A DNA stretch of 42,675 nucleotides from Verrucomicrobiota bacterium (GTDB taxonomy: Bacteria > Verrucomicrobiota > Verrucomicrobiia > Verrucomicrobiales > DEV007), in NCBI GenBank assembly GCA_030625775.1, contig DAOUQC010000040.1, positions 1 to 42,675 on the forward strand, read 5' to 3'. The stretch's first letter is position 1, and the number at the start of each line of letters is the position of its first letter. The notes under the pieces are model-generated. The model was not told the DNA's origin. It did not search any database and saw nothing but the letters and a program-made list of their open reading frames with translations. The translations under genes were made by a program, and so were the position numbers. Positions 1 through 42,675 of the stretch are shown piece by piece.

Positions 1-2474
1 GAATCCCCTTTCCCCACCACAGGCATCAGGGCAGCGGCAAGAGTGATTACGTGATCATTTGCACCGACTCTGAGCGCCGCCTCGATGGTTTCGACGGCAC
101 GCTGCGGGGACTCGGAGGATGCAGCGATCAGTGCAGACAAGGTCCAATCGTCAGCAGCAGCTCCAGCCTGCTTAACAAGGGCCGCAGGGTCTTTACTCGC
201 GGCAGCCTTGACGTATGCCCGAAGTGCATCACTTCCAACCAGCCCCGGTGTCACGTCGTGGTTTTCCCACAGCAACCGCAGCGCCGTCTCCCGAGTATGC
301 TTGTTAACACTTTTCGCAGACTCTCGCAGTGCAAGCTGATCCTTTGCATCCAGATCAAGCGGAGGCAAAGAGTGAGCATTCTTGTGCTGCACCCGCCAGA
401 TACGACCATAATAATGATCACGGTCAGGACGAACCGCCGCATGGGCTGGGCCATGAGCAGGGCCGCGAGTATCGTTGTGAATGATTGCCTGATTGCAGAA
501 ATCAACTAGATACAGAGCTCCATCAGGGCCGCTACGCACCTCGATAGGACGGAACCAGAGATTGCGGCTGCGAACGAACTCCGTATTCTCGCGCCCTTTT
601 TCGCTGGCCGCCTTGTAAGTAACGCCATCCTTCTCAACAAAAAAATGCCCTACTATATTGACTGTCGGTTCAGTGGTGAAATAACTGTGGTTCCACTTTT
701 CAGGCCAGGCACCGCCCTCATAAATGACGCAGCCCGAACCCGCTGTATAACGCCCTACCTGATCGATCTGTACATAGGCCTGTTGTTCCCATTTCATAGC
801 CGGATGAACCTCTGCTCCAGCTAACAAGCCAATAGTACCACCGGTACCCGGCACTTTCCCCTTAGCGAGAATATATTCAGGTAAGACCACGTGGACCAGT
901 GGATTACCTGTGGTCGGCTGGGTATAAAAAACTTCTCCATCGCCAGTGATTTCCAGCCCCCAGGTATTCCCCCCCTTGGATGCATACTGCTCAAATGCAG
1001 AGCCGTCCGGCTTAAACCTGACAACTCCACTGCCAATGGCACCAAATGATCTACTTCCGTCACCACTGGTGACATTGTCGCTTGAAGAATAACCATGGGT
1101 CGCATAAACCCAGCCATCTCGCCCCCAACGCATGTTGTTGATCACCGCATGTGTGTCCTTGGTCCCTAGGTTAGTGTAAAGCTTGGTGCGTTTGTCCGCC
1201 ACATCATCTCCATCGCTGTCTTCGAGAAACCAAACGTCTGGCGCCGCACAGGCAATCACCCCCTTACCGTATAATACAAAACTGGTGACCAGTTCCAGCT
1301 TGTCGGCAAAAACCTTTTTCCCATCCATGATCCCGTCTCCGTCGCGGTCTGACAGAATACTGATCTTATCGAGCGGATCACGCTCATACAACGCAGGTTT
1401 TACCGAACCACTGTCCTTCCATGAATCCACATTCACCTGACGCAATCCGTTGGGATACTCGGGCGATTCACAAACCCACAGACGCCCCTTTTCATCCCAG
1501 GTGATGTTCAGCGGATTGTTGATCAGTGGCTCAGAGGCAACCAGTGAAAGCTCAAAGTCAGGGTGTACCTCCAGCTCTTTGAGCAATTTTTCGGGGCGTG
1601 GAACACCTCCCTCTACATAGCGCAACGCATCGCCAAGTTCCTCCGCTTTGCAAAGCTCATCGACATTCTCACGTTTGCCCGCCCAGGCGATGCCTCGCAG
1701 CAACAGGGTGCGAACACCATTATGGGAAAAATTGCGGTGATAATGCCCGGGAATGTTCACAAAAGCCCGGTAAGGACTCGCGCCACCCTCAATCGTGTTT
1801 TCGTATGTCCAGATCTGCGGCTGGATGTCGTAAATATTGACGGCCTTTTTCTTGGCGACTGCCTCTGCCGCCCGCGCCTGGGCCTCCTTGTTACCCCGCC
1901 CGCCTGTATCGATCGCCTTGGGCGTATAGGCAGCAGCCAATACATGCACCCCGGGCAGAAGATCCATGTCGTAGTATATCTCATCATCAAGATCAAAATT
2001 AGACAGCTCTTTCGTTATTGGGTTATCGTGATCTGTAAAATATAGGCTCATGGGTGCCTCCAGCCATTTGGTAAGGCCATGGCGCCAGGAACCACCGATA
2101 ATCGCCTTATACCAGTCCGGATCACGCGAAACAGCTCCTGCATGCACAACCACCAGTCCGCCACCTCGTTTCAGAAAAGATTCCAGGTTTTTGCGTTCCT
2201 CACCCTCGATGTTACCGGCCTCCTCTGAATGCAATACCAGCACATCCGTTTTGGTGAGCTGCTCTCGTATCGGAAACTCCAGCCCGCCATCGCAGACCGC
2301 ACCACGCTCCTCCAGCAGGGTGCTCCACTCTTTCAGAAAACGCGGAAAATCGTGAGCGCCGGGGCCGTGCGTTTTTTTTCCGCTGCGAATGAAAACACGC
2401 AGTGGCTCAACCGCTTCCACATTGGAAAGCACACAAGCACATACGATAAGAAGGGTGAGGATTTTTCGGATCAT
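1..2474 (-). CDS. ThuA domain fused to PVC-type membrane-bound dehydrogenase (C-terminus outside window)
   Basis: The reading frame is open from an ATG at 2474 to the left edge (at least 824 residues), so the C-terminus is missing. A signal peptide (about residues 1-22) indicates export. Residues about 22-285 read as a ThuA (trehalose-utilisation/GATase-like) domain, with a GGGLVVVHAG segment and a late GHYHRNFSH motif. Residues about 300-690 match the propeller of PVC 'putative membrane-bound dehydrogenase' proteins (NITWDEKGRLWVCESPEYPNG-like opening, DRDGDGIMDG repeats). After about 700 the sequence is helical and HEAT-like. Family members usually end in a CxxCH haem-binding domain, which would lie off the edge; no CxxCH is visible here. 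The start is 7 bp after the stop of the Gfo/Idh gene, so the two are probably one operon. The substrate is unknown; sugar or polysaccharide oxidation is an inference. Confidence 0.85.
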   Translation of the reverse strand, partial: MIRKILTLLIVCACVLSNVEAVEPLRVFIRSGKKTHGPGAHDFPRFLKEWSTLLEERGAVCDGGLEFPIREQLTKTDVLVLHSEEAGNIEGEERKNLESFLKRGGGLVVVHAGAVSRDPDWYKAIIGGSWRHGLTKWLEAPMSLYFTDHDNPITKELSNFDLDDEIYYDMDLLPGVHVLAAAYTPKAIDTGGRGNKEAQARAAEAVAKKKAVNIYDIQPQIWTYENTIEGGASPYRAFVNIPGHYHRNFSHNGVRTLLLRGIAWAGKRENVDELCKAEELGDALRYVEGGVPRPEKLLKELEVHPDFELSLVASEPLINNPLNITWDEKGRLWVCESPEYPNGLRQVNVDSWKDSGSVKPALYERDPLDKISILSDRDGDGIMDGKKVFADKLELVTSFVLYGKGVIACAAPDVWFLEDSDGDDVADKRTKLYTNLGTKDTHAVINNMRWGRDGWVYATHGYSSSDNVTSGDGSRSFGAIGSGVVRFKPDGSAFEQYASKGGNTWGLEITGDGEVFYTQPTTGNPLVHVVLPEYILAKGKVPGTGGTIGLLAGAEVHPAMKWEQQAYVQIDQVGRYTAGSGCVIYEGGAWPEKWNHSYFTTEPTVNIVGHFFVEKDGVTYKAASEKGRENTEFVRSRNLWFRPIEVRSGPDGALYLVDFCNQAIIHNDTRGPAHGPAHAAVRPDRDHYYGRIWRVQHKNAHSLPPLDLDAKDQLALRESAKSVNKHTRETALRLLWENHDVTPGLVGSDALRAYVKAAASKDPAALVKQAGAAADDWTLSALIAASSESPQRAVETIEAALRVGANDHVITLAAALMPVVGKGD

Positions 2475-2481
2475 AATATTA

Positions 2482-3663
2482 TTACTCAAATTTACTAACC
2501 GGCCCACCTTCCAATTCTTTTACGATGGCAGGCTGCTCGTCAATGATTGTCCAATCCGGCAGCGGCACTTTTTCTCCCCCCTTCAATGCTGATTCATGGG
2601 AAAGAATACCGCTGCAGGTGATGTTTGCCCCCTGCCTGGCATTTGGATAAGGCTCACGCTCCTCCTTCAAAGCGGAAATAAATTCGTGTACCAAATGTGG
2701 GTGTGATCCTCCGTGCCCACCACCTTGAGTAAAACTCAGGTGCTGCTCCCCCCCCTCACCACCGTAGACTCCGCCAGTCGTAAAACACTGAATCTCTTCC
2801 GGCAACCGATGCGCGTAATCCGGAATTTCAACTCTCTCGGGTTTTTCCCCGCGATGAATAATATGGCCGGCATCCTCGATCAAGCTCCACTCGAAACTCT
2901 TTTTCTCGGCATAAACATCAAAGCTCTCCCGATACTGGCGCGACACATTAAATAACGAACGGGTCACTTCAGCAAACAGATCACTGTCCTTGAACTTGAT
3001 GTGCGTCGATTCGATGCAAAAAGGAGAATCGTAATTTTTATGCATGTGCTGCTCAATAGTTCCCGACCCTATGCAACGAACCCACTCCGCCTGGTTTTGC
3101 CCCAGGGCCAGAGTTGGCGAAATCGCATGGGTGCCATTATACATTGGAGGCAACCCTTCCCAGTATTCCGGCCAGCCCCCCATATCCTGAACATGCGAGG
3201 AACGAAAAAACTGTAACTTACCCAAGTCCCCCTTGTCGTAGAGTTCCTTCACAAACAAATACTCCCGGCTGTAAACCACCGTCTCCATCATCATATAAGT
3301 TTTTCCGCTTGCGACCTGTGCATCCACGATGCGTTTGCAGTCCGCCACCGAAACTGCCATGGGAATCGTACAGGCCACATGTTTGCCTGCCTCAAGCGCC
3401 TTCACCGTTTGATCAGCATGAAGAAAAGGCGGCGTATTGATGTGAACAATGTCGATACGATCATCCTGCAACATCTGCTCGTAGTCACAGTAGCGCCCGG
3501 CCTCCGGTATCCCAAAGGACTCACCCACCTTATTGAGCTCTGCTTCGGTTCGCTGACAAATGGCCACCATTTCAGTATCCGGATGCCGCTGGTATATAGG
3601 GATGAATTCTGCGCCAAAGCTTAGACCGACAATGGCTACTCGATATGGATTATTCGAAGTCAT
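2482..3663 (-). CDS. Gfo/Idh/MocA family NAD(P)-dependent oxidoreductase
   Basis: This 393-residue protein has an N-terminal Rossmann fold opening RVAIVGLSFGAEF (about residues 8-20) and the family's NTPPFLHADQTVKALEAGKHV segment (about 76-96), so it is a sugar or cyclitol dehydrogenase-type enzyme. The usual EKP motif after GKHV is replaced by TIP (residues 99-101), which removes the conserved lysine; the fold can be assigned but the reaction cannot. A Gly/His-rich stretch (GGGHGGSHPHLVHEF) lies near the C-terminus. An in-frame start exists upstream at 3741, but the ATG at 3663 begins the conserved domain directly and was preferred. No clear Shine-Dalgarno is present. It is probably co-transcribed with the ThuA-dehydrogenase and is divergent from the first AraC regulator, which may control it. 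Confidence 0.9.
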   Translation of the reverse strand: MTSNNPYRVAIVGLSFGAEFIPIYQRHPDTEMVAICQRTEAELNKVGESFGIPEAGRYCDYEQMLQDDRIDIVHINTPPFLHADQTVKALEAGKHVACTIPMAVSVADCKRIVDAQVASGKTYMMMETVVYSREYLFVKELYDKGDLGKLQFFRSSHVQDMGGWPEYWEGLPPMYNGTHAISPTLALGQNQAEWVRCIGSGTIEQHMHKNYDSPFCIESTHIKFKDSDLFAEVTRSLFNVSRQYRESFDVYAEKKSFEWSLIEDAGHIIHRGEKPERVEIPDYAHRLPEEIQCFTTGGVYGGEGGEQHLSFTQGGGHGGSHPHLVHEFISALKEEREPYPNARQGANITCSGILSHESALKGGEKVPLPDWTIIDEQPAIVKELEGGPVSKFE

Positions 3664-3783
3664 GATATTGTTTTTTATGAGGGATTCTAATAGCGGCAAA
3701 CTGGCAATATTCCCCTGTGACTTGAACAAATTAAACCACAACTATCTACTCATCTTGTCGTTTTCAGATTTGTTTTAGTATTA

Positions 3784-3802
3784 ATACGACAAATTTTCGT
3801 AT
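3784..3802. promoter_or_regulatory. Near-perfect 19-bp palindrome between Gfo/Idh and araC-1 (operator candidate)
   Basis: The sequence ATACGACAAATTTTCGTAT has 6-bp perfect arms (ATACGA/TCGTAT), and only one pair of its interior positions mismatches. A separate perfect 10-bp palindrome, GTATTAATAC, overlaps it at 3778-3787. The site lies in the 216-bp divergent region, 78 bp upstream of the regulator ATG (3880). It is a plausible operator for the neighbouring PAS-AraC protein, although AraC proteins more often bind direct repeats. Function is inferred from position and symmetry only. Confidence 0.45.
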
Positions 3803-3879
3803 ATTTTTTTAAAAAAGCGACTCAATTGCCCTCTCCCTCTCAATGGCTCTGTATCAATCGACTTCCTCCGTCTTCCGCC

Positions 3880-4629
3880 ATGACCTTCGATCAAACACAA
3901 AAAAAAAGAGCCCGCCTGTTTGAATTGCTGGCCCCGGAAAGCCGTTTTTATCATCTATTCAATTTTGTTGATGGACTCTCATTCTTTGCAAAAGATACCG
4001 AAGGAGTGCTTTTAGCTGCCAACCAACACCTTGTTTCCCTCTATGGATTCCAAAGCGAAAACGAATTGATAGGACTCACCGATTTTGATTTATTACCTGG
4101 TCAACTGGCTGAGAAATACCGGAGTGATGATTTATTTATCATGAAATCGCGCCGCCCCACCATCAATCTGGTTGAGCTGTTTCTTAATCCCCAAGGCATA
4201 CCCTCTTGGTTTTTGACCACAAAACTCCCCATGCTCTCCAATACCGGAGAGGTGCTCGGTGTCATGGGAATCATCCAAAGTTACGATCAATACCGGAAGA
4301 AGCACCCTGACCAGGGTAGTATTCAAATCGCGATGGATACAATGGCCCGGGAATACCGCCGCAAACTATCCGTTCAGGAACTAGCCCAATCGTGCCAGCT
4401 TTCACTGCGACAATTCGAACGCAAGTTCAAAGCCCACTTCAACCTGAGTCCACAGGAGTTCATCATCAAATTGCGCATTTGCGACGCCTGCTCCCTGCTG
4501 CGCAAAAAATCACAAGCCATCGGTGAAATATCCATCGACCTTGGTTTTTATGATCAAAGCTCCTTCACCCGGCAATTTAAAAAAGCCACTGGGCTCACCC
4601 CGCTGCAATATCAAAAGCAGTTTTTATGA
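3880..4629 (+). CDS. AraC-family regulator with N-terminal PAS-like sensor (paralogue 1)
   Basis: This 249-residue protein has a PAS_4-like domain at about residues 25-140 (FNFVDGLSFFAKDTEG, then TDFDLLPGQLAEKYRSDD) and an AraC double helix-turn-helix at about 150-249. The second HTH carries the family signature ISIDLGFYDQSSFTRQFKKATGLTP. Such a layout suggests a cytoplasmic ligand-sensing transcription factor. The open frame extends upstream to a TTG at 3826, but the ATG at 3880 starts nearer the conserved region and was chosen; no Shine-Dalgarno supports either. It is divergent from the Gfo/Idh-ThuA operon, which is its most likely target, and is followed by a second protein of the same architecture. 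Confidence 0.88.
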   Translation: MTFDQTQKKRARLFELLAPESRFYHLFNFVDGLSFFAKDTEGVLLAANQHLVSLYGFQSENELIGLTDFDLLPGQLAEKYRSDDLFIMKSRRPTINLVELFLNPQGIPSWFLTTKLPMLSNTGEVLGVMGIIQSYDQYRKKHPDQGSIQIAMDTMAREYRRKLSVQELAQSCQLSLRQFERKFKAHFNLSPQEFIIKLRICDACSLLRKKSQAIGEISIDLGFYDQSSFTRQFKKATGLTPLQYQKQFL

Positions 4630-4785
4630 TTTTCAGAGAATTGTTGTATATTTTCACCCTTTGATACTTTGATAGGATGACCAATCTAAACCTATCCGCT
4701 TGAATTCATAAAACTGAGAGCATACCGACTTTACCCCGGCGCCCTTACCTAAAACAACCAAAACAGGCAGTATCAGAATTTTTCT

Positions 4786-4817
4786 ACATTACGGCTAAGA
4801 AACATTACGGCTAAGAA
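4786..4817 (+). repeat. Exact tandem duplication of a 16-bp unit just before araC-2
   Basis: The unit ACATTACGGCTAAGAA occurs at 4786-4801 and again, with no gap, at 4802-4817. The array ends two bases before the ATG of the second AraC gene (4820), so it lies in the ribosome-binding and leader region. The duplication is exact, suggesting a recent slippage event or a selected double site. A change in copy number would alter leader spacing. Confidence 0.9.
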
Positions 4818-4819
4818 CT

Positions 4820-5560
4820 ATGCACTCCGAAGCCCAAACCAAGCTCCTCTCTCTTTTGCGTCATGAAGAAGTCGAATCCTTATTCAATTTTCTCGGTGAC
4901 ATCCAATTTTGGATCAAGGAAGCGGCGGGAGGCTACCTACGGGTGAATCGTGCCTTTCAGCTAAATTATTCACTATCAAGTATCGAGGAAGCAATAGGGA
5001 AAACGGATTTCGATCTGTCGCCGCCCTGGTTAGCTGAAGCATTCCGGGCCGATGACGAGCTGGCGCTTGAAGGAAAGCAAATCGTGAACCGCATTGAACT
5101 GGTAGGTAGATTTGACATGGCCGAGCGGTGGTTTTGCACCTCAAAGGTTCCTGTGCACGATGCGGCTGGGCACATTGTCGCAACTGCTGGAGTATCTCAA
5201 CCCTTACCGGAATTACAGGCGCCTGACTTCCCTGTGCCGGAACTGGCGGCCGCTCTGGCAGGCTTGCAGCAGGCCCCCGAGAAATCATGGACCAACGAAG
5301 CCCTGGCTCGTTTGGTGGGTATGTCGGTGAGCTCGTTCGAGCGCCGTTTCCGACAACATTTGCAAACGTCGCCCATGCAGTTTCTGAAACGCCTGCGTTT
5401 GGCACATGCTGCCGCCAGCCTTATTCAATCCTCACATTCGATTTCAGAGATTGCGATTGAAAATGGATTCAGTGATCAAGCCCATTTATCACGGGAATTC
5501 AAACGACTATTTGGTGCGACTCCTAGCGGATGGCGGGCGAGTCATTCTTCCAGAGATTGA
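4820..5560 (+). CDS. AraC-family regulator with N-terminal PAS-like sensor (paralogue 2)
   Basis: This 246-residue protein has the same layout as its upstream neighbour. A PAS_4-like domain covers about residues 15-135 (FNFLGDIQFWIKEAAGGYLRVN, with the shared TDFDLSP...LAEAFRADD motif). An AraC-type HTH pair covers about 150-240, with ISEIAIENGFSDQAHLSREFKRLFGATP as the second helix-turn-helix. The shared TDFDL-x-P...LAE...R-x-DD block indicates common descent, but the paralogues differ over most of their length, so the duplication is not recent. Gene spacing (190 bp) and its own leader with a tandem repeat suggest separate regulation. Targets may include the downstream amidohydrolase or the large secreted protein. 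Confidence 0.88.
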   Translation: MHSEAQTKLLSLLRHEEVESLFNFLGDIQFWIKEAAGGYLRVNRAFQLNYSLSSIEEAIGKTDFDLSPPWLAEAFRADDELALEGKQIVNRIELVGRFDMAERWFCTSKVPVHDAAGHIVATAGVSQPLPELQAPDFPVPELAAALAGLQQAPEKSWTNEALARLVGMSVSSFERRFRQHLQTSPMQFLKRLRLAHAAASLIQSSHSISEIAIENGFSDQAHLSREFKRLFGATPSGWRASHSSRD

Positions 5561-5665
5561 ATAATGACGCCGCTTTTATTCAAATATCTGAGGTGCAAAT
5601 ACAAGACGTGTTGGTCTGGCCTGTGATAGCGTGCACTCATTAAGAAGGAAAGTGGAGCCACGATT

Positions 5666-6418
5666 ATGACGATTATTACTAATGGAACCCTGATTGACGG
5701 GACGGGCGCCCCCCCCGTTCCTGATGGGTGCGTGATTGTTATAAACGGACGCATCACTTATGCGGGGCCGACTGAAGGCGCTCCGGAATCACCACCTGAC
5801 GCTTGCCAGATTGATGCCCGAAATGGCACAATAATGCCGGGTCTGGTGGAGGCTCATTTTCACGCCACCTACTTCAATATCGAGGAACTGCAGGATCTCG
5901 ACATCAAATACCCAGTCGAATACGTCAGCATGCTTGCAACCGTAAATGCTAAGCTAGATTTAGAATGTGGCTATACGGCGGCACGTAGCGGAGGGTGTTT
6001 ATTCAATACCGATGTCTGGCTGAAAAAAGCCATTGAGGACGGGCTCATCCCTGGCCCGCATCTCTCCACATCAGGGCGCGAGATTTGTAGTGCAGGTGGA
6101 TTGATGGATTGGAACCCCGAGTTTCGAAAAATGGGCATGCGGGGTCTCGTATTCATTATCAACGGGGTTAAAGATGCCCGCAGCGCCGTGCGTGCGCTCG
6201 TTAAAGACGGCATCGAGTGGGTAAAAACCTATCCTGCCGGTGATGCCGCATCACCCGACGCCAATGATCACCACACGCTTTGCATGTCCTTCGAGGAAAT
6301 GAACGCCGTAGTGCAAACCGCGCATAATCACAATCTCAAAGTCACCGACCACTGCCGTGCTACGCAAGGCATCAAGAACACCTTGCAGGCAGGATACGAT
6401 CCACACTTGCACTACTAA
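5666..6418 (+). pseudogene. Amidohydrolase-family protein lacking the C-terminal half
   Basis: The 250 codons match the N-terminal half of a metal-dependent amidohydrolase (imidazolonepropionase/prolidase-like type; full-length members are about 400 residues). Visible features are the beta-strand cap IITNGTLIDGTGA, the metal motif H64-F-H66 in VEAHFHATY, K187 in WVKTYPAG (the usual carbamylated lysine) and H229 in VTDHC. Homology stops at AGYD (residues 242-245), where the strand-6 histidine would follow. The frame then ends after five unrelated residues, and no remnant of the missing half is seen before the next gene (ATG at 6437). The strand-6 His and strand-8 Asp are absent, so hydrolase activity is unlikely. 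A good GGAG ribosome site (5654-5657) remains. A shortened functional product is less likely but possible. Confidence 0.75.
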
Positions 6419-6436
6419 CAGGACCAACTCACCAAC

Positions 6437-9400
6437 ATGAAATCAGCCACTTACCTTTTCATTATCCTGTTCACTTTTCTCGCATCGCTTCACGCTGAGC
6501 AGGACACGCTTTTTGAAAAATCCAATCTTGCTGCGTGGTGCATCGTGCCATTCGATGCTGGTAAACGAGGCCCGGAAGAACGTGCCGCGATGCTGGAGAA
6601 GATAGGGATAAATAAATTTGTCTATGACTATCGTGCTGAACACATCCCATTCTGGGATGATGAAATGAATGCGCTCAAAAAACATCATATTGAGCTGGTG
6701 GGCTGGTGGTTTCCTGGTTCACTCAATCATAAAGCAAAAAAAACGCTCGAACTTTTCAAGCGTCATGGTGTGCATCCACAGCTTTGGATTAGCGGAGGGG
6801 GTGGGACAAGCACGGTGAAAGATGAAGCGGATCAAAAAAACCGCATCTCAAAGGAAGTTGCACGCTTCAAACCAATCTGTGAAGCCGCCGCCCGGTTGGG
6901 CTGTCAGGTTGGAATTTACAACCATGGCGGCTGGGGCGGAGAACCAGAGAACGCACTCGCTGTCACCAAGGCCTTGAAAGCGCAGGGTATAAAAAATATA
7001 GGAATCGTTTATAACCTCCATCACGGCCATGCTCATCTTGATCGTCTGGAAAAAGTAATGGCGCTAATGTTGCCACATCTGCTCTGCGTTAATCTCAACG
7101 GAATGGACATCGATGGCGAAGCGAAGGGGAGAAAGATTCTCCCACTCGGCGCAGGCACCGAAGATCTGAAGGTGCTGCGTATCATCCGCTCCAGCGGCTA
7201 TCAAGGCCCCATTGGCATTCTAAATCACACGGACAAGGATGCGGAAAGCCGTCTGCTCGATAACCTCGACGGCCTGAGTTGGCTTCTACCTCAACTCGAC
7301 GACAATCCGCCCACTGAAAAACCGAAGTATCGTACCTGGATAGAAAAACCGGTCAAGACAGCACTCGACGACACATCCAGGTTTCCCATTACAGGCCAGA
7401 CTGTGCCTTCCTTGAATAAGGAATATGGCGAGGCATTAAAAGGTAGCCTGTTTCAGCAAGATAATGAAGTGTTCCGCACGCTGCCGATCTCTATTGAGTG
7501 CCGAGTGAAACTGACAAGCAAAGATAATTACAACATCATCATCGCATCCGATACCAAAGCTTCCGCCACTCATTGGGAGCTTTACACCCATGCCGGTCGC
7601 GGCACACTAGCCCTCTTCCTGCCGGGCCGTGGTGGTGACTACGATTCACAGGTAAATATTTGCGATGGACAGTGGCATGATGTGCTGGCCAGTATCGATG
7701 AAAAAGCCGTGGTGCTTTGGGTGGATGGCAAACAGGTTTTGGATAAGCCTGTGCAAACTCTCAGAGGTGATTCGAAATCCGGCGGCATCTCCTTCGGTCA
7801 ACTCGTCAAAGGCGGCATAGGTTGTGATGGAATTATTGATGATGTGCGTATTTCACGCGGCACGTTGAAACCCCACGCAAGTGATTCACCTAGAATGCGA
7901 ATGGACAACACGCTTGGCCTTTGGGATTTCGATCATCTTGTTTCAATGTTGCCCACGAAAACGCCCACACTTGCCGACTTCAATCCTGGCCTCAAACCGT
8001 TGCGACCAGAAGACGCCCGGCACTGGCAGGCATTCGTTAATCGTGACCGCATTTTCGACTATTACGCAAAACAGGCGCTGCACTTCATGAAGCAAAAGCA
8101 GTTGCCCGGTCTCATCCCTTCTTTTCCCGGCCTCGACGGCGGCAAACAAGGGCATTGGGGCAATCAAAACGACAAAGAGACATGGAAGGATGGACGCTTT
8201 GCGAACTCCGATCTAGGATCTGTTTTTTGCACTGTCTTTAAAGGCGGCGGCATGACGATCCCAAAGGGTATTTGTGTCAAAACTGCAGATAAATCGGCCT
8301 GTTTTGACCCAATGACACTGAGCTTCCCGGTGATCTGGAATGGCGGTTTCATTGAGCTTAATCACTTTCGCCATGGTTTCATGGGCGGAGGTAAGATGAC
8401 TGGTAAACTGATTAGCAAAGAGGAAAGCAAAGGTGCTGATGATCCAGGCGTATATCACGGCTTCTATCGTCACGGGGAAAATGTCATCTTCAGTTACTCT
8501 ATCGAAGGCCATCCTTACCTCGCCACATTGTCAGCCGGGCAACAGGAGCCTGAGAATCTTTTATCCCTTACCAAGGGGGGGCCTCCCCAATGGCCGCAGT
8601 GGATCGAAACCAAAGGCTTACTTGGGAAACAGGAAAACTTCGCTACAGATACGATCACAGTTCCATTCAAAAACCCCTATGGAACACTCTTCTTCATTAG
8701 CGGCCACGATTTTTTCAGTGATGGCAACGCAGCGATCTCGACAATGACCGGTGAGGTCTGGATTGTACGCGGCATCGACGATAAGCTCAAAAAAATTCGC
8801 TGGAAACGTTTTGCCACCGGCTTGCATCAACCTCTGGGCTTAAAGATTGTGAAAGACAAAATTTACGTACTGGGTCGTGATCAAATCACCCGCCTGCATG
8901 ATCTGAATGGCGATGATGAAGCAGACTTCTACGAGTGCGTGTCCAATGCGATGGAAACTTCGCCGGGTGGCCATGATTTCATCACGGGATTGGAGTGTGA
9001 TGAGCAGGGAAGATTCTACTTTGCCTCGGGCAATCAGGGTATATGCCGAGTGACAAGTCCTAATCGTTTCAACGAGAAGCTCGATGTTCTCGCTACCGGC
9101 ATGCGCAATCCGAACGGTCTCGGCATCTCTCCTGACGGACGCTTCATCACCACGAGTGTTCAGGAAGGCAATTGGACACCGGCCTCATCCATTTGCCAGG
9201 TCGAGATGGGTAAGAATGAAGGAGCGCATTTTGGTGCAGGTGGCCCGCGCAAAGGTGAAAAGCCAGCATCACCTCTTATGTATTTGCCACGTGGGGAAGA
9301 CAACTCATCCAGTAGTCAGGCTTTCATCACAGGCGATGCTTGGACGAGTTTGAAAGGCGATGGCAACTTAGTACACCTTTCTTCAGGCGGCGGCAGTGCG

Positions 9401-10426
9401 TGGCTGGTGATGCGGCAGCAGGTTAATAATCAATGGCAGGGAGCGGCGGTGCGGATCGCCAACAGTTTTGATTCCGGGCCACAGGCGGCAAGATTTAATT
9501 CCCGGGATGGGCAATTGTATGTGAGTGGCATGCAGGGTTGGGGCAACTACACCCCAAAGGACGGTTCCTTTCAGCGCATTCGTTTCACTGGAAACTCACC
9601 CCCCATGCCGATAAGGTTTGAAGCTCGCAAAAACGGCGTGTTGTTGCAATTCAATCAAGTACTTGATGCGAAAGTACTTGCTGACACCTCCAATCATTTC
9701 GTGCAGTGCTGGAATTATCGCTACAGCGCCGCCTATGGATCGCCGGAATATTCCGTGCGCTATGCCGGCACCCCGGGTCACGACCCGCTGGAAGTTCGTA
9801 GTGCGCAGGTGCTCGATGGTGGTAAAACGCTTTTTCTAGAGATCCCGCAAATTCTTCCCGCCAGCCAGATTCATTTGCATGTGGGTGTGACCGACAAACG
9901 TGCCCACGATATCTTTTTAACTGCGCATGCTTTGGCGCCGGAGTTTACTCAATTCCCAGGTTATGTAAAAATCGCCAAGGCGAGTCATACGGCTCTGAAT
10001 AGCGTGACCGCACCGACTGGAAGCAAGCCGAACCCCTGGGCTAAAGGCGAGCAAGGTCGCCGGATTGTTGTCGAAGCTGCTCTTGGCCTTCAATATGTGC
10101 AGAAGGAACTCAGCGTCAAAGCGGGTGAGCGCATCAGCCTAACTTTCAAGAACCCCGATGTGGTGCCGCACAACTGGATGCTCGGCAAACCCGGCACATT
10201 GCATGCTCTTGGCAATCTCGCCGACTTGATGATCACCGATCCTCAGGGATTGGCGAAGCATTACGTGCCTGACTCAAAAGATGTGATTGTTTACACCGAC
10301 ATAACGAATGCGAAGAAGTCGTTCACCATCCACTTCACTGCGCCAAAAGAGAAAGGTGATTACCCCTATCTATGTACTTTCCCCGGCCACTGGGCAGTCA
10401 TGAATGGAGTCCTCACTGTAGAATGA
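6437..10426 (+). CDS. Secreted TIM-barrel / LamG-like / DUF6797-type / propeller / azurin-like copper fusion protein
   Basis: This 1329-residue exported protein has a signal peptide at 1-20. Domains in order: a sugar-phosphate-isomerase-like TIM barrel (about 28-290, NHGGWGGEPEN at 162-172); a concanavalin/LamG-like lectin fold (about 335-480, GQWHDVLASID and WVDGKQV); a PVC module resembling DUF6797 (about 510-740, PGLDGGKQGHWGNQNDK); a glucose/sorbosone-dehydrogenase-like propeller (about 745-1090); and an azurin-like cupredoxin (about 1207-1329). The copper ligands are visible: H1245 in VPHNW, then C1313, H1318 and M1322 with exact azurin spacing (C-x4-H-x3-M). No CxxCH haem motif exists, so the copper domain may be the electron acceptor of a sugar-oxidising propeller; this is inferred. 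The ATG is 18 bp after the truncated amidohydrolase stop, with an AGGA (6420-6423) upstream. Confidence 0.88.
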   Translation: MKSATYLFIILFTFLASLHAEQDTLFEKSNLAAWCIVPFDAGKRGPEERAAMLEKIGINKFVYDYRAEHIPFWDDEMNALKKHHIELVGWWFPGSLNHKAKKTLELFKRHGVHPQLWISGGGGTSTVKDEADQKNRISKEVARFKPICEAAARLGCQVGIYNHGGWGGEPENALAVTKALKAQGIKNIGIVYNLHHGHAHLDRLEKVMALMLPHLLCVNLNGMDIDGEAKGRKILPLGAGTEDLKVLRIIRSSGYQGPIGILNHTDKDAESRLLDNLDGLSWLLPQLDDNPPTEKPKYRTWIEKPVKTALDDTSRFPITGQTVPSLNKEYGEALKGSLFQQDNEVFRTLPISIECRVKLTSKDNYNIIIASDTKASATHWELYTHAGRGTLALFLPGRGGDYDSQVNICDGQWHDVLASIDEKAVVLWVDGKQVLDKPVQTLRGDSKSGGISFGQLVKGGIGCDGIIDDVRISRGTLKPHASDSPRMRMDNTLGLWDFDHLVSMLPTKTPTLADFNPGLKPLRPEDARHWQAFVNRDRIFDYYAKQALHFMKQKQLPGLIPSFPGLDGGKQGHWGNQNDKETWKDGRFANSDLGSVFCTVFKGGGMTIPKGICVKTADKSACFDPMTLSFPVIWNGGFIELNHFRHGFMGGGKMTGKLISKEESKGADDPGVYHGFYRHGENVIFSYSIEGHPYLATLSAGQQEPENLLSLTKGGPPQWPQWIETKGLLGKQENFATDTITVPFKNPYGTLFFISGHDFFSDGNAAISTMTGEVWIVRGIDDKLKKIRWKRFATGLHQPLGLKIVKDKIYVLGRDQITRLHDLNGDDEADFYECVSNAMETSPGGHDFITGLECDEQGRFYFASGNQGICRVTSPNRFNEKLDVLATGMRNPNGLGISPDGRFITTSVQEGNWTPASSICQVEMGKNEGAHFGAGGPRKGEKPASPLMYLPRGEDNSSSSQAFITGDAWTSLKGDGNLVHLSSGGGSAWLVMRQQVNNQWQGAAVRIANSFDSGPQAARFNSRDGQLYVSGMQGWGNYTPKDGSFQRIRFTGNSPPMPIRFEARKNGVLLQFNQVLDAKVLADTSNHFVQCWNYRYSAAYGSPEYSVRYAGTPGHDPLEVRSAQVLDGGKTLFLEIPQILPASQIHLHVGVTDKRAHDIFLTAHALAPEFTQFPGYVKIAKASHTALNSVTAPTGSKPNPWAKGEQGRRIVVEAALGLQYVQKELSVKAGERISLTFKNPDVVPHNWMLGKPGTLHALGNLADLMITDPQGLAKHYVPDSKDVIVYTDITNAKKSFTIHFTAPKEKGDYPYLCTFPGHWAVMNGVLTVE

Positions 10427-10521
10427 CGTCGTAGTGCCTAGGATTGCAATACAGAGAAGTAATTGCCTTGATGAGAGTAGCTGAGCATTTGCCAAAAATA
10501 TTTCGATGACAAGCAAAGATA

Positions 10522-10541
10522 GCTGCCGCACATGCGGCAGC
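10522..10541. terminator. Perfect GC-rich hairpin downstream of the azurin-fusion gene
   Basis: GCTGCCGCACATGCGGCAGC folds as an 8-bp stem (GCTGCCGC/GCGGCAGC) with an ACAT loop. It lies 95 bp after the stop at 10426. No T-run follows, so it is not a classical intrinsic terminator; it could still stop transcription with Rho or stabilise the mRNA 3' end, or be a dispersed repeat. Confidence 0.4.
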
Positions 10542-10841
10542 CGAAGAGCAAGCGTAGCATAGTCAATTCGAGCACGGATTTTGATTTTATTTCTTCAAAA
10601 AAGTCTTCCAACAAACAATCGCAAATACTCAGAGCATTCACAACCCCCTGGGTGGCAATTAGACTTTTCCTCCAGTAAATAACAATTCTATGCCTAAAAT
10701 GAAACAGGGGTGGACATTCAGTGAAATTGCCAAAAAGACACATATAAACAGGATTTGGAATTTTTTTGTCCTGCACCCTGCTAGCTTAATAAATTCTCCG
10801 CTGATAGAATCTGAAAAGCTTGCATTAGAAACTTTGCGCAC

Positions 10842-10855
10842 CCCCAACTCTGGGG
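10842..10855 (+). promoter_or_regulatory. Short hairpin immediately upstream of galE
   Basis: CCCCA-ACTC-TGGGG forms a 5-bp stem with a 4-base loop, 13 bases before the galE ATG (10869). If transcribed it would sit where the ribosome binds and could reduce initiation. No Shine-Dalgarno sequence is present between it and the start. Confidence 0.25.
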
Positions 10856-10868
10856 CTAATCTTGGCCC

Positions 10869-11858
10869 ATGAAAATCCTAGTCACCGGCGGGGCCGGATA
10901 TATCGGCAGCATCGCCACCGAATGCATCGTTAAAGCCGGTCATCAAGCCATCGTATTCGACAACCTCTACATGGGGCATCGTGAAGCCGTTCATCCCGAC
11001 GCCGCCTTCGTCGAGGGCGACCTTTCCGATCGCCCGCTTCTCGCTGACTGCTTCAAACAACACCAACCCGATGCGGTCATGCACTTTGCCTCCCACACCC
11101 AGGTCGGCGAGTCGATGGAGCAGCCTTTCCTCTATCTCGGCGACAACGTGAAAAATGCCCTCAACCTATTGCAGGTCATGGATGAGCATAATGTTCGCCG
11201 CTTCATCCTTTCCTCCACCGCTAATCTTTTTGATGATCCGGAGACCATTCCCATCAATGAAGATGAAGGGCTGGTGCCGGGAAGCCCTTATGGTGAATCA
11301 AAATTCATCATCGAACGCTTTCTGCACTGGCTGCGGATCACCAAAGGTTTTCGTTACGCCTGCCTGCGTTATTTCAATGCTGCAGGCGCCACCGCCGAAC
11401 GAGGCGAAGACCACACTCCGGAGTCCCATCTCATCCCCCTCGTCCTGCAGGTCGCTCTCGGACAACGCGATTCGCTGAAAATTTTCGGTGATGATTACGA
11501 CACCCCCGACGGCACCTGCGTGCGCGATTACATCCACATCGCCGATCTGGCCCAGGCCCACCTGTTGGCTCTGGGGTCTTTGGAAAATACCGAATGCTGT
11601 CACTACAATCTTGGTAATGGTGCCGGTTTCAGCGTCAAACAAGTCATCGACACCGCACGGGAAATCACCGGTCATGCCATCCCGGCAGAAACGGTCGCCC
11701 GCCGCGCTGGAGATCCCGCGACTCTGGTCGCCGACAGCAGCAAAATCCGTGCCGAACTCGGCTGGGAACCCACTTACCCAAGCCTCGAAGCCATCATCCA
11801 AAGCGCCTGGGACTGGCACAAAAACAATCCCAAGGGATACGCCTGCAAACAAAGCTAA
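10869..11858 (+). CDS. galE: UDP-glucose 4-epimerase
   Basis: This 329-residue extended-SDR enzyme interconverts UDP-glucose and UDP-galactose in the cytoplasm, supplying galactose for LPS or polysaccharide. The NAD-binding motif GGAGYIG (residues 7-13), the S115-S116-T117 strand and the catalytic Y141-x3-K145 (YGESK) are all present, with the RYFNAAGA segment and a C-terminal LGWEPTY typical of GalE. The usual SSTAAVYG strand reads SSTANLFD here, a modest variation. Length is normal (about 330-340). Its stop is one base before the ATG of the mechanosensitive channel gene, so the two are co-transcribed, although no functional link is obvious. Confidence 0.95.
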
Positions 11859-11859
11859 A

Positions 11860-13200
11860 ATGGCTGAGAACACCCAACCAATCCCGATAAAGGGATTGGA
11901 ACAGATCGACGAGCAAGCCTCTGCTCTAAGCGACCATCTTACCCGATGGCTGCATAAACAATCGTGGATTGCCGTAGAATTTGAAGCGATTGCCGCCCTG
12001 CTCGCCTTGAGCGCAGTACTCATCCTGCTCTCAGCGCTACTCTACCTCATTGTACGCCCGCTTCTTTTGCATTGGATGCACGCAGTGGTCAAACGCACCC
12101 GTTTTTCCTGGGATGACAAACTCTTTGGTTTTGGTGTGTTCCGCTGGGCCACCCATTTTTTTCCTGCACTTTTCATCTACCTGATCACCCCGGGGCTGTT
12201 CAAAAATTTCCCCGTGCTGGTGGCCTTCACCAATTCAGTAGCTCTGATTTACATGGTGATCGCAGCTTATTTCACCATCGACTCGTTACTGAACGTCGTT
12301 CACGTTATTTATCGCCAAAGAGAATCGGCGCAGAGATTCATCGTCGGCACCTTCATTCAGGTGGTCAAGTTGTTCACTACTCTGATCGCCCTCATCCTCA
12401 TTATCGCCATCCTCATCGGTAAATCCCCGCTGATCCTGCTTGGCGGACTGGGTATGTTCGCATCAGTGCTGATGCTGGTTTTTAAAGACGTCATCCTTGG
12501 TTTTGTCGCCGGCATCCAACTCGCTTCCAACAAAATGCTCAACCCCGGTGACTGGTTGGAAATGCCCAGCCAGGGTGCCGATGGCGATGTCGATGAAATC
12601 GGTCTCACCGTGGTAAAAGTGCGCAACTTTGATAATACGGTCACCACTATTCCAACCTACTCCCTGATCAGCCAATCCTTTAAAAACTGGCAAGGCATGA
12701 CTGAAAGCGGGGGGCGACGAATCAAACGCAGTTTGCTCATTGATGTGAATTCCATCTGCCTCGCTGATGAAGCCCTGTTGAAACGCTTCCGGGAAATCGA
12801 ATACATCGGTGACTATTTAGAAAGAAAAGAAGCGGATGTCGCCACCTGGAATAAACAACACTCCACTTCAGGAAACAAAAGCCGCGTCAACGGGCGCCGC
12901 CTAAGCAATGTCGGCACTTTCCGCTCCTACATCGAAGCCTACCTGAAAAACCACCCCCGGATCCATCAGCAGGGCATGACCCTATTGGTTCGCCAACTGG
13001 CACCCAACGAGCAAGGACTTCCGATCGAAATCTACTGTTTCACCACCACCACCGCCTGGAAAGAATACGAAGAAATCCAAGCCGATATATTTGATCACTT
13101 GCTGGCCGTCGCCCCGGAATTCGGCTTACGCATTTTCCAGCAGCCCAGCGGAAGCGATATCCGCGAAACCCTCGGGAAAGGCAGGCAACCAGTCGGCTGA
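11860..13200 (+). CDS. ybdG: MscS-family mechanosensitive channel, YbdG-like
   Basis: This 446-residue inner-membrane protein opens under membrane tension to release solutes during osmotic downshock. Hydrophobic segments are at about residues 42-66, 98-112, 120-142 and 165-186. The MscS pore helix region (GGLGMFASVLMLVFKDVILGFVAGIQL, about 194-221) is followed by the beta domain with NPGDWLEMP and VKVRNFDNTVTTIPTYSLI. Those last motifs, plus the C-terminal cytoplasmic domain with a long insertion, match YbdG/MscM-type channels more closely than the short MscS. The frame is open far upstream inside galE, but the ATG at 11860, one base after the galE stop, gives the normal N-terminus. Transcription probably ends at the dyad at 13215-13240. 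Confidence 0.92.
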   Translation: MAENTQPIPIKGLEQIDEQASALSDHLTRWLHKQSWIAVEFEAIAALLALSAVLILLSALLYLIVRPLLLHWMHAVVKRTRFSWDDKLFGFGVFRWATHFFPALFIYLITPGLFKNFPVLVAFTNSVALIYMVIAAYFTIDSLLNVVHVIYRQRESAQRFIVGTFIQVVKLFTTLIALILIIAILIGKSPLILLGGLGMFASVLMLVFKDVILGFVAGIQLASNKMLNPGDWLEMPSQGADGDVDEIGLTVVKVRNFDNTVTTIPTYSLISQSFKNWQGMTESGGRRIKRSLLIDVNSICLADEALLKRFREIEYIGDYLERKEADVATWNKQHSTSGNKSRVNGRRLSNVGTFRSYIEAYLKNHPRIHQQGMTLLVRQLAPNEQGLPIEIYCFTTTTAWKEYEEIQADIFDHLLAVAPEFGLRIFQQPSGSDIRETLGKGRQPVG

Positions 13201-13214
13201 GCCCCTCTTTATTG

Positions 13215-13240
13215 TCAATTACCCACTAATTGGGAATTGA
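13215..13240. terminator. Bidirectional hairpin between convergent ybdG and nuoC
   Basis: TCAATT and AATTGA flank CCCA/TGGG with a bulged A on the left arm, giving a stem of about 10 pairs centred at 13228. It sits in the 42-bp gap between the ybdG stop (13200) and the nuoC stop (13243). No long T-run follows on either side, so strength is uncertain. Confidence 0.45.
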
Positions 13241-13242
13241 AC

Positions 13243-13803
13243 TCACACCTCCTGCGAACGCGGCTCGCGATGCACGCTGCTCTTGTCCGTCGCGCAGGTC
13301 ACAAAGGGACCACCCGCAAGTGGGGCTGCTTCCGTAAACGCCACATCTGGCATTTCGCTGGGTTTGCCCGCCAGCGGAAAATCCTTACGCAGGGGAAAAT
13401 ACGGATACCCCTCCCACATCAGAATTCGTGTCAGGTCAGGATGACCGTCAAACTTGATACCCATCATGTCATAAACCTCACGCTCATGCCAGTTGGCCGT
13501 GGGCCACAGATCAGAAACCGTATCGACCTCTTCATCTTCAGCGACCATGCACTTGATGCGAAGATGCTCCCCGGCCGCCAGACGGCACAATTCATAAACC
13601 ATCTCAAAACGAGGCTCGCTGCCCAAATAATCGACACTGCTGACATCAAGCAGGTAATCAAAACCCAGTTCATCCCGGCAATGTTTCAGCAGCTCCTTCG
13701 TTTTATCTTTTTTCACCAGCAAAGTGTTTTCACCACGGAACTCAATGGTTCCGGTGATCGCTTTACCGAATTTTTTCTTCAGACCTGAAATGACTTTTTT
13801 CAT
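13243..13803 (-). CDS. nuoC: NADH-quinone oxidoreductase subunit C (30-kDa type)
   Basis: This 186-residue protein is the peripheral-arm subunit C of respiratory complex I. The family signature WHEREVYDMMGIKFDGHPDLTRILMWEGYPYFPLRKDFPL is present in full toward the C-terminus, split here only for description: HEREVYDMMGI, then GHPDLTRIL, then PLRKDFPL. The ATG at 13803 (MKKVISGLKKKFG) was chosen over an in-frame TTG four codons upstream. It follows nuoB by 23 bp and is surely co-transcribed with it. No nuoD follows: the next gene, ybdG, is convergent. The remaining complex I subunits must be encoded elsewhere. Confidence 0.95.
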   Translation of the reverse strand: MKKVISGLKKKFGKAITGTIEFRGENTLLVKKDKTKELLKHCRDELGFDYLLDVSSVDYLGSEPRFEMVYELCRLAAGEHLRIKCMVAEDEEVDTVSDLWPTANWHEREVYDMMGIKFDGHPDLTRILMWEGYPYFPLRKDFPLAGKPSEMPDVAFTEAAPLAGGPFVTCATDKSSVHREPRSQEV

Positions 13804-13826
13804 GGCAGAGATCAATAATCACGCAC

Positions 13827-14375
13827 TCAAGCTTCTACTTCTTCCGGACTTGCTTCCGGTGTTTTCAACAGGGCGACTGCCGATTCTTCCGCATCAACCT
13901 TCTCCTGCAGCCTCATCAGACCTTCCAGCAAAGCCTCCGGACGCGGCGGGCAGCCTGAAACATAAACATCAACCGGAATCAACTGGTCGATCCCCTGAAG
14001 AACGGCATAAGAACGATACATCCCGCCACTGGAAGCACAGGCCCCCATCGCGATGCACCACTTCGGCTCGGGCATCTGGTCCCACACCCGTTTGACTGCC
14101 AGGGACATTTTGTAAGTCACCGTGCCGGCCACAATCATGACATCGGCTTGACGGGGAGAAAAGCGCATCACCTCTGCACCAAAACGAGAGATATCGAATC
14201 GGGAAGCTCCGGTCGCCATCAACTCAATCGCGCAACAAGCCAATCCCATCGGCATTGGCCACAAGGAATTTTTACGCATCCAGTTAATCGTCGCATCCAG
14301 ACGGGTGAATATCACGTTGCCCTCGATTTTCGAGTCGTAGGCGACAGACGCCTGCTGGTTATCGGTATCAGCCAT
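13827..14375 (-). CDS. nuoB: NADH-quinone oxidoreductase subunit B
   Basis: This 182-residue complex I subunit holds the terminal [4Fe-4S] cluster N2, next to the quinone site. All four cluster cysteines are visible: C47 and C48 (GLACCAIE), C113 (GACASSGG) and C142 (SGCPPRPE). The ATG at 14375 gives the usual N-terminus. It heads a two-gene unit with nuoC. nuoA, which normally precedes nuoB, is absent; upstream lies the divergent promoter region shared with tal, with a CRP-like site. Confidence 0.97.
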
Positions 14376-14481
14376 GGCAAAATAAAAACAGCGATTAAAA
14401 CTCGGGTCGATGAAAGCCTCTTGCTTGCACCTCCCTTTCGCTTAAACAGATCATACGACTCGCCCTCCGCCTCGCAAGTGC

Positions 14482-14501
14482 TTTGTGAAAAATTTCACAA
14501 A
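14482..14501. promoter_or_regulatory. CRP/FNR-type palindrome between nuoB and tal
   Basis: TTTGTGAAAAATTTCACAAA contains TGTGA-N6-TCACA (14484-14499), which equals the classic CRP half-sites and spacing, and has 9-bp perfect arms. It lies 107 bp upstream of the nuoB ATG and 86 bp upstream of the tal ATG, so it could serve either divergent gene. The regulator is not in the window; a CRP/FNR-superfamily protein is inferred from the site alone. Confidence 0.5.
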
Positions 14502-14586
14502 CTTCTGCAATTAAAAAAAATACCCAAAAACTCCCCTTTTGCTTCCATTCACCTACCTACAGCCTAAACTTCTGCAGCCTACCATC

Positions 14587-15561
14587 ATGACTGAATCATC
14601 TACCAGCACTCAACTCGAGCAACTCAAGTCCCTCACCACCATCGTAGCTGACACGGGTGATTTTGAAAGCATGCGGCAATACAATCCGCAGGATGCAACA
14701 ACCAATCCCTCTTTGATCCTCAAAGCTTCCCAACAGGCAGAATACCGTCATCTGGTTGATCAGGCGATCACAGAACTCAAAAGCGGACCACTCAGCGGCG
14801 ACACTCTGGTAGAAGCGATCATTGACCGCATCCTCATTCTCTTCGGTAAAAAAATCCTCGACATCGTACCCGGCCGGGTTTCTACAGAAACGGATGCCCG
14901 CCTGTCATTCGACTCGAATGGCACGGTGGAAAAAGCCCGAACCCTGATCGACCTTTACGAAAAAGACGGCATCAGCCGTGATCGCATCCTGATTAAAATC
15001 GCTTCGACCTGGGAGGGCATTCGAGCCGCCGAAGTTCTGGGAAAAGAAGGCATCCACTGCAATCTGACCCTACTGTTTTCATTGACCCAGGCTATCGCCT
15101 GCGCCGAGGCAAAGGTACAATTGATCTCCCCCTTTGTTGGCCGGATTTACGACTGGTTCAAAGCTGAAACCGGCAAAGATTACATTGGAGCCGATGATCC
15201 GGGAGTGCAGTCCGTCGTCAGCATATACGACTATTACAAAAAATTCGGTTATTCAACCGAAGTGATGGGAGCCAGTTTCCGCAACAAAGGACAAATTATC
15301 GCCCTTGCAGGCTGTGATCTATTGACGATCAGCCCAAGCCTGCTGGAAGAACTGCAAAGCTCCAGTGACCCAGTGCCTCCGGTGCTAAGTTTGGAAAACG
15401 CCCATGCCAGTGATGCTAGACAAATCCAGCTCGATGAGAAAAGCTTCCGCTACCAGCTCAACGATGACGCCATGGCTACCGAAAAAACCGCCGAAGGCAT
15501 ACGCAAGTTTGCCGTCGACATGATCGCCTTGGAAGATCTCATCAAACAAGCGCTGAGCTAA
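14587..15561 (+). CDS. tal: Transaldolase
   Basis: This 324-residue enzyme belongs to the TalB type of the pentose phosphate pathway, moving a dihydroxyacetone unit from sedoheptulose-7-phosphate to glyceraldehyde-3-phosphate. The signature DATTNPSLI (residues 36-44), [11 protein letters not shown]-like segment (94-104) and the Schiff-base lysine K137 in [12 protein letters not shown] are present. The frame is open 16 codons further upstream, but MTESSTS at 14587 gives the family's N-terminus. No Shine-Dalgarno is obvious. It is monocistronic, divergent from nuoBC, and followed by hairpins at 15564-15581 and 15660-15690. Confidence 0.96.
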
Positions 15562-15563
15562 GC

Positions 15564-15581
15564 TTCAGGGCACTTCCTGAA
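15564..15581 (+). terminator. Small hairpin directly after tal
   Basis: TTCAGG and CCTGAA form a 6-bp stem with a 6-base loop, starting three bases after the tal stop codon. It lacks a following T-run. It may act with the stronger hairpin downstream. Confidence 0.3.
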
Positions 15582-15659
15582 ATCTGCCGTTGAGATAAAA
15601 TATCTGAAAAATTCAGGCTGACAAGGAAATAGGGAGATCCGCTAGCTTGAGATAGAGGG

Positions 15660-15690
15660 ATTCCCATCGACGCCGTCAGCGGGAATTTTT
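15660..15690 (+). terminator. Rho-independent-like terminator after tal
   Basis: ATTCCC (15660-15665) pairs with GGGAAT (15681-15686), with an inner GAC/GTC pairing, and the right arm runs into TTTTT. The orientation suits transcripts from tal, which is convergent with the L,D-transpeptidase gene ending at 15736. Confidence 0.5.
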
Positions 15691-15735
15691 ACCAGTTTCA
15701 GCCAATATGAGCTTTTCGGAGGACGGAGGAGCTCT

Positions 15736-16359
15736 TCAATACATGATCTCCACCGGAGTCCCCACCCGGGTCTTGGAGAAGATCAAAGGCTGCACTTCCC
15801 GTGGCACCCTGATGCAGCCGTGACTCGCAGCATACAAAGGCACATAACCAATGTGCATGCCCACTCCACGCCAAGTCACCCTCATCCAATAGGGCATCGC
15901 CGTCCCACGAAATTCTGCATTTTCTGAAGGCCGCTTATATGAGTCTCCATCGCTGACCAGAGTTGCCCCGGAGTCAGCGTTCACCCATTTGCCGTAACGA
16001 TTGGACTTCTTATCCACTTTTTTCTCCAGAATGGAAAATTTTCCTGTTGGGGTCGGATGCCCCTCGTTGCCGGTCGAGATCTGGGACTCCAGAGCCAGTT
16101 GATCCCCACTGAACAATTTCACCCGCTGTTGGGTCAGATTAACCTGCAACTTTGAATCCTGGGGGCTCATGGCTGCCAGCACTTTATCGTTTTTATACAG
16201 GTAATGTTGCGGTGCAGACTTCTTGTTAGATTTTGCCGGAGCAGGCTGGGGTTTTCCAAAAGAGAGATTCCCCTCTTTGTTCACGTGACAACTACTGAAG
16301 CCAGCTGCAGTCATGCACACTAGCAAAATATACCCTGATTTTTTAATGAACGATTTCAT
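15736..16359 (-). CDS. L,D-transpeptidase (YkuD domain) lipoprotein
   Basis: This 207-residue protein cross-links peptidoglycan or attaches proteins to it in the periplasm. The ATG at 16359 gives a lipoprotein signal (hydrophobic residues 9-20, FSSC lipobox with C24); the longer in-frame start at 16464 would hide this signal. The YkuD domain covers about residues 78-207 with LQVNLTQQRVKLF at its start. The catalytic motif is HIGYVPLYAASHGCIRV, with H180 and nucleophile C182. A PTPTGKFSI segment, also typical, is present. The gene is monocistronic with a long upstream region. Confidence 0.92.
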   Translation of the reverse strand: MKSFIKKSGYILLVCMTAAGFSSCHVNKEGNLSFGKPQPAPAKSNKKSAPQHYLYKNDKVLAAMSPQDSKLQVNLTQQRVKLFSGDQLALESQISTGNEGHPTPTGKFSILEKKVDKKSNRYGKWVNADSGATLVSDGDSYKRPSENAEFRGTAMPYWMRVTWRGVGMHIGYVPLYAASHGCIRVPREVQPLIFSKTRVGTPVEIMY

Positions 16360-16878
16360 CACACTATACAAAAACTTACGATCCGTGCTCCCTCGCACTC
16401 TGGCAATACCCCTCTTAGAAGCCTCGGGCCGAGAATTTAAACAAAAAACCCGCCTCAATGTCAATCCAATTACGCCATAAGCACTACATTACAATTATAA
16501 AAACAGCCTCCTGAAAAGTGAACTCGTGAGGTAAAGCGACCTGCTGGCTCACTTCTACGAGAATCAGCTTCACTGGTTCCATTCTGTCATTTCTAAATTT
16601 ATACGCCGATCTAAACAGCTTTATAATTTTTTCTGTACAAACGAACCTTGATTAGTTGGCAGCAAGAAATCACCCGAATGTGGCGCTTCACCAGAAACAA
16701 CGGCATCATCCCTCGGCTGTGGGACTTTCATAGGAAAATGAAGCTTATCCAACGCCGTGCTTACGGCTTCAAAAACTTCAACAACTACCGCTTGCGAGTC
16801 ATCGCTCAATACGGATAATTTAAATACAACACAACCTCAAAAAAATGCCTTTCCCAAAACTTTGGTGTAGACCCAACG
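16360..16878. other. 519-bp intergenic region between the L,D-transpeptidase gene and tRNA-Glu
   Basis: No recognisable gene is present. The only fair open frame on the minus strand (16621-16809, 62 codons) has just a TTG start, no ribosome site and no known relatives that I recognise. The region should contain the transpeptidase promoter near 16360-16460 and the end of the tRNA transcript near 16830-16878, where CCAAA/TTTGG followed by a T-run on the minus strand could be a weak terminator. Confidence 0.55.
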
Positions 16879-16953
16879 TGGCGACCCGTAGGGGAATCGA
16901 ACCCCTATTGCCGGGATGAAAACCCGGTGTCCTAACCGTTAGACGAACGGGTC
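16879..16953 (-). tRNA. tRNA-Glu (anticodon TTC)
   Basis: On the minus strand a full cloverleaf is readable. The acceptor GACCCGT pairs with ACGGGTC, the D arm holds GTCTAACGGTTAGGAC, the anticodon stem is CCGGG/CCCGG with loop TTTTCAT (anticodon TTC), and the T arm is AGGGG-TTCGATT-CCCCT. The discriminator is G, and CCA is encoded at the 3' end (16881-16879). It lies alone between the transpeptidase and waaA genes. Confidence 0.97.
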
Positions 16954-17060
16954 ATACCGTTGGTAGCCGGAGAACCGGCGGTTGGAAGGCGCAACTCACC
17001 ATATTTCCAACAATCTGCAAGTGGAAAATGCAGTATTTCACCCCAAAAATGCAGATATTG

Positions 17061-18407
17061 TTATCCACAAATTACTTTTACGGTCCGACGGGCTGCTCCC
17101 CGGTGTCGGTCAAGGGCCTCTCGCCCCCTTTCAGCCATCAAATCCGACTCGTCAGTATTCTCCAATACAGCTCTGATCGCCGGTGAAAGCCTGTCCTCAC
17201 CAGAAACCTGCAGCAGGCCTTTTACCTGCAGCAATTGCTCCATCACTGCTTTAAAATTCTCCATATGCGGCCCGGTGACCACGGCTTTCCCTGCCATGAC
17301 AGGCTCCACAGGATTTTGTCCTCCCTTGCCTAAAAAACTCTTTCCCACCACCACCACCGATGCCAAATGATACCAGGCACGCAATTCACCGGTTGTATTC
17401 ACCACCAGACACAGTGGCTTCCCCGCTTCGGGAAGCTCTGCTCCATCATTGACCCTGCTCCCCACCCGCTGCTCCGACCTCAAGTGAGGGGTCAAACCGA
17501 TACTTTCAAGATCTTTCACTACTTCAGTACTTCGCTCCACGTGTCTCGGCACCACAATATAAACCAAATCAGGCCACAACTCGCAAAGAGCTCGATAGGC
17601 ATTGCCAATCAGAGCCTCTTCCCCGGCATGAGTGCTGCCTGCCAATAACACAGGCTGGCAGGAACGAATCCCCAGACCTCGTAGAAGGCTCTCCATCTCT
17701 GCGATTTGAGCGACCGGTTTTTCCTTCTCACCCTCATCATACTTGATGCTGCCCACTTCGTATATCCGCTGCAATTCCACTCCCAATCCCTGCCAACGCT
17801 TCACATCCCGCTCAAATTGCACACACACGTGGTCCAGCATGCCAAAAAGCGGGCGGGTCAAAACTCCGAATTTTTGAAAGCGCCTCTCAGAGCGTTCTGA
17901 CAATCGAGCGTTCACCAGGGAGACGCTCACTCCTCGCCGCTTGGCCTGGGACACCAGATTCGGCCAAACCTCCGCTTCGACAAGAATCAAATGCCCTGGA
18001 CAAATTTTATCCAAGGCCCCGCGAACCACCCAGGGCAAATCCACCGGATTGTAAATCACACAAACCGATTCCGGACATTCATCTTTTGCCAGACGGTAAC
18101 CCGTTGGAGTTGTCGTCGAGAGAATCAATCCCCTGCCAGCGTCCTCATCCAACAATGAGTGAATCACTTTTAAAGCGACCAGCACCTCCCCGACACTCAC
18201 TGCATGAATCCATATACGCTTGTCGCTGTTTTCATTCTCCTGCTGCCAGCGATCCAATACCGTCTGGTCGTAGCGGCCAAAACGCTGGGCGAAATTATCC
18301 CGAGCCCCCCCTCGTCGAATCGCTTTGATAAGATAGCGAGGCAGGCCGAAAACCAGTGCCAGAGGCAACAGCAAATTATAGATCAATAACACCTGCCTGA
18401 GTTTCAT
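17061..18407 (-). CDS. waaA: 3-deoxy-D-manno-octulosonic acid transferase
   Basis: This 448-residue GT30 glycosyltransferase adds Kdo from CMP-Kdo to the lipid A precursor at the inner face of the inner membrane. An N-terminal anchor segment (about residues 5-25) precedes the motif HAVSVGE (68-74), which includes the conserved glutamate E74. The middle has the typical LVEAEVWPNLV and the C-terminus GGQNPVEPVMAGKAVVTGPHMENF (broken here: GGQNPVEP, then GPHMENF). The start is 3 bp after the rsmD stop, so the two share a transcript. Its presence is good evidence for an LPS-containing outer membrane. Confidence 0.96.
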   Translation of the reverse strand: MKLRQVLLIYNLLLPLALVFGLPRYLIKAIRRGGARDNFAQRFGRYDQTVLDRWQQENENSDKRIWIHAVSVGEVLVALKVIHSLLDEDAGRGLILSTTTPTGYRLAKDECPESVCVIYNPVDLPWVVRGALDKICPGHLILVEAEVWPNLVSQAKRRGVSVSLVNARLSERSERRFQKFGVLTRPLFGMLDHVCVQFERDVKRWQGLGVELQRIYEVGSIKYDEGEKEKPVAQIAEMESLLRGLGIRSCQPVLLAGSTHAGEEALIGNAYRALCELWPDLVYIVVPRHVERSTEVVKDLESIGLTPHLRSEQRVGSRVNDGAELPEAGKPLCLVVNTTGELRAWYHLASVVVVGKSFLGKGGQNPVEPVMAGKAVVTGPHMENFKAVMEQLLQVKGLLQVSGEDRLSPAIRAVLENTDESDLMAERGREALDRHRGAARRTVKVICG

Positions 18408-18410
18408 TTT

Positions 18411-18989
18411 TCAGCAATCTGTCGATGGGTTCTTCACCAGAAAAGAAATCCGGGTTTCTCCAAAACATCTTTCATCGCGCAGATCCCAGCGTTGCGCAAT
18501 CGTTTCAGGCAATTCTGCCGATGATAGTGTTTCGAGCACCAACACCCCTTTTTCTGCCAACAAGCCTCCCAGATAATCGCTAACGACCAAACTCAGTAAT
18601 TCCACTTCAGCTTCCCTATTCTTGGCATAGGGAGGATCTGCAAAAATCAAATCGTAGCCTCCTTCAGCAATCCGATGACTGCGTAAAAACTTCGCTACCT
18701 GGGAGCGCCTGACGATAGCTCCTTCAAGACGAGCCTTGTCCAGATTCGCCTGAATCACCTCACAGGCCTTCCGCTCCTGCTCGATAAAAAGAGCCGATGC
18801 CGCTCCCCTGCTCAGGGCTTCGATTCCCAATGCACCCGACCCCGCATATAAATCCAATACCGCCGCTCCCGGTAACAAAGTGCCCAGAGAGGCAAACAAG
18901 GATTCCCGAGCCCTGTCTGTCGTGGGGCGAGTCAAGGCACCTGGTGTTTTTAATGGTATTCCCCCAGCGCTTCCGGCGATGATTCTCAT
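18411..18989 (-). CDS. rsmD: 16S rRNA (guanine-966-N2)-methyltransferase
   Basis: This 192-residue cytoplasmic enzyme methylates 16S rRNA G966 on the small subunit. It opens with MRIIAGSAGGIPLKTP and RPTTDRARESLF, both RsmD hallmarks. The SAM-binding loop is LDLYAGSGALGIEALSRGA (about 45-63), and the catalytic motif is DPPY (118-121). The ATG at 18989 was preferred to an in-frame start five codons upstream because it matches the family start. It is the first gene of the rsmD-waaA pair and lies 58 bp from the end of the GH32 gene. Confidence 0.95.
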   Translation of the reverse strand: MRIIAGSAGGIPLKTPGALTRPTTDRARESLFASLGTLLPGAAVLDLYAGSGALGIEALSRGAASALFIEQERKACEVIQANLDKARLEGAIVRRSQVAKFLRSHRIAEGGYDLIFADPPYAKNREAEVELLSLVVSDYLGGLLAEKGVLVLETLSSAELPETIAQRWDLRDERCFGETRISFLVKNPSTDC

Positions 18990-19047
18990 AATAATGTGAA
19001 CCAACCGTCCCTCACTTACCCGTCTAGTTCAACGCCAAATCCTCACC

Positions 19048-21330
19048 CTATTTCCAAGATGCTTCCAGTTCGTAAACCTCAAGAGAGATCAGTTTGGCCT
19101 CCCCTCCCTGCGCAAAAGCCTGGACTGATTCTATGTTCAGATCGTTCTCATAAGCCGCAGTGATCACCATCTGCCCTTTGTTGACAAAAGTCTCCATCAT
19201 CGGCCGGTCGATCAGAAGTTGAACACTGATCTTGCCGTCAACCGGCTTGAGATCCTGCTTATTATGTTTCCCTGATTCGACGTCATAGGTGAACGCCGGC
19301 TTGCCGTCCACATTCAGACCAATGCGCTTGGCATTCCCCACCTCAAAAGTGGCGCGTATATCGAAGAGTGCTCCGGAGGTGACCAGATCAAACGCCTGAT
19401 TATCAGATAATGACTTGTTCTCAGCACTGTGTTTCTCCCCGTGAATCTTCTCGATCTCCCCTACCGGCTCGCCAAACATACGAATCCCCTCATCCGTCGT
19501 TCTCAAGCTTAGTTCTGTTGGAAATGTAAAAGTCTGATTGAACGACATCCCATCCAGGGCAATTCTCACCCAGCCTATCTGGATCCGGCGTCCACCAGGT
19601 GCATCGGAGAAAAGTTGCGAAGCATAGAACGGGCCAGAATGCAGCTGGTGTTGCCCCTCGTGTCCAGGTTTAAAAACCTTGCCATCAAAGCTACCCACTG
19701 CGTAACGTGCATCAGCCGCAAAGATGACCCAGCGAACCTTCTCCTTGTCACCGTCCACAGGTAGGCTGAAAATCTCTGCACACTCATAGTAGCCGGGCAG
19801 TTTGCTCTGCAATTCCCACTCTTTCAGGTTGGTCGAGGTGTAGATGGCGATACCCCTGCCGTATTCTTTGTCCTCGTCGTAAATGGCGAGAACCCAATGA
19901 CCGCCTAGCTCTGCCGCCTCATCGGATAGAGGGTTCTCATTGTCGGCATAACTGTACCACAAAGGTTTGGGATCCCGTCCTTTATGCTTGATGACAGGAT
20001 TGCCTTCGTACTCGGTGAAGCTGCGCCCCTTGTCGTTGCTGTAGGCGATGCACTCCCCGCGTCCCGTACTGGTCCATGTGATGAAAACAACATCGTTCTC
20101 ACCCGTTTTCCAGCCTCCCGTATTTTTCCAATCAACTGCACCACCACCAGAAAACATGGCATCCTTCTCCTTGTGGTGCAGCGCATTGGGAAGTTGCTGC
20201 CAATGAACCAGGTCTTTGGTAACACCGTGAGCCCAGGTCATGTTACCCCAATTCCAACCGACGGGGTTGTGCTGCAGATACAGATGCCATTCCCCGTCAT
20301 AGTAGACCATGCCGTTCGGATCGTTGTTCCAGCCGACCTTTTGCGAGAAATGAAACTGTGGCCGCAGTGCTTCCTCCCCCCATTTCTCCTCACCCGGCAC
20401 TGAGTCCGATTGTTTGATCAACTTGAAACCAGCCTCCGAGACGCCCCCAACAGTCAGTATCACTTGTTTCCCTTTGAACTCACTCACATCCTCAAAAGCC
20501 CACCAACTGATATCGTCTGCTGAGGAAGCCAGCTCCGCAGTCTCAAAATAACGCACATCTTTACCTTCAAGCGAAAGGCTTACCCACGGCCTGGGTGCTC
20601 CATTCTTGATCGGAAACAGCAGGAATTTTTTGGTGAGCGTTATCTTTGTACTTTGTTCCGGACCCGTCAGAGGCAATTTTTTCCGCTTTCCAGCTCCCCC
20701 CTGCCCCGGTTTTTTCAGATCCGCCCTCTTCGTCTCAAGTGGCTTGCTCGTCCTGGCAAGTGGATCATTCGACCCGGTAAAATTATCTGCATTAATATGC
20801 CCCCAGCCTCCCTTGACATTGTCGAGAATGACGAGCTTCCCCTTCTTACCATTGAACGCTCTTACATCCGCTGAGATCTGGTGCATCGTCTCACTGCTCG
20901 GGCCGGAAGCCAACAGATAAGTCTTCCCATCAACCAACAGCCTAACCGATGTCTCCAGATGAGATCCGGCTCCCACGATGAAGTTAATAAAATTATGACT
21001 GATTGTGAATTCTTTCGAACTCAGGCGACCCGTGGGCACATCTCCCTGAACATCCCCGGCTTGGCCGCTCTTGCCCGTGTAAGCTTCAAATGTGCCAATC
21101 CAGTAAGCCCCCTGGTTTTTGCTCCCATCTGATCGGCCACGTTCCGTTGGATTGTCCCCTTTTGTCGGCTGTAATTTGAACGCATTACCCTCTGAACTCC
21201 AGTTTTCCAGTGTCCCTTTTTCAAAATCACTGTTCTCAAACAACAAATATGTTTCAGGAGCTGCAAAAATGCTGACTGTAGTCATCAATATGCCCACCAC
21301 GGAGATTTTGATACGGTTTTTTTTGTTCAT
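19048..21330 (-). CDS. Secreted GH32 fructan hydrolase (levanase/exo-inulinase type)
   Basis: This 760-residue enzyme has a signal peptide at about 1-23. An N-terminal beta-sandwich (about 30-188, ending GGWGHINADNF) is of the lectin-like type often fused to PVC and Bacteroidota GH32 enzymes. A DUF4980-like module spans about 228-306. The GH32 five-bladed propeller and beta-sandwich follow from about 322. Catalytic motifs are WNNDPNG (334-340, nucleophile D337), RDP (452-454) and E516-C517 (YYECAEIF, acid/base E516). It should release fructose from levan, inulin or sucrose outside the cytoplasm. It is the last gene of the porter-kinase-GH32 unit, 39 bp after the kinase. Confidence 0.93.
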   Translation of the reverse strand: MNKKNRIKISVVGILMTTVSIFAAPETYLLFENSDFEKGTLENWSSEGNAFKLQPTKGDNPTERGRSDGSKNQGAYWIGTFEAYTGKSGQAGDVQGDVPTGRLSSKEFTISHNFINFIVGAGSHLETSVRLLVDGKTYLLASGPSSETMHQISADVRAFNGKKGKLVILDNVKGGWGHINADNFTGSNDPLARTSKPLETKRADLKKPGQGGAGKRKKLPLTGPEQSTKITLTKKFLLFPIKNGAPRPWVSLSLEGKDVRYFETAELASSADDISWWAFEDVSEFKGKQVILTVGGVSEAGFKLIKQSDSVPGEEKWGEEALRPQFHFSQKVGWNNDPNGMVYYDGEWHLYLQHNPVGWNWGNMTWAHGVTKDLVHWQQLPNALHHKEKDAMFSGGGAVDWKNTGGWKTGENDVVFITWTSTGRGECIAYSNDKGRSFTEYEGNPVIKHKGRDPKPLWYSYADNENPLSDEAAELGGHWVLAIYDEDKEYGRGIAIYTSTNLKEWELQSKLPGYYECAEIFSLPVDGDKEKVRWVIFAADARYAVGSFDGKVFKPGHEGQHQLHSGPFYASQLFSDAPGGRRIQIGWVRIALDGMSFNQTFTFPTELSLRTTDEGIRMFGEPVGEIEKIHGEKHSAENKSLSDNQAFDLVTSGALFDIRATFEVGNAKRIGLNVDGKPAFTYDVESGKHNKQDLKPVDGKISVQLLIDRPMMETFVNKGQMVITAAYENDLNIESVQAFAQGGEAKLISLEVYELEASWK

Positions 21331-21369
21331 CTTGGTTTTGGTTTTGAGTTTATATATTCATGATGCCTC

Positions 21370-22251
21370 TTAAGGAGCACCGGGAAGCCCGGGCACAGCA
21401 CCGGAGTGGTTACATGCAGCTGCAGCAGTTTTGCAGGCATCAAAAGTGACCTTGTTGAGCGATCCACCACGAAGGAGACCAAGAACAAACGAGGCGACGA
21501 AAGCATCTCCGGCACCAACAGTGTCTTGAACCTGTGTCTGGATACCCGCTTGATCGATAGTTTTGTCAGCTGAAACAACAATGGCTCCTTCAGCTCCACG
21601 TGTCATCACAACCAGATCGAGATGAAAACGCTCGAGCAAAACACGCAGCTTTGCTTCACAACCATAGGCCGAATTGATTTCGCAGGCAGCCACGACCTGC
21701 TCCAGTTCGTCATCACTGAGTTTCAATACGCTGGCAAGTTCTATTGATTCTTGAATCAAGGCTGCATCAAAAAAAGGCTTCCGAAGATTAACATCGAGAA
21801 TCCGAAGAACACCTGATGCCTTCGCCAAGCCCAGAGCACTATGGATGGTCGCCCGGGATACTTCCCCGCGTTGTCCCAGAGTGCCGAAGTAGATGCCATC
21901 TGACTCGACAATCCGTGCCTCCAACTCTGGAATCCAGGCAATCCCATCCCATGCGGAACCCTCGTGGACGGTGAAGGTCGGCTTGCCTTTTGCGTCCAAA
22001 ATGACCCCCACCTCACCAGTCGGTGCATCTGTAATTGACTGGATCAACGAAACATCAATGTCGTAGGCCTGAAGAATTTTAATGGCCTCTCGTCCTCGCG
22101 GGTCATCACCCACTGCACTAACCATGGCAACTTTAGCTCCAAGTGCAGCCACATGGCAGGCGAAATTCGCAGGGGCGCCACCAAAACGAGTATCTTCTGG
22201 AAAGAGGTCCCAGAGAACTTCACCAATAGATAGGATAGTGCACTCTTTCAT
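21370..22251 (-). CDS. PfkB-family sugar kinase, probable fructokinase
   Basis: This 293-residue cytoplasmic ribokinase-like enzyme phosphorylates a sugar with ATP. It shows GGAPANFACHVAALGA (about 24-39) and the ATP/anion-hole motif DTVGAGDAF (243-251), with catalytic base D249. Fructose as substrate is inferred from the operon: a sugar porter upstream and a GH32 fructan hydrolase downstream. Its ATG overlaps the porter stop by 4 bp, indicating translational coupling. Confidence 0.92.
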   Translation of the reverse strand: MKECTILSIGEVLWDLFPEDTRFGGAPANFACHVAALGAKVAMVSAVGDDPRGREAIKILQAYDIDVSLIQSITDAPTGEVGVILDAKGKPTFTVHEGSAWDGIAWIPELEARIVESDGIYFGTLGQRGEVSRATIHSALGLAKASGVLRILDVNLRKPFFDAALIQESIELASVLKLSDDELEQVVAACEINSAYGCEAKLRVLLERFHLDLVVMTRGAEGAIVVSADKTIDQAGIQTQVQDTVGAGDAFVASFVLGLLRGGSLNKVTFDACKTAAAACNHSGAVPGLPGAP

Positions 22252-23576
22252 GATGATGCGCTCAGCTCATGTTCAATTTGCTCCAAAGGATGCCCCTTGG
22301 TTTCCGGTACCATAATTTTCACCCAGATGAGCTGGAGAACCATCATAAAGCAGAAGAAAAGAAAAACATATCCAGGGGAAAAGGCGGTGACCATCGAAGG
22401 AAAAAAAACAGTCAACAGGGCTGCAAAAAACCAGTGAGTGAAGCTGCCCAACGACTGACCTTCAGCTCGATGCCGGTTCGGGAAAATCTCAGAAATAAAA
22501 ACCCAGATAACGGCACCTTGACCCACCGCGTGTGCGGCAATGAAAGCAAAGATGCAGGCGGGCACAATCGCATAATTCTCAGTTTGGAAAGCCCACGAGC
22601 AAAGACCCAGCGAAACAATGTAGCCGAAGGAGCCAATGTAGAGCAGCGTCCGTCGTCCCAGCCGGTCGATGAGCCAGAGGCCGACAAATGTGAAAATCAA
22701 GTTGGTGATTCCAATACCGACGGATTGCAGGAGCGCTGCTTTTTCCTCAAGTCCAGTCAGCTCAAAAATACGTGGTGCAAAATAGAGGATGGCGTTGATG
22801 CCGGAAAGCTGGTTAAAAAATGCAATGAAAAAAGCCAAAAGAATGGGTGTTTTGAGACGCTTACTCCAAAAACCACCAGTACTGCCTGATTCATGGGAAA
22901 CTGCTGCGATTTTTTTCACCTTTGTTTCGATTTCAGCTGCCGTCGCTTCCGGCTCAATGAGTCGCAACACTGCGGCACCACCGGCAAGATCGCCCTTCCG
23001 CCCGATCAGCCAACGTGGGCTTTCGGGAAGGCTTAAACACATCAGACTGTAGATCAGTGCAGGTATAGCCTCAGCCCCAAGCATCCAACGCCAGGCATCC
23101 TCACCAATTCCCCCTAACAAAGTATTTGAGACAAAAGCAATAAGAATACCGAATACAATGTTGAACTGGAACATCCCCGCAAGCCGTCCTCGATATTGAG
23201 CCGGGGCAATCTCTGAAATAAAAAGCGGTGCAACCACAGTCGAAATACCGACGCCAAGACCGCCTATGAAACGGGCCGCCATGAACGACCCTACATCAGC
23301 AGCCAGACCTGACCATATTGCTGAGACAAAATATAAAACACCAATCCAGAGTAAAGTCTTTTTCCGGCCAAAACGGTCGGTGGGCCAAGCACCGACAAGC
23401 GAACCGAGAACCGTGCCCCATAGCGCCATGCTCATAGTCAGCCCATGAATGGCTGGACTCAGATTCCACAGATCCTGAATTGTCTGCTCCGCTCCCGAGA
23501 TAACCACTGTGTCGAAGCCAAATAGAAATCCGGCGAGAGAGGCAGTAAGAGACCAGATAAAAAGACGTATTTTCAT
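22248..23576 (-). CDS. MFS sugar porter (SP family), probable fructose transporter
   Basis: This 442-residue inner-membrane protein has about 12 hydrophobic segments and the sugar-porter signatures DRFGRK (67-72), PESPRWL (184-190), QLSGINAILYF (256-266), DRLGRR (304-309) and the C-terminal PETKG. The family imports monosaccharides, usually with protons. The operon partners suggest fructose. It is the first gene of the unit; its ATG at 23576 lacks a clear Shine-Dalgarno. On the minus strand, TTGTTC and TATTCT spaced by 16 bases lie upstream and could be a promoter. It is divergent from the regulator. Confidence 0.93.
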   Translation of the reverse strand: MKIRLFIWSLTASLAGFLFGFDTVVISGAEQTIQDLWNLSPAIHGLTMSMALWGTVLGSLVGAWPTDRFGRKKTLLWIGVLYFVSAIWSGLAADVGSFMAARFIGGLGVGISTVVAPLFISEIAPAQYRGRLAGMFQFNIVFGILIAFVSNTLLGGIGEDAWRWMLGAEAIPALIYSLMCLSLPESPRWLIGRKGDLAGGAAVLRLIEPEATAAEIETKVKKIAAVSHESGSTGGFWSKRLKTPILLAFFIAFFNQLSGINAILYFAPRIFELTGLEEKAALLQSVGIGITNLIFTFVGLWLIDRLGRRTLLYIGSFGYIVSLGLCSWAFQTENYAIVPACIFAFIAAHAVGQGAVIWVFISEIFPNRHRAEGQSLGSFTHWFFAALLTVFFPSMVTAFSPGYVFLFFCFMMVLQLIWVKIMVPETKGHPLEQIEHELSASS

Positions 23577-23672
23577 GGAGTTTATTCTATGGAACCCATT
23601 CCGGAGACAGCAAAAGAATAGACTGCATGGCTATCTGAACAATTAACATTTGCCAAAAGTAGTAAAATATCT

Positions 23673-23701
23673 GTTATTACAAATCGACAAATTGTAATAA
23701 C
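23673..23701. promoter_or_regulatory. 10+10-bp inverted repeat, operator candidate of the fructan regulator
   Basis: GTTATTACAA (23673-23682) and TTGTAATAAC (23692-23701) are perfect inverted arms with a 9-bp spacer. The site ends 7 bp before the ATG of the GntR-LacI hybrid and about 97 bp upstream of the porter start. Its position suits autorepression and control of the divergent operon. GntR winged-helix proteins typically bind such AT-rich dyads. Confidence 0.65.
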
Positions 23702-23708
23702 TGCTTTT

Positions 23709-24809
23709 ATGGCAAAACACGAAGTCATTTCCCGGGAACTACGTGCTGAAATTGCCGCGAACAAATATGGCTCTGCTGGCCAACTGCCCAGTGAGGCACA
23801 ACTTGTTGAGCGATTCAAAGTGTCCCGCCCAACTGTCGCTAGAGCCTTACGCGACATGCAGGATGAAGGACTGATCCTTCGCCGCGCAGGATCCGGCACC
23901 TTTGTCCGCCCCCAGACAGCCTCCAAAAGTGGAGTACAGGTTCTAGGCCTTCTCTTACCGGAACGGGGAACAACTGAAATTTTCGATGCTATCTGCGGCG
24001 AACTGGGTGCTTTAGCCCGTGTTCAGGGATTCGGACTTTTGTGGGGAGGCTCACCACTTCCACATGCGGATCGCGACTCCACCCCGGAGCATGCTCGTGA
24101 GGTATGCCGACAATTCATCGAAAAAAACGTGGCCGGTGTTTTTTTTGCGCCTCTGGAATCCCCGGCTGAAGCGGAAGCGATCAACAAGGAACTACTGGAG
24201 CTCTTTCGCCAGGCTGGAATTCCAGTTGTCTTGCTTGACCGTGACGTAACCCCCTTTCCCACGAGAAGCGCTTCCGACCTTGTCTCATTGGACAACTTCA
24301 GTGCAGGCTTTATGCTTGCCGAACACTTGGTGCGACTCGGGTGCAAGAAGCTACTCTTTGTCGCTCGTCCTGGATCAGCGCCCACAGTCGATGCACGCAT
24401 CAGCGGAGTGAGGGAGGCCCTATTGCGATACGGACTTGATCCAAATGCAAACATAGTGGCGCAAGGCGACCCGACGGACGCCAAGTTTGTGCGCAAGCTC
24501 CAGGCCGGGCATGCCTGTGATGGAATTCTCTGTGCCAATGACTTCACTGCTGCCGAGTTACTGAAGACCTTGCACACACTTAAGATCCAGGTTCCCGCCA
24601 AGGTGCGCGTCGCCGGATTCGATGACATGCGCTATGCCACCCTGTTACCGGTTGCCCTGACGACCATCCATCAACCCTGTGGTGAACTCGCCGAAGTCGC
24701 TTTTCGCGCAATGCAGGAACGCATCCGCGAACCCGGTATTCCACCGAGAACGCTGACGGTGGCACCTCGCCTGGTAGTGCGCGAGTCGTGTGGAACATAT
24801 CAAATTTGA
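23709..24809 (+). CDS. GntR-HTH / LacI-sensor hybrid transcriptional regulator
   Basis: This 366-residue protein joins a GntR-type winged helix (about residues 1-68, LPSEAQLVERFKVSRPTVARAL then EGLILRRAGSGTFV) to a LacI/periplasmic-binding-protein sensor domain (about 75-360, ending IHQPCGELAEVAFRAM). This is the AraR-like arrangement: DNA binding is relieved or promoted by a sugar ligand. It faces the porter-kinase-GH32 unit across 132 bp, with a strong dyad next to its own start. It is most likely the local repressor, with fructose or a derivative as inducer; this is inferred from context. Confidence 0.93.
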   Translation: MAKHEVISRELRAEIAANKYGSAGQLPSEAQLVERFKVSRPTVARALRDMQDEGLILRRAGSGTFVRPQTASKSGVQVLGLLLPERGTTEIFDAICGELGALARVQGFGLLWGGSPLPHADRDSTPEHAREVCRQFIEKNVAGVFFAPLESPAEAEAINKELLELFRQAGIPVVLLDRDVTPFPTRSASDLVSLDNFSAGFMLAEHLVRLGCKKLLFVARPGSAPTVDARISGVREALLRYGLDPNANIVAQGDPTDAKFVRKLQAGHACDGILCANDFTAAELLKTLHTLKIQVPAKVRVAGFDDMRYATLLPVALTTIHQPCGELAEVAFRAMQERIREPGIPPRTLTVAPRLVVRESCGTYQI

Positions 24810-24841
24810 GTCTGGAAACCCAGGAACCCCAAGTTTAAAGT

Positions 24842-25303
24842 TCACTTATCATCTTTAATCAAAGGCAAATCCTCGCTCTTTTTTTTCTGTGTCAACTGAC
24901 TCAGCGGCATCCAGAAAACCTCTCCATTCAGTGGTCCGGATAACACTTCAATGGAAACCGTACCCGCATCCCGCCGCTTAACCCTGATTTTCACCTCTGC
25001 AGACAAACTGCGCACTTTGGCTGCGTCGATATCTGCGTTCATGCGTGCATTCTCTGTTTTATATCGAATGTAGAAGTCCTTGATGCTCTGGTTTTTTTCC
25101 GCCAGATAAATCATCCTTCCCTCCCCCCCGATCATAATTTCGTCCCCCCTCAAAACATCTACTTTTTTTCCCACCCATTCCGGTAGATTTTTTTTCGCCA
25201 GACAAATCCCCACCCACGCACTCCCTCCTAGAGCCGCCAGAAACAGCACTGCAACAATCAACCACATCACCCCCTTCAGCCACTTATTTCCCGACTTAGC
25301 CAT
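24842..25303 (-). CDS. Hypothetical membrane-anchored protein
   Basis: I do not recognise this 153-residue protein. It has one N-terminal membrane segment (about residues 13-35) after a short basic stretch (MAKSGNKWLKG), so the remainder is probably outside the cytoplasm. The soluble part is lysine-rich with a beta-type C-terminal region (KIRVKRRDAGTVSIEV, then GEVFWMPLSQL) and a charged tail. It is convergent with the fructan regulator and followed upstream by the rhomboid gene on the same strand. Base composition and codon use look ordinary for the window. Confidence 0.65.
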   Translation of the reverse strand: MAKSGNKWLKGVMWLIVAVLFLAALGGSAWVGICLAKKNLPEWVGKKVDVLRGDEIMIGGEGRMIYLAEKNQSIKDFYIRYKTENARMNADIDAAKVRSLSAEVKIRVKRRDAGTVSIEVLSGPLNGEVFWMPLSQLTQKKKSEDLPLIKDDK

Positions 25304-25401
25304 TCTTATAATTACCTTTGTTCAGTATAGCTTTGAACGCTTCGCTTGCCCCTTCGAACCACCTGTCTCGTCCTGCGGCTGGGGGGCTCGGCTCTCAATT
25401 C

Positions 25402-26334
25402 TCAATTCCTCCCTGTGCGCTTCGTCATCCTCGCCAGTTCTTCACTGTTTTTTTCTAAAATTTGCCGCTCTTCATCTGTCAAGCTCTGCATCCCCTGGGC
25501 AGAAATTTTCTCCAGAATCTCATCCACACTGGCAGATATGTAAGGCTGCGTTTTCGTAGATTTGAACCACGATGATTTTTTCTCACTTGCTTCCGTCATT
25601 TCCGCATCCACTACCTGGTTGCCACCAAAACGATTCAGCCAACGGTCGGTCTGATCTGGAGATGGAGCTCGTCGGATCGAAGCAGAAAGTCCCCGTTTGA
25701 TATAAATCCATCCAAACAGAGCGCCTCCCAAATGCGCCAAATTTCCAATCCCTAACGACCAGGCTCCTAACATTTCTCCAAACAACATCGCCAGATCAAT
25801 CACAACAAAAACCACCGCCAGGGTTTTCATTTTCATGCGAATGGGAATCACAAAAAACAACAGCAGATAAACTTTTTGCTCCGGCATAAGAGCGGCCATG
25901 GCGATCAAGGTCGCAACCACACCCGCCGATGCGCCAATAAGCGGACTGTTCCAGCCAATCAGCAAACCGAGAAAAACCTGCAAGAGTCCTCCCACTACGC
26001 CTCCCCCAAAATAAATTGTGAGAAAATGCCGACGCCCCAACATCGCCAACACATTGCGTCCGGCAAAAAAGAGCACGAACATGTTACCTGCCAAATGAAT
26101 CAGGCTCCCATGCAGGAACATATAGCTAAGCAGCGTCCAGATTTTTCCTGCCTGCAACTGCTGCCAAGACAAACTGCCAAAGTTTACTATTGCCTCTTCT
26201 CCGAAACCCTGCAGCACGTACACCGCTACGTTAATCACCAGCAACCACGTCACCACCGACCACGACTGCGGACCACGAGCACGTGATCCACCTTGATAAT
26301 TCGCTCGCATATAGTCGCGCTCAAAAACTCCCAT
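25402..26334 (-). CDS. Rhomboid-family intramembrane serine protease
   Basis: This 310-residue inner-membrane protein has the rhomboid core of six hydrophobic segments within about residues 27-215. Active-site features are N84 (HLAGNMFVLFF), nucleophile S136 in GASAGV and H201 (GNLAHLGGALFGW), forming the Ser-His dyad. The canonical GxSG reads GASA here, which is common. A C-terminal tail (about 215-310) is soluble, charged and possibly helical. The ATG at 26334 was preferred over an in-frame start nine codons upstream. It lies between the small membrane protein and ilvB on the same strand; its substrates cannot be read from the sequence. Confidence 0.9.
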   Translation of the reverse strand: MGVFERDYMRANYQGGSRARGPQSWSVVTWLLVINVAVYVLQGFGEEAIVNFGSLSWQQLQAGKIWTLLSYMFLHGSLIHLAGNMFVLFFAGRNVLAMLGRRHFLTIYFGGGVVGGLLQVFLGLLIGWNSPLIGASAGVVATLIAMAALMPEQKVYLLLFFVIPIRMKMKTLAVVFVVIDLAMLFGEMLGAWSLGIGNLAHLGGALFGWIYIKRGLSASIRRAPSPDQTDRWLNRFGGNQVVDAEMTEASEKKSSWFKSTKTQPYISASVDEILEKISAQGMQSLTDEERQILEKNSEELARMTKRTGRN

Positions 26335-26411
26335 ATCCCAACACGGTATACTGTCGATCAATCAAAGCAAGCACTCGGAGCTCCCTTCAATTTCAAATCA
26401 CAAATCATTCC

Positions 26412-28274
26412 TCACAAGGCACTCGGCACATTCACTCCAGCCTCTTGCTCCTTCTCGGTGATGACATCTTTATACGTCATCCCTCCCGGAATCATCGGTA
26501 GCACGTGCTCGGTGTATGGCACCATGACGTCCAGCACATAGGGTTCATCCGAAGCCAACATACGCTCCATCGCCGGACGCAAGTCCTCTTTGTGCAGCAC
26601 TCGCTCACAAGTCACGCCGAAAGATTCACACATCTTGACATAGTCAGGATAGATCAGCTCTTCCTTTTTGTGGCCAGGGTCGTATTCACGACTTGGATCC
26701 CCGAGAAAAGTATTTGCCCGGTTGCCCCCGTATTTCAAATCCTCCCACTGCACCACCATACCCAGGTGCTGGTTATTCAATACCAGCGCCTTGGCCGCAA
26801 TTTTCTCCACCTTGGCTGTGGCCAGCTCCTGGATGTTCATCAAAAACGAGCCATCTCCGTCGATGTCTACCACCTGCCGGTCAGGAAAAGCCACCTTGGC
26901 GCCCAAAGCCGCCGGGTAACCATAACCCATCGTTCCCAGTCCCGCCGAAGTGAAAAAATTACGCGGCTCATCGAATTGGCAATACTGCGCCGCCCACATC
27001 TGATGCTGCCCAACACCGGTAGTGATAATCACATCATCATCGGTGAGTTCGTTCAACAACTCGATCGCATACTGCGGCTGAATCACCTCATCCGTGTCGG
27101 TGTATTTCAAGGGCTGGTCACGTTTCCACTCGGCAATCTGTTTGAACCATGCAGGGTGAAAATCGTAATCAGCTGTCTTCTCTTCGTATCCTCTGGCCTC
27201 AAGCAAGCCATTCATACATTCCAAAGCCTCACGGATATTTGCCAGAATAGGGAACTCCACTGACTTGTTTTTGTTCAGTTCGGAGTTGTCGATATCGATG
27301 TGAACAATCGTGCCGTGTTTGGCAAACTCATCCACCTTGCCCGTTACCCGGTCATCAAAACGCACACCCAGAGCCAACAGCAAATCACCTTCATTCACGG
27401 CATTGTTGGCGTAAACCGTACCGTGCATGCCCAACCAATGCAGACTCAATTCGTGGGATTGAGGAAATCCTCCAATCCCCATCAAAGTGGTAGCCACGGG
27501 AATCTGGGCTCGTTGAGCAAATTCCAATAACGCCTTATGCGCATCCGAAGTGATGATCCCTCCGCCTGCGTAAATCACCGGTCTTTTGGCATTTTTCAAC
27601 AAGTCGATCACCTCGGCCAAAGTTTCCTCATCAAGGGAACGCTCCGGGCTGTAACCACGCAGCTCAATCTCTTCCGTGAACACGGGATAGACCTTGGCTT
27701 CCTGCACATCCTTTGGCATATCAATGACCACCGGTCCCGGACGCCCGGAAATTGCAATGTACATCGCCTCTTTCACCACCCGCGGAATATCATTCGGGTC
27801 AGTCACCAAATAACTGTGTTTCACCACTGGGAGCGTCATTCCAAAAAAATCAGTTTCCTGGAAAGCACCACGGCCAATCATTGTGCTCGGCACCTGACCA
27901 GAAATCGCCAACAAAGCCGTAGAGTCCAAAAATGCATCGGCGATCGAAGTCACCAGATTAGTTGCTCCGGGACCCGACGTTCCCATGCAAACCCCCACCT
28001 TACCCGTCACCCGCGCATAACCTTCGGCAGCAAAACCACCTCCCTGCTCATGCCTAGGTAGAATCGTGCGGATTTTATTCGAGTGACTCAAAGCCTGGTG
28101 AATCGGCATGCTCGCTCCCCCGGGGTAGGCAAACATCACTTCGACCCCTTCCCTCTCCAAACACGCGACCAGCAGCTCAGCTCCAGTCATCGCTTCACCG
28201 CGTTCCACTACTTTACCTGCTCCATTCGAGCTTTTTTCAGTGGATATTTTCGAAGTTTTTGATTCTGCACTCAT
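26412..28274 (-). CDS. ilvB: Acetolactate synthase, large subunit
   Basis: This 620-residue ThDP-dependent enzyme makes 2-acetolactate or 2-aceto-2-hydroxybutyrate, the first step of valine, leucine and isoleucine synthesis. The catalytic glutamate E76 sits in RHEQGGG, the FAD-region motifs are normal, and the ThDP motif DGDGSFLMN...QEL is present. Biosynthetic type is supported by the full FAD-binding middle domain and the [20 protein letters not shown] segment (broken: [15 protein letters not shown]). The ATG at 28274 was chosen over an in-frame upstream start. The small subunit gene ilvH is not next to it. The leader contains a 7-bp hairpin (28307-28324), a possible regulatory element. Confidence 0.96.
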
Positions 28275-28306
28275 TATAATTAGATTCTGCTCAGTCACCC
28301 GACATC

Positions 28307-28324
28307 CGGATTGCTTTCAATCCG
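28307..28324 (-). promoter_or_regulatory. Perfect hairpin in the ilvB leader
   Basis: CGGATTG and CAATCCG are perfect 7-bp arms around a 4-base loop, 32 bases before the ilvB ATG. No T-run follows on the minus strand, so it is not a simple attenuator. It might affect translation or mark a binding site. Confidence 0.35.
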
Positions 28325-28378
28325 TGGTCTGGCAACAAAAAAGCGTGAACTTTACATTCTAATTCATAAAAATCCAGC

Positions 28379-28400
28379 TTTCACCCGATTTCAGGTGAAA
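28379..28400. promoter_or_regulatory. Inverted repeat upstream of polX (operator candidate)
   Basis: TTTCACC (28379-28385) and GGTGAAA (28394-28400) are perfect 7-bp arms with an 8-bp spacer. It lies 28 bp before the polX ATG and about 105 bp from ilvB in their divergent promoter region. Which gene it serves is not clear. Confidence 0.4.
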
Positions 28401-28428
28401 TTGCGCTCAATCGTGATCTCGTTCACTA

Positions 28429-30186
28429 ATGCTGACTCGGGAACAAATCGCTGACATTTTCGAAAAAATTGCCCTGCTGCTTGATCTCCAGGACGAAAAT
28501 CCATTCAAAATCCGTGCTTACAAAACTGGAGCGGAAGTGGTCGAGAGCTACCAGGGCGACCTGTTGAAAATCGCTGCCTCGGACGATTACAAAGATCTCA
28601 GTAAAACCAAAGGCATCGGCAAAGCCCTGAGCGATAAACTGCACGAACTGGCCACCACTGGGAAACTTGAGTATTACAATAATCTCAAAGCGGAATTCCC
28701 CGACACGGTCTTTGATCTCTTTCGAATCCAGGGGCTTGGACCCAAACGAATCAAGGATCTCTACAAAAAACTGGGCATTGCCTCCATTGCCGACCTCAAG
28801 AAAGCCTGCGAGAACGATCGCATTGCCCAGTTGCCCGGTTTTGGTAAAAAAACCCAGGGCAAACTGCTTGAAGCCATCACCTTCCGCGAACAAAATGCCG
28901 ACCGTTTTCGTCTCGGTGATGTGGCAGGTCAAGCCGAGCTGATCCTGCATGAGCTCAAATCCCATCCCGATTGCCTGCGCGCTGAAGTCGCCGGAAGTTA
29001 CCGACGCGGCAAGGAAACCCTGCATGACCTCGACTTCCTCGTCGCCACCGGCAATGCCCCGGGCATAATGGATTATTTTATTGTTTTGCCGGAAGTAGAT
29101 TCCATCATCAACCACGGTGCTACCAAATCCAGTGTGCGACTGACCAGCGGAATACAATGTGATCTCCGTGCGGTCAGTAATGAAGAATTCTCCTGTGCCC
29201 TGGTTTATTTCACCGGCAGCAAGGAACACAACGTCGCCCTGCGCGGACTCGCCCGCGAGCAGGGATATACGCTCAACGAATACCGCCTCGCCCCCATCGA
29301 TCCCGACACCACCCAGCCCACCCACGAGTTTCACGACGAAGCCGGCCTCTACGCTGCCCTCGGCCTCGATTGCCCACCCGCCGAATTGCGTGAAAACCAA
29401 GGCGAAATCGAAGCCGCGACTGAGCATACCTTGCCGCGACTGGTCGAACTTGAAAACCTGCGTGGCACCTTTCATAACCACACCACCGCCAGCGATGGAC
29501 ACAGTTCCTTGATGGAAATGGCCAACGCTGCCATCGAACTCGGTCTGCAATACCTGGGCATCGCCGACCACTCCAAAGCCTCCGTTCAAGCTAATGGACT
29601 CAACGAAAAACGCCTGCTCAACCAGGTTCGCGACATTCGCAATATCAACGAAAATTTCAAGGATGAAGACATCGACTTCCGCCTGCTGAGTGGCAGCGAA
29701 GTTGATATCCTCAAAGACGGCAGCCTTGATTTTGATGACGAGCTCATGGCTCAACTCGATTACACTGTCGCCTCCGTCCACAACGCTTTCACCCTGCCCG
29801 AGGCAGAAATGACCAAACGCATCATAGCTGCCATTGAGAATCCCTATGTCACCATGGTCGGACACCCCACCGGCCGCTTGCTGCTTGAGCGTGAACCCTA
29901 CGCAGTCAACATCCCCGACATTATCGATGCCTGCGCCGCCACTGGCACCATCATCGAGCTCAACTGCAACCCCTGGCGCCTGGACATGGACTGGCGCTGG
30001 TGGAAACTGGCAGCACAAAAAGGTGTGAAATGCGCCATCAACCCCGATGCTCACCGCGCCTGCGATCTGGACAGCCTGTTTTTCGGTATCAAAATTGCCC
30101 GCAAAGGCTGGCTGACACGCAATGACGTCATCAACTGCCTGCCTCTGGAGGAAATCACGGATGCTCTAGCCACAAAACTCAGTTGA
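28429..30186 (+). CDS. polX: Bacterial DNA polymerase X with PHP exonuclease domain
   Basis: This 585-residue cytoplasmic protein fills short gaps during base-excision repair and has a 3'-5' exonuclease. Helix-hairpin-helix motifs occur at about residues 57-72 and 96-115. The polymerase palm shows GSYRRGKE (189-196), with metal ligands D200, D202 and D245. The PHP domain (about 345-570) has H349-x-H351 (FHNHTTASDGH) and IADHS (D380, H381). The order and length match PolX from other bacteria. It starts 154 bp from ilvB and is followed 50 bp later by plsY, so it may head a polX-plsY-gpsA transcript. Confidence 0.96.
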   Translation: MLTREQIADIFEKIALLLDLQDENPFKIRAYKTGAEVVESYQGDLLKIAASDDYKDLSKTKGIGKALSDKLHELATTGKLEYYNNLKAEFPDTVFDLFRIQGLGPKRIKDLYKKLGIASIADLKKACENDRIAQLPGFGKKTQGKLLEAITFREQNADRFRLGDVAGQAELILHELKSHPDCLRAEVAGSYRRGKETLHDLDFLVATGNAPGIMDYFIVLPEVDSIINHGATKSSVRLTSGIQCDLRAVSNEEFSCALVYFTGSKEHNVALRGLAREQGYTLNEYRLAPIDPDTTQPTHEFHDEAGLYAALGLDCPPAELRENQGEIEAATEHTLPRLVELENLRGTFHNHTTASDGHSSLMEMANAAIELGLQYLGIADHSKASVQANGLNEKRLLNQVRDIRNINENFKDEDIDFRLLSGSEVDILKDGSLDFDDELMAQLDYTVASVHNAFTLPEAEMTKRIIAAIENPYVTMVGHPTGRLLLEREPYAVNIPDIIDACAATGTIIELNCNPWRLDMDWRWWKLAAQKGVKCAINPDAHRACDLDSLFFGIKIARKGWLTRNDVINCLPLEEITDALATKLS

Positions 30187-30236
30187 TTCCTCCATCGACT
30201 TTTATCATATTTCTGTCATCATTCCAGCCTATTATC

Positions 30237-30863
30237 ATGACGGGTATCGAATTATTAACGGCGGGTATTCTTATCCTTACTGGCTATCTCATTGGATCCA
30301 TCCCCTTTGGTTTTCTCGCAGGCAAACTTCGCGGAATTGATATCCGAGAACATGGTAGTGGCAACATCGGTGCCACCAATGTTCTGCGCACTCTGGGCAA
30401 ACCCATCGGCATCAGCGTTCTCATTCTCGATATGCTGAAGGGTCTGGCCCCTGTTCTGATTGCCCAGCACTTTTCTGACAGCGGCCTGATCCACATTCTC
30501 ACCGCTTTCGCCACTATCATGGGCCACAATTATACCTTCTGGCTAGGCTTCAAAGGAGGCAAAGGCATTGCCACCTCCGCTGGCGCACTTTTGCCCATCA
30601 TCTTTATTCCGCTGCTACTTGCCGTAGCCGTGTGGCTCTTGTTATTCTTCACTAGCCGCTACGTTTCGATCGCCTCAATAGGGGCGGCCCTGACCATCCC
30701 CATCACCACTGTCTATCTCCAGAGCTGGAATTACCCCCTGATCACCTTCACCATAATACTAGCCATTCTGGCCGTTTGGAAACATCGCGGCAATATACGT
30801 AAACTCTGTAACGGAACCGAACATCGTTTCACTCCAAAATCCAAAAAACCAACCACCACTTGA
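30237..30863 (+). CDS. plsY: Acyl-phosphate:glycerol-3-phosphate acyltransferase
   Basis: This 208-residue inner-membrane enzyme transfers an acyl group from acyl-phosphate to glycerol-3-phosphate, starting phospholipid synthesis. The signature GSIPFGFLAGK (20-30), GSGNIGATNVLRTLGK (40-55) and GFKGGKGIATSAG segments are all visible, with about five hydrophobic segments. The ATG at 30237 gives the family's N-terminus; the open frame extends 18 codons upstream. The stop is directly followed by the gpsA ATG, and the two enzymes act in successive steps. Confidence 0.96.
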   Translation: MTGIELLTAGILILTGYLIGSIPFGFLAGKLRGIDIREHGSGNIGATNVLRTLGKPIGISVLILDMLKGLAPVLIAQHFSDSGLIHILTAFATIMGHNYTFWLGFKGGKGIATSAGALLPIIFIPLLLAVAVWLLLFFTSRYVSIASIGAALTIPITTVYLQSWNYPLITFTIILAILAVWKHRGNIRKLCNGTEHRFTPKSKKPTTT

Positions 30864-31877
30864 ATGTCTGAACCTGAACTCACAAGCGCCGCCGTCCTAG
30901 GGTCCGGAAGTTGGGGCACCGCCCTGGCTGTCGTCCTCGGTGAAAGAGGATTAAAAACCACTGTCTACGGGATTGAAGAAAATGTCCTCGAAGACATCAA
31001 TCAAAATCACGCCAACTCTCGCTACCTGCCTGATATCGAGCTGCCCAAAAACATCAGTGCCACCAGTAGTATGGCGGACATCATCGACGAGCCCCTCATC
31101 CTGTTGGTTGTGCCCTCCCAAGTCGCTCGCCTGGTTATTAAGCAACTGCAGCAAAGCGGAGTGAGTGAAGACACCGTCTTTCTGGCCTGCACCAAAGGAA
31201 TCGAATCGGCTACAGGCCTATCAATGACCCAACTGCTGCGCGAGTTTTTCCCCAATAATCCGATTGCCGCCCTGTCCGGCCCCACCCACGCAGAAGAAGT
31301 GGCTCGCCGTATGGCCACCGCCACCGTCATCGGTTGCCCGGATCACGAAACCGCTGTGCGCTTGCAGGAAGTGTTCACCCTGCCGTGGTTTCGTTCCTAT
31401 ACCCGTGAAGACATGGAAGGCATCGAAATTGGCGCCACCGTCAAAAATGTTTTTGCCATCGCTGCGGGTATTGCCGACGGCTTGGGCTTAGGTGACAACG
31501 CCAAAGCTGCCATGGTCACCCGCGGCCTGGCTGAAATGATAAGACTCGGAACCGCCTTGGGAGGAAAACCCAGCACCTTCCAGGGGCTCAGCGGAGTAGG
31601 CGACCTCATCGTCACCTGCTACAGCCAGCACAGCCGCAACAACAGTCTCGGACGCATGCTCGGGGAGGGGCTCTCACTGGAAAAAGCCCTCGATAAAATG
31701 ACCCAGGTCGCTGAAGGCTTGCCTAATACCGAAAGCGTATATAAACTCGCCAAAAAAGCGGGGATTCGCACCCCCCTGATCGACCAGATATACGCCATCC
31801 TCTATGAGAACAAACCCGCCGACAAAGCTCTGACAGAACTGCTCAGTCGTGACCCGCGTCCAGAAGGAGATTCCTGA
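30864..31877 (+). CDS. gpsA: Glycerol-3-phosphate dehydrogenase [NAD(P)+]
   Basis: This 337-residue cytoplasmic enzyme reduces dihydroxyacetone phosphate to sn-glycerol-3-phosphate, the PlsY substrate. The NAD(P) motif GSGSWGTA (13-20), the LSGPTHAEEVA segment and the catalytic-region motif ATVKNVFAIAAGIADGLGLGDNAKAA (described as VKNVFAIAAG and DNAKAA) are present. The ATG abuts the plsY TGA with no gap, so translation is probably coupled. Length is normal. Confidence 0.97.
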   Translation: MSEPELTSAAVLGSGSWGTALAVVLGERGLKTTVYGIEENVLEDINQNHANSRYLPDIELPKNISATSSMADIIDEPLILLVVPSQVARLVIKQLQQSGVSEDTVFLACTKGIESATGLSMTQLLREFFPNNPIAALSGPTHAEEVARRMATATVIGCPDHETAVRLQEVFTLPWFRSYTREDMEGIEIGATVKNVFAIAAGIADGLGLGDNAKAAMVTRGLAEMIRLGTALGGKPSTFQGLSGVGDLIVTCYSQHSRNNSLGRMLGEGLSLEKALDKMTQVAEGLPNTESVYKLAKKAGIRTPLIDQIYAILYENKPADKALTELLSRDPRPEGDS

Positions 31878-31990
31878 ACTATAACATTGATGATTTCGCA
31901 TTTAGCATTTTAATTCCTCCATCATCTGGATAGCAAGCTAAGACGGCACCTCTTGTGTCCCCAGGATTAATTCTAAATTCCTAAATCTAA

Positions 31991-32749
31991 ATGCCTACCC
32001 CTTTCCATCCCGGCTTACCTGCTTGGCATCGATTTGCCCTCCTCCCGCTTCTTGCACTGGGCTTACTGGCTCCCACGCTGTCGCAAGCCATTGATCTCGA
32101 CTGGACACGAGATGGCAAAGAAGCTGTTTACGGAGAGCTGACTCACTTTGACTTCAGCAGGAAAACCATCACGATTCAAATTGCTGATTCTGATGAGGAA
32201 ATCAAATTTTCCAGCTCAGAACTCGACTCACGCTCCAGATGGATGGCATTGTTTTCCACCAACTTTCTACAAAGTATTCCCAACGACAACTTTCAAAGCG
32301 AGCACTGGCACCTGGCCATCATCTTCATCGCCATCCCTGTGGTGCTCTACCTGTTTTCCTTCTGGATCAGCGCCATGCTCATCACTCGAAAAATCAACCC
32401 CCTGCGTGCCATTATCGCCTTGCCGGGCGCTTGGTTATTGAGCGGTTTTCTTATTGTTTTTTACGTATTCATGATAGGCCGCTCCCCGGACAAAACCCTG
32501 CTTATCTGCATCCTGGGAGGACTGGTCACCCTGACCGTCGCTTCATTGTTCGTATCGATCATCTATCACAAAACCATAATCCACGGACTGGCCATCATCA
32601 TCTTCCACTCCATTCTTGCGCCGCTTATTTTTGCATCAACGATCTACGCTACTTACAAATTCGGCGATACTGAAAAGGTCGATACCTTCTTTAATGAGCA
32701 CGTCTTCACCGCCACCGGCCTGCTACCGGAAAAAGAAAACGAAGCGTAA
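31991..32749 (+). CDS. Hypothetical inner-membrane protein with an SHD1-like N-terminal segment
   Basis: I do not recognise a function. The 252-residue protein has a signal-like segment (about 13-33), then a short beta-rich region (WTRDGKEAVYGELTHFDF, then SSSELDSRSR, about 38-84). That region resembles the SHD1-type modules found in many Planctomycetes and Verrucomicrobia proteins. Four hydrophobic segments follow at about 107-130, 139-161, 169-191 and 196-221, and the tail is charged. The gene follows gpsA by 113 bp and is convergent with the PQQ/Rossmann gene, with only 8 bp between stops. The SHD1 likeness is judged by eye only. Confidence 0.7.
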   Translation: MPTPFHPGLPAWHRFALLPLLALGLLAPTLSQAIDLDWTRDGKEAVYGELTHFDFSRKTITIQIADSDEEIKFSSSELDSRSRWMALFSTNFLQSIPNDNFQSEHWHLAIIFIAIPVVLYLFSFWISAMLITRKINPLRAIIALPGAWLLSGFLIVFYVFMIGRSPDKTLLICILGGLVTLTVASLFVSIIYHKTIIHGLAIIIFHSILAPLIFASTIYATYKFGDTEKVDTFFNEHVFTATGLLPEKENEA

Positions 32750-32757
32750 CAGCACAA

Positions 32758-35700
32758 TCACTCATCACTTCCGCCCTTCTCCTCCGACACTTCCAGCGGC
32801 TTGTCTCCGGCCCATTTTCCTGTCTCCGGCATATAGACCATCGAGAACGAGGTCTGCAGTGGGTAGTTGCACACACAACCCGTCGCAAAGCTCGGCACGT
32901 TCAGTAATCCTCCAGCAGCCACCAAACTGTTGCTGCAACCACTTCTCAGATTACGCAAACTGAACTGCTGTCCCTTTTCCAAATCGACATAAGCCGCACT
33001 TTTGTAGCGCAGGAAAAGCAGGCTATCACTGCCTACCGTGTAGTTGCAGGATCCGCGTTTGAATAGAGGCTTTTTAGTGAGAATTTTCCCACTAGTCACC
33101 TCGTATCGATGGCCCGCCTGATTGATAAAATTATCCCCCCCAAGAATCAAAGGTTGCAGGCCTGCACTCGCAGAGTGCCACTTTTCCTCCCCTGTTTTTA
33201 CATCGACAGCCCGCATCTCACTCGACTTCCCGGTCAGCAACAGGCCATGTTCTGTGTTGAAAGCCTGCCAGTCGTCGTAGGGACGAATTGCCAAAGGCCC
33301 TCTGCCCAGCATATTGCGGAATTTATAATCATACTGTTTTTGCCATTTGATCGTTCCAGTCCTCTCATCCATAGCGAGAATTTTTGAAGGAAAGGTTTCC
33401 GGTACTTTCCCCCGCCTTTCCATCTGGTCTGCCCGTGCAGGAGAAATCGAATCTGCAGCAAATACCAAACCGCCCCCCATGGCGATGGAGTGCAAATTAA
33501 AACGCTGCTCAGCTGCAGTCGTCCACAACTGCTTGCCGCTTTTCCGGTCCAGAGCCACCAATACCTTCGCATCCCACAAACCGTGATCCATGGCTCCGTG
33601 ACTGTGTTCGTTTTCCGGCAGGTCGTAGCCGACCCCGATCAGCAAAATGTTTTCATTTGCCCGCACTGCCACCACCCCTGCTTTTTTTCCCTTCGGCACA
33701 TCCACCTGTAAAGCCAGACTCTCCTTCACCTCTCCCGTCACCGGGTCGAGCACATCACACTTCAAATCACTTGCCACATACACCGCATCGGCAAAGGTAA
33801 CATAACGAACCAGGGAAGTGTCCACCTTCCGCTTCCAGAACATACGACCGGTATAAATATCAATCGCCCGCAATTCTTTCTTACCATCATCAAAGGCAAT
33901 CAAACGCCCCTCCGCCACCTGCGGTTTCACCCCTCGTCCATAATCCTTGTATTTCTCAAATCCGTAATCCGTCCCATCCCCATACCACAGAATCCCCAAG
34001 GGAGCCTGAACGCGTTTGTCTGAAGAAAAATACACCCGCGAGGCATCACCGGTTTCATGGGTCCAATCCGCAGAACCTTCCAACGCACCGCGACGCTGGA
34101 CTATTAACTTAGCACCCGAAGCATTCACGTGTGCTCCCGGCAGCTTCGCTACAATATAACGCGCTCGAAAACTCTCACCATCCTCGGCCACCATCGTGCC
34201 TCCATACGGGCGAAGCAATTCATACAGCTCTGCTTCTTTCATCCTCGCCAAAGGACTTTCTTCCCCAGTCTTTTCCGATACAATCAAATTAGCTAAATAA
34301 GAAGGCCATTTGATTGACTGCGGATCTGCGACAAACACTTCAGCACGGCCCGCATACAAACCTGCCTCTCTCAGGGTTTTGCGCAAAGCTTCGACTTTTT
34401 TCCGGTCCGCATCAACGGCTATCACTTTCATTTCCGACTGGGTGAGCAATTCCTCCACCAGAGCCCCGTTCTCCAAACCCAATACCACCGCATACCCCTG
34501 GTTCGTTCCCTCCGAGGCCAGCGCTTCGGCCGCTTTTTTTACCCAGCCGTCGTCCTTGCCACGTTTCACCAATTCCTGTTTCGGCAACTCGTATTTTTTC
34601 ACCACCTCCACCAATGTATCGGCAAAACAAAGAACCCTTCCCTCTTCCAGAACCACAAACAATTTCCCGTCCGCCACCAGCATGCTGGTCGGAATCCCCT
34701 CCAATTCCTGTTTCCAGACTACCTTGGGTTTACCTTCTTTTTCCGGCAGTTCGACAGCCATCAATGTTTTACCAACATGAGTGTAAATGCGTCCACCCGA
34801 TTTGATGATCACCCGCGTTTTTTCCTTGGAACCAGCTCCCAAAGAAAAATGTTCCCATAGTGATGGAGCATCCCAACGAGCAGGATGGATTAGATGAGGC
34901 CCGTCTTTCTTTTCATAAAGCGACACTTCTGCATGATGAACATCCCAGCCGAATAAAGCTCCTTTGCTCACTCCGTAAGCCTTGCCCCCATCCAATGCCG
35001 AGCGAAAATCACAGGCAGCCATGAACTTGTATCCATGTAAAGGGCCTTCGAACAAATCCCTTTTACTGCCAACATAACCCTCGGGAGCATCCTTGCCAGC
35101 TGACTTCCAGCGGTCACCCACTTCACGCCCGTCCTTCAGACTAACTACTCCCCCGTCACCCACGAACATAAAGCGGTCGGTTGCCGTCACCCGTGAATCT
35201 CCACGACGAAAACCCTGTACAAAATAAAGTAGTTTACCTGTCTCCGGTTCAAAGCGTGCCGGCATCGAACGCCCGTTCGGCACCACCACTTTACCGTCGG
35301 CAAACAGACAATACCCTTGGGGAGACAAAGCTGCCTCTTCCAGCAAATTGTGGTCAATTCTGACTTTTGACAGATAATTGATGTCACCGTTCGCCCAAAC
35401 TACCTCACCGGTTTTGGCATCAACCGCTTTAACAAAAACCCCCATCGACGGCCAGATACCGGCTCCAAAATACACCACCCCTTTTTCAATCACCGGTCCA
35501 CCGCGTACCGGCCACAAGGAGATCAAACGCGAGTTCCCCAACTGACGATAATCCGCCCGGTCATCCGATGCCCCACGCACCTTCCAGCGCAATTCCCCTG
35601 TCGCCGCATCCAGGTGATAAAGATAGCCATCATCCGAACCAAAATACAGCCCGTCCTGCCAGGCCACCGGAGCAAACCGAATCGGCCCTTCACTATAAAA

Positions 35701-36021
35701 CTTCCACAACTCCGCTCCTGATTCCGTATCATAAGCACTCACACTGCCATCCAGAGGAGATCCAACAAACAAACGGTTGCCCTTCACGACCGGCTCGATC
35801 GACGCATCAAAATGCAAGCGCGGCTCATTCGGCCAGGCCAAGCGAGCCGGAGCCACCGCCCGCGACCAATTGAGATGCAATTTATCTGCCAGTTTTTCAG
35901 AACTGACCCCACTGCGTTTGGCATCGTGCCGCCACATCGGCCAGTCACCTGCGTGAATCCCGGAAATTGGAATCTCAAGCAAAAGTGCACCAATCAGACA
36001 AAGTCGAAACAGGAATTTCAT
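32758..36021 (-). CDS. Exported PQQ-like beta-propeller protein with a methyltransferase-like Rossmann insert
   Basis: This 1087-residue exported protein has a signal peptide at about 1-25 and begins DWPMWRHDAKRSG, typical of PVC PQQ-propeller proteins. Propeller repeats (YDTESGAELWKFYS, LDAATGELRWKV, VDAKTGEVVWAN) fill about 75-465, and more occur at about 700-1040 (IDIYTGRMFWKRKV). Between them, residues about 507-640 read as a class I SAM-methyltransferase-like fold: YAVVLGLENGALVEELL, VIAVDADRKKVEALRKTL, then VFVADPQSIKW. The glycine-rich loop is degenerate, so SAM binding is doubtful in a periplasmic protein. The ATG at 36021 follows an AAGGGT ribosome-like site; the longer start at 36057 was rejected. 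It is divergent from the ceramidase-like gene. Confidence 0.88.
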   Translation of the reverse strand: MKFLFRLCLIGALLLEIPISGIHAGDWPMWRHDAKRSGVSSEKLADKLHLNWSRAVAPARLAWPNEPRLHFDASIEPVVKGNRLFVGSPLDGSVSAYDTESGAELWKFYSEGPIRFAPVAWQDGLYFGSDDGYLYHLDAATGELRWKVRGASDDRADYRQLGNSRLISLWPVRGGPVIEKGVVYFGAGIWPSMGVFVKAVDAKTGEVVWANGDINYLSKVRIDHNLLEEAALSPQGYCLFADGKVVVPNGRSMPARFEPETGKLLYFVQGFRRGDSRVTATDRFMFVGDGGVVSLKDGREVGDRWKSAGKDAPEGYVGSKRDLFEGPLHGYKFMAACDFRSALDGGKAYGVSKGALFGWDVHHAEVSLYEKKDGPHLIHPARWDAPSLWEHFSLGAGSKEKTRVIIKSGGRIYTHVGKTLMAVELPEKEGKPKVVWKQELEGIPTSMLVADGKLFVVLEEGRVLCFADTLVEVVKKYELPKQELVKRGKDDGWVKKAAEALASEGTNQGYAVVLGLENGALVEELLTQSEMKVIAVDADRKKVEALRKTLREAGLYAGRAEVFVADPQSIKWPSYLANLIVSEKTGEESPLARMKEAELYELLRPYGGTMVAEDGESFRARYIVAKLPGAHVNASGAKLIVQRRGALEGSADWTHETGDASRVYFSSDKRVQAPLGILWYGDGTDYGFEKYKDYGRGVKPQVAEGRLIAFDDGKKELRAIDIYTGRMFWKRKVDTSLVRYVTFADAVYVASDLKCDVLDPVTGEVKESLALQVDVPKGKKAGVVAVRANENILLIGVGYDLPENEHSHGAMDHGLWDAKVLVALDRKSGKQLWTTAAEQRFNLHSIAMGGGLVFAADSISPARADQMERRGKVPETFPSKILAMDERTGTIKWQKQYDYKFRNMLGRGPLAIRPYDDWQAFNTEHGLLLTGKSSEMRAVDVKTGEEKWHSASAGLQPLILGGDNFINQAGHRYEVTSGKILTKKPLFKRGSCNYTVGSDSLLFLRYKSAAYVDLEKGQQFSLRNLRSGCSNSLVAAGGLLNVPSFATGCVCNYPLQTSFSMVYMPETGKWAGDKPLEVSEEKGGSDE

Positions 36022-36092
36022 AGCAATACCCTTGCCACAATCCCTTTTACTTCTCAACTACTGAGTCCTGCTTCTCTGTTTTTAAAAATAAT

Positions 36093-36125
36093 ATTTTGTA
36101 AACTATTTATGAGATTTTGTAAACT
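36093..36125. repeat. Two 12-bp direct repeats spaced exactly 21 bp
   Basis: ATTTTGTAAACT occurs at 36093-36104 and 36114-36125. The start-to-start distance of 21 bp equals two helical turns, so a regulator could bind both on the same DNA face. They lie in the 127-bp divergent region between the PQQ/Rossmann gene and the ceramidase-like gene. This geometry is typical of AraC-family or other direct-repeat binding proteins; no such regulator is next to it. Confidence 0.6.
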
Positions 36126-36148
36126 CTCTCATGCACATTATAAACCCG

Positions 36149-37603
36149 ATGATCACATACCCCCTACTCAAAACCACCTTCACCCTTCTGGCCCTTGTCG
36201 CCGGACTTGCAACTCATGCATCCGCTGAACTGCTCATCGGCCAGGCGACAACCAGCATCACACCAGAATTGCCCGTTGCGCTGTCCGGTCAGATGCAAAC
36301 CCGTATCGCAAAAAAAGTTGAAACCCCAGTGACTGCCTCGGTAGTGGTACTCGAAAAAACATCTACCGACGGCAAATCAGAACAAGCAATTCTGGTCTCC
36401 TGTGATCTGGTGGCGATCCGCGAAGGGATACTGGATGCCTTCCGCACCAAGTTGAAAGAAATCGCACCTGAAATCGACGGCCGCAAGATCGTCATCAATG
36501 CCACCCACACCCACACCGCACCGGTGATGAGGGAAGGCACCTACGTCATTCCCCCAGACGTGATCCAGCCATTGCAATACCGGAAATTTTTAGTCAATCA
36601 GTTGGCCAATATGACTGCCGAAGCATGGAAAAGCCGCCAGCCCGGGGGTGTCAGTTGGGGACTGGGACACGCCGTCGTTGCCCATAACCGACGCATTGTC
36701 TATACCGATGGACACGCCCAGATGTATGGAAAAACCGCCCTTCCCAGTTTCAAAAAACTCGAAGGTGCTGAAGATCACGGTGTGGAAGTCCTGTTTTTCT
36801 TCAATGCCGACAAAAAACTCACTGCCGCCGCCGTAAACGTCGCCTGCCCCGGACAGGAAGTGGAAAGTCGTTCGGCAGTCAATGCCGACTACTGGCATGA
36901 AGTGCGCGAACAATTGCGCGAAAAGCACGGCAAGGATCTGATTGTCTTGAGCTGGGTCGGTGCTGCGGGCGACCAATCCCCACACTTGATGTTACGCAAA
37001 GCGGCTGAGAACCGCATGGTGGTCGCCGCCAAACGCACCCGCCTGCAGGAAATCGGACGCCGCATCGCTCGAGCCGTCGATGATGCCTGGCTGGTGGCAA
37101 AAAATGACATTCACTTTGATGCCCCTCTCGAACACCAGGTCCGTGACATCGAACTGCCGGTGCGAAAGGTCACCAAAGCAGAACTCGCCGAAGCCAAAGC
37201 CGCCATTGCCCAACTGAAGGAAGCCGAAAAAAAGGGCAACAAGGACACCGGCTGGAAACAACGCTGGAACCAGAAAACCGTCGACCGCTTTGCTGCCCAG
37301 GATGAAAAACCCTACTTTCCAATGGAGCTTCACGTCCTTAAAATTGGCGACATCGCCATCGCCACCAACCCCTTTGAACTTTTCACCGAATTCGGACTGC
37401 GCATGAAAGCCCGCAGCAATGCTCTGCAAACCTTCGTCATTCAACTCAGCCAAAACACCGGAGCTTATCTCGCCACGGATGACGCCACCCGGGGCGGCAG
37501 TTACAGCGCCATCATCAACTCTTGCCTGGTCGGCCCGGAAGGTGGTGACCTTCTCACCGATGAAACGGTGAAAGTGATCAACTCACTTTGGGAGAAAAAA
37601 TAA
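36149..37603 (+). CDS. Neutral/alkaline ceramidase-like hydrolase, exported
   Basis: This 484-residue protein has a signal peptide (about 1-26, THASA cleavage area) and matches the N-terminal domain of neutral/alkaline non-lysosomal ceramidases. It has ELLIGQATTSITPELPVALSG at its start and the metal-binding NATHTHTAP at 117-125. A later WVGAAGDQSPH segment, similar to the family's active-site region, is also present. In PVC bacteria this domain is common and the substrate is often unknown, so ceramide hydrolysis should not be assumed. The Ig-like C-terminal domain of true ceramidases is missing. An alternative ATG lies six codons upstream (36131), but it is only five bases from the direct repeats, so 36149 was preferred. 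Confidence 0.85.
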   Translation: MITYPLLKTTFTLLALVAGLATHASAELLIGQATTSITPELPVALSGQMQTRIAKKVETPVTASVVVLEKTSTDGKSEQAILVSCDLVAIREGILDAFRTKLKEIAPEIDGRKIVINATHTHTAPVMREGTYVIPPDVIQPLQYRKFLVNQLANMTAEAWKSRQPGGVSWGLGHAVVAHNRRIVYTDGHAQMYGKTALPSFKKLEGAEDHGVEVLFFFNADKKLTAAAVNVACPGQEVESRSAVNADYWHEVREQLREKHGKDLIVLSWVGAAGDQSPHLMLRKAAENRMVVAAKRTRLQEIGRRIARAVDDAWLVAKNDIHFDAPLEHQVRDIELPVRKVTKAELAEAKAAIAQLKEAEKKGNKDTGWKQRWNQKTVDRFAAQDEKPYFPMELHVLKIGDIAIATNPFELFTEFGLRMKARSNALQTFVIQLSQNTGAYLATDDATRGGSYSAIINSCLVGPEGGDLLTDETVKVINSLWEKK

Positions 37604-37624
37604 TACTTAAAAAACGCCACCCCC

Positions 37625-38593
37625 TCAAGCCGTGGTCTTTGCCTGACACTTCTTCAGATATTCAATGCTCTCCTTCGCCAGCCGTTCCGGCCCGGGTTTG
37701 TAATTGAATACCTCGACTGAAATCCAACCTTTGTATTTCAGGTCTCGCAACTCCTGCAGGATCGGCACAAAATCCAAATCACCAAATCCCGGCCCCTGCG
37801 CATTGGGATCATTCACCTGCACATGCACTGTCAGGTTTTTGTATTTGCGAATGATCTCTGGAATCGGAGTCCCTTCAGTGGACATCGCCAGGCAGTCAAG
37901 AATCAGGCGACAGCGTGGATCGTTTACTTTATCGATCAACTCAACCGCTCCCGCTGCTGTACTCATAAAATTAGTCGTGCGCGGTGACAGAGGCTCGAAC
38001 GCCAATGTCACATTCGCTTTTTCCAAAGCAGGCAGAGCTTCTTCAACCACTTCAGCCGCGTATTCCAAACCTTTTTCTTTAGTAACACCCTCACGTAAAT
38101 CACGCTGCTTGGGTGAACCGAAAATAAGTTTGTCACCTCCGAGGTCGGCACAGAAACGAGCTAGATCACCAAGATAAGCTGCCGTGCGCTTTCGTTCATC
38201 ACGATCAGCGCTGGTCAGATGAAATCCCTTGGTCCTCGACAGCAACCAGTGCAGGCCGAGAATTTTGAGCCCCGCAGCTTCCGCTTGAGAATGAACCTTT
38301 TTCCTCTTAGCAAGCGTGACATCCCTCACATCATTCGACACCGTGAACGGTGCCACTTCCAAAGCTTTGTATCCGCACTCCGCAGCGAAGGCGAAGGCCT
38401 TTTCAAAAGGCCAGTCGCGAAAGGTCTCGTTGCAGATCGCAAACTGCTGATCAAAAATTCCAGCCCCATCTGTTTTTTTTGTTTGAGAAAAAACCGAAGC
38501 AGATGGAATCATCGCTCCCCCCAGAGCAACTCCAAGAGCCTTGGAAAACTGGCGTCGACTTTGAGGCAGGATTGATTGAACGGGGGATTTCAT
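37625..38593 (-). CDS. Tat-exported sugar phosphate isomerase/epimerase-like TIM barrel
   Basis: This 322-residue protein has a twin-arginine motif SRRQFSK (12-18) and a hydrophobic stretch up to about residue 38, so it is probably exported by Tat. The remainder is an AP-endonuclease-2-like TIM barrel (about 50-315) with FAFAAECGYKALEV, LAFEPLSPRTT, LILDCLAMS and the C-terminal GWISVEVFNY. The conserved metal-binding Glu/Asp/His residues of xylose-isomerase-like proteins are plausibly present (E in FEPL, D in LDCL, H in VHVQV, E in SVEVF). The reaction is unknown. The ATG at 38593 exposes the Tat signal. The gene is convergent with the ceramidase-like gene and preceded by a tandem 16-bp repeat. 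Confidence 0.88.
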   Translation of the reverse strand: MKSPVQSILPQSRRQFSKALGVALGGAMIPSASVFSQTKKTDGAGIFDQQFAICNETFRDWPFEKAFAFAAECGYKALEVAPFTVSNDVRDVTLAKRKKVHSQAEAAGLKILGLHWLLSRTKGFHLTSADRDERKRTAAYLGDLARFCADLGGDKLIFGSPKQRDLREGVTKEKGLEYAAEVVEEALPALEKANVTLAFEPLSPRTTNFMSTAAGAVELIDKVNDPRCRLILDCLAMSTEGTPIPEIIRKYKNLTVHVQVNDPNAQGPGFGDLDFVPILQELRDLKYKGWISVEVFNYKPGPERLAKESIEYLKKCQAKTTA

Positions 38594-38633
38594 GTTGAAA
38601 ACATAAACTTCAACCCAGCTTGATGGCAAACGT

Positions 38634-38665
38634 TAATCCATTGCCCTCCTAATCCATTGCCCTCC
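38634..38665. repeat. Exact tandem duplication of a second 16-bp unit before the Tat-isomerase gene
   Basis: TAATCCATTGCCCTCC occurs at 38634-38649 and, with no gap, at 38650-38665. On the minus strand each unit reads GGAGGGCAATGGATTA, so every copy has a Shine-Dalgarno-like GGAGG, an ATG and an immediate stop (ATG GAT TAG, then ATG GAT TAA). The array lies in the 83-bp gap between the autotransporter stop (38677) and the isomerase start. The unit differs from the one at 4786 but has the same length. Confidence 0.9.
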
Positions 38666-38676
38666 TTTACCTGCAC

Positions 38677-40764
38677 TCAGAACGATTTGGAGAACCCAAA
38701 CATAGCGGTATGACTGGAAGCATCCTGTCGCAACAGCTGCCCGTAATAACCGACAGAAACATTCCAACCCCCTGTCGTCAGCAGTTGCACATTAACCCCA
38801 AGCCCAAGCCAGTCGGTGCCGGGATGTGCTCCGTTGGCGGTGATGCCCGGGCTAATTCCGCGAGCTAATCCCGCAGGCGTCGTCGCCAAGGAAGCCGTCA
38901 AGGGGCTGTCTTCAGGCATGTATTCATGCTCCCAGCCAGCGTAGACATTGCAGATCAGCTGCCCGTAATCAGTAGGTTTGGCGTAATCAATCTCCCATCC
39001 AATAGAACTGATCATCGTTTCGTAACTGGTGCCCGCAACGTTGAGATTACCCGCACCAGCTCCGCGTTCGCGGTAACCATCAACACCGCCTTCGCCGTAA
39101 TCGAGAGCGACGGAAGGCCCCATCACCAAATTTTCACTGCGCACGAGTGCGTAGTCGAGCATCCACGAGATGGTGTTCGAATCACTGTCAGGACTACCCT
39201 GTGCCGGACTGCCGATACCGGTGCTGCGAGTGACATCGTTCTGGTAGCTGCCGTAACTGTAAAGCAAACCGCTGCTGAGCGCATTCCAGTTTTTCACCAC
39301 ATAAGCACTGACCACACTCCCTGAGAGATCAATATCACCCTGGCCACCATCAACCGTAGTATCGGTCTCGGCATACGAATAAGCGATGCCTACCATCAGG
39401 CTCGGGTCGATCTGATATTCCAGTCCCAAGGTTCCCGTCCAAGTATCGGATTGAAAACCATTAATGGCACCACTGAGACTGTTCTGATCGTAGCGACTGA
39501 ATGAACCGCTGATAAAAATTTCCCAATCGGCGGGAAGTGCGCTGACAGGAGCCGCTTCAACCGCCACATCCTTGCCCGAGCTGATTTCCCCGGATGGAAC
39601 CACTACTGTGATTTCCGAAGCTCCGCTGGCCAGGATACTAGGCCCCACGATCATCGCGAACGGATGTCCGGCACTCGTATCAAGATAGGATGCAGCCATC
39701 CATTCAGTGAGATCAATCGTCTCTTCGCGTCCTTCTGACATTCCAAGGGCGACTCGGTAATCCACGTGCAGATCGCCCATGAATTGAAAGTAACGGACAA
39801 GGCTGGGAGATGGTTCGGGACGGTTTGCAGGTAAAGTGGAGCTGATATTTTTCAGCTGCCCTCCGATTTCATTCAGCTTGCCATCAACCCCCTTGATTTC
39901 ACCCTCAATCTTTTTCAGATCTTTACCAATATTGCGTTGCTTCCGCTCAAGATCTTTGATCTGCCCCTCATGAACAGCTTTGCCGATTTCGCTTTCCGGA
40001 GGCCCCTTCTTATTCAGTCGGTCAAGGTCTTTATCCACCCCATCCAATTCAGCTTGCTGCTTTTTCTTTTTTTTCTCCAGCTTGGCCTTCTTTTTATTCA
40101 GTTTTTTTTGTTCGCTTTTCAGTTTTTTCCCCGTTTCTTTTTTCTGTGTTTGATTTTGCAGGTCACTTTTTTCCCCATCTAATTCTCCGTATTCCTCCGA
40201 GGCCTTTATCAATTTCGATCGAACATCATTATAAACAGATATTTTTATCTCCTTATCTAAGCCGTCCAAAGGCACATCTCCCTCTTGGTCTAAATCCCTA
40301 CCGAGGCTTTCGTATTCACTAGTCAAACGGTCTATTTTTTCTCTAGATTTTTTTAATTCCACATCCAGCTCAGCAATCCTGTTTTCCGGTGAAGACGGAT
40401 TTTTCGCCAAATGAATCATACTCACAAATTTCATCTTCCCCTTGAGTCCCGTTTGAACAGCCCCCGCCGTAGCCTTGCTCCCCTCCCGGGTTGCATTATT
40501 AATGCTTGGTAAATTTCCCGCTGAATCCACAGTCTCCTTGGCCTTTTTTGCAGCCGCTGCGGCGGCCTTCTTCTCAGCTTCTTCCTTTTCCCGCGCAAGC
40601 CGAGCTCGATCAGCGGCCCCATCATCAACCGGAGAGGTCGCAGGTGGTGGCATTGGGTAGGGATAGGGGAAAGAGTGAAGCATCTCAAGCGACATGCCCA
40701 GCGTGCATGTCAAAGCGAGCAGCATTTTAAAATAAGACCTGTAGGTTGGGAGAATGTGTTTCAT
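38677..40764 (-). CDS. Coiled-coil autotransporter / outer-membrane beta-barrel protein
   Basis: This 695-residue protein has a signal peptide (about 1-32, basic MKHILPTYRSYFK then a hydrophobic run) followed by PYPYPMPPPATSP. A long charged helical region with heptad-like Lys/Glu/Gln/Leu patterns runs from about 50 to 310, including KKLKSEQKKLNKKKAKLEKK and a KKK-rich block. The last 283 residues (from about 413) resemble an autotransporter beta-barrel, with alternating aromatic strands, and end in the terminal phenylalanine of outer-membrane proteins (GFSKSF). A helical passenger is unusual for autotransporters, which mostly carry beta-helices. The ATG at 40764 starts the signal; the longer frame to 40848 was rejected. 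A 9-bp dyad lies just upstream. Confidence 0.85.
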   Translation of the reverse strand: MKHILPTYRSYFKMLLALTCTLGMSLEMLHSFPYPYPMPPPATSPVDDGAADRARLAREKEEAEKKAAAAAAKKAKETVDSAGNLPSINNATREGSKATAGAVQTGLKGKMKFVSMIHLAKNPSSPENRIAELDVELKKSREKIDRLTSEYESLGRDLDQEGDVPLDGLDKEIKISVYNDVRSKLIKASEEYGELDGEKSDLQNQTQKKETGKKLKSEQKKLNKKKAKLEKKKKKQQAELDGVDKDLDRLNKKGPPESEIGKAVHEGQIKDLERKQRNIGKDLKKIEGEIKGVDGKLNEIGGQLKNISSTLPANRPEPSPSLVRYFQFMGDLHVDYRVALGMSEGREETIDLTEWMAASYLDTSAGHPFAMIVGPSILASGASEITVVVPSGEISSGKDVAVEAAPVSALPADWEIFISGSFSRYDQNSLSGAINGFQSDTWTGTLGLEYQIDPSLMVGIAYSYAETDTTVDGGQGDIDLSGSVVSAYVVKNWNALSSGLLYSYGSYQNDVTRSTGIGSPAQGSPDSDSNTISWMLDYALVRSENLVMGPSVALDYGEGGVDGYRERGAGAGNLNVAGTSYETMISSIGWEIDYAKPTDYGQLICNVYAGWEHEYMPEDSPLTASLATTPAGLARGISPGITANGAHPGTDWLGLGVNVQLLTTGGWNVSVGYYGQLLRQDASSHTAMFGFSKSF

Positions 40765-40782
40765 AGTATGCAAGTCCGATTG

Positions 40783-40805
40783 TTTATCTAAGATGGTTAG
40801 ATAAA
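40783..40805. promoter_or_regulatory. Perfect 9+9-bp dyad upstream of the autotransporter
   Basis: TTTATCTAA (40783-40791) and TTAGATAAA (40797-40805) are perfect inverted arms with a 5-bp spacer. The site starts 18 bases upstream of the autotransporter ATG (40764) and lies about 125 bp from the GreA-like gene. It could be an operator or an mRNA leader hairpin controlling translation. Confidence 0.5.
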
Positions 40806-40929
40806 ACCAATTTGAACAATCTGAGTCAATCCTAAAATCTGAAGGCACAGACCCAGATCGCTCCTCTCTTGAAGTGCCTATAAAGCGAGCAAGTCTAAAA
40901 AAACCGACTCAATTGCAAATACTCTTACC

Positions 40930-41391
40930 GTGAGCAAATCAGAAATCATCGACGCGATCCTCCTCGGACTGAAAAAAGACTTCGACACCTTCCAGCGTGC
41001 CTCCCAACAAACGCGGCAAAGTGGCAGTGATGATGAGTCGAAAGCTGATGGCAAATACGACACACAATCCACTGAAGCCAACTACCTGGCGGATGGTCAG
41101 GCGCGACAAGCTGAGGAACTCGCCCAGGCCGCTTCCACCTATGACGCCATGGAACCACGTGATTTTAACACATTTGATGCCATTGATATCGGTGCCCTGA
41201 TCGAGCTGAATATCAATAATCAATCGCAGTGGTTTTTCCTCGGTCCCACGTCCGGAGGTTTGGAAATCAAAGTAGGAACCCGGCCAATCACCGTCATCAC
41301 CCCCGACTCTCCACTCGGCAATCAAGTAATCGGCCTACACCTTGGCGACCAGATCTCATCGCCACAAGCAGAAATTCTTTCAATCACTTAA
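40930..41391 (+). CDS. GreA/GreB-like transcription elongation factor family protein
   Basis: This 153-residue protein starts at a GTG (40930). An N-terminal helical region holds KYDTQSTEANYLADGQARQAEEL (about 43-65), a pattern found in GreA/GreB-related small proteins. The C-terminal half resembles the FKBP-like GreA domain, with LIELNINNQSQWFFLGP and ITPDSPLGNQVIGLHLGDQI (about 118-143, the family's SPLG...G...GD element). It may bind RNA polymerase, but it is shorter than GreA and its tip acidic residues are not obvious, so activity is uncertain. It lies 52 bp before thrH on the same strand and is divergent from the autotransporter. Confidence 0.75.
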   Translation: MSKSEIIDAILLGLKKDFDTFQRASQQTRQSGSDDESKADGKYDTQSTEANYLADGQARQAEELAQAASTYDAMEPRDFNTFDAIDIGALIELNINNQSQWFFLGPTSGGLEIKVGTRPITVITPDSPLGNQVIGLHLGDQISSPQAEILSIT

Positions 41392-41443
41392 ATCGCCGCC
41401 GCTGCACTTGATTTTCACGCCATTTCATACCACTTATCACACC

Positions 41444-42055
41444 ATGACTATCGCCTGTCTCGATCTCGAAGGAGTCCTCGTTCCAGAAATCTGGATCAAC
41501 GTTGCCCAACGCACCGGCATCGATGCTTTGCGTGCCACCACGCGTGACATCCCGGACTATGACGAACTCATGCAACAACGACTTCGCATCCTCGACGAAA
41601 ACCAGCTCGGCCTGCCTGATGTGCAGTCGGTCATTGCGGAAATGGGACCTCTGGAGGGAGCCAAGGATTTCCTCGACTGGTTGAAATCTGAATTCCAGGT
41701 GGTGATTTTATCGGACACTTTTTACGAGTTTGCCGCCCCCTTGATGAAACAACTCGATTACCCAACTCTGTTCTGTCATCAACTGGAAACCGATCCGGGC
41801 AGCGGGAAAATTATCAACTATCACCTGCGCCAGAAAGACCAGAAACGCGAAGCGGTGAAAGCCTTCCACAGCCTGAATTTCAAAACAATCGCTGCGGGAG
41901 ATTCCTATAACGATACCACCATGTTGGGTGAGGCGAACGCCGGCATCCTGTTCTGCCCCCCGGACAATGTCATCGCAGAATTCCCCCAATTCCCTGTCAC
42001 CCGAAACTATGAGGAAATGAAGGCTGCCTTTGAGAACGCCTCATCCAAATTCTAA
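41444..42055 (+). CDS. thrH: Phosphoserine phosphatase / homoserine phosphotransferase
   Basis: This 203-residue HAD-family enzyme matches ThrH, a bifunctional phosphoserine phosphatase and phosphoserine:homoserine phosphotransferase linking serine and threonine synthesis. Motif I is LDLEGVLVPEIW (D7 nucleophile, E9), motif II is ILSDTFYEF, the lysine region is RQKDQKREAV, and motif III is AAGDSYNDTTML. Length equals the family's (about 205). The ATG at 41444 gives the correct start; the open frame extends upstream through the GreA-like gene region. A ThuA gene starts 9 bp after its stop. Confidence 0.94.
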   Translation: MTIACLDLEGVLVPEIWINVAQRTGIDALRATTRDIPDYDELMQQRLRILDENQLGLPDVQSVIAEMGPLEGAKDFLDWLKSEFQVVILSDTFYEFAAPLMKQLDYPTLFCHQLETDPGSGKIINYHLRQKDQKREAVKAFHSLNFKTIAAGDSYNDTTMLGEANAGILFCPPDNVIAEFPQFPVTRNYEEMKAAFENASSKF

Positions 42056-42064
42056 CCTAGCCCT

Positions 42065-42675
42065 ATGAAAAAACTCCTCCTCCTTATCACCGCACTTTGT
42101 TTTGTAAGCCCGCTTCTTACAAGCGCAACAGAACCCACCGGCCCCAACATTCTTTTTCTGATCGGCGAGCGGGAATACTTTACCGAAAAAAGTCTCTCTG
42201 AATTTTATCAAAGTGATCTCAAGCCGCTCGGATACCGTGCCACCTTCATCAGGGCAAAGTCCAACGAAGGCCCGGATCGAAATGATTTCCCCGGTCTCAT
42301 AGCGGCCTTGAAATCAGCCGACATCCTTTTTGTCAGCGCACGACGACGCGCACCCAAAAAAGCCCAACTGAACGCGATCCGAAAACATTTGGATGCGGGC
42401 AAACCTCTGATGGGAATCCGCACCACTTCCCACGCTTTTTCACTGCGTGGCAAACCTGTGCCCGAGGGCTGCGCTGTCTGGGAAAACTTTGATCCGGAAG
42501 TGATCGGCGGCAACTACAACGGCCACTTCAACGACGACCCCTTTGAAATTGTCATTGGCACAAGCAAAGACCACGCCATCATGAAGGGAGTCAATCTCAC
42601 CAAATCTGCCCGTCTCTATCGATCCGGTCCGTTGAAATCAGGAACCACCACATTACTTGTAAGCGTAGCGAAAAA
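42065..42675 (+). CDS. ThuA-domain exported protein (C-terminus outside window)
   Basis: The frame is open from an ATG at 42065 to the right edge (203 complete codons). A signal peptide (about 1-22, KLLLLITALCFVSPLLTSA-like) precedes a ThuA/GATase-like domain. Visible features include NILFLIGEREYFTEKSL, ADILFVSARRRAPKKAQL and LMGIRTTSHAFSLRG, followed by GGNYNGHF, where the family's conserved glycine/His pattern lies. ThuA proteins were named for trehalose utilisation, but the function in this group is unsettled. The gene starts 9 bp after thrH, so it may be co-transcribed. The domain is also found at the left edge of the window. Confidence 0.85.
   Translation, partial: MKKLLLLITALCFVSPLLTSATEPTGPNILFLIGEREYFTEKSLSEFYQSDLKPLGYRATFIRAKSNEGPDRNDFPGLIAALKSADILFVSARRRAPKKAQLNAIRKHLDAGKPLMGIRTTSHAFSLRGKPVPEGCAVWENFDPEVIGGNYNGHFNDDPFEIVIGTSKDHAIMKGVNLTKSARLYRSGPLKSGTTTLLVSVAK

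Follow-up and report, generated by a model that had tools for sequence, protein, structure and literature searches.

The question raised by the open reading frame at positions 6437–10426 (+) of the window, the 42,675-nucleotide stretch of a Verrucomicrobiota contig that was analysed, is what a single secreted polypeptide does with a sugar isomerase-like barrel, a lectin-like module, a propeller and an azurin domain. According to the ORF list the frame starts with ATG, is uninterrupted and codes for 1329 amino acids. Residues 1–20 (6437–6496, +), read by eye, resemble a Sec signal peptide ending in ASLHA, with EQD following, and the orthologues share such an N-terminus, a hydrophobic stretch with small residues at its end; the protein would be exported, probably to the periplasm. 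The initial annotation placed TIM-barrel, LamG-like, propeller and azurin domains on this chain, all of which were recovered by Pfam, AlphaFold models and structure search, but it missed DUF6797 (residues 621–695), and the order of the modules reads xylose isomerase-like barrel, LamG, DUF6797, six-bladed propeller and azurin-type cupredoxin. It was also right in seeing no haem motif, as CxxCH is absent from the ORF. The same module order and all the copper ligands are found in more than 20 orthologues, and the identity of 50–72% over the whole chain in tens of genomes rules out chance as the source of the architecture. As to whether the domain order is common and characterised, which the initial annotation regarded as decisive against its reading, it is common within its own family, and no paper characterising it was found in the collection of literature searched. 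Searches of the literature on DUF6797, PVC-type haem-binding proteins and azurin with Verrucomicrobia or Planctomycetes likewise returned nothing relevant. The protein would belong to a known kind, that of enzymes with fused electron carriers.

The proposed carrier is the azurin/plastocyanin-type cupredoxin formed by residues 1216–1329 (10082–10423, +), which matches Copper-bind (PF00127) with 41.1 bits against a cut-off of 21.2, auracyanin A at 4.4e-15, and also azurins. It scores 38.3 bits with the equivalog of azurin sensu stricto (TIGR02695), under the required 105 bits. The type-1 copper ligands (10169–10402, +) are H1245 (10169–10171), C1313 (10373–10375), H1318 (10388–10390) and M1322 (10400–10402), just as the initial annotation had listed them. 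Every full orthologue that has an azurin tail carries them unchanged, the C-x4-H-x3-M spacing included. In two relatives, L017 and L024, the C-x-H-x-M motif is present in the correct reading frame.

DUF6797 (8297–8521, +; PF20601, 48.9 bits versus a cut-off of 24.9) is followed by a six-bladed beta-propeller of residues about 728–1052 (8618–9592, +), whose AlphaFold model (m930f5d190b2f) resembles soluble glucose dehydrogenase-like (sGDH-like) folds, with Foldseek matches to 2ism (1e-10), 3a9g and 1c9u, VIA Z of 18–19 to PQQ sugar dehydrogenases and an hhalign probability of 94 for the GSDH profile. The Pfam search of the ORF gave no GSDH (PF07995) match to the propeller at E ≤ 1, and DUF7133/TIGR02604 match it weakly in Pfam and profile searches. 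Classification of the whole protein as a PVC-type haem-binding protein (TIGR02604) was rejected, since it scores 28.9 bits against a cut-off of 122.2 and has no CxxCH. In the hhalign alignment, His846 (8972–8974, +) falls on His144 of sGDH, whose role is catalytic (PMC6881789, PMC6881810), and is His in 46 of the 48 relatives. Arg890-Asn891 (9104–9109, +) corresponds to Arg228-Asn229, the arginine being kept in 48/48 and the asparagine in 32/48, while Gly911 (9167–9169, +), in the loop equivalent to the calcium-binding Gly247 loop, is present in all 48. Lys377, Arg406 and Arg408 of sGDH hold the PQQ carboxylates; the alignment is too uncertain in that region to place them in the propeller, and the candidates for the corresponding basic residues (the role of Arg273/Arg621 in AA12) are the invariant Arg1047 and the near-invariant Arg814.

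The fold by itself would equally suit an SMP30-gluconolactonase-type lactonase or hydrolase, or an NHL-like scaffold without catalytic activity, with the azurin as a tethered independent electron shuttle or a copper store: generic NHL and SMP30 propellers reach VIA scores as high as those of the PQQ enzymes, and in hhalign the SMP30 profile SGL nearly equals GSDH (probability 91 versus 94). This explanation is nevertheless improbable, and the SMP30 lactonase was rejected, because the metal ligands Glu, Asn, Asn and Asp are not kept (the sole aligned one, the PNG Asn, occurs in 31/48, and the N-terminal Glu, the SPND Asn and the DG Asp are not conserved), whereas the sGDH His and Arg are. A hydrolase would also leave unexplained the replacement of this half by a PQQ dehydrogenase with cytochrome c in some relatives.

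Both halves of the chain are exchanged among relatives. Cytochrome c stands in place of the azurin after the same DUF6797-propeller in L031, L050, L170, L171, L172, L173 and L174, all with the same kind of barrel in front, and their CxxCH lies just past the part aligning to residue about 1185. What azurin and cytochrome c have in common is one-electron transfer. In the propeller tree the cytochrome clade is nested, with starred support, within the azurin-bearing part, so that the azurin needs at least two changes. Conversely, in L038, L040 and L042 the same barrel and LamG (46–53% identical) are fused to a PF01011 PQQ dehydrogenase (E 1e-143 to 1e-151) and cytochrome c. Simple regular expressions for the PQQ signature patterns gave no match in these three, which were identified by profile and PDB matches; the best PDB matches of L038 are the quinohemoprotein alcohol dehydrogenases 1yiq, 1kv9 and 1kb0, and a D-x-W-D stretch is kept. 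That another kind of dehydrogenase can occupy this slot speaks for a dehydrogenase slot. Further relatives carry other fronts, ThuA, FAD_oxidored or 3keto-disac_hyd, on the same propeller and azurin core, which also occurs without any barrel, and L005 and L007 have a DUF7133+HEAT+azurin architecture. The swapping of each half among relatives suggests a role for the back half as an enzyme that produces electrons.

The exchange of carriers alone does not give the direction of electron flow, and a reductase, in which the azurin or cytochrome would bring electrons from the respiratory chain into the propeller/DUF6797 or barrel half, could be constructed from the same modules; nitrous oxide reductase also has a propeller and a cupredoxin, but its likeness to the protein (Foldseek 6rl0) has TM-scores of 0.13–0.22 and was taken as that of any propeller with a cupredoxin. 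With an oxidising PQQ dehydrogenase as the replacement partner and fronts from sugar-catabolic families, such a reversed flow is quite improbable. The azurin/cytochrome c exchange, the PQQ dehydrogenase replacement and the conserved sGDH His and Arg make a periplasmic dehydrogenase that hands electrons to its own copper the most likely identity of the back half. That the protein as a whole is an exported dehydrogenase carrying its own electron acceptor, with the propeller half oxidising and the azurin copper accepting, is a reading we hold with moderate confidence. The initial annotation had proposed a self-contained sugar-oxidising enzyme with its own copper centre; the oxidising enzyme and the handover to copper are the best-backed part of that proposal on the three grounds just given, while sugar is the presumed substrate.

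The front half begins with a xylose isomerase-like TIM barrel at residues 24–294 (6506–7318, +). AP_endonuc_2 (PF01261) matches residues 100–261 with 27.6 bits, just below the cut-off of 31.1, which the relatives L042, L054 and L059 exceed. Sugar isomerases and epimerases, including YcjR, UlaE and 4ovx, match the fold of the AlphaFold model with VIA Z of 19–21 (about 20), and the xylose isomerase-like family matches with an hhalign probability of 98, in agreement with the sugar isomerase-like barrel of the initial annotation. The isomerase part of that label has evidence against it. Barrels such as YcjR (6wn6) share the fold and possess a Glu-Asp-His-Glu metal tetrad, unlike the barrel here, in which hhalign places Tyr161, Asn193, Asn219 and Leu262 at the four sites; in ordinary barrel members of the same genome, used as a control, the tetrad residues are kept in 22/24, 24/24, 13/24 and 23/24, respectively. 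A metal-dependent sugar isomerase was rejected on this account, and owing to the loss of the tetrad the barrel is probably no ordinary sugar isomerase. The pocket is almost invariant all the same (N162, H163, H195, H196, H198 and N221, 31/31), and the nearest folds found by Foldseek act on sugars, e.g., the 3-keto-glucoside 4-epimerase YcjR; both would agree with catalysis, the oxidation or isomerisation of a sugar, taking place in the barrel, and with the propeller being a binding scaffold. Such an assignment is quite improbable given that the tetrad is replaced and that the core also occurs behind different fronts or lacks a barrel. The lectin-like module of the initial annotation is confirmed as a LamG/concanavalin-like domain of residues 343–479 (7463–7873, +; Laminin_G_3, PF13385, 47 bits versus a cut-off of 27.6; laminin G chains in the PDB), with putative carbohydrate binding.

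The module architecture, the copper ligands, the fold, the conservation of the catalytic residues and the module exchange are established; to these we add a scheme in which we infer the electron flow, substrate class, cofactor and division of labour. The DUF6797-propeller half of the proposed dehydrogenase would oxidise a small organic molecule bearing hydroxyl groups, most probably a sugar or a glycoside. Its pocket would be sGDH-like, with His846 acting as the base and Arg890 adjoining the carbonyl of the cofactor; this cofactor may be a quinone, for instance scavenged PQQ, or some other molecule. The azurin domain at the C-terminus would then take up the electrons at its type-1 copper and pass them on into the respiratory chain, the fused cytochrome c doing the azurin's job in close relatives. 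The N-terminal barrel and LamG may serve to bind the substrate or the oxidised product, or to convert either of them further, a role that the ThuA, FAD-oxidoreductase and 3-keto-disaccharide-hydrolase fronts would play on the same core in other lineages. A more far-reaching version, tentative and rather unlikely, is a one-chain machine in which the repurposed barrel without its usual metal site and the quinoprotein-like DUF6797-propeller would process a bound sugar or glycoside one after the other (e.g., a 3-keto sugar made and then converted), the electrons exiting via the fused copper; the protein would then be part of a mix-and-match periplasmic family of Verrucomicrobia, in which the front enzyme, the dehydrogenase and the carrier can each be exchanged.

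The supply of PQQ counts against the proposed reading: pqqE had no match above the cut-off in this genome, and pqqC was not found in it or in the searched relatives of its order, although the same search does give pqqC matches in another family of the class; PQQ would therefore need uptake. Upstream of the gene lies an amidohydrolase gene (5666–6418, +), shortened to 250 aa (about 430 aa in relatives) and likewise upstream in most orthologues; in L038 the same amidohydrolase, 75% to that of the window, ends 3 bases ahead of the fusion gene. A PAS and AraC-type regulator (4820–5560, +) is a conserved neighbour, and a second one lies at 3826–4629 (+). The orthologue flanks were also searched for the Gfo/Idh/MocA gene (2482–3741) and showed no conserved link to it.

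Uncharacterised DUF6797, propeller, cytochrome and azurin proteins are numerous in Verrucomicrobia, and the exchange pattern offers the DUF6797-propellers a function hypothesis, that of the dehydrogenase half, tentatively tied to sugar or glycoside oxidation and amenable to testable constructs. A built-in copper acceptor instead of haem could serve direct-electron-transfer biosensors.

Among known systems, the fungal pyranose dehydrogenase CcPDH, composed of an AA8 cytochrome b, an AA12 PQQ propeller and CBM1 (PMC6881789, PMC4332668), has the same six-bladed PQQ-type propeller fold, a fused one-electron carrier and, by alignment, the same catalytic His/Arg/Asn, and its carbohydrate-binding module has a counterpart in LamG, whose binding is putative. 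It differs in its carrier, cytochrome b instead of azurin, and in having neither TIM barrel nor DUF6797; moreover, CcPDH is a PQQ enzyme, whereas PQQ is putative here, and the sequence similarity is too low for Pfam. The type II quinohemoprotein alcohol dehydrogenases (1yiq, 1kb0) join a dehydrogenase propeller and an electron carrier on one chain, as proposed here, and their true relatives take the place of the back half in L038, L040 and L042, but they are eight-bladed, use cytochrome c and are unrelated in sequence to this propeller. The PVC-type haem-binding CxxCH/DUF7133 proteins (TIGR02604) have a related propeller and, in L005 and L007, azurin tails, while the protein described here is far under the family cut-off and lacks the haem motif. 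Finally, in the periplasmic 3-keto-glycoside pathway (LacABC with DUF1080/PF06439, PMC9007349) a glycoside is oxidised in the periplasm and a second enzyme acts on the keto product, which the fronts of the relatives (PF06439, ThuA and the isomerase-like barrel) recall; LacABC is, however, a separate membrane-bound dehydrogenase with no azurin fusion, unlike the protein encoded in the window.

The fusion gene (6437–10426, forward strand, ATG start) codes for a protein of 1329 aa, which begins with a signal-peptide-like stretch, MKSATYLFIILFTFLASLHA. On the basis of Pfam and NCBIfam matches it comprises, in this order, a xylose-isomerase-like barrel (a weak match), Laminin_G_3 (residues 343–479), DUF6797 (residues 621–695), a propeller weakly matching DUF7133 and TIGR02604, and Copper-bind (residues 1216–1329). 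The solved cupredoxin closest to the tail is auracyanin A, followed by azurins. The four copper ligands named in the initial annotation are correct in sequence, and the ORF contains no CxxCH, in agreement with the reported absence of a haem motif; the H, C, H, and M ligands are kept in every full-length azurin-tailed orthologue. About eight azurin-like matches are found in the same genome, and azurin domains are also fused there to DUF7133 propeller and HEAT repeat proteins (loci L005 and L007).

A search of genome contigs gave 34 loci, mostly of Verrucomicrobiaceae and Prosthecobacter, from both MAGs and isolates, and the whole domain order is present at 52–72% identity in about 20 of them. 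A strong match to some part of the fusion protein was found in 55 of 75 genomes of the family to which the window belongs, with a near-whole-chain match in about 20 of those 55, and 26 of 288 genomes phylum-wide match it at E 1e-30. As judged from these counts, the domain order is common within one family; a paper search found no description of it. Two MAG contigs with orthologues or the PQQ form (L019 and L038) are titled Akkermansia muciniphila, a species label that looks doubtful. The MAGs of L033 and L034, titled Proteobacteria, encode barrel–LamG–DUF7133-like propeller proteins very near those of Verrucomicrobia (L032, L037), and their titles are likely a binning or label error.

The main new evidence on the function of the fusion protein is the exchange of modules. 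A cytochrome c with CxxCH takes the place of azurin in L031, L050, and L170–L174, which carry the same DUF6797-propeller preceded by a barrel of the same kind, partial in L174, a contig-edge copy, and whole in the others. In the propeller tree (69 rows) the cytochrome-form loci form a single clade (100/100) within the azurin-bearing part, and the starred branches require the azurin label to have changed at least twice. In L038, L040, and L042 the same barrel and LamG (46–53% identical) are followed by a PF01011 PQQ alcohol/glucose dehydrogenase domain (E 1e-143 to 1e-151) and a cytochrome c; among PDB entries L038 is most similar to quinohemoprotein alcohol dehydrogenases, and it retains a D-x-W-D stretch. 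Conversely, the DUF6797-propeller-azurin core bears a ThuA front in L159, L161–L165, L168, and L169, an FAD_oxidored front in L160, and a 3keto-disac_hyd front in L176. Read from sequence, the interchange of azurin and cytochrome c points to electron transfer, and the replacement of the whole back half by a known dehydrogenase to dehydrogenation. The 3-keto-sugar fronts, for which the periplasmic LacABC-DUF1080 pathway offers a comparison (PMC9007349), point to sugars or glycosides as putative substrates.

Two AlphaFold models were built from the window's sequence and an orthologue alignment (mean pLDDT 72.6 and 75.7, with poor linkers). With Foldseek E values near 1e-9 and VIA Z scores near 20, the modelled barrel resembles sugar isomerases and epimerases, among them YcjR 3-keto-glucoside 4-epimerase, L-xylulose-5-phosphate 3-epimerase, and tagatose epimerases. 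By hhalign, the usual Glu, Asp, His, and Glu positions are occupied by Tyr161, Asn193, Asn219, and Leu262, while among 24 PF01261 proteins encoded elsewhere in this genome the Glu, Asp, His, and Glu are present in 22, 24, 13, and 23 cases, respectively. N162, H163, H195, H196, H198, and N221 of the pocket are near-invariant (31/31). Such a pocket, kept despite the replaced metal positions, argues that the barrel has some conserved job other than the usual metal chemistry. In the 4.9 Mb genome, PF01261 gives 33 xylose-isomerase-like matches at E 1e-8, one of them within the window (37646–38395, reverse strand).

The modelled propeller is six-bladed. In Foldseek it is matched best by 2ism, a glucose dehydrogenase homologue from Thermus (1e-10), and lower in the list by the PQQ sugar dehydrogenases 3a9g and 1c9u; its VIA Z scores are 18.9 for 2ism, 18.4 for 3a9g, 18.1 for 3das, and 16.4 for the fungal AA12 protein 6h7t. 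Designed, NHL, and SMP30 propellers tie with the PQQ enzymes in VIA, so the fold by itself does not decide the function. Profile–profile alignment of the propeller reaches probability 94 (E 1e-7) with 19 GSDH (PF07995) proteins, compared with probability 91 (E 1e-6) with four SMP30-type proteins encoded in its own genome. In the former alignment, His846 corresponds to the catalytic His and Arg890–Asn891 to the Arg–Asn pair, residues which flank the PQQ carbonyls in soluble PQQ glucose dehydrogenase and AA12 (PMC6881789, PMC6881810). Over 48 relatives, haem-type ones included, His846 is kept in 46, Arg890 in 48, Asn891 in 32, and the calcium-loop Gly911 in 48; the SMP30 metal ligands, sought in the alignment of relatives, are not kept, and the positions of the residues holding the PQQ carboxylates could not be assigned. 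Propeller repeats of the PQQ_2/BamB type also occur in a 1099-aa protein encoded at 32758–36057 (reverse strand).

No pqqE over the cut-off was found in the same genome, and a pqqC search of 57 genomes from the order gave no match, the same search giving clear matches in another family of the class. Therefore the fusion protein, if it uses PQQ, must rely on an external supply of it, as E. coli does (PMC6881789); a different cofactor is possible.

Upstream of the fusion gene lie two PAS-AraC regulators (3826–4629 and 4820–5560) and an amidohydrolase (5666–6418, forward strand), which ends 18 bases before it. In most orthologues, including the cytochrome-form L031, the fusion gene follows AraC and the amidohydrolase, and in the PQQ-form L038 it follows the amidohydrolase. 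The window's amidohydrolase looks like a truncated partner enzyme, with 250 aa versus about 430 in relatives and the final 180 or so residues missing, and because of this the gene set may have decayed in part here, the fusion gene itself being intact. In L009 the amidohydrolase and the fusion gene are separated by a DUF6807 gene (7972–8976), which is absent from the window; the same is probably true of other loci with a similar-sized gene there.

The domain composition described in the initial annotation is thus confirmed, and the proposal of a self-contained sugar-oxidising enzyme with its own copper centre is partly supported and gains a firmer base, its substrate, cofactor, and electron flow staying predicted. 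By profile, the fusion protein differs from GSDH and AA12 in not being a member of either; nevertheless, it would work similarly to quinohaem- or AA12-type dehydrogenases, with its carrier fused to the same chain.
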